Shown here in pieces: positions 1 to 32,721 of a stretch of 32,721 bases of DNA; within the stretch, counting starts at the first letter, position 1; each line of letters opens with the position of its first letter. A program made the position numbers and the translations under genes. Under the pieces are notes generated by a model. The model saw only the letters and a list, made by a program, of their open reading frames with translations, made no database searches and was not told the origin of the DNA. The stretch spans positions 1 to 32,721 of IMG/VR virus record IMGVR_UViG_3300033155_001735; one strand, 5' to 3'. The stretch comes from a virus.

Positions 1-3
1 CTG

Positions 4-2112
4 ATGCAAAAAACATTCAACTTCCCGTTGGGCGGTGGTCTTGATCTAACCACCCCACCAGCAGCGATCCATCCCGGACGTGTGTTGAGTGCGAATAATT
101 ACGAGCCGAATGATGAAGGTGGATATCGCCGGATAGCAGGCTACGAACGATTTGATGGTCTGCCGAGCCCCACCGATGCAAGTTACTGGTTTATTTACTT
201 CGACCAGGGTACGGGAACCGAACCCATTGCCGGCGATATTGTTGATGGCGTGTCCTCCGGTGACAGTGCCAAGGTCCTGTTTGTTATCACCAACAGCGGG
301 TCATGGGGCGTCGATGCCGCAGGCTGGATTGTGGCGGTCAATGCGACCGGCCTGTATACCAACAACGAAACCCTTGAGGTATCAGCCGCGACCATCGCGA
401 TCGTAGACGGATCGCTACTACTTGGCGGTATCGGGGCAGAAGAACAGCCCGGTGCGAGCGATGCCTTGCATGAAACCTACCTGAGAGCGGCTAGAGAAGC
501 CCGTAGAGCACTCATCGCCGAAGTGCCGGGCGCAGGCCCAATTAACGGCGTATGGCTCTATAACGATCTTGTGTACGCTGTCAGGGATAACGCGGGGCAG
601 ACCGAAGGTGTGATGCACGTCTCGAGCGCGTCCGGATGGGCAGTTGTGGATCTCGGTGACTATATCGACTTTACGACCGGTGCTGTGACCTCGTTCCTGG
701 AGGGCGAAGTAGTAACGCAAGCTGTATCTGGTGCAACCGGTGTGGTCGTTGCTGTCGGCATAACCTCTGGGTCTTTCTCTGGTGGCGACGCGGCAGGCAA
801 GCTATACCTCAAAACAATCACTGGCACCTTCGATGGCACCAATACACTGTCGGCTCCCAGCACGGCAACCGGCACCAGTGCCAGCGTGTTAACTGCAGTC
901 ACCTTGCCAGCTGGAGGTAAATATCAATTCTACAATTACAATTTTGGGGGCTCGATTGGTACTTATAGTATGTGGGGTTGTAATGGTGTCGGGCGCGGTT
1001 TTAGGTTCGATGGCACCGATTTTTCCCACATTCATATTACCGGGCTTACGGATGCCATTGATAAGCCACAACATACTGTTGCCCACAAAAAACATTTGTT
1101 TTTCTCGATCGACTCCTCTGTACAGCATTCCAGTACGGGCCTACCGATGGAGTGGAACGCACTTACCGGTGCCTCTGAAATTGCGACTGGTGATATTGTT
1201 ACCGGTATGCAGGATCAACCAGGGGGTACGCTTGCTATATTTAACCGAAACCGGACCTATATCCTCTACGGTGATGATGTCAACAACTGGGATCTGACTG
1301 ACTACAATCTGGAAAAGGGTGCGCTCGAGTGGACAATACAGGATGCAGGGGTATCAATTTACTTCGACGACCGCGGCGTTTCAATCCTTGGTCAAACCGA
1401 TAAGTTTGGTGATTTCTCTCTTAATTCAGTTTCACAAACGATTGATCCGATCATACAGTTCAAGAAGCGCCTGGTTAATAATTCGGTGCGGATTCGTTCC
1501 AAGAGCCAGTATCGCGTGTTTTTCAGCGATGGCACCGGCCTGATTCTACGGGTAGACAACAGCCCGAGGCGCGGCAACCAGTTACGCTATGAGTTCATGC
1601 CGATGCAGTATGACGCTACCATCGAGGTTATTTGCTCCGAGGAGGATGGGGCAGGCTTCGAGCGCACCTTCTTTGGTGCGACTGACGGATTTGTCTTCGA
1701 GGCCGAGAAAGGTGAGTCTTTCGATGGTGCTTTAATCAAGTTCTTCCTGCGGTTACCTTTTTGCCACTGCAAGTCACCACGTCAGAATAAGCGGTTTCAC
1801 AAGGCGTCTTTTCAGGTGGATTCGCCGGATCAGACCGTTATCAATTTTTCTCCGGAGTTTTCTTACGGCAAGCAGGCAGGCGCCACACAACTACCGGTAG
1901 CTGATTTTTCCACGGCTGGTGCCGAGTGGGATTTGGGCGCTTTTTGGGGGAGTTTCATTTGGGATGGACAACTTGTTGGGGAGGCCGAGGCCTATATTCA
2001 GGGCGTAGGGATTAACGTCTCATTGCAGATACTGGGTGAGAGTAATTTCGAACGACAGCACACCTGGCAGTCCGTTACCTATAACTTCTCTCAGCGAGGA
2101 TTACAACGCTAA
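4..2112 (+). CDS. Probable tail nozzle/hub-type virion structural protein
   Basis: A 702-residue open frame starts with ATG three bases from the window edge, so an upstream start cannot be excluded. The N-terminal layout (GGGLDLTTPP, then ANNYEP and RRIAGYERFDG) resembles podovirus tail nozzle and hub proteins, which begin with a G-rich turn, an asparagine-containing strand and an R-x-x-G turn. The rest is rich in short beta strands and aromatics, with repeated segments such as YNDLVYAVRD and a domain near residues 340-430 that looks like a beta propeller. Residues 70-140 and 225-295 hold two Gly/Thr/Ala-rich stretches of similar style, probably inserted surface domains. The stop codon overlaps the next ATG (TAATG), so it is coupled to the fibre gene. 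The family assignment comes from pattern only. A virion structural role is likely, the exact position less so. Confidence 0.6.
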   Translation: MQKTFNFPLGGGLDLTTPPAAIHPGRVLSANNYEPNDEGGYRRIAGYERFDGLPSPTDASYWFIYFDQGTGTEPIAGDIVDGVSSGDSAKVLFVITNSGSWGVDAAGWIVAVNATGLYTNNETLEVSAATIAIVDGSLLLGGIGAEEQPGASDALHETYLRAAREARRALIAEVPGAGPINGVWLYNDLVYAVRDNAGQTEGVMHVSSASGWAVVDLGDYIDFTTGAVTSFLEGEVVTQAVSGATGVVVAVGITSGSFSGGDAAGKLYLKTITGTFDGTNTLSAPSTATGTSASVLTAVTLPAGGKYQFYNYNFGGSIGTYSMWGCNGVGRGFRFDGTDFSHIHITGLTDAIDKPQHTVAHKKHLFFSIDSSVQHSSTGLPMEWNALTGASEIATGDIVTGMQDQPGGTLAIFNRNRTYILYGDDVNNWDLTDYNLEKGALEWTIQDAGVSIYFDDRGVSILGQTDKFGDFSLNSVSQTIDPIIQFKKRLVNNSVRIRSKSQYRVFFSDGTGLILRVDNSPRRGNQLRYEFMPMQYDATIEVICSEEDGAGFERTFFGATDGFVFEAEKGESFDGALIKFFLRLPFCHCKSPRQNKRFHKASFQVDSPDQTVINFSPEFSYGKQAGATQLPVADFSTAGAEWDLGAFWGSFIWDGQLVGEAEAYIQGVGINVSLQILGESNFERQHTWQSVTYNFSQRGLQR

Positions 2113-4199
2113 TGGCTAACGATTATTTCAATCATGTCGCGAACAGGGTACAGGCGGGCACGCGCGCGATCGCGGCTAACGTCAACTCGGTCGCTGACGA
2201 GATCGCAACCGGTCTTGATCTCCTACCAACCGAGGATGAGTTAAAACTGGGCCTGACCCGGTACGCAGTCGATACCGGTGCCGCCGATGCTTACGTCCTG
2301 ACGATGCCGTATGTGCCGAGCCTGACCGATGGGTTCAATCTGACATTTAAGGCCGTGAACGCGAATACCGGTGCTTCCACGATGAATGTCAACGGGACCG
2401 GTATCAAATCAATTGTTAACCCTGATGGATCGGCGCTGATTGCCGGTACCTTCGGCGCGAACGCGATCATCATTCTGGCCTACGAGTCAATCGGTGATCG
2501 CTACATCCTGGTATCGCAGAACCCGGCTCAGGCAGCACTGGCACAATCGAGTGCGATTGCATCAGCGGTAAGCGCAGCTGCGGCCCTTGTATCAGAAAAC
2601 AACGCTGCGACCAGTGAATCGAACGCGAGCACCAGTGCGAGCAATGCCTCGACATCAGAAACCAACGCCGGTACCAGTGAAACCAACGCCGGCACCAGCG
2701 AAACAAACGCCGGGATAGATGCGGCAGCAGCACTGGCCGATCGCCTATTATTCGAACAGAGCTACCTTGGCTGGAAGGCCGGAGATCCAGCACTGGACAA
2801 TGAAGGCAATGCACTGATCGATGGCGCTCTGTACTGGAATACCACTACCAACCAGATGAACGTCTATGACCTGGGCGGCACTAGCTGGGGGGCACTCCAG
2901 GATGGCGGCAACGCGGCGACTCTCGGTGGCATCGCTCCAGCCAGCTTTCTGCGCAGCGATGTAGACGACACCTTCACCGGGGTCATGACTGTCGCCGGTC
3001 GGATCGATGTCGATAATCTCAGGATCGATGGAAACACGATATCTGCCCCATCATCGGGCGGCATCATCCTTACTGCCTTTGCCGGGTCTGCGGTTTCCGT
3101 AGAGGGCGTGTCATTCGATGGTGGCGTGGTTACAGGCGCAAGTGCGATCTCAGCTACCAATTTTACTGGCGCACTCGCTGGCAATTCGACAACATCGTCT
3201 AACACCACGGGCAACGCAGCGACCGTAACAACAAATGCCAATCTTACTGGTGGGGTTACCTCTGTAGGAAATGCCGCGACAGTCGTCACTAACGCCAATC
3301 TTACTGGCGGGGTTACCTCTGTAGGAAATGCCGCGACAGTCGTCACTAACGCCAATCTTACTGGCCCCGTTACCTCTGTAGGAAATGCCACAGCAATAAC
3401 CAACGATGCTGTGACAAATGCGAAGCTCGCTAATGTTGCTACCTCTACAATCAAAGGTAGATCTACTGCGGCTACAGGTGATCCAGAAGACCTAACCGCA
3501 GCGCAAGTTAGATTAATTCTTGCTCCTGCAGGCATACTGCTTGAAGAAGAAGTTTTTACTTCAGATGGCACATGGACAAAACCTGCTGGAACACTTGCAG
3601 TCGAAGTGGAGATAATTGGCGGTGGCGGAAGTGGTGGTGGTTGTGTATTAACTGGGTCTACTCAAACATCAGCTGGTAAATCAGGCGGTGGGGGGGCATA
3701 CAGTTATAAGCGAATTGCATCCGGCCTCGGTGCTACCGAAACAGTTACAGTAGGTGTAGGGGGTGTGGCCCCTGGTGCACCTACTTCTCAAGGTGAAACC
3801 GGTGATGACGGTGAAGATTCGTCTTTTGGTACTCATTTGGTTTCAGGCGGCGGTGATGCGGGCCCATCCCAATCTCTCACAGGCGTAGACGTTAATCAAT
3901 ATTATGGAGCAAACGGTGGTGTTGCTGATGCAGGTGCCGATATCGGTATCGATGGTGGTAGAGGAGACTGGGGGATGATTGCTGGCGCAGTTGGGAATCA
4001 CGGTTCACGTGGTGGAGTAGCCCCAGTATATGGAGGCCACCATAGAACGCAAGGTACACATGGGGGGCAAACGACTGCCCCCGCTGATGCTTTAATATAC
4101 GGGGGCGGCGGTGAAGGTGCCGTTAATAATGAATCAAAAGCAGCGCGAGTTGGCTCTGCTGGTGCAGACGGTTTAGTTATTGTACGATCTTATGGGTAA
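2112..4199 (+). CDS. Tail fibre with repeat shaft and glycine-rich C-terminal domain
   Basis: A 695-residue protein. Residues 1-150 form an N-terminal domain with beta-rich sequence (AFTAVNANTGAST-like pattern, NVNGTG) of the type that anchors fibres. Residues 166-201 are heptads of the form S-E-T-N-A-G-T, typical of a trimeric shaft. Residues 375-427 are 19-residue units NANLTGGVTSVGNAATVVT encoded by near-identical DNA. From about residue 498 the chain turns into a Gly-rich domain (EIIGGGGSGGG, YGGGGEGA) ending GADGLVIVRSYG, resembling glycine-rich tips of receptor-binding adhesins. Such fibres bind the host surface. The ATG overlaps the stop of the upstream gene, and a GAGGA lies about 12 bases before it. 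Fibre identity is well supported. The receptor cannot be read from the sequence. Confidence 0.85.
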   Translation: MANDYFNHVANRVQAGTRAIAANVNSVADEIATGLDLLPTEDELKLGLTRYAVDTGAADAYVLTMPYVPSLTDGFNLTFKAVNANTGASTMNVNGTGIKSIVNPDGSALIAGTFGANAIIILAYESIGDRYILVSQNPAQAALAQSSAIASAVSAAAALVSENNAATSESNASTSASNASTSETNAGTSETNAGTSETNAGIDAAAALADRLLFEQSYLGWKAGDPALDNEGNALIDGALYWNTTTNQMNVYDLGGTSWGALQDGGNAATLGGIAPASFLRSDVDDTFTGVMTVAGRIDVDNLRIDGNTISAPSSGGIILTAFAGSAVSVEGVSFDGGVVTGASAISATNFTGALAGNSTTSSNTTGNAATVTTNANLTGGVTSVGNAATVVTNANLTGGVTSVGNAATVVTNANLTGPVTSVGNATAITNDAVTNAKLANVATSTIKGRSTAATGDPEDLTAAQVRLILAPAGILLEEEVFTSDGTWTKPAGTLAVEVEIIGGGGSGGGCVLTGSTQTSAGKSGGGGAYSYKRIASGLGATETVTVGVGGVAPGAPTSQGETGDDGEDSSFGTHLVSGGGDAGPSQSLTGVDVNQYYGANGGVADAGADIGIDGGRGDWGMIAGAVGNHGSRGGVAPVYGGHHRTQGTHGGQTTAPADALIYGGGGEGAVNNESKAARVGSAGADGLVIVRSYG
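2608..2715 (+). repeat. Heptad (21-bp) repeats in tail fibre shaft
   Basis: Five degenerate 21-bp units encode S-x-x-N-A-x-T heptads (SESNAST, SASNAST, SETNAGT twice, SETNAG). The last copies are nearly identical in DNA, suggesting recent expansion. Unit number probably sets shaft length. Confidence 0.8.
3234..3390 (+). repeat. 57-bp tandem repeat in tail fibre gene
   Basis: Three head-to-tail copies lie at 3234-3290, 3291-3347 and 3348-3390, the last one truncated. The first two differ at only a few bases, and both encode NANLTGGVTSVGNAATVVT. A degenerate half copy precedes them. The unit length is a multiple of three, so gain or loss of a copy keeps the frame. Confidence 0.92.
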
Positions 4200-4232
4200 T
4201 ATTCCCACAAACCAAAGACTGAGGAGTCTAAT

Positions 4233-4424
4233 ATGTTTAATGAACAGGAGTTAAAAAACTTACAAATTTTTCTGAACCGGGTGGACATCAAGGGGCACGA
4301 ATCACTGGCCCACGCCGAGGTTATGATGAAGATAGGACAGATGCTGGCGATGATCAATAAACCGACACCGCCGAAGGATCCGCCACCGAAGGATCCGCCC
4401 GAGGACGATATTACCGAGGAATGA
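4233..4424 (+). CDS. Small hypothetical protein with PPKDP tail
   Basis: A 63-residue protein preceded by a strong SD (GAGGAG, about 6 bases from the ATG). The first 45 residues are predicted helical (EQELKNLQIFLNRV, AHAEVMMKIGQMLAMI). The C-terminus is a repeated PPKDPPPKDPPEDD acidic and proline-rich tail. It sits in the gap between the fibre and a virion-type gene, with one base between its stop and the next ATG. I do not recognise a family. Length and position are compatible with a small assembly or chaperone protein, but that is only inference. Confidence 0.7.
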   Translation: MFNEQELKNLQIFLNRVDIKGHESLAHAEVMMKIGQMLAMINKPTPPKDPPPKDPPEDDITEE

Positions 4425-4425
4425 C

Positions 4426-5559
4426 ATGTCAGTACCTGCAGACCAGATGGAAAATATAAGTAACCCGCTCGATGATATCCGCGCGGGCTTGCCGGAAGTC
4501 GATACATCGATCGATCCATCGGAGTTCGCCTCGGATCCGGACGTGGTGACAGCCGATACCGTTCAGTCGGACGTGTCGCTTATTGACCCACCGCAGGATA
4601 TAAATGCGGCGGAGATAGGCGAATACACTCCCTACACGGATGTCCAGGGGCAGGTCAATCCTGAATCAACGGTCGAGGGGCGTCTGAGCGGGCTACTGAG
4701 TCAGAATAACGATTACATCAAGCGCGCACGCACGGAGGCCGAGCAGTTTGCCAATCGCCGTGGAATGCTGAATACCAGTATGGCGGCAGGCGCTGCCGAG
4801 GGCGCTGCGATCGACCGTGCTTTACCTATTGCACAGCAGGATGCCGCGTCCTTCCTCAAGCAACAGTTTATCAACCAGGGCTACAGCAACGATGCCGCTG
4901 AGTACCTGGCCCAACAAAGTGTTACGCGCGAGAATCTGGAGGCAGGCCTCGAGCAGGATACGAATCAGTTCAATCAGGCGAACACCCTGGAAACCCAGCG
5001 ACTGAATGCAGCAGCTGAAAACCTGTCATCGAGCCAGTATGCGCATGCGCAAAATGTCGCGTCGAGTGCGGCAGCGCAGGAAGAAAACCGAAATAACTTC
5101 GCGGTATTGTCAGCTGATCTGCAGGGCCAGTTGGCGGGTATCGATAACCAGCTTGCCACAAATCTCCAGCAGCTCACGTCACAGTATGCGATCATGGAAA
5201 ATCTCGACAGCATTAATGGTTCGATTTACCAGCAGCTGGTCGCTGAAATAGGTACTATCCTTGCCAATACCGATGACCCCAATGAAGCGCGAGAAAAGGT
5301 CAACGCGCTGATCAATTCGGCAGGCGTCGAGTTCGAGTTCTCGAGCGGTGAAGCGGTTGGTGGCGGCGGGACAGGCCCAACGACTACCGAGGCACCACCC
5401 CCAGCACCAGACGGCGGTGGTGGTGGAGGCAGCTTTGGTGACGGTTCCGGTGAACCCCCAGGTGCCTCTGCTACTACCGGTGGTGATGGCGGTGGCTCTC
5501 AAAATGATAGTGGCGGTGGCGGAAGCTCTCCAAGTGACGCGGAAGGAACTCCTTTTTAA
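4426..5559 (+). CDS. Virion-associated protein, helical body with Gly/Pro-rich C-terminus
   Basis: A 377-residue protein with GAGGA six bases before its ATG. Residues 1-85 are acidic. Residues 85-290 are Ala/Gln/Asn-rich and helical (GMLNTSMAAGAAEGAAIDRA, NQFNQANTLETQRLNAAAENL), the composition seen in podovirus internal and ejection-type proteins. Residues 300-377 are a low-complexity Gly/Ser/Pro/Thr tail. There is no signal peptide or clear membrane segment. It lies directly upstream of the GNAT gene, with TAA and ATG adjacent. The role is not identified. An internal or DNA-ejection protein is the most natural reading of composition plus position. Confidence 0.65.
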   Translation: MSVPADQMENISNPLDDIRAGLPEVDTSIDPSEFASDPDVVTADTVQSDVSLIDPPQDINAAEIGEYTPYTDVQGQVNPESTVEGRLSGLLSQNNDYIKRARTEAEQFANRRGMLNTSMAAGAAEGAAIDRALPIAQQDAASFLKQQFINQGYSNDAAEYLAQQSVTRENLEAGLEQDTNQFNQANTLETQRLNAAAENLSSSQYAHAQNVASSAAAQEENRNNFAVLSADLQGQLAGIDNQLATNLQQLTSQYAIMENLDSINGSIYQQLVAEIGTILANTDDPNEAREKVNALINSAGVEFEFSSGEAVGGGGTGPTTTEAPPPAPDGGGGGGSFGDGSGEPPGASATTGGDGGGSQNDSGGGGSSPSDAEGTPF

Positions 5560-5982
5560 ATGATTATTCGATACGCATGTTTCGCTGACTTACAGTACCT
5601 GATGCCGCTCGCGCATGAGGCTCACGGGAAAAGCGTGTTCGCTGATATCGAAATGAACGAGGCGGTCGTGCAACGCAATTTTGTGACTGCAATGGAATTC
5701 GACGATGGTTACGCCAAGGTGGTTGAGATCGGCGGTGATGTTATCGGGGGGCTGGTCGGTGTGGTGATAGAGAACCATTTCGGCATTCGTTGTTCGACAG
5801 ACCTGTTTTGTTACTCGCGTGGCGGAACTGGAAAACTGATCGAAGATTTCGCACAATGGTCGTTTGTCAGAGGAGCACGGTTCGTACAGGTCACAGATCT
5901 TACGGGCAACAAGAGATATCAGAAATTATGCCGCACGGTGGGCTTTTCACCCAGCGGCCAAAACTTTACAAAGGTGGCGTAA
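5560..5982 (+). CDS. GNAT-family N-acetyltransferase
   Basis: A 140-residue protein, the usual length of a single GNAT domain. Members of this fold move an acetyl group from acetyl-CoA to an amine on a protein or small molecule. The sequence opens IIRYACFADL like many GNATs. It has a central beta hairpin (KVVEIGGDVIGGLVGVVIE) and then YSRGGTGKLIEDFAQW at residues 85-100, which fits the R/Q-x-x-G-x-G/A acetyl-CoA pyrophosphate loop and following helix. It ends in a region (GNKRYQKLCRTVGF) like the C-terminal GNAT motif with its conserved aromatic-Gly-Phe. It is embedded among virion genes, starts immediately after the upstream stop and ends next to the following ATG, so it is co-translated with them. 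The substrate is unknown. Confidence 0.78.
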   Translation: MIIRYACFADLQYLMPLAHEAHGKSVFADIEMNEAVVQRNFVTAMEFDDGYAKVVEIGGDVIGGLVGVVIENHFGIRCSTDLFCYSRGGTGKLIEDFAQWSFVRGARFVQVTDLTGNKRYQKLCRTVGFSPSGQNFTKVA

Positions 5983-6636
5983 ATGGGCGCATCAGTAATA
6001 CCAATAATTGGATCAATCATTACCAGTGTGATCGTCTCGAAAGCAGTCGCCGTGATTGGCGAGAAAATCGGGCTATCCGAAGATCTGACTGGCATTCTTA
6101 GTGCCGCAGCCGGTGCTTACGCAGGCGCGGCGACATATAACCAGGCAATGGGCGCGGCGACACCCGGGCCCGCCAAGGCGGGCATGGATCTTAGTGCCGC
6201 TACGGCAATGCCAACCGCGCAGCCGGCAATGCCGCCTCCTGTTAGCAATATCCCCGGCACTCCTCTGGTGCCCGGTGGCTCACCCTATACCTCTCCTCAG
6301 TCTGCTGGTGGCGGAATGTTGACCCAAGCCCCGCCACCGGATCTGGCAGGTGGTGGTATGCCGCCACCACCTGGCGGAACTACGGCCAATCAGGTTATCG
6401 AATCTCAAACAGCTGGCAAAGCAGGCGAAGACAGCTGGTGGTCGAAAATGTTCAGTCCAGGGAAAACGATGGATCTGGTAATGGCTGGTATGCAGGGTTA
6501 TGGCGAGGCTGGTATGCGTCAATACGAAGTTGACCGGCCTTACGAAGTCGAGAAAGATCGCGGCAGGCGCTGGGAAGAAATGGGCACCAGCGGCTTCAAT
6601 CAGGTCACGCCGACCTATCCGAGTCAAGGGGGTTAA
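5983..6636 (+). CDS. Virion-type protein with hydrophobic glycine-zipper N-terminus
   Basis: A 217-residue protein. Residues 1-55 are hydrophobic and small-residue-rich (VIPIIGSIITSVIVSKAV, then ILSAAAGAYAGAATYN), which could insert into or pack against a membrane. Residues 65-140 are a Pro/Gly/Ala/Met-rich linker. Residues 150-217 contain WWSKMFSPGKTMDLVMAGMQGYGEAG and a charged helix (YEVDRPYEVEKDRGRRWEEMG). Helical glycine-rich proteins of this kind are common among podovirus ejection components. AAAGGTGG lies about five bases before the ATG. Function is inferred from composition and neighbours only. Confidence 0.6.
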   Translation: MGASVIPIIGSIITSVIVSKAVAVIGEKIGLSEDLTGILSAAAGAYAGAATYNQAMGAATPGPAKAGMDLSAATAMPTAQPAMPPPVSNIPGTPLVPGGSPYTSPQSAGGGMLTQAPPPDLAGGGMPPPPGGTTANQVIESQTAGKAGEDSWWSKMFSPGKTMDLVMAGMQGYGEAGMRQYEVDRPYEVEKDRGRRWEEMGTSGFNQVTPTYPSQGG

Positions 6637-6639
6637 GTC

Positions 6640-7248
6640 ATGCCAGGAATGTTAACAGAGCCGCAAGGCAACCCTACACCGAGTTCGGGTCCAGAGCAGA
6701 CTCCTCCCGCCGCGGCGAACCCAGGCGCTGGGAATCCCCCTCGCGGCAGTGCTTCTGGGCCCGAGCACTCTAAAGGGGATTTTGAAGAACAGCGCGATAA
6801 GGCTGTCAAGGCGATCTACGGCGATCGCTTCGACCAGCTGGTTAAAATGTTTCAGACCAACGGGCCGGAAAAGTTTGCGCGGTCGATGGCGATCGCAATC
6901 AATACCGGTTTGTCGGCAATCGAGGAGGAAGGCCAGCCGGGGGATCCCGAAATGGCCGCAGAGGTCGGTATGGATATATTCAAGAAACTCCTCGAGGACA
7001 TGCTGACCAAGCCCAATGAAGGCATGCCAGCAGTCGTCGAGAATGTACCACCAGCCCAGCTGAACGAAGTCATGCCGGCGACACTGGTGATGTACGCAGA
7101 CGCACACCCCGATGTGTCGAAAGAGGATATCCAGGGTGTCATGCAGGAAGTGCAGAAAGGCGCACAGGGGGGCAATGTTGACAATCAGGCGCCAAATGGC
7201 AGCCAAATGGCAGCCAATCCGGCACCAGCTCCTGGAGGGTACGTGTAA
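6640..7248 (+). CDS. Hypothetical virion-module protein
   Basis: A 202-residue protein with AAGGGGG ahead of the ATG. Residues 1-45 are a Pro/Gly/Ala linker. Residues 48-165 form a compact helical domain (KAVKAIYGDRFDQLVKMFQ, ARSMAIAINTGLSAIEEEGQ, MDIFKKLLEDMLTKPNEGMP). Residues 165-202 are another flexible Gln/Asn/Ala/Pro tail. The same linker-domain-linker layout is seen in the upstream gene. The TAA overlaps the next ATG (TAATG), so translation is coupled. I do not recognise a family. Co-occurrence with the giant proteins suggests an internal or ejected virion component. Confidence 0.6.
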   Translation: MPGMLTEPQGNPTPSSGPEQTPPAAANPGAGNPPRGSASGPEHSKGDFEEQRDKAVKAIYGDRFDQLVKMFQTNGPEKFARSMAIAINTGLSAIEEEGQPGDPEMAAEVGMDIFKKLLEDMLTKPNEGMPAVVENVPPAQLNEVMPATLVMYADAHPDVSKEDIQGVMQEVQKGAQGGNVDNQAPNGSQMAANPAPAPGGYV

Positions 7249-8129
7249 TGGGCATGCTGAAATATGGCGCTATGGCTGGAGTAGGCAAGGAATGGCTGAA
7301 ACAGTCGGACGAAGAACGCAAGAACGATTATCAGGAGGTCCGTGACAAGCGGCTATCCGAGCTCAAGAAAGGCGAGCTCACGCACTTGTCCAAGGAAAAG
7401 ACGAAAGCTGACCGTGACAAACCATTTGCGGCATCAGCCAGTAGTGATGTGTTCCAGTACAGTGCCGAAACCGACCGATACGAAAAAACGCATTCGGTGG
7501 ATGACAGGCCTCTTGCTGGCTCAACAACGCAAAAGGGCAACCTGGTCACAATGACCAGCGGCGATCAGCGCACATTCGAAGAACTGCGTAAAAACTGGGA
7601 AGGTATGGCATTCACCAAGGACGAGTTTGGCAATCCGATCCGTAACAACGATGTCCCTGAATTCGATGCGTGGTTTAATGCCCGTGTACAGCCGCAGCAT
7701 CGCATCAACCCACAAGAAGCGGCACCCGAGGAACCCGAGGAACCTACCACTGCTGCAATGGAACAGGCGCGCACCGAGTACAGCGAGAAGTCCAGTTATC
7801 TCGAGTCCGACGAATCACAGTTCGGTATGACCGAGAAGCAGTACGTCGATAGGCGAGCTCGCGAGATCATGAAGGAAGCTCCTGCCCAGAAGAAACAGGG
7901 CGGCATGCTGACCGAGAGCGAGACCATTACACCGAAGGCCAGAAAACAAACCAAGGTTAAATCTCCATTGTCTCAGGCTGCGAAAACCGATCCAGTGCAA
8001 ATGTACGCTGAACTCATGGCGCAATTCGGCGCTGATAGCAGTGATATCGGAGAGCAGGACGTTATCGACACGATTCGCCTGCACTTTAGAGATCCTGTCT
8101 GGCAACCTCCAGCTGATGCGCTCCAGTGA
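7248..8129 (+). CDS. Hypothetical virion-module protein, charged
   Basis: A 293-residue hydrophilic protein. Residues 1-70 are a highly charged helix (KEWLKQSDEERKNDYQEVRD, KRLSELKKGELTHLSKEKTK). The middle (residues 70-150) has short strands and the segment TFEELRKNWEGMAFTKDEFG. The C-terminal part contains a long EEPEEP linker, an R-x-R-E helix (YVDRRAREIMKEAPA) and a final small domain ending in LHFRDPVWQPPADAL. It is translationally coupled to the preceding gene. There is no signal peptide or membrane segment. The family is not recognised. It probably belongs to the internal-protein set of the particle. Confidence 0.58.
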   Translation: MGMLKYGAMAGVGKEWLKQSDEERKNDYQEVRDKRLSELKKGELTHLSKEKTKADRDKPFAASASSDVFQYSAETDRYEKTHSVDDRPLAGSTTQKGNLVTMTSGDQRTFEELRKNWEGMAFTKDEFGNPIRNNDVPEFDAWFNARVQPQHRINPQEAAPEEPEEPTTAAMEQARTEYSEKSSYLESDESQFGMTEKQYVDRRAREIMKEAPAQKKQGGMLTESETITPKARKQTKVKSPLSQAAKTDPVQMYAELMAQFGADSSDIGEQDVIDTIRLHFRDPVWQPPADALQ

Positions 8130-8132
8130 TCG

Positions 8133-11100
8133 ATGCTAATAGATCTCAATTTCGAGGACGAAGAAGAAGTCCAGGCTCCAGAGACTGAGAGCCAAATCGC
8201 ACTCGAGTTCGAGGGCGAGGAAGGACGCGAACCGTTAGCACCAGGTGTTTCTGGTGAAATGCTCCCTACCGATCGCAATCCCTTTGAGTGGATCCGTGAT
8301 GCCTACATGGAGGGGTACAGCCAAACTCGGAAGAATATCGCCCAGCAAAAAGGTCTGATGTTCGATGAAACCAAAGAAGACACTGCCCGCACTGGAGCTC
8401 GCATTAAAGAGCTCGAGCGCACGGCAGAGGGTTATGGTCCCGAGCTCGATACCATGCAGCAGCTGTACGAGATCTCGGAAGCCGACAGTATCTCCGATGC
8501 AGTAGGCCTGATGATCAAGTACCCCGAGGCCACTGCCCAGGTCACACTATCATCACTCGGACGGTTTGCGCCGGCACTTGCCGTCACTACCGGCGTTGGC
8601 ACGGTTACAGGTGGGGCGGCTCTGCCACTAATGGCTAGCACGTTCATGGGTAGTCTGAGTGTTGAATATGGTGCGGTCATGGACGAGACGATTAGCGAGA
8701 GTGGTTACGACTCCGAGGATCCGCGTGCATGGCAAAAAGCGGTGTCTGACCAGGCAATGCTCGACAAGGCCAGGGAGCGAGGCGTTAAGCGCGGGATACC
8801 AATCGCGGTATTCGATGCGATATCGATGGGGCTGGCGGGCAGGTTACTGGCTGGCGCCAAGCCGACCGCAATATCGATCCTAACCAGATCCACCGGTGAA
8901 CTGGCCCAACAGTCGTTTGCCGGAGGCCTTGGCGAAGCAGCTGCGCAGGTAGTCGAAACAGGCGGCATAGAAAAACCCGGTGAGATTGCACTCGAAGGCT
9001 TTGCCGAGATCGGTCCAGGTATGGTAGAAACTCTGATTGGTTACAAGGGCTCGAAGCAGCAAGCGCTGCGTAAACTGATGGCCGAACAGGCTGGTTACGA
9101 GGCCTCTCAGCGCGTGGCCGATGCTGCGATCACTCCTGATTTCGAAGTCCACACCCTTGAGGAAAATGTTACTGCGATCGATCAAGCGCTTGCGGCTACA
9201 CCACCAACTCCTGAGACGCGCCCCGACGAGGAATCATTAACAGAGAAATTCGAACTCGAGGAGCAACCAGCCGAACCAGAGCCGTTGCTGGATCTGGAAC
9301 AACAGCAGGCCGAGGACGAAGCGAATGTTTATGTGCTCGATCAGCTGCGCGCACAATTCCCTGACGCCAGTGAGGCGGAACTACAGGCGGCGATCACAAC
9401 CGCCAGACCGAAACCCGAGGAACTGCCAACCGAGGAAGATCTGGGCTGGATAGCACCCGAGGAAATCGAACAGCCGCCCCCTGCCAAGACCACTCCGGAG
9501 CCAAAAGGCGGCCAGCCAGATGTCGATTACATGGAGACTACGGCTGTAGAACCCGAGGAAAAAACCCCTGAATGGGGGCCAGTCGACGAGATCTCCCGCG
9601 ACGAGGTAGTACAGGCCACCGAAGCGGTCGAACCGACCGGCGATGCGATAGATACTGCCGAGGCCTACCGCACTGCGCACCCTGAGTTCGAAGGTACGAT
9701 ATTATCGTTCAAGCCTGGAGACGATCGCTACGGCGAGGCGATGGAGCACTATTACGGTGAGATTGCCGGCACCGAAGACGCGGATAATATGCCGGTCGAT
9801 GTCATGCTCAACAAGGATCACGACCCCGGCGCCGATACCCCGATATTCATCATCGACCAGATAGATCCCGATACGCAGGAGTTCCGGCAGCACAAGGTCA
9901 TGGCTGGGTTTGATGAAATGGCAGAGGCCGAGCAGGCCTATATGGATCAGTGGGGCGAGGAAGGCCTGCAAAACACCAGTGAGCTGACGCCCGACGAGTT
10001 CAAGGAATGGATCTCGACCGGCGATCACAAAGTACCGTATGGTGAGACTATTCCAGCTGCAGAAAGTCTGCCTACAACCGAAGAAGTATTGCCAGACGAT
10101 ACCGTTGACGACGACGATCGTTCGTGGGGCCCGCAAGGCGCTCCCGAGGGAATGGAGATCCAGCCAACCGAAATCAACCCGCGCGAATGGATCAGGGCGC
10201 GCAAAACCATGACCGGCGAGTACCCAGGCTGGCCGTCAATTATTGCACAGCAAGACGCACTGAAGGCCGAGGCGGCTGGATTGACACCCGAGCAGTGGAT
10301 GGAGCAAACCCGAAAGAGCCCACCTGACACCGATATTTACAAAGTTGGATATGAGCCGCCAGAGGAAGTCACCGCAGAAAAGTTGACACAGCCTCGAGAG
10401 AACCCTTTCAAGGACAGATCCCGCCCTGATTACATTTTCAAGGAAGATTATGAAATGGGAGTTACCCCAGAGGGGGTCGCCAAATCAGCGCTTGATACTG
10501 CCGGTCAATTGCGTACAGATGCCGAGGAGTTGGTCAAAAAATCTGTTATTGAGGGCGAGTTCCGTGACAAGGTGCTGGAGGAAATTAGGGCACTGAGTAA
10601 AGCCGATCGCGCGGAAGATCAGCGCGTCAGGCAAACCGAGAAAACCCAGCAGAACCTGAAAACCTCCGAAGAAGATGATGCGGTGACGTTTCTTCGCAAG
10701 CTGGGTGGTCTCAATATGACCAGCCAGTCGGATATCCCTGCAGGACGATTGAATCACCTGAATGAAGACAACCGCATGATAGGCCTGCCGGGAATTGAGC
10801 AAACCGGCGATCGTGGCCTATCGCTTTCCAAAGCCACTGAGGCGTTATGGGGAGGCGGATTCATTCCCGCGAACGATGAAACCCTGGCAATTAACCTGCT
10901 GTACGAAGCCGAAAGCGGCCCCCAGTACACTGCCAAAGGTTATGAAATTCGGGCCGCGGCCGAGCAGGAGGCCGAGAACAACCGCGCCCAGCAGGAATAC
11001 GAAGAACGGCTCGAGCAGGATGCCGACGAGATGGCCGCGTATATCATCGAGCAAAGCGGTGGACCGCGCTTCTCGAGCGAAGACATCCCAGAACTGATAT

Positions 11101-12416
11101 CATTGGCAGCTGACGAAGATTACGGAGCTGTAATTGACATCACTGGGGATAACACCTTGTCGGAAGATGAGGTACGAACCAGACTACAGGCGATTATTGA
11201 TGGCGAAGAAATCCAACAAGCAGAAGTTGCTGCAGATACAACAGGCGAGGGAGCGGCAGAGGTTCCTGAAAGCGCACCAGGACTACCGGAGCCAGCACCC
11301 GAAGCCGCAGCCCCCGAAGAAGGCGTAACCCCCGAAGAATATTACGCAGACCTGCAGGAGCAGATCAAAGGCGAACCCAAATGGCGCAAACTACTTGAAG
11401 CCGCGCGCGCTGACGAGGATTTTGCCAAATACCTATCGGCAGAGCACATTAATCAGGAAGCTACAGAGCACGGCTGGATAGCTGGCTACCTGAACGCCAA
11501 AGAGCTTAACCGCACCAGCAGCGCATCACCGAGTGCTGGTGAGAATATCGCTCGGGATCTGGAACTGCATAACGATTTCGCGATGGCTCACTACATCGGG
11601 CAGCAATCATGGATTGGTCGCGAGCGACTGCTCGAGGCGGAAGCGGAACCAGAGGCAAAACCCGAAACACCTGGTGAACAAAGTAACCGATTGGTCGAGC
11701 ACATTACCGAGGCCGATTACCCTGTTGGTACAGAGTACATCTGGGGTGGATTCAAGGCCAAGGTGACAGGGATCCAGACGAGTGAGGAAACAGGCGGGCG
11801 TCCGTTGGTTAATCTGGAAATACTCGAAGGGCCGCGAAAAGGAGCCACTGCCACTGCACCTGGGCACCTTAAAAATCTTCAAGCAGACCTGATTCCCCCG
11901 TTCGACATCGAAACCACTATGGGTACGGTGCGGCTGGACGTTCAATGGGCAATGGGCCTTGAGCGTTACCAGGAGATCTACGAAGAAAAGACGGTTGGCA
12001 TGTTAAACATCCAAATGCACGGTCCGGACGACCGAAACGGTTCGATGCGATATCGCAGCATAGCCGGTATGCCGGTCAGGGCCGAGACCCCAGAGCAACT
12101 GCGCGACCCCGAGTGGATCAAGGATGTCGCGATTACGGCGGCAGATAGTGTGCTGAGAAGGGGCGAATATTTCGGCGAACACGTCAACATGGGCAAATAC
12201 AAGGGCGGCAAAGCAAGGGTAGTGGGGCGACCACCAAGCTCCATGACCGAAGTGCTCGACCTTAGCCGCGAGCCTACCCCGGACGCGAAAGACCTGAACA
12301 AGATCAAAATTGCTGTCAAGACCGACGAGGAAACAGTCTCCCACATGGCGAAGTGGTGGGTCGATGCGCTGGATAAGCGACTCGAAGCGGTCGCGAAATT
12401 GAGGACATGCGCATGA
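8133..12416 (+). CDS. Giant polyvalent protein with pyrophosphatase-like domain
   Basis: A 1427-residue acidic multidomain protein. Residues 1-130 are charged helices. Residues 130-250 are Ala/Gly-rich and partly hydrophobic (SSLGRFAPALAVTTGVGTV, ISMGLAGRLLAGAKPTAISI), as in ejected proteins. Long Glu/Pro linkers follow. About 510-632 is a domain like the inorganic pyrophosphatase (InPase) module known from phage polyvalent proteins: FEGTILSFKPG, then DNMPVDVML (D551, P554, D556), IFIIDQIDPDTQEF, KVMAGFDEMAEAEQAYMDQW and DEFKEWI. Residues about 850-930 resemble a small helical module frequent in such proteins (FLRKLGGLNM, AGRLNHLNEDNRMIGLPG). The C-terminal 250 residues include a beta-rich SH3-like stretch (FKAKVTGIQTSEETGGRPLV). 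The start has no good SD, so the true start could lie slightly elsewhere. Polyvalent proteins are thought to enter with phage DNA. Confidence 0.72.
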   Translation: MLIDLNFEDEEEVQAPETESQIALEFEGEEGREPLAPGVSGEMLPTDRNPFEWIRDAYMEGYSQTRKNIAQQKGLMFDETKEDTARTGARIKELERTAEGYGPELDTMQQLYEISEADSISDAVGLMIKYPEATAQVTLSSLGRFAPALAVTTGVGTVTGGAALPLMASTFMGSLSVEYGAVMDETISESGYDSEDPRAWQKAVSDQAMLDKARERGVKRGIPIAVFDAISMGLAGRLLAGAKPTAISILTRSTGELAQQSFAGGLGEAAAQVVETGGIEKPGEIALEGFAEIGPGMVETLIGYKGSKQQALRKLMAEQAGYEASQRVADAAITPDFEVHTLEENVTAIDQALAATPPTPETRPDEESLTEKFELEEQPAEPEPLLDLEQQQAEDEANVYVLDQLRAQFPDASEAELQAAITTARPKPEELPTEEDLGWIAPEEIEQPPPAKTTPEPKGGQPDVDYMETTAVEPEEKTPEWGPVDEISRDEVVQATEAVEPTGDAIDTAEAYRTAHPEFEGTILSFKPGDDRYGEAMEHYYGEIAGTEDADNMPVDVMLNKDHDPGADTPIFIIDQIDPDTQEFRQHKVMAGFDEMAEAEQAYMDQWGEEGLQNTSELTPDEFKEWISTGDHKVPYGETIPAAESLPTTEEVLPDDTVDDDDRSWGPQGAPEGMEIQPTEINPREWIRARKTMTGEYPGWPSIIAQQDALKAEAAGLTPEQWMEQTRKSPPDTDIYKVGYEPPEEVTAEKLTQPRENPFKDRSRPDYIFKEDYEMGVTPEGVAKSALDTAGQLRTDAEELVKKSVIEGEFRDKVLEEIRALSKADRAEDQRVRQTEKTQQNLKTSEEDDAVTFLRKLGGLNMTSQSDIPAGRLNHLNEDNRMIGLPGIEQTGDRGLSLSKATEALWGGGFIPANDETLAINLLYEAESGPQYTAKGYEIRAAAEQEAENNRAQQEYEERLEQDADEMAAYIIEQSGGPRFSSEDIPELISLAADEDYGAVIDITGDNTLSEDEVRTRLQAIIDGEEIQQAEVAADTTGEGAAEVPESAPGLPEPAPEAAAPEEGVTPEEYYADLQEQIKGEPKWRKLLEAARADEDFAKYLSAEHINQEATEHGWIAGYLNAKELNRTSSASPSAGENIARDLELHNDFAMAHYIGQQSWIGRERLLEAEAEPEAKPETPGEQSNRLVEHITEADYPVGTEYIWGGFKAKVTGIQTSEETGGRPLVNLEILEGPRKGATATAPGHLKNLQADLIPPFDIETTMGTVRLDVQWAMGLERYQEIYEEKTVGMLNIQMHGPDDRNGSMRYRSIAGMPVRAETPEQLRDPEWIKDVAITAADSVLRRGEYFGEHVNMGKYKGGKARVVGRPPSSMTEVLDLSREPTPDAKDLNKIKIAVKTDEETVSHMAKWWVDALDKRLEAVAKLRTCA

Positions 12417-12781
12417 AAGCCACACAGAAGATGCTGGACGACGCCATTAAGGATGGCGCTGATGTGAAGCCGATCCGTAAGGTACAGCCACCACCAGCTA
12501 AACAAGAGGCAATGAAGGCCTTAGAGTCAGTTTCCGACAAATCTGACGAGATATCGCTTTTAAGGGCCGAAATAACGCAACTAAGGGCAGAGCTCGCGGA
12601 ATCGAAGACAGTGGCTACAAATCGTTCTGAGGAGCTCACAACCCTATTTTCAGCCCTATCCGAGAATAAACCGGTTCGATTAAAGCCGGTTCGAGACATG
12701 AACCGTGAATCACCCACTTATTTGCTGGTAGAGTATTATGATTTCATACCCGTAAAATACACACGGAAACTTGACTCATGA
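12413..12781 (+). CDS. Small coiled-coil protein between the two giant proteins
   Basis: A protein of 122 residues from the ATG at 12413. An in-frame ATG six bases upstream is less likely, because GAGG at 12401-12404 is 8 bases from the 12413 ATG but only 2 from the other. The chosen ATG also overlaps the upstream TGA (ATGA). Residues 1-35 are basic, and residues 40-75 form a heptad coiled coil (SDEISLLRAEITQLRAELAE). The C-terminal 40 residues are a small domain (LKPVRDMNRESPTYLLVEYY) with several aromatics. Its end overlaps the start of the 3155-residue gene by ATGA. It could be a partner or chaperone of the giant proteins, but only the gene order supports this. Confidence 0.7.
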   Translation: MKATQKMLDDAIKDGADVKPIRKVQPPPAKQEAMKALESVSDKSDEISLLRAEITQLRAELAESKTVATNRSEELTTLFSALSENKPVRLKPVRDMNRESPTYLLVEYYDFIPVKYTRKLDS

Positions 12782-15700
12782 GCCTGAAAGACTGCCTCAG
12801 AATAGTAAAAACGCTGGATCCAGCGGATCGCGACTCGTTTAACGCCGAGTTCGAGACGCTGACCAAGGGCGGGATACCGCCAGAGGAAGCCTATGCCGAA
12901 GCTGCCGAAGCGGTCATGGAATCTATCCTGAGCGATCGCAACGATCTGGCAACCGATATCGTTGGGAAAGAGGGGTATCTCGAAACGCTGACATTAGAAC
13001 ACCTGGTCAACCCTGCCAGCTACGAACAGGCCCCGCGCGGATTAGCTGGCGATATCGCCAAAATGTCCAGTGATGATTTCGACGCGCTCCTCGAGGAGGC
13101 CGCACCGACACCCACCAAGGACGTGCCTGTACCGAAAGAGCCAGAGCCGAAGCCTGCAAAGGCCCGTGCACCGGCCATATTCATTGGGACTCGTCGTGGC
13201 AAGAAGCTGCGTAAGGAGAGCGTAAAACAGCTCCGAGCGGTGGCGAGGGAAGCCGATATCACCGGTTATTCCAAAATGGACAAAGAGACCCTGGCGACCA
13301 GGCTTGAGGCGTGGTACGACGCGCAGGCCTTGGCTGCATTGCCGACACCACCAGACAGCGCAGCCGACACGCTGAAATACGCCGGCTACACCAGAGCGGA
13401 TTCCGGCATCGGATTTGTTGTCAATTCAGTTGGTTTTGCTGGACATCCATTAAGCGACAGCACTGGCGCGCAAGTAGCGGTTACCGGACAAAAGGATGCT
13501 GACACTAGCATTGGTGCCTGGGCGCGTCACTTTGGATCCACTGTTGAGAAAAAAGCCCCGACGTATGAAGGCGAGAAAACCCCGAAGGGATATCACTTTC
13601 AAGGGACCGATGAATTCGCGAGATTCGTGAAGGCCTACACCGGCAAGGAACTGGACACCACCAGAACAACCACTGATAGCCCTACTGAATTGAGTTATGT
13701 CAATTACAAGACAGAGCCGAAAGAGATCGAGACCTTCGAGCGCGGCGACAAGGTTGAAATAGTACCTGATACGCCGGGCGAGCCATCGATCCCCGGTGAG
13801 ATCATGGGGTCCGTGGGCAGCATGGAAGCCTCACCGGATGGTATCAAGCATACCCTTGAGAGCTACGTGGTCAGGTACGAGGATCCAGAGAGCGGCGAGA
13901 TCAAGAACGAGGGCTTCCACCCATCGTTCCTGCGCGAGCGCAAGCCACCCGGGAAGAAGGCCAGAGCCGCACTGAAAGCGGCAGCCAAGCACGGCGTTAA
14001 GGGCGCCGATGAAGCACTGACAGGCCTTACCGAGCTATTCGGTGGTAAGGGTAAATTCTCCAGCGGATTCACGTTTGACGAGGAGACCTATGCCAAGGCA
14101 AAACCCCATTTTAAGAAAGCGCTCGAGGAGTTCGTAGCAGCCGGTAAATCGCTGAAAGAATTCCTCCAGTACATCCTCGAAAACTTTGGCGAGGGTATCA
14201 AGCCGTATTTAAGGCAATTCCACCAGGACGTTTCTAGTGGTAATATAACAGTCAGAGGCGTAAATGATGTTCAATCTACCACACAGGAACAGGCTGCAGC
14301 TGGCGAGCCACGTGCAGAGCCAACAGATCAAGGCGATATTGAAGCTGCCGGAGTCCCAGATGCAGAAGTTCCTCTCGAAACAGGTGAGCGACCTGCAGAA
14401 GAAGAAGGTACCCCTGCGGATCGCATTGGCCTACCAGTTGATAGCCCCGTTGATGTTGGAGAACAAGGCGATATTGACGTTCTCGGAGATTCCGGAGAAT
14501 TTCAGCCTGAAAGCGGCGTTACCGGACGTGAAGACACCGGACGAGGCGCTGCAGCTGGCGCAAAAGGAGTATCAGCTCAAACCCCAGGAAGTCGCAAAGC
14601 TCAAGCCGATGCTCGATCGACTGCGAGCCGCCTAAAACTCAAACCTACCACCAGCACCTGGGTCCAGTCGGATCCCGAGAATGTTGCGGCAACCCTGCCA
14701 GCGCTATTCCCTGAACAGCTCGATGACGTGGTATTCGCCGAGAAGCGGATATACGATAATGGCGCGCGTGGTGTCATGTTCACCAATGGTACCGGTACCG
14801 GCAAGACCTTCACCGGCCTGGGCATTATCAAGCGCATGGTCATGCAGGGTAAAGACAACATCCTGATTGTGGTCCCTGGAGAGAAAGTCGCCGCTGACTG
14901 GATCAAAGCAGGCATTGTGCTCGACCTCGATATCACCAAGCTGAAAGGTGTCAAAGACGCCGGCAACGGTGTGGTGATAACGAGTTATGCCAATATTTCT
15001 GAAAATGATGAAATCGTTAAGCGCGACTGGGATCTGGTCGTTCACGACGAGGCGCACAAGCTATCCGAGAATATGGCGGGTAATGCCACCAATGCACTGA
15101 ACAAGTCACGCGCCCTGACAGGCCACCCTGACGGTGGGATCCACTACGCCTCGTCGATGGAACGCCCACTACTGGACGAAATGAAAGGCCTGCGCGATCA
15201 GATCGAGCATTGGATGGCCGAAGCTCAATTAAACCCGCAAAAGGCAGGTATGTTCTCTGATCAGGCTGAAAAGGCGTCTGACCAGCTGGAAGTGCTTAAC
15301 TCTCTGTGGCGCGAGAAAAGCCGCGCACACATTCAAAACCGCAAGGAGCTCTGGGCCGCGAATACCACCAAACGGCTAGATCTGACTGCTACCCCGTTTG
15401 CTTACGAGAAGTCGGTCGACCATGCCGAGGGCTTTTTGTTCGAATACGATCGCAGCATCGATCAGCAGAGCCGCGGCTACAACCAGCCAGATTCTCGAGG
15501 CTCGTTCTTTGTCGAGCATTTCGGGTACAGGATGCGCTACGGAAAGCTGACCGAGCCAGAAGCTGGTGTCGATCGTGGTTTGATGCAACGCCAGTTCAAC
15601 ACCTGGTTGAAAGATCAGGGGGCACTGCGCGGCCGCGTATTGACTGTTGATCACGACTACTCTCGCGAATTCGTTGCTATCGATGATCTGGTGGGGAAGA

Positions 15701-18700
15701 AGATCGATGATGGTTGGGATATGATTCGCCAGCGCGGGGCCGACAAGGAAAACCCGAACCAGAAAGGTTACGATCTGATGGAAAAGCAGCTGCGAAAGCA
15801 GTTCAACTATCATGCCCGGGTCCGGATGCTCGAGGCCATCAAGGCACGGTTCGCGGTTAAGCGCGCTCGCCAGCACATGGCACTGGGGCGCAAGGTGGTA
15901 TTTTTCCACTCGCGGATCAAGGGCGGCACCATGAATCCGTTCCACGTATTCGCGTCCGGAGCCGCTATGGCCGACAGCGATATCGCTCCTACCGACGAGG
16001 ATGCAGCAATGTACCAGGCTGCCGCTTCTGAGTTCGTGAACGAGCGACATGATCTGATGACGCTGGATATCAATACGGTACGACCACTGGATCTGTTCGC
16101 CGAGGAATTCGGTAACGAGCTCACACTATATAACGGTACGATCACCAACAAGGCGAAGCGGGAAAACCCCGATAGATTCAACAGCGACACCGACGAAATT
16201 CAAGTAATCGCAGTACAGGACGAAGGTGGCAAGGAGGGTATAAGCCTGCACGACGCCACCGGTGCCAACCAGCGCGTATTGATCAACCTGGGTTTACCTG
16301 TGAGACCGACACAAGCGATCCAGATAGAGGGCCGGATCTATCGCGTTGGGCAAATGTCGAACGCTATATTCGAGTATTTCAATACCGGTACCAACTTCGA
16401 GCGCATGACGTTTGCCGAGAAGATATCGGAGCGGGCCAGTACCGCCGAAAATCTAGCGATGGGCGAACAGGCGCGAACGCTGAAAGATTCGTTCATCGAC
16501 GCTTATGAAGATCCAAGTTTCTTGGATCCGAGTGACGCCCAGGGCGTGGGTGGTAAGGAGACCGATCGGGCGATCTGGGGAGAGATCAGTGAGTTTGATC
16601 GAGCCAAGACCCATTACTTCGGTACGCTCAAAACCAAGGGCAAACGCGATCAAAGAGCTGGTGTTGATTATTTCGCCACACCGGAACCACTCGGCATGAA
16701 AATGGTCGAGTGGGCGAGTATCAAACCCAATGAGTCCGTGCTCGAACCCAGCGCCGGCCATGGTGCGATCGGACGTTACTTTCCGGAGCTCGCGAACTCA
16801 ACCTATGTCGAGCCATCGAGTGAGCTGATATCGCGTCTCGCGCTGCGAGCACCAGGTAACCACCGGCAAATGCGGTTCGAGGATCTGGACGTGGGCGGCA
16901 ACAAGTACAGCGCTATTGTGATGAACCCGCCATTTGGTTCTGGTGGCTCAACCGCTATGGCTCATTTACACAAGGCCATGCATCACCTGAAAAATGGTGG
17001 TCGTATCGTAGCACTGATCCCACGGGGCCCAGCTGCAGATAAGAAATTCGATAACATGTTCTACGGCAAGGAAGGCGAACTCGAACAGATGCGCGAGCAG
17101 TTGAAGGCAAAGCGCAAAACAGGCGGGAGTGTCGCTGATGAAACACGACGCATCGAGGATCTGACCAAGTATCACATGCGAGCCAATATCGGTTTGCCAC
17201 CGATCACTTTCACCCGTGCCGGTACCGCGATCAGTGCGCGCGTGGTGGTTATTGACAAGATCATGAATGACGATGCTGTAGTGGTAAACCAGCCACCGCG
17301 TGATGTCCATGCAGACACTATCAACGAACTGTTCGATAAGATTCAGGATTTCACTGTTCCCGATCGCACCGAGCGATCGCAGGAGCCATCCGCCTACCTC
17401 GCGAAAGAGGGGCTGGTTGTAAGCCCAGACGAGGATAATGGCGTGTGGCGCATACTGGGCAAAACCTTTGAGCACCGCACACTGATCAGGCGAGCACTGG
17501 GGGATACCGTCGAATACAAGGGCGGCAGCTGGATAGCGACCGAGGATCCAACTGAGGCGCTATACAAGGAAATGGTCGCGCCTTTGGAAGAAAAAGAAGC
17601 TGCGCCAATACCCAAGCCAGTTTGGGTTAAACAGGACTATCAGGAATTCAAATCCACAGACGCATCGATCAACAAAACCTTAAATCCGGTCACAGTCGGT
17701 ATTGTCGAGAAAAATTACGGTTGGCTATCAGGCACCATCAATGCCGATCTGGGCGGAGGAATGCACGACAACACCGTTGAGTACATGAAGAATATCGGTG
17801 TCGAGCATGTGGTATATGACCCCTTTAACCGTTCCGACGAGTATAACGCGGAATCCGTTGAGAAGATCAGGGATGGCAAGGCCAATACCGTTACTATCAA
17901 TAACACGCTGAATGTTGTCAAAGAGCCAGAGCTTCGCCAGCAGTTATTAATGGAGGCCGAAAACGCGCTCAAGCCCGGTGGTAGTTTGTATATTCAGATC
18001 TACGAGGGCGATCGTAGCGGGGTAGGTCGCCACACTAAAGGCGATATCTGGCAGGAAAACCGTAAGGCGACAGATTTCTTGACAGAAATTAAGAAAGTTT
18101 TCCCTAATGCCGAGGTTAAATACGGGCTAATTAGTGCCCAGAAATTCATTACTGCCGTGAAGCCGGATATCGCCTCTGCAGCAGCTGCATTGTTCTCAGG
18201 GCGTTCAGGCCAGTTGCCGAATGCCCCGAGTGCCCGGTTCGAGACCGCCGAGACCACCCATGCGAAAAAAGGCATCGATTTGTTTGTCGCCTCTTTCAAG
18301 GAACGTGAAAGTCGTGAGGAATACCTGCGGGTGCTCCAGATCGCGAAAGAACACGGTGGATTCCATTCTTCGTACAAGGCGAAGGGTGCAATTCCGGGAT
18401 TTCAATTTGAATCTGCGGAAGAACGAGCGGCATTTCTCGAGAAAGCTGGTCGGAAGCCACAGGCTCTGATCGGTCGCCGCACTGGTGGATCCACCCCCGC
18501 CCAGGTGCGCAAATACCTGACGGTACCGCTCAAGCGGATCAGTAGCCGAATCCGGATCGAGATCGTCGCCAAGGCCAGTGATATCCCAACCCTGCATGAT
18601 CTCGCGCGGGACGCTAAGGGCTGGTTCATTGATGGCAAGGTGTACCTGGTTGCAGAGAATATTCGCAATCAGGGTGATGCTATTACCGCGTTCACGCATG

Positions 18701-21700
18701 AGACCGTGGGGCATCTGGGCCTCGAGGGCACACTGGGCCGGCGCAAGACCAATGAGCTCGTCGGTGATATCGTTAATATGAAGGTCGAGGAAATGATCGC
18801 CCCTGGTACGCATCCGGAACTCGCAAAGATTCTCAATATCCTGCGCCGGAACTATGTTGACAAAAAAGGCGAATACACGCTAAATCCACGTGATGAAGCA
18901 CTGGAAGTAATTGCTCATATTGCAGAAAGCAAGCCGAGAGTCGGTATGTTCGTTGAGATCTATAATAAGATTCTGAACTGGTTGCGGCAGCAGCTGGTGA
19001 AATGGGGTATCGGGGATCCGGATATAGCCCAGATCGAGGATGCTCTGGTACGCGCGGTTGACTTCGTGAAGGATCCACCATCGTACTATACCGGTGAAGA
19101 TATGGCCGGCGCGGCAGCGATGCGGTCATCGCCCAAGCTGCGCGTTGCCGGTATCGGCAAGGATGGAGAATTGTATATTGGGAATCCTGGTGAATTACAT
19201 TTACATTTGCTTGACAGATATGCCGACAAAATACAAGCGAATGCTGGTTTACCGGTAACCGAAAGGCCGTGGGATCAACTCGGTTTTGCCGATAGCGAGG
19301 GTAATTTTCTGACTCGGGAAGAAGCCTTGATAGTGGTTCAGGAAACGATACCAGGGTTTGAGCCTTGGGATGCCTCTTTTACCCCAGAAGGTGAATCGAA
19401 ACTCGACGCACTTGATTACAAAACCCGAGTTAAGCCTGCACAAAAACCATTAGCGAGCCGCAGGCCTGGCGAACCGGAACCGAGCGAGCACGAACAAGAG
19501 GCTTTCCGAAAGTTGGGCCTCGGCGGCAAGAAAACCCTGTGGCAGAAACTCAATAACCTGCGATTAAAGGTCGTTGTTGAGACACTGGACGCAATGGCTG
19601 GTCGTGGATATGAAGGCCTGTTCGATGGCCTGATCGAGATCAAGCGCAGGGAAATTGAGTCTGGTGTTGGTATTGGTGCCAATGACTACGAGAATTCCGC
19701 CTACGTTTCAGCACGCATGGCAACCGGTGTCGCGGACATGATGACCCACGTACTGCATTACGGGGCCCTACAATGGCAGGCTGGTGTCGCCGCCCATGTC
19801 GAAAACACCCGTGGGCTACTCGACCTGTTTAATGATCTGGGTATTGATAAGCTGAACGACTGGTTGCTGTGGATGGGCGCACATCGTGCCAAGGAACTGA
19901 TGAAAGAGGGCCGCGAGCGCAATCTGACTGAGGATGAAATAGCCGCAGGTATCGCCAAGGCTGGTCCGGAAGGTAGCGAAACGCACAAACTGTTTAATCG
20001 CATCAAAAACGAATATGCGTTCATGAACAAGATGATGCTGGATTTCTCGGAGACAGCAGGCCTGATCGATCCGATCAAACGAGCCGAGTGGGAGAGCGAC
20101 TGGTACGTGCCGTTCTATCGCATGTCCGAGGGCGAGCTCGAGGGGCCGCGCATCAAGCGAGGCCTGTCGCACCAGAGCGCGGGGATCCGCCGCTTGTTCG
20201 GTGCCGACATCCCGACCAATGATCTGCTCGAGAACATCATGACCAACTGGCTCAAGCTGACCGATTCCGCGGTGAAGAACCATGCGCTGCGCCTGATGAT
20301 CGATAACTTCGAGGAGACGGATTACATCACCAGCGAGACCATGCGGTTCACGAAGGCTCTGGTACCAAAATCCGAAATTCGCAAACGCATTGTTGCTGAC
20401 CGTGCTTTTGCAAAGCAGGTAGCGGAGTACCTGGGCATGGAGGAAACCGCGAACAATATGGAGATTATCAACGAGGTTAACCAGATCCCGAGCCAAGGCT
20501 TCGAGCAGCTGTGGGCGCTGACTGCACCGAAGGATCCTGATATCGTGCGCGTCAAGCGAAATGGTAAAAACGAATACTGGCGCGTTCACATACCAGGTCT
20601 GTTGCGCGCGGTAGGGCACATCAATGAAAAAGGGATATCGAACAGTCAGGGAATGCGGGCCGCGCGTTGGTTCAAGCGACTCCTGACAACCGGTGTCACT
20701 TCCTCGCCTGATTTCATGTTGCGTAACTTCATCCGCGACGCGGCGCACAGCTGGGCGATCAACCCCGACAATATGTGGTTCGGAGTGGATGCGTTCAAAG
20801 GCCTGAAAAAAGCGCTCGACGAGGATCCACTTTACCGCGCGGCAATGGCCTCGGGCGCGTCTTTCCAGGGAGGGTATGTCCATGCGACTGACCCTGCAGC
20901 CTCTGCCCAGATCCTCCGGCGCGAGCTCGAGAAGGCAGGCCTGACTCAGGAAGCCATTCACGGTCATTTTGGCAGTATTATCAACACACCGCGCAGGTTG
21001 AAAAGTGTGCTCCTGCAGGGCTGGCAGCACTACCGGACTGTAGGTGACAAGATCGAGAACGCGAATCGACTGGCAACACTCGATGCAGCGATCAAGGCGG
21101 GCAAGCCAATGGCGCAAGCACTGTTCGAGTCCAAGGATCTGATGGACTACAGCCGGCGCGGTAACTTCGCGATGTTGATCGCCTTCACTGACATGATGCC
21201 ATTCCTGAACGCGCGTATGCAGGGTGTCGACAAACTGGGCCGCGCTGCCAAGCAGGATCCAAAGATCATCGCGCGCAAAGCGGCCATGATTGGCACGTTC
21301 TCGGTTATCCTGGCGATGATGAACGACGACGACGAACGCTACAAGGAGCTACCGGACTGGGAGAAAGACGCTTACTGGCATTTCTGGATCGATCTGGGCT
21401 CACCAACAGATGGCCACTGGCGGATCCCGAAGCCTTTCGAGCTCGGTGTTCTCGCCGGCACTCTACCCGAGCGCGCATATCGTGTGTGGGTCAGCAAGTC
21501 ACAGCCGAGTGAAAAGTTCTTGTGGTCGCTGCAGCACGGACTGATGGAAACCATGAATATCAACTGGGGGATCCCACAGTTTGCACTGCCAGTCGTCGAG
21601 GTCACGCGCAATCGGTCGTTCTATTTCGATCAACCGATCGAGAGCATATCGGACGAGGGGGTGATCCCGAAAGAGAGGTATAACGCTTTCACCAGCAACA

Positions 21701-22245
21701 CTGCGATCGCACTGTCCGACAATGCCCTGGCCGAGTGGATGGGGATATCGCCGAAGCAGATGCAGCACCTGTGGAATGGTTACACCGGCACTATGGGCGC
21801 CTACGCACTCAAGCTGGGCGATATGATCGTCCGTGGTGTCAGTAATCAACCCAGCCGCGAGGCGATTATGCCGCACGATATACCTATCATGCGCTCGGTC
21901 TACCAGGGCGATCGCAAGAAAGGCACCCAGTGGGCAACCGATTTCTATGACCGGCTACAGGAAGTTCGCGAGATCCATTCCACCATGAATCGATATCTCG
22001 AGCAGGGCAAGCGACAAAAAGCCCTCGATTATCGCTTCGAGCACAAAGGCAAACTGAAATTGCGCCGGATGTTGGAAAACCGTGGCAAGATATTCGGACA
22101 GCTGCGCGATAAGCGCGACCGGATCCTGAGAGACGAGGAGCTAAGCCGGTCCGAGAAGTACCAAAAATCGCAGGAGATCCAGGCACGAATCAATCAAATC
22201 GCCAAGCAGATCGAGTCTCAGACCCGCGCAGCATTTTCGGAGTAG
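12778..22245 (+). CDS. Giant polyvalent protein: helicase, methyltransferases, zincin-like, LPD38-like
   Basis: A 3155-residue protein. Visible modules in order: a Rho_N/SAP-like segment (about 140-180); a basic SH3-like stretch (about 319-390); a helical module (FDEETYAKAKPHFKKALEEF, about 430-480); a disordered linker (about 490-620); a DEAH helicase with Walker A GTGTGKT (671-677), DEAH (757-760) and motif VI QIEGRIYRVGQ (1182-1192); an N6-adenine methyltransferase with EPSAGHG (1323 on) and NPPFG (1383 on); a second Rossmann methyltransferase-like domain with DLGGG (1657 on) and VVYDPFNR; a module KKGIDLFVASFKERESREEY (about 1829-1893); a zincin-like HETVGH (1974-1979); FADSEGNFLTREEA (about 2165); and an LPD38-like C-terminal region (about 2628-2900). 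This helicase plus methyltransferase layout is like P1 DarB-type antirestriction proteins. The likely role is protecting or processing incoming DNA in the cell. Confidence 0.87.
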   Translation: MSLKDCLRIVKTLDPADRDSFNAEFETLTKGGIPPEEAYAEAAEAVMESILSDRNDLATDIVGKEGYLETLTLEHLVNPASYEQAPRGLAGDIAKMSSDDFDALLEEAAPTPTKDVPVPKEPEPKPAKARAPAIFIGTRRGKKLRKESVKQLRAVAREADITGYSKMDKETLATRLEAWYDAQALAALPTPPDSAADTLKYAGYTRADSGIGFVVNSVGFAGHPLSDSTGAQVAVTGQKDADTSIGAWARHFGSTVEKKAPTYEGEKTPKGYHFQGTDEFARFVKAYTGKELDTTRTTTDSPTELSYVNYKTEPKEIETFERGDKVEIVPDTPGEPSIPGEIMGSVGSMEASPDGIKHTLESYVVRYEDPESGEIKNEGFHPSFLRERKPPGKKARAALKAAAKHGVKGADEALTGLTELFGGKGKFSSGFTFDEETYAKAKPHFKKALEEFVAAGKSLKEFLQYILENFGEGIKPYLRQFHQDVSSGNITVRGVNDVQSTTQEQAAAGEPRAEPTDQGDIEAAGVPDAEVPLETGERPAEEEGTPADRIGLPVDSPVDVGEQGDIDVLGDSGEFQPESGVTGREDTGRGAAAGAKGVSAQTPGSRKAQADARSTASRLKLKPTTSTWVQSDPENVAATLPALFPEQLDDVVFAEKRIYDNGARGVMFTNGTGTGKTFTGLGIIKRMVMQGKDNILIVVPGEKVAADWIKAGIVLDLDITKLKGVKDAGNGVVITSYANISENDEIVKRDWDLVVHDEAHKLSENMAGNATNALNKSRALTGHPDGGIHYASSMERPLLDEMKGLRDQIEHWMAEAQLNPQKAGMFSDQAEKASDQLEVLNSLWREKSRAHIQNRKELWAANTTKRLDLTATPFAYEKSVDHAEGFLFEYDRSIDQQSRGYNQPDSRGSFFVEHFGYRMRYGKLTEPEAGVDRGLMQRQFNTWLKDQGALRGRVLTVDHDYSREFVAIDDLVGKKIDDGWDMIRQRGADKENPNQKGYDLMEKQLRKQFNYHARVRMLEAIKARFAVKRARQHMALGRKVVFFHSRIKGGTMNPFHVFASGAAMADSDIAPTDEDAAMYQAAASEFVNERHDLMTLDINTVRPLDLFAEEFGNELTLYNGTITNKAKRENPDRFNSDTDEIQVIAVQDEGGKEGISLHDATGANQRVLINLGLPVRPTQAIQIEGRIYRVGQMSNAIFEYFNTGTNFERMTFAEKISERASTAENLAMGEQARTLKDSFIDAYEDPSFLDPSDAQGVGGKETDRAIWGEISEFDRAKTHYFGTLKTKGKRDQRAGVDYFATPEPLGMKMVEWASIKPNESVLEPSAGHGAIGRYFPELANSTYVEPSSELISRLALRAPGNHRQMRFEDLDVGGNKYSAIVMNPPFGSGGSTAMAHLHKAMHHLKNGGRIVALIPRGPAADKKFDNMFYGKEGELEQMREQLKAKRKTGGSVADETRRIEDLTKYHMRANIGLPPITFTRAGTAISARVVVIDKIMNDDAVVVNQPPRDVHADTINELFDKIQDFTVPDRTERSQEPSAYLAKEGLVVSPDEDNGVWRILGKTFEHRTLIRRALGDTVEYKGGSWIATEDPTEALYKEMVAPLEEKEAAPIPKPVWVKQDYQEFKSTDASINKTLNPVTVGIVEKNYGWLSGTINADLGGGMHDNTVEYMKNIGVEHVVYDPFNRSDEYNAESVEKIRDGKANTVTINNTLNVVKEPELRQQLLMEAENALKPGGSLYIQIYEGDRSGVGRHTKGDIWQENRKATDFLTEIKKVFPNAEVKYGLISAQKFITAVKPDIASAAAALFSGRSGQLPNAPSARFETAETTHAKKGIDLFVASFKERESREEYLRVLQIAKEHGGFHSSYKAKGAIPGFQFESAEERAAFLEKAGRKPQALIGRRTGGSTPAQVRKYLTVPLKRISSRIRIEIVAKASDIPTLHDLARDAKGWFIDGKVYLVAENIRNQGDAITAFTHETVGHLGLEGTLGRRKTNELVGDIVNMKVEEMIAPGTHPELAKILNILRRNYVDKKGEYTLNPRDEALEVIAHIAESKPRVGMFVEIYNKILNWLRQQLVKWGIGDPDIAQIEDALVRAVDFVKDPPSYYTGEDMAGAAAMRSSPKLRVAGIGKDGELYIGNPGELHLHLLDRYADKIQANAGLPVTERPWDQLGFADSEGNFLTREEALIVVQETIPGFEPWDASFTPEGESKLDALDYKTRVKPAQKPLASRRPGEPEPSEHEQEAFRKLGLGGKKTLWQKLNNLRLKVVVETLDAMAGRGYEGLFDGLIEIKRREIESGVGIGANDYENSAYVSARMATGVADMMTHVLHYGALQWQAGVAAHVENTRGLLDLFNDLGIDKLNDWLLWMGAHRAKELMKEGRERNLTEDEIAAGIAKAGPEGSETHKLFNRIKNEYAFMNKMMLDFSETAGLIDPIKRAEWESDWYVPFYRMSEGELEGPRIKRGLSHQSAGIRRLFGADIPTNDLLENIMTNWLKLTDSAVKNHALRLMIDNFEETDYITSETMRFTKALVPKSEIRKRIVADRAFAKQVAEYLGMEETANNMEIINEVNQIPSQGFEQLWALTAPKDPDIVRVKRNGKNEYWRVHIPGLLRAVGHINEKGISNSQGMRAARWFKRLLTTGVTSSPDFMLRNFIRDAAHSWAINPDNMWFGVDAFKGLKKALDEDPLYRAAMASGASFQGGYVHATDPAASAQILRRELEKAGLTQEAIHGHFGSIINTPRRLKSVLLQGWQHYRTVGDKIENANRLATLDAAIKAGKPMAQALFESKDLMDYSRRGNFAMLIAFTDMMPFLNARMQGVDKLGRAAKQDPKIIARKAAMIGTFSVILAMMNDDDERYKELPDWEKDAYWHFWIDLGSPTDGHWRIPKPFELGVLAGTLPERAYRVWVSKSQPSEKFLWSLQHGLMETMNINWGIPQFALPVVEVTRNRSFYFDQPIESISDEGVIPKERYNAFTSNTAIALSDNALAEWMGISPKQMQHLWNGYTGTMGAYALKLGDMIVRGVSNQPSREAIMPHDIPIMRSVYQGDRKKGTQWATDFYDRLQEVREIHSTMNRYLEQGKRQKALDYRFEHKGKLKLRRMLENRGKIFGQLRDKRDRILRDEELSRSEKYQKSQEIQARINQIAKQIESQTRAAFSE
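14254..14258 (+). promoter_or_regulatory. Internal Shine-Dalgarno for embedded ORF
   Basis: AGAGG lies 5 bases before an ATG at 14264 and 8 bases before a second ATG at 14267. It sits inside the 3155-residue gene but is correctly placed for a different frame. An in-frame TAA for that frame (14261-14263) directly precedes the ATG. Confidence 0.55.
14264..14635 (+). CDS. Candidate overprinted gene inside the giant protein's linker
   Basis: A 123-codon frame lies wholly inside the giant gene but in the +1 frame. It has an AGAGG ribosome site and an ATGATG start. The product is basic and looks folded: two amphipathic helical parts (QQIKAILKLPESQMQKFLSK, IALAYQLIAPLMLENKAIL) and a C-terminal helix pair (DEALQLAQKEYQLKPQEVAK). 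Over the same stretch the giant protein is a Gly/Glu/Ala/Asp/Pro linker, so the alternative frame is free to vary. By hand count, giant-frame third positions end in G or C in 17 of the first 60 codons here, against 36 of 60 in a stretch from 13021, as expected if the other frame sets the bases. No family is recognised. It may be an artefact of linker composition, but the ribosome site argues for a real gene. Confidence 0.5.
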   Translation: MMFNLPHRNRLQLASHVQSQQIKAILKLPESQMQKFLSKQVSDLQKKKVPLRIALAYQLIAPLMLENKAILTFSEIPENFSLKAALPDVKTPDEALQLAQKEYQLKPQEVAKLKPMLDRLRAA

Positions 22246-22248
22246 TGA

Positions 22249-24252
22249 ATGGCTATTCAGGAAGTTGTCAATTGGAGTACAACCCCAAGGGATAATGTAG
22301 CCCACCACCCTGTCGGTCCCGATGGCAGGACAGCCGTAAGATCCTCACTGAGTTTCCAGCAAATGCAGGCTGCGATCGCACGGTGGCGCGATACCCTTAC
22401 TCACCCGGTAGATAGTGTGTTCGGTAGAACTGGCGCTGTCACTGCGTTGCAAGCTGACTACGACGCGTTCTTCCTGACCCCAGCAGAAGGGGATGCTCTA
22501 TTCCTTACACCAGCAGAGGGGAATGCTGCGTACTCTGCTTTAGGGCATAGCCACGACCACACGGCATTAACCAGTATAGGCACAAATACCCACGCTCAGA
22601 TAGACACTGCGATAAGTAATAGTGTTGCCCACCTGGCTGACACCAGCATCCATACAGAAGACAATCTATTAGCTCACCTTGCTGGAGCTGAGACTATTAC
22701 TGGGGCGAAGACATTCAGTGCTGCTGACACTTGGTTTGGAGCGTCCGGTATTAGAATAGATGCCTCTGAGGGTATTTACTTTGAGGACAATAAACACGCG
22801 ATAACGTGGAACGACGGCGCTGGCAATTTCAATATACGTGTGGGGAATACAGATCAGGGAAGCGGCGAGCTTTGCACGGAAGCGGGCTATGCGATGAAAC
22901 AGGAGTACACGCAATCAACAGGCACGTTACTACTGGAAGTGTCAAGTGCATCATTGGCTGTTGATGACCCTATAGCTTGGAGGTCACAAGTTTCGATAAC
23001 TCCAACAGCAGTTGCTCTCAGGTATGCTGCGTCAACCAAGATTGCTACAACCACTGGAGGAGTGAGCGTCACTGGTGATATAGCTGTTACTGGTACCGTC
23101 GATGGTATCGATATAGCAACTGACGTTGCAGCGAATACTACCCATAGGGGGCTAACCAACCCTCATCTGGATTGGACTGCGGATCAGGGCGGAACAAATA
23201 TCCATGCTGGCAACTACATCAATACTGTATACAGCCATCCGAACCATAGTGGTGATGTAACATCAGCTGGTGATGGTGCTCAAACTATCGGCGCTAAAAA
23301 AGTAACTCTTGCAATGATGGCTGATGGCATAGACGGGGAATTGTTTACTTGGAATACATCAGGTGTCGCCGCCAAAGTTGCAGTTGGCACTAGCACACAT
23401 ATTCTAACAAGTAATGGCGCAGGTGCTGCTCCAACATTCCAAGCAGTCCCCGGTGGTGGGGCTGACAGTGTTGGTCAGTCAGAATTAAAAACTGCTGGAC
23501 AAACAGTATCAACAGGCAGTAATACCTATTTAATTGCGACGGGTGGTATTTACTGCATGGGACATACACTAAAGATAAGAGCTAGTGGGGGAACTTGGGT
23601 TGAATTGAATCGTCGCTCGAACGACACAAGTCAAAATGCAGAATGGCAGTTTACTGGTGATGGCGCGGGTTCTGGGACAGTAGTACTTTATTACGTCAAC
23701 AGCTCCCCGCCATATGACATGGGTGAAGGTTATTGTCACCAGTTTGTATATGCCATGGTCGATAACACCACCAAAGAGATTATGTCAATGTCGATCTCTC
23801 GTGATCCAATCTGGATATATAATGGCCCAACTAATCTAAGACCATCTCGGTATGACAGGAAGACTGGTGTCGCGTACAGAACTATGCGAGACATGAGTGC
23901 CTTCCCAATAACATTGGCACAAGCTATGGAGCTGGGGCCAGACGCGGTTAGAGATTACTCACAAGCATTCTCTGAGGCGTCTTTATATGAGGAAGAGATT
24001 ACGCAAGAACTAAAGCACAGAGACATGAACTCTGTTCCCCACGTATTCAAGCCAGTTGTAGGACAGACACGCATACTTCTTGATCCAATTAGTCCGGTCA
24101 TGCGTCGGCTTAAGCGAATGCACCAACATGAAGGTGTGGGCGATTTAACTGCATTTGTTAAGAACTATATGAAGTTCGGTAACACACAACTCGTTAGAAC
24201 AGGCCCAGCTGGAATATTGATACCCTCAGTAAGCTGGAAGAAAACTATATAA
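22249..24252 (+). CDS. Second tail fibre-like protein
   Basis: A 667-residue protein with GGAG seven bases before the ATG. The N-terminal 60 residues (INWSTTPRDN-like opening, RSSLSFQQMQAAIARWRD) look like a tail attachment domain, followed by VDSVFGRTGAVTALQADYD, a segment common to phage fibres. Two copies of FLTPAEG follow. Residues 100-390 are Thr/Gly/Asn-rich beta shaft with HLAGAETITGAKTFSA and SGDVTSAGDGAQTIGAKKV. From about residue 420 come compact beta strands, and the last 130 residues are helical (YDRKTGVAYRTMRDMSAFPI, MRRLKRMHQHEGVGDL). It is a fibre or fibre-like appendage protein at the end of the late operon, distinct from the fibre at 2112-4199. Confidence 0.75.
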   Translation: MAIQEVVNWSTTPRDNVAHHPVGPDGRTAVRSSLSFQQMQAAIARWRDTLTHPVDSVFGRTGAVTALQADYDAFFLTPAEGDALFLTPAEGNAAYSALGHSHDHTALTSIGTNTHAQIDTAISNSVAHLADTSIHTEDNLLAHLAGAETITGAKTFSAADTWFGASGIRIDASEGIYFEDNKHAITWNDGAGNFNIRVGNTDQGSGELCTEAGYAMKQEYTQSTGTLLLEVSSASLAVDDPIAWRSQVSITPTAVALRYAASTKIATTTGGVSVTGDIAVTGTVDGIDIATDVAANTTHRGLTNPHLDWTADQGGTNIHAGNYINTVYSHPNHSGDVTSAGDGAQTIGAKKVTLAMMADGIDGELFTWNTSGVAAKVAVGTSTHILTSNGAGAAPTFQAVPGGGADSVGQSELKTAGQTVSTGSNTYLIATGGIYCMGHTLKIRASGGTWVELNRRSNDTSQNAEWQFTGDGAGSGTVVLYYVNSSPPYDMGEGYCHQFVYAMVDNTTKEIMSMSISRDPIWIYNGPTNLRPSRYDRKTGVAYRTMRDMSAFPITLAQAMELGPDAVRDYSQAFSEASLYEEEITQELKHRDMNSVPHVFKPVVGQTRILLDPISPVMRRLKRMHQHEGVGDLTAFVKNYMKFGNTQLVRTGPAGILIPSVSWKKTI

Positions 24253-24285
24253 TGAAATTATTAACATCATACTTAAAGATTTACA

Positions 24286-24305
24286 CAGTATAATTTAATA
24301 TACTG
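24286..24305. repeat. AT-rich perfect inverted repeat downstream of fibre gene
   Basis: CAGTATA and TATACTG, 7 bp each, flank the 6-base spacer ATTTAA. It may be a weak bidirectional terminator for the convergent operons or a recombination scar. No strong T-run follows on either strand. Confidence 0.45.
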
Positions 24306-24324
24306 CTTAATGTTACCAACCTAA

Positions 24325-24420
24325 GAAGGGCAAGACGCAGCTTCTATTATTAATGCTTTCACAACTGCTGCTGAAGTAACCGCTTATGATGTAATTAATA
24401 GCCCATCCTGGCCGGTATAG
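24325..24420 (+). pseudogene. Orphan C-terminal fibre tip remnant
   Basis: In the same frame as the upstream fibre gene, but after several stops, 31 codons translate as EGQDAASIINAFTTAAEVTA followed by YDVINSPSWPV and a TAG. The pattern (Ala/Thr-rich helix, then a short aromatic-Pro ending) resembles C-terminal ends of phage fibre and tail proteins. No start codon or ribosome site precedes it. It looks like the leftover end of a replaced or truncated fibre. The family reading is inferred from style. Confidence 0.5.
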
Positions 24421-24483
24421 CTTGGTTAACTTAAAATATTTCTCGATGTTTTGTCAGGATTTACCTTTCACTCGTCATTACCG

Positions 24484-24798
24484 TTACCCGATTATCTTCT
24501 TCTGCAGACCCTCGTTTAATTCCTGCAGGTCGTGGACGCGGATTTTTAATACCGCCACCTGTTGCGACAGAGCCTCAACTTCCGCACTATCCACCTGTGT
24601 CCCACCCTCGAGCTCGTCCAGTTTTTTGCGCATAGCTTCATTTTGGTTCTGGAGAGCATTGGTAGAATCCTTACCGCCTTGTTTGTCGAGCATGTGCACA
24701 TCGATGGTTTTCTGCAGCCGGATGCCAAGATCGATCAGCTGTGTTACCGAAAATTCGCCGATCTCGGCTCGCATATTGGTTTCCTGATCCTGATTCAT
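24484..24798 (-). CDS. Small coiled-coil protein
   Basis: A 104-residue protein on the - strand. Its ATG overlaps the stop of the Tat-signal-like gene (ATGA), so the two are translationally coupled. Residues 15-35 form a helix (SVTQLIDLGIRLQKTIDVHM), and residues 48-104 form a long heptad coiled coil (NQNEAMRKKLDELEGG, EALSQQVAVLKIRVHDLQEL). There is no membrane segment or cysteine. It is the last gene of the leftward cassette. Function is unknown. Coupling suggests that it works with the upstream product. Confidence 0.72.
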   Translation of the reverse strand: MNQDQETNMRAEIGEFSVTQLIDLGIRLQKTIDVHMLDKQGGKDSTNALQNQNEAMRKKLDELEGGTQVDSAEVEALSQQVAVLKIRVHDLQELNEGLQKKIIG

Positions 24799-25229
24799 AC
24801 ATTCCCCAAGTAGATTTCGTCTTTAATAGGCATTCCCACGATCTTGATCTCGCCACCCACAACTGCCGGCGCCATTGAGTCAATTCTCATAGCACGATAC
24901 CCCTGTCTTTTGATATGAATACCCAGTGGGTCGCCCAGACTGTTGTCGAAAGGGAGCTTCCATCCTTTTGAGCTGGCATTCACTCTCTCTCGGATATAGA
25001 CCTCGCCTGTGAGCGCGTTTGCTACATAAACCGCGCTTCCTGGTACCAACCCCTGTAGAGTGAAGTTTACTTCGTTCGGGTCGAGAATGATCTTATCGTC
25101 GCCAGGCACCCATATCTTCATCACGCGATCGACGTTGATAAGGGCCGGCGCTGCGAACAATAGCGCAGCTGTTTTGACGCCTCCGCCCAGAAAGGCGCGG
25201 CGGGTAATGTTTTCGTCGAATAAACTCAT
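24795..25229 (-). CDS. Protein with twin-arginine signal-like N-terminus
   Basis: A 144-residue protein with a strong SD (GGGGAGGAAA) before its ATG. Residues 8-32 read TRRAFLGGGVKTAALLFAAP, matching the RR-x-F-L twin-arginine consensus followed by a hydrophobic core and then ALINVDRVMKI. There is no obvious signal peptidase site (A-x-A) beyond FAAPALI. The mature part (residues 40-144) is a beta-rich, Gly-containing domain with NFTLQGLVPGSAVYVANALT, YIRERV and LGIHIKRQGYRAMRI. Such a domain could sit in the periplasm or in the particle. The next gene starts within its stop codon. I do not recognise the family with certainty. Similar short RR-signal proteins do occur in phage genomes. Confidence 0.68.
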   Translation of the reverse strand: MSLFDENITRRAFLGGGVKTAALLFAAPALINVDRVMKIWVPGDDKIILDPNEVNFTLQGLVPGSAVYVANALTGEVYIRERVNASSKGWKLPFDNSLGDPLGIHIKRQGYRAMRIDSMAPAVVGGEIKIVGMPIKDEIYLGNV

Positions 25230-25400
25230 ATCAATTTCCTCCCCTGGGCTTCATTTTAAATATATGGCAGCACTGTCCTGTTCCAGCCAACAGCACATAA
25301 ACCTGGATTACATCAACCTTAATTAAAAAAGGATATTTCCATGTCCACACCCATTCTAGCCGCGCAACAGACTCAAGTAACTTAAATTTTGGTTCGTTAC
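25230..25400. other. Intergenic spacer in the leftward cassette
   Basis: 171 bases separate two - strand gene groups. It contains the SD of the Tat-like gene near 25236-25245 and a T/A-rich stretch (25311-25340). A 14-codon + strand frame at 25341-25385, preceded by AAAAAAGGA, is too short to call. No clear -35/-10 pair for the leftward transcript was found. Confidence 0.5.
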
Positions 25401-25631
25401 TCATTGGATCGGCACCGGAGACGCGCCCATTGATTCCTCCTCGATCTCCTTGTAGGCGAGTCGAGGGTATGGATCACCAGAAACTATCTCGGTGTTCGGA
25501 CAATTCGGGCACTGGTGCTCCATTTTCGGCGGTCCATCCGAGGCATACTGCCCAGTTGATTTCATTTCTGATCCGCAGTCGTTGCAGAACAGGCGCTCAA
25601 TGAATGTATCTACTCGTTTTCGTCTAATCAT
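25401..25631 (-). CDS. Small zinc-ribbon-like protein
   Basis: A 76-residue protein on the - strand. The pairs C-N-D-C (residues 16-19) and C-P-N-C (residues 41-44) are separated by 21 residues, with a basic N-terminus (MIRRKRVDTF), matching a four-cysteine zinc ribbon. The C-terminus is acidic. Its ATG overlaps the stop of the upstream small Cys gene (ATGA), and AGAGGA lies about 11 bases before it. Zinc ribbons bind nucleic acids or protein partners. No specific family is recognised. It is one of three adjacent Cys-rich small genes. Confidence 0.65.
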   Translation of the reverse strand: MIRRKRVDTFIERLFCNDCGSEMKSTGQYASDGPPKMEHQCPNCPNTEIVSGDPYPRLAYKEIEEESMGASPVPIQ

Positions 25632-25918
25632 CGGTAGTGGTCCTCTGTGCTGTAATCGATTTCAGGCTCCTCGAATGGTGCTTCCCAGCCCTTGGGCGGA
25701 ACCTCACTGCAGTACGGGCAGTCTGGGCAGTCATATAGGGTGAAATGCCTGGTTAAATGCGGTTCACCCAGATCTCCCTCGGCGTCATGTATTACCCCCA
25801 TGTTGCGATGGTCGCATTCTTCCTCGGGCCGGTAATCCTTGTCAGGCGGGCCACCAAATTCAAAGAAACCGTCGTTATCACCAACGCCAGGGAGATCTAC
25901 TCGTTTAAGTTTACTCAT
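25628..25918 (-). CDS. Small Cys/His-rich protein
   Basis: A 96-residue protein on the - strand. The N-terminus is SKLKRVDLPGVGDNDGFFEF. A C-x-H pair (ECDHRNM) and the segment YDCPDCPYCSE with three closely spaced cysteines give enough ligands for one zinc site. It is acidic overall, ending FEEPEIDYSTEDHYR. There is no convincing SD before the ATG. Its stop overlaps the start of the 76-residue zinc-ribbon gene. Function is unknown. Phage genomes often carry such short zinc-binding early proteins. Confidence 0.6.
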   Translation of the reverse strand: MSKLKRVDLPGVGDNDGFFEFGGPPDKDYRPEEECDHRNMGVIHDAEGDLGEPHLTRHFTLYDCPDCPYCSEVPPKGWEAPFEEPEIDYSTEDHYR

Positions 25919-25934
25919 TCGGGTACGTGGAACA

Positions 25935-26327
25935 TTAGTAAGCCCGCTCGAAATGCCGAGAGGCCAGGTTGCGGTACAGCAGGTCGTCGCTGGTGGAGTA
26001 ATACCGGCTCAGTCGCTCGCGCATCTGCAAGAGCAGGCGGTCCATTGGATCTTCGGGCTGTGGTCCAGCCCCTCCCGTATAATCATACGGGGCCAGGTGG
26101 GGTTGCAGCAGGCGCAGCGCCTCATCGTAATACCGTTGGTTTTCTTCGCGCTCGCGCTCGTACCAGCCGACCTGCTTTTCGAGGCGGCTAACATCTGATT
26201 GTAAGTCTCCGCACCGGCTCTGTGATCGGTCGTATTTCTCATTGGCTGCGCGAGCATCACGGCGAGCATCGTCGAAATTGTCCTGCAGCTCGATCAACTG
26301 CTCCTGTAGTTGTACCTTTGTTGGCAT
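25935..26327 (-). CDS. Coiled-coil small protein
   Basis: Starting at the ATG 26325-26327, the product is 130 residues (MPTKVQLQEQLIELQDNFDD). A longer frame reaching to 26426 would run through the 70-residue gene, so it is rejected. Residues 4-70 form a long charged coiled coil (ARRDARAANEKYDRSQSRCG, VSRLEKQVGWYEREREENQR). Residues 75-100 are a Pro/Gly hinge, and the C-terminus is helical (MDRLLLQMRERLSRYYSTSD). The SD is weak (GGGGTACT about 9 bases upstream). The gene is separated by 4 bases from the upstream gene and belongs to the leftward operon. No family is recognised. Confidence 0.62.
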   Translation of the reverse strand: MPTKVQLQEQLIELQDNFDDARRDARAANEKYDRSQSRCGDLQSDVSRLEKQVGWYEREREENQRYYDEALRLLQPHLAPYDYTGGAGPQPEDPMDRLLLQMRERLSRYYSTSDDLLYRNLASRHFERAY

Positions 26328-26331
26328 ATTA

Positions 26332-26544
26332 TTAGTACCCCGTGTCGGCTGATTTTGGCTTACCGTGGCATTTCTCACGCGGCCCCTCACAACCCCAGCA
26401 AGGATTACGCCCTTTGGTGATTTCATCCATCACAGTAGCGCCGTTGAGTAGGTAGGTTTGTGGAACATAACCCTGCATCTTAGCCATTCTTAGCTGGTGA
26501 TCGTCGATATCGGCAGCGTCTTGTTCGAAGTAGTGTGGTTGCAT
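26332..26544 (-). CDS. Small Cys-rich protein
   Basis: A 70-residue protein from the ATG at 26542-26544, chosen because a very strong SD (GGGAGGAG) sits 3-4 bases upstream. The frame extends further but then reads across the tRNA. C-W-G-C and later C-H form a likely zinc knuckle (residues about 53-65). The N-terminal part is helical and acidic (FEQDAADIDDHQLRMAKMQG). It is the first protein gene after the tRNA in the leftward cassette. Function is unknown. Confidence 0.65.
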   Translation of the reverse strand: MQPHYFEQDAADIDDHQLRMAKMQGYVPQTYLLNGATVMDEITKGRNPCWGCEGPREKCHGKPKSADTGY

Positions 26545-26559
26545 AACTCCTCCCAGAGT

Positions 26560-26633
26560 TGGTTGCTTCGAGTGGGCTCGAACCACTATCTTCCGATTAT
26601 CGATCGGGTGCTCTACCATTGAGCTACAAAGCA
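26560..26633 (-). tRNA. tRNA-Ile(GAT)-like gene with encoded CCA
   Basis: A 74-nt cloverleaf on the - strand: 7-bp acceptor (TGCTTTG/CGAAGCA with one T-G wobble), D stem GCTC/GAGC, anticodon stem CCGA/TCGG plus a C-A mismatch at 27-43, a short 4-nt variable loop, T stem AGTGG/CCACT with loop TTCGAGC, and discriminator A followed by an encoded CCA. The anticodon loop TCGATAA gives anticodon GAT, but position 33 is C rather than the near-universal T. Overall fold confidence is high. Isotype is less certain. Confidence 0.83.
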
Positions 26634-26662
26634 AAAAAAGCGCCCAGCCTCATAAGCTGGGC
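26633..26662 (-). terminator. Intrinsic terminator just before the tRNA
   Basis: GCCCAGC (26656-26662) pairs perfectly with GCTGGGC (26642-26648) around a 7-base loop. On the - strand the stem is followed by GC and seven Ts (26639 down to 26633). The last T is the first base of the tRNA. It is suited to stop leftward transcription from the regulator gene. Confidence 0.75.
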
Positions 26663-26723
26663 ACAAGTCTCATCAATCACATACTTCAACGTAGCACAAC
26701 AGGTGAATGTAACTGATGAATTC

Positions 26724-26864
26724 AAAAAAGCGCATTCAAAGGAGTACAACCGCATTCCTGTTTCCTAGTGAACCGGGCTTTGCACTCAGAAGCAGTAGCT
26801 TCTGGCTACTGTTGGAGGTTGGATACGAGTTATTGTTTTCATGCCCGCACTCCTTTGGATGCGC
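26724..26864 (-). ncRNA. Structured RNA element closed by a 16-bp inverted repeat
   Basis: The arms 26849-26864 and 26730-26745 are inverted repeats with one mismatch over 16 bases. On the - strand the second arm is followed by TTTTTT (26729-26724), so the whole unit resembles a long terminator or small RNA of about 140 nt. Inside are mutually exclusive hairpins: CAGTAGC/GCTACTG (26793-26811) and AGAAGC/GCTTCT (26788-26803). A short frame at 26842-26786 (18 codons, MKTITRIQPPTVARSYCF) has AAAGGAG 7 bases upstream, and this ribosome site lies in the closing stem, so pairing would hide it. The element starts two bases after the regulator's stop. Function is unknown. Attenuator, leader peptide or small RNA are all possible. 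Confidence 0.5.
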
Positions 26865-26866
26865 TC

Positions 26867-27082
26867 TTAATCAAGATCGAATAACCGTGTGAAGCTCAAT
26901 CGAAACCCCTTTGTTCTGTACATGATACGGACATATTCCGTTTTGAAATTCCTTTCTCCTTTCCTCATTTTTTGCAGCATGTCGGGGCTGACATCCAGGA
27001 GATCGGCAGCGGCAGCAGTGCTGCCAACATGGTTTACGAATCGGTCAATTTCACGGTTTGGTATATAAGCAGGTGTAGTCAT
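26867..27082 (-). CDS. Helix-turn-helix DNA-binding regulator
   Basis: A 71-residue protein from the ATG at 27080-27082. An upstream TTG (27103) would lie partly in a -10-like box and is rejected. Residues 10-45 (REIDRFVNHVGSTAAAADLL, DVSPDMLQKMRKGERNFKTE) fit a helix-turn-helix: helix, turn (DVSPDM), recognition helix with basic residues. The size matches Cro-like phage repressors. No SD precedes the ATG. TATTAT at 27100-27095 would place transcription start about 6 bases before the ATG, so the message is probably nearly leaderless, as for some phage repressors. It faces the recombination operon across 27104-27215 and probably controls it. Confidence 0.68.
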   Translation of the reverse strand: MTTPAYIPNREIDRFVNHVGSTAAAADLLDVSPDMLQKMRKGERNFKTEYVRIMYRTKGFRLSFTRLFDLD

Positions 27083-27103
27083 AGGAAAGGGATGATAATA
27101 CAA

Positions 27104-27215
27104 ACAGTATGAAATAGAAATAGATTCGCGCTACTTTTGGTAGTATTATCGATAGCTCACGCCATGGGCTACCCATGCGTGTAAAATCCAACATCCCTGA
27201 AACTGGAGTAATTGA
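27104..27215. promoter_or_regulatory. Divergent control region with palindromic operator candidate
   Basis: CATGGG CTA CCCATG (27163-27177) is a perfect 6-bp inverted repeat. With a one-base bulge it extends to CACG/CGTG. TAAAAT (27182-27187) is a good + strand -10 box with no good -35, so the palindrome covers the spacer of the rightward promoter. The - strand -10 TATTAT (27100-27095) lies just outside the region. An operator for the adjacent regulator is the natural reading. Confidence 0.5.
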
Positions 27216-27416
27216 ATGAGACAACAACACACGACCATCCCGTGGGGCCCGGTCATCCCCCATGAAACCTACGAGGGTTATGTCGCCTTCTGTGAGCGGC
27301 AGAGGGATCGCGTTAGGCGAATAAACCCCGATTTCGAGCGCAGGCACCAGGAGCGGCGGGAAAGCCCGGTACAATACAAACATCACTCAATGGGGGTAAA
27401 CAATGCTATCACCTGA
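27216..27416 (+). CDS. Small basic protein at the head of the early operon
   Basis: A 66-residue protein with GGAG 7 bases before the ATG. Sequence features: PWGPVIPHETYEGYVAFCER, then a strongly basic helix (QRDRVRRINPDFERRHQERR). Its last 14 bases overlap the start of the exonuclease gene. No family is recognised. Its position, first in the rightward early transcript, and its basic character are compatible with a small regulatory or nucleic-acid-binding protein, but this is inference. Confidence 0.6.
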   Translation: MRQQHTTIPWGPVIPHETYEGYVAFCERQRDRVRRINPDFERRHQERRESPVQYKHHSMGVNNAIT

Positions 27417-28305
27417 ACAGAGACAGGCCCGCAAGGCGGGAATCGGAGGCAGCGATGTGGCTGCAATTATGGGAATGTCACCATGGAAGACAAGGCACGA
27501 GGTCTATCTGGAGAAACGCGGCGAGATCGAGGAAGAAAATATCGATGATAAGGAAATTATTATTTTTGGTAACCTGCTCGAGGATGTCGTCGCCGGTGAA
27601 TATGCGCGCCGAAACAAGGTAAAGGTCGAGCGCCGAAACGATATGATCAAACACTCTAAGCACGAGTTTATGCTGGCAAACATCGACCGCAAGGTAGTTG
27701 GTGTGAAGAAAGGGCTCGAATGCAAGACTGGTGATAAGTACACCCGTGGCAACTGGGGCGAAGCGGGCACTGATCAGGTGCCTGACTACTACCATATCCA
27801 ATGCGGCCACTATATGAACGTACTGGATTACCCTGTCTGGGATCTGGCAGTGTTGATCGGCGGCAATGAGTACCGTGATTACACGCTAGAGCGTGACAAG
27901 GAGCTGTCCGAGTTGATGGAGGAATCCTGCATTACGTTCTGGGAACAGGTGACAAAGGGCGTCCCGCCTGAGATCGATTTCGCGCACCAGTCCACCACCG
28001 GCTTGATCAAACGCATGTACCCCGGCACCAATGGTGAGGAAATTATCTTGCCCGAGGATCTGGAGCGTTGGCATCAGGTCAAACTGGACTCTGATGAAGA
28101 AGTTAAGCGCTACACCGCTGTATCTACTGCCTGCAAGGCACGCATCCTTGCTGCAGTTGGCGAGAATGCGGTCGGGATCCTGCCAAACCTGGGCACGCAG
28201 TACAAGCGTAGCGAGGTTAAGAAGAAGGAATACGTCGTCTCAGCAACCAGTTATTTCCAGATGCGAAATAGCAAATACACCCCCCCAAAGGAGGGAAAAG
28301 CATGA
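27403..28305 (+). CDS. YqaJ-type viral exonuclease/recombinase
   Basis: A 300-residue protein, typical YqaJ-family size. These are lambda-exonuclease-like PD-(D/E)XK enzymes that resect double-strand ends 5' to 3'. Visible motifs: GIGGSDVAAIMGMSPW at residues 13-28, the helix FGNLLEDVVAGEYA, LANIDR with D95, then GLECKTGD with E106 and K108 as the metal-binding E-x-K, followed by QCGHYMNVLD. GGGGG precedes the ATG. The stop overlaps the RecT start (ATGA). Together with RecT it forms a two-component homologous recombination system. Confidence 0.93.
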   Translation: MLSPEQRQARKAGIGGSDVAAIMGMSPWKTRHEVYLEKRGEIEEENIDDKEIIIFGNLLEDVVAGEYARRNKVKVERRNDMIKHSKHEFMLANIDRKVVGVKKGLECKTGDKYTRGNWGEAGTDQVPDYYHIQCGHYMNVLDYPVWDLAVLIGGNEYRDYTLERDKELSELMEESCITFWEQVTKGVPPEIDFAHQSTTGLIKRMYPGTNGEEIILPEDLERWHQVKLDSDEEVKRYTAVSTACKARILAAVGENAVGILPNLGTQYKRSEVKKKEYVVSATSYFQMRNSKYTPPKEGKA

Positions 28306-29390
28306 ATCAGGTAGCTAAACAAATATCACCGGTCAATCAGTTTAGGAGCGTCCTCGAGGGAAGCATGAGGGCAGAAGTTGCCAAGCAGCTGCCCAAGGGC
28401 GTCGACCCTGATCGATTCATCCGTACTACCATCACTACTGTACAAATGAACCCCGAGTTGTTGAATGCCAATCGCTCCAGTTTGTTTGCATCTTGCATGC
28501 AGGCCGCTAAGGATGGGTTGCTGCCGGATGGTCGCGAGGCCACCATCCAGATCTATAACACGAAGATCCGCAAGCCTGATGGTGGTGAAGAATGGGTCAA
28601 GATGGCGCAGTACATGCCTATGGTTCGCGGCCTGATCAAGAAAATGTACGAAGCTGGCTGCACAAAGGTCGACGGTGTGGCTGTATATGAAAAGGATGAT
28701 TTTGTTTATGAGCTGGGTGACGATCCAAAGATTGAACATCGCCCTTACTTGGGCACCGAAGATCCAGGGCCGGTTATTGCATCCTACGCCATTGTGAAAC
28801 TTGAAAATGGTGAAATCAAACGGGAGGTCATGCCGCGCCGCGATATCGATAAGGTTCGTGAGGCGAGTAAATCCAGTAGCGGACCGGGTTGGTCGATTTG
28901 GTACGATCAGTTTGCTATCAAAGCCGTGCTGAAACGGATCTACAAGCAGGTACCAGGGCGCAGCGACGAGTTCGAGGCAGTCGCCGAAGCGGATAATCAG
29001 GCTCTGGGTATCACTTTTGATAATCATCATGCCGAGGACATGCCGGTGCCGGCGCTTGAAAATGAGAAGGAATCGGTTAATACAGGAGCCGCTAAGCGAC
29101 TTGTTTCTAAAATCAAGGATAAGGTCGAGCCAGATGGTTTGGCGCCTGAGAATGCCGCACAAGAGGCCGAGGAGGCTATTGTGGAAGGAGAGTCGATGTC
29201 TATTCGGGGTACTGAAGGTCACAACCCAGAAGCAGAGGAAAAGCCGAAACTCGAAGACATCCCCGGCTTGACAAAGGGTATGAAAACCAATGTGAAGGAT
29301 GGCAAGAAAGACCCGAAGGACCAGAGCACCGCGGAGTACATAGCCGACATGGATAAGCCCAGTGACGTGGAGGGTGGTAGCGATGATTAA
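28302..29390 (+). CDS. recT: RecT-family single-strand annealing protein
   Basis: A 362-residue protein. RecT coats and anneals complementary single strands made by the exonuclease. The core (residues 5-245) has the RecT pattern: FIRTTITTVQMNPELLNANR, SLFASCMQAAKDGLLPDGRE, QYMPMVRGLIKKMYEAG, and WYDQFAIKAVLKRIYKQV. The C-terminal 120 residues are acidic and low-complexity. AAAGGAGGG lies 7 bases before the ATG, one of the strongest ribosome sites in the window, and the ATG overlaps the exonuclease stop. High expression and coupling to the exonuclease are likely. Confidence 0.95.
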   Translation: MNQVAKQISPVNQFRSVLEGSMRAEVAKQLPKGVDPDRFIRTTITTVQMNPELLNANRSSLFASCMQAAKDGLLPDGREATIQIYNTKIRKPDGGEEWVKMAQYMPMVRGLIKKMYEAGCTKVDGVAVYEKDDFVYELGDDPKIEHRPYLGTEDPGPVIASYAIVKLENGEIKREVMPRRDIDKVREASKSSSGPGWSIWYDQFAIKAVLKRIYKQVPGRSDEFEAVAEADNQALGITFDNHHAEDMPVPALENEKESVNTGAAKRLVSKIKDKVEPDGLAPENAAQEAEEAIVEGESMSIRGTEGHNPEAEEKPKLEDIPGLTKGMKTNVKDGKKDPKDQSTAEYIADMDKPSDVEGGSDD

Positions 29391-29838
29391 AGTCGAATTA
29401 ACATCGTGGGAAATGGTACAGGCTGCGATAGCTGGTGTTATGCGGAATATTGAAAGCCATAAGTTAGGCCGAGAAGCGGGAGGGCCGCAAGATCGTATGT
29501 GGCAGCGCCATGTAGAGGGAGCACTGGGTGAGGCTGCAGTTGCAAAGCATGTAAATGTTTATTGGACAGGGAAGGGCGAGCTCTATGATTTTGATGTTGG
29601 TAACTTTGATGTCAGGACTGCTGATGCGCACCACAAGCGACTAATACTGCATCCGGAGGACGATGATGCTCGTAATTTTTGGTTCGTCACTGGGATCATG
29701 GGAAGCTACCAGATACACGGCTGGATCCTCGGTAAAAAGGGAAAGCTCGGGAAGTACTGGCAAGACCCTGGTACCGGTAGGCCGGCTTTTTTCGTACCTA
29801 AAGAGGCGTTACAAGATCTGTCTGAGTTTGGAAGTTGA
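29383..29838 (+). CDS. Hypothetical early protein, nuclease-fold-like
   Basis: A 151-residue protein from the ATG at 29383, chosen because GGAGGG is about 9 bases upstream. A GTG 21 bases earlier is less favoured. Its start overlaps the RecT stop by 8 bases. The pattern HVEGALGEAAVAKHV, YDFDVGNFDVRTAD, then FVTGIMGSYQIHGWIL and a C-terminal FVPKEAL resembles restriction-endonuclease-fold (PD-(D/E)XK) proteins: E in the first helix, D and then D-x-R in the second strand. The usual catalytic Lys is Arg here, so activity is doubtful. Position after exonuclease and RecT supports a DNA-processing role. Confidence 0.6.
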   Translation: MIKVELTSWEMVQAAIAGVMRNIESHKLGREAGGPQDRMWQRHVEGALGEAAVAKHVNVYWTGKGELYDFDVGNFDVRTADAHHKRLILHPEDDDARNFWFVTGIMGSYQIHGWILGKKGKLGKYWQDPGTGRPAFFVPKEALQDLSEFGS

Positions 29839-29864
29839 TCTCACTACGTGATTGGAGTTAGAAT
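29835..29864 (+). promoter_or_regulatory. Sigma-70-like promoter for a small RNA
   Basis: TTGATC (29835-29840) and TAGAAT (29859-29864) are separated by 18 bases. The expected start, seven bases on, is G29871, exactly where the stem-rich unit begins. Confidence 0.5.
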
Positions 29865-29870
29865 ATATAT

Positions 29871-29937
29871 GCACGCGGCTTACTCGGTTTCGAACCCGAG
29901 GACAGCCGACAGCCCCGGTCGCCGCGTTGCTTTTTTT
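29871..29937 (+). ncRNA. Candidate 67-nt structured small RNA with terminator
   Basis: The outer stem 29871-29879 pairs with 29921-29930 (9 bp with one bulged T) and is directly followed by seven Ts (29931-29937). Inside are a 5-bp hairpin (29883-29887 with 29896-29900) and a second short hairpin (29906-29908 with 29916-29918), giving a three-way junction. A promoter ends just before it. It may simply be the operon terminator, but the own promoter suggests a free small RNA. It is not a tRNA: the arm spacing is wrong. Confidence 0.5.
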
Positions 29938-29956
29938 GGGCTAATTTGAGGGCTAT

Positions 29957-30232
29957 ATGGACACACCTTATTACCGCCAGGCACAATTCTCTACCTACGA
30001 CGAATTCCTGACCTGGTGGGATTCAATCAACCCACTCGATGAATACTCATTCGCGATCCGCAAGGAATTTTACTGGCTAAAGGAATCGGTCGAGGAAGAA
30101 ATCGAACGCCTACAATTCAATCAGGATCTATACCGCGCTTATATCCAGCACGGGAAGCGATTCCCTGTCGAAGTACATGATGCGAGGATGGTGGAATTTC
30201 ACCGGCTCCGTAGATTGAAGGGGTCGCTGTAG
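29957..30232 (+). CDS. Small early protein, aromatic and acidic
   Basis: A 91-residue protein with GAGGG 6 bases before the ATG. Sequence includes FSTYDEFLTWWDSINPLDEY, a helix LKESVEEEIERLQFNQDLYR and a basic end RMVEFHRLRRLKGSL. The TAG overlaps the GTG start of the next gene (TAGTG), so it is coupled to the replication protein. No known family is recognised. It could be an accessory to replication, judged only from gene order. Confidence 0.65.
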   Translation: MDTPYYRQAQFSTYDEFLTWWDSINPLDEYSFAIRKEFYWLKESVEEEIERLQFNQDLYRAYIQHGKRFPVEVHDARMVEFHRLRRLKGSL

Positions 30233-30912
30233 TGCATTATTTTAAATTCGACATTGAAAAATGGGTGCAGTCTACCCGCCATTTACTACCAGAAGAAGAA
30301 GGTGTCTACCTACGCATTGCCCTCCATTATTACGACACCGAGCATCCGTTACCACTCGATAACCGAATGATGCTCAAAAGACTCCAATTACTGTCATATC
30401 AGGCCGTTGTGGATGATATTTTAGCCGAATTCTTTGTAAAAACAGAGAAAGGATGGTTTCACAAAAAAATTGAAGTGAATTTGAAAACTTATCGTAAAAA
30501 CAGAAAAATCAACAAAGATAACGGGGCAAGAGGCGGGAGACCAAGGCTGTATAAGGCTCTTATGGAAACCGAAAATAAACCGGATGGGTTATTAAATAAA
30601 ACCGAACAGAAACCGGACGCTAAGGCAATTAGTAACTATGAATTAGGAACTAAGAACGATAAGAGTACGCGCGCGGGCAAAAATGGAAAATTCAAAATAC
30701 CCAAGCCAGATGAAGTTCAAGCGTATCTCGATGAACTCGGGGAAACTCGTTTCACTGGTCAACAGTTCCATGATTCAAATCAAGCCAAGGGGTGGGTAGT
30801 CGGTAGGAACAGAACACCGATGAAGGACTGGAAGGCCGCGGTACGCACGTGGCGGAAATTTCGCAATGACGAAGACAAACCACAATCGCCTTACGCCGAG
30901 GGTGCAATATGA
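30232..30912 (+). CDS. DUF1376-type phage replication protein
   Basis: A 226-residue protein with a GTG start and AAGGGG about 8 bases upstream. Residues 1-85 (HYFKFDIEKWVQSTRHLLPE, EEGVYLRIALHYYDTEHPLP, KGWFHKKIEVNLK) match the DUF1376/YdaU winged-helix pattern of phage replication initiators. Residues 85-150 are a charged linker with GARGGRPRL. The C-terminal 60 residues (PKPDEVQAYLDELGETRFTG, PMKDWKAAVRTWRKF) resemble the tail of phage replication proteins and helicase-loader partners. It ends in an ATGA overlap with the next gene. Proteins of this class bind the phage origin or organise the replisome. No origin repeats were identified here. Confidence 0.85.
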   Translation: MHYFKFDIEKWVQSTRHLLPEEEGVYLRIALHYYDTEHPLPLDNRMMLKRLQLLSYQAVVDDILAEFFVKTEKGWFHKKIEVNLKTYRKNRKINKDNGARGGRPRLYKALMETENKPDGLLNKTEQKPDAKAISNYELGTKNDKSTRAGKNGKFKIPKPDEVQAYLDELGETRFTGQQFHDSNQAKGWVVGRNRTPMKDWKAAVRTWRKFRNDEDKPQSPYAEGAI

Positions 30913-31112
30913 ATGCCTTCATCCGATTGAAGAATACCTTCATCCGGTTTAAATACCTGCTACTAACCTATCGGGACTACAACGCAATATTAAATCGCTG
31001 TGCCACGGTTGAGCAGTATCTCTATGACTGCTCGAGGGGTAAGCGGTCACTACCAACAACAACGGATTGTCACAAACTTATGCGCCACCTGGGCACAGGA
31101 GAGAAAATATGA
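30909..31112 (+). CDS. Small basic hypothetical protein
   Basis: A 67-residue protein overlapping the stop of the replication gene (ATGA). Sequence AFIRLKNTFIRFKYLLLTYR is basic and hydrophobic, but not long enough for a membrane span. The later part has two cysteines (LNRCATVEQYLYDCSRGKR). Its stop overlaps the endolysin start (ATGA). It does not look like a holin. No family is recognised. Confidence 0.6.
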   Translation: MNAFIRLKNTFIRFKYLLLTYRDYNAILNRCATVEQYLYDCSRGKRSLPTTTDCHKLMRHLGTGEKI

Positions 31113-31420
31113 AGCGAAGTGAAAAACAGAGGTTATTTTTAAAGACGTTTATGGAGTTAATGTTGTGGGCGCACGATCAAGGGTATGAATTTACCTTTGG
31201 TGATGCGAATGCAAAAACCGGCCATATCGCCGGTAGCTTTCATTACAAGCGATTAGCTATCGATGTTAATTTGTTCATCAATGGCGAGTATCAAACCACC
31301 ACAGAGGCCCACAAACCTATCGGTGAGGAGTGGGAAAAAAGGGGCGGCACATGGGGTGGACGTTTCAGGAAAAAAGATGGTAACCATTATTCATGGGGTG
31401 AGCGCAGAAGTAAATTATGA
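31109..31420 (+). CDS. M15-type peptidoglycan peptidase (endolysin)
   Basis: A 103-residue protein from the ATG at 31109, where AGGAGA sits 6-7 bases upstream and the ATG overlaps the upstream stop. M15 (VanY/L-alanyl-D-glutamate or D-Ala-D-Ala type) peptidases cut peptidoglycan peptides. The expected zinc pattern is present: H45 (GSFHYKRLAID), D52, and H93 (DGNHYSWG), with the W-G-G-x-F turn (TWGGRF) between. There is no signal peptide, so it is presumably released by a holin that is not visible nearby. A GNAT or other fold is unlikely. It lies within the early replication operon, which is unusual for an endolysin. Confidence 0.85.
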   Translation: MKRSEKQRLFLKTFMELMLWAHDQGYEFTFGDANAKTGHIAGSFHYKRLAIDVNLFINGEYQTTTEAHKPIGEEWEKRGGTWGGRFRKKDGNHYSWGERRSKL

Positions 31421-31473
31421 ACTAATCACTGTATAGAAAATTAAACAACTGTCACCCTAGTATCTCTCGCGGA

Positions 31474-31617
31474 GTGGTTTGGTGTCTTCATTGTGGGAAG
31501 TCTCACAAGGTAAATTCGGGACAATCAATGAAAACCGGTTGGCCTAAATGTTGTGGTTACACAATGACAATTGACAGTCCAGAAGAAAGACGGGGTTTGT
31601 CAGTACATAATGAATAA
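31474..31617 (+). CDS. 47-residue zinc-ribbon protein
   Basis: A short frame, too small for ordinary ORF calling, reads V-V-W-C-L-H-C-G-K then GWPKCCGYTMTIDSPEERR. The C-x-x-C and C-C pairs (residues 4, 7, 28, 29) look like a zinc ribbon, and the dense Trp/Tyr/Gly context is typical of a compact fold. A GTG at 31474 is the first clear start. A CTG at 31429, still in frame after a stop, could add 15 residues. There is no strong SD. Its stop overlaps the next ATG (31610-31612), supporting a real gene in a coupled chain. Confidence 0.55.
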   Translation: MVWCLHCGKSHKVNSGQSMKTGWPKCCGYTMTIDSPEERRGLSVHNE

Positions 31618-31774
31618 TCCAAACGTACAAGGCGCATCACAGAAATTAATCGAGGATTTGACATCGCGGGTTGCTGAACTGGAGGCAAACGTAGGGTTTT
31701 TTAAATGTTGCTTATTATCTGGTGAAATGCCGAAAGATGGTGCTGAACCCTACCCACCGGAGAAAACAGAATGA
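31610..31774 (+). CDS. Small coiled-coil protein
   Basis: A 54-residue protein from the ATG at 31610, which overlaps the zinc-ribbon stop by 8 bases. A longer TTG-started frame upstream runs across that gene and is less likely. Residues 12-29 form a heptad helix (LIEDLTSRVAELEANVGF), closely similar in pattern to residues in the next gene. Two cysteines (FKCCLLSG) follow, then a Pro/Glu-rich end. The stop overlaps the next start (ATGA). Function unknown. Confidence 0.55.
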   Translation: MNNPNVQGASQKLIEDLTSRVAELEANVGFFKCCLLSGEMPKDGAEPYPPEKTE

Positions 31775-32199
31775 GTGAGCAAGAATCAAATACTATTGAG
31801 TCGCTAAAATATCAAGTTATCCAGTGGAGAACTTTGGTCACTAAATATCTTCCAGAAACCAGGTGTGATCGAGATGATGTGGAAGCAATTTCATCCGTTA
31901 TCGAAGAGTTGACAGCGAGGGTCAAGGAACTGGAAACGGATATTGGTAAAATGAATGGATGTCGTTCATGCAAAGTCTGTGGACAGGATTATGCAATCGC
32001 TGAAATTGCGGAGAGAATGGGGTTTCGCCCTGACGTTGGTGCGTTAGAAATAAGGAAACTTCAGGCAGTAGTGGATAGGCTGGCTGATGACTGGATAACC
32101 AATTCTGATGAAAACAAAGCAAGTAAATTTGATCTGCGTTGTGAAATTCACGCCCGCATCGAATACGCCGCCAAACACGCAACGGAGCAATCAGAATGA
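31771..32199 (+). CDS. Coiled-coil protein with Cys pair
   Basis: A 142-residue protein starting within the upstream stop (ATGA). Residues 42-60 (SVIEELTARVKELETDIGKM) match the heptad helix of the previous gene. Then C-R-S-C-K-V-C-G gives a small zinc-type site (residues 64-70), and IRKLQAVVDRLADDW shares a 23-base near-identical DNA segment with the following gene. The C-terminal part is helical and acidic-basic mixed. Probably an early accessory protein. No family recognised. Confidence 0.65.
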   Translation: MSEQESNTIESLKYQVIQWRTLVTKYLPETRCDRDDVEAISSVIEELTARVKELETDIGKMNGCRSCKVCGQDYAIAEIAERMGFRPDVGALEIRKLQAVVDRLADDWITNSDENKASKFDLRCEIHARIEYAAKHATEQSE

Positions 32200-32405
32200 G
32201 TGGCAATCTCGATAAACTTCAAATCATCGGTCCTAAAAGAACAGTCCCGCAGGCTGAATATATATTACAACTTGAAGCCGAAATCGCCGAACTTCAGACA
32301 GTAGTGGATAGGCTTAACAATGCGCTCAAAACAATAGCCACCCATAAGGTGATTGCCGCTGGTATTGCGGTCCGTATTGCCCGAGGGAACCGTATTAATG
32401 GCTAA
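32196..32405 (+). CDS. Small coiled-coil protein
   Basis: A 69-residue protein starting within the upstream stop (ATGA). Sequence contains QLEAEIAELQTVVDRLNNAL, a two-part heptad helix; the second half is the element shared in DNA with the previous gene. The C-terminus is basic (IAVRIARGNRING). The next gene starts 8 bases before its stop. Function unknown. Confidence 0.6.
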   Translation: MSGNLDKLQIIGPKRTVPQAEYILQLEAEIAELQTVVDRLNNALKTIATHKVIAAGIAVRIARGNRING

Positions 32406-32658
32406 AGTATTATCTAACTCCAAGGTTGAAATGACAGTTACTCTGGTGCTAACAGAGGTCGAGGCGAGAGCGTTGGCAATAATGCCATGCTATGGAGCCA
32501 AGGCCTTCCTGGAGGGTTATTACAAACACCTTGGAAAGCACTATATGAAGCCATACGAGCAAGGAATTATAGACTTGTTTGACTCGATCAACAGACAGCT
32601 TCCAGCACACATCAGGAAGGCTGACGCCGCCAGAAAAGCATTTACCGAGGCCGAATAA
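32398..32658 (+). CDS. Small hypothetical early protein
   Basis: An 86-residue protein from the ATG at 32398, with GAGGGA upstream (about 9-11 bases). A TTG 45 bases earlier is not favoured. The body has a beta-then-helix start (KVEMTVTLVLTEVEARALAI), then YGAKAFLEGYYKHLGKHYMK and a helical end (SINRQLPAHIRKADAARKAF). The TAA overlaps the next ATG (TAATG). No family recognised. Confidence 0.6.
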   Translation: MAKVLSNSKVEMTVTLVLTEVEARALAIMPCYGAKAFLEGYYKHLGKHYMKPYEQGIIDLFDSINRQLPAHIRKADAARKAFTEAE

Positions 32659-32721
32659 TGTGTGAGCTCAAACATTGTAAATCCGGCGACGAGGGAACTA
32701 TCAGGGTGAACGAAAATATCG
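32658..32721 (+). CDS. Partial gene running off the right edge
   Basis: An ATG overlapping the upstream stop, with GAGG 8-9 bases before it, opens a frame that continues to the window end without a stop. The visible residues (MCELKHCKSGDEGTIRVNEN) contain two cysteines and may start another small zinc-binding protein. Too short to say more. Confidence 0.5.
   Translation, partial: MCELKHCKSGDEGTIRVNENI

Follow-up and report, generated by a model that had tools for sequence, protein, structure and literature searches.

Nested, out-of-frame phage genes are an already known kind. In lambda, Rz1 is embedded in Rz, one frame being functionally sensitive where the other is mutationally silent (PMC5295617), and in a mycobacteriophage a DNA methylase gene contains an out-of-frame HNH endonuclease gene (PMC12613952). 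The ORF described here has the same layout as Rz1 within Rz. However, Rz1 is an outer-membrane lipoprotein of lysis, whereas the product of our nested ORF is predicted to be a soluble helical protein, and its host, unlike Rz, is a polyvalent protein gene of roughly 3-12 kb. With the mycobacteriophage case it shares an out-of-frame association with a phage DNA-methylase gene, but the small protein matches no endonuclease family, and in distant phages the nested ORF keeps to a single site. The host gene belongs to the polyvalent proteins with an LPD38 domain (Iyer et al. 2017, PMC5512222; Pfam PF18857), an assignment we make because a helicase, a methyltransferase-like region and LPD38 lie in one chain, that is, several disparate enzymatic domains together with an LPD domain. 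The word "overlapping" is absent from the text of PMC5512222, and no description of a nested gene in the polyvalent-protein class was found in the literature searched, mostly non-subscription journals. What has no precedent in that literature, judging by sequence, is a putative gene that encodes a new family, is nested within the linker of a polyvalent giant, and is conserved from Ruegeria phages to those of Vibrio and Pseudomonas.

The window, meaning the whole stretch of DNA analysed, is IMG/VR virus record IMGVR_UViG_3300033155_001735 (32,721 bases). A preliminary description had pointed to a 123-codon ORF with its own Shine-Dalgarno (SD) sequence, AGAGG, in the +1 frame of a giant gene, and both the ORF and the site are present as described. 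The features of the locus are as follows.

12778 to 22245, plus strand: gene of the giant polyvalent protein, 3155 aa, with helicase, methyltransferase-like and LPD38 domains; host of the nested ORF.
13900 to 14250, plus strand: region of the giant just 5' of the overlap, FTFDEETYAKAKPHF...KPYLRQFHQDV, common to giants without the nested gene.
14254 to 14258, plus strand: AGAGG, the SD-like site of the nested gene, 5 nt before the start.
14257 to 14640, plus strand: linker of the giant, read in the giant frame, where the two genes overlap; stop-free, disordered-like in composition, with no amino-acid constraint detected.
14264 to 14635, plus strand: nested gene, 123 codons and a TAA stop, with a tandem ATGATG, in the +1 frame of the giant ORF.
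14641 to 15990, plus strand: SNF2/ResIII-like helicase domain, directly 3' of the overlap, which served as an independent bait.

In Pfam terms the domains of the giant are a ResIII/SNF2 helicase, MTS (the methyltransferase-like region) and LPD38. Directly upstream lies a second large polyvalent protein of 1427 aa with an InPase-type domain (8133-12416), and a 124-aa ORF with weak PHROG and Pfam matches (12407-12781) extends a few bases into each large gene at its end. Elsewhere in the window, 27403-29390 holds a gene pair encoding a RecE-like exonuclease and a RecT-like annealing protein.

The length of the nested ORF is unremarkable. When shuffles preserve the giant protein, 14.5% of trials still have an open +1 frame (P 0.145), and antisense ORFs longer than the nested one are present in the window. 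Taken by itself, this length would be compatible with a chance open frame in a GC-rich gene, and the decisive evidence for a nested gene is conservation, not ORF length. When 50,697 phage records were searched by tblastn with the 123-aa sequence, eight records from six distinct phages matched (E 2e-13 to 1e-3): Skulduggery and Parlo (twice each), two Vibrio phages, Klebsiella ZX1 and Ruegeria 45A6. In Skulduggery (MF042361) the nested ORF spans 33577-33966. These are the same eight records that carry the helicase part of the giant, the hosts being Pseudomonas, Serratia, Klebsiella, Vibrio and Ruegeria, and each match lies inside the CDS of a giant, in its +1 frame. Two plasmid records, from Comamonas and Acinetobacter, were added by tblastn, and scans with a small-protein alignment brought in 30 IMG/VR loci and one Gammaproteobacteria MAG; further scans yielded only more +1-frame cases. 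Every homologue found occupies the +1 frame of a helicase/methyltransferase/LPD38 giant, just before the helicase domain. E. coli genomes gave no match, and no free-standing copy of the small gene was found in the viral, phage, plasmid and genome collections. Giants of this type without the nested gene also occur, and at three such loci (L002-L004) the upstream region is common with that of the window.

Pooled over all loci, the homologues amount to 90 distinct small proteins of 119-140 aa, in 66 clusters at 70% identity, in all of which the +1 frame is open and conserved. Their consensus begins M-x-Q-V-P-x-x-x-W-N-x-I-A, with a core of A-Y-x-x-x-x-P-L-L-x-E-x-x-A-I. The window copy is divergent: in its N-terminal WN motif the conserved W is missing, and its net charge is +8 against a mean of -3.5. 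Two individual loci deserve a remark. In IMGVR_UViG_3300049043_000362 the giant is broken into many short ORFs, perhaps by sequencing errors, with the nested ORF intact. In an Acinetobacter oleivorans plasmid record (13616-17626) the host gene is short, at 1336 aa, and the nested ORF is again in the +1 frame, at a distance of 128 codons from the start annotated for that gene. Annotation of the nested gene is absent in the six phage regions and the plasmid tables that we checked; a deeply conserved gene and its family were thus missed in these annotated records, apparently because the gene lies wholly inside a giant one.

So that the nested frame would not serve as its own query, we used as bait an alignment of the helicase part of the giant alone. 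The IMG/VR scan with this bait gave 232 relatives, of which the best 80 were fetched. The small-protein profile matches 79 of these best 80 helicase relatives, with 50 to 178 bits, part of the contigs being ones already recovered with the small protein. All 79 nested ORFs are in the +1 frame and lie fully inside the other coding frame, and upstream of them the giant frame is open for 183 codons or more. In the one exception, L132, the helicase gene stands by itself and there is no nested gene; the ORFs upstream of that helicase gene are unrelated by HMM search.

Selection in the two frames was examined by classing substitutions as synonymous or nonsynonymous in both of them, in 26 disjoint pairs of relatives. 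The window copy has no close relative, and the pairs were drawn from other lineages. By these simple counting estimates, the +1 frame of the overlap has pN/pS below 1 in 26/26 pairs (median 0.54), and the giant frame over the same bases has gN/gS above 1 in 25/26, with a median of 1.47. Every pair shows the opposite order of the frames in the flanks, with medians of 1.53 for the +1 frame and 0.47 for the giant, which is there under purifying selection. A windowed version of the two-frame substitution analysis was also run alongside the pair counts. Mean z against the 79 homologues was 11.5 for the small protein of the window, and 1.8 for the giant linker of the window.

Stop codons, counted across the related sequences, tell of a different constraint on the giant. 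When the synonymous codons of the small gene are shuffled, 112 giant-frame stops are expected in the overlap and none is observed, whereas in the third frame 747 are observed against 696 expected; the host frame is kept as coding. Because of these substitution ratios and stop counts, we conclude that the sequence of the small protein is selected, and that in the giant linker selection asks only for an open frame. The two-frame test proposed in the preliminary description thus places selection on the +1 frame, and the pair ratios and shuffles bear out the linker it had claimed, as a low-constraint stretch kept free of stops. The same data dispose of a chance open frame, or of an RNA or DNA element constraining the bases, to which we give practically no credence: the amino acids of the +1 frame are conserved in independent lineages while synonymous positions vary, and conservation under the helicase bait together with selection in the pairs refutes both.

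The start signals indicate how the nested frame would be reached. The tandem ATGATG had been noted at the outset and is present, but translation would probably begin at its second ATG (14267), the position that aligns with the start of the homologues. Across the 66 clusters the start codon is ATG in 65 and GTG in one. An SD-like site is correctly placed in 51/66, compared with 4.9% of 4048 control ATGs (p 2e-53). An alternative is programmed frameshifting, by which ribosomes would enter the +1 frame to make a truncated giant with an alternative C-terminus, and it is consistent with the nested frame always being +1 of the giant. A frameshift product would be continuous with the upstream coding and would have no start of its own; here, however, homology begins at a conserved ATG with an SD, an in-frame stop lies directly before the ATG in the window and in 5/66 clusters, and one lies within 10 codons of it in 27/66. 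We therefore favour internal initiation on the strength of the conserved ATG, the SD and these stops, and regard frameshifting as very improbable. As far as sequence evidence can tell, this is very probably a real and old nested gene in the +1 frame of the giant, translated by internal initiation. Its start, SD and selection suggest that ribosomes would begin at the gene's own SD and ATG within the giant message, and the predicted product would be a soluble, all-helical protein of about 14 kDa. Selection in the overlap keeps the amino acids of this small protein and keeps the giant frame only stop-free; by the substitution patterns, the giant stretch over the overlap is a passive linker, its sequence being set by the nested gene.

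An AlphaFold2 model of the small protein built with 28 sequences from the window, IMG/VR and genome contigs is all-helical, with pLDDT 80 and pTM 0.71, which predicts a folded helical protein where the preliminary description had supposed a folded one; the single-sequence model reached pLDDT 65. No significant match to the small protein was found in Pfam, PHROGs, NCBIfam or PDB sequences, and Foldseek searches of the PDB and BFVD were also negative. Matches to the PrmC/HemK N-terminal domain (E 0.02-0.5) were at chance level and were set aside. By the libraries searched, the predicted protein is a new family.

Codon usage bears on the order in which the two frames arose. In the window, G or C ends 100/123 codons of the nested frame (81%) and 36/124 codons of the giant frame over the overlap (29%), and the overlap contains the lowest windows of the giant gene, whose mean GC3 is 62% (s.d. 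9). An earlier hand count of 36/60 such codons from position 13021 was exact, but that from the start of the overlap is 15/60 and not 17/60. In 69/80 loci the nested frame fits the codon usage of the giant better than does the giant's own frame over the overlap. By the codon-usage criterion for the older overlapping frame, reviewed in PMC8227390, the nested frame would be the older one, although an unconstrained linker would look identical. The preliminary description had called the nested gene overprinted, that is, younger than the giant frame; this is not established, as codon usage fits a nested frame that is older equally well. It is conceivable, although we are inclined to doubt it, that the small gene once stood by itself, flanked by an upstream gene and a helicase gene, and was engulfed when these two fused by read-through in the other frame. 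If true, the giant would owe its linker to the out-of-frame reading of the small gene, as a by-product, and the case would be classical overprinting in reverse.

Giant polyvalent proteins are thought to be injected into the host. The small protein may bind the giant and keep it soluble, inactive or packageable before injection, and we offer such a helper or partner role tentatively because the small gene is found only inside the giant, at one fixed place. The basis of this reasoning is co-occurrence, and physical overlap by itself could produce that too. A real nested gene whose product acts independently of the giant, such as an early protein with an anti-defence or regulatory task, trapped by the overlap, is about equally possible; it contests only the role proposed here and not the nested gene. 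In viruses, the products of many nested genes are accessory proteins that have no relation to the host frame (PMC8227390), and overlap alone would hold the small gene and the giant together, but across the viral, phage, plasmid and genome collections the small gene has been seen only within a giant. Whether as partner or as independent passenger, the nested gene is a clear case on which to test gene finders that do not allow overlaps, and an independent handle on the making or packaging of giant polyvalent proteins. It also means that where a giant phage protein has a disordered linker, the same DNA can code for a second protein.
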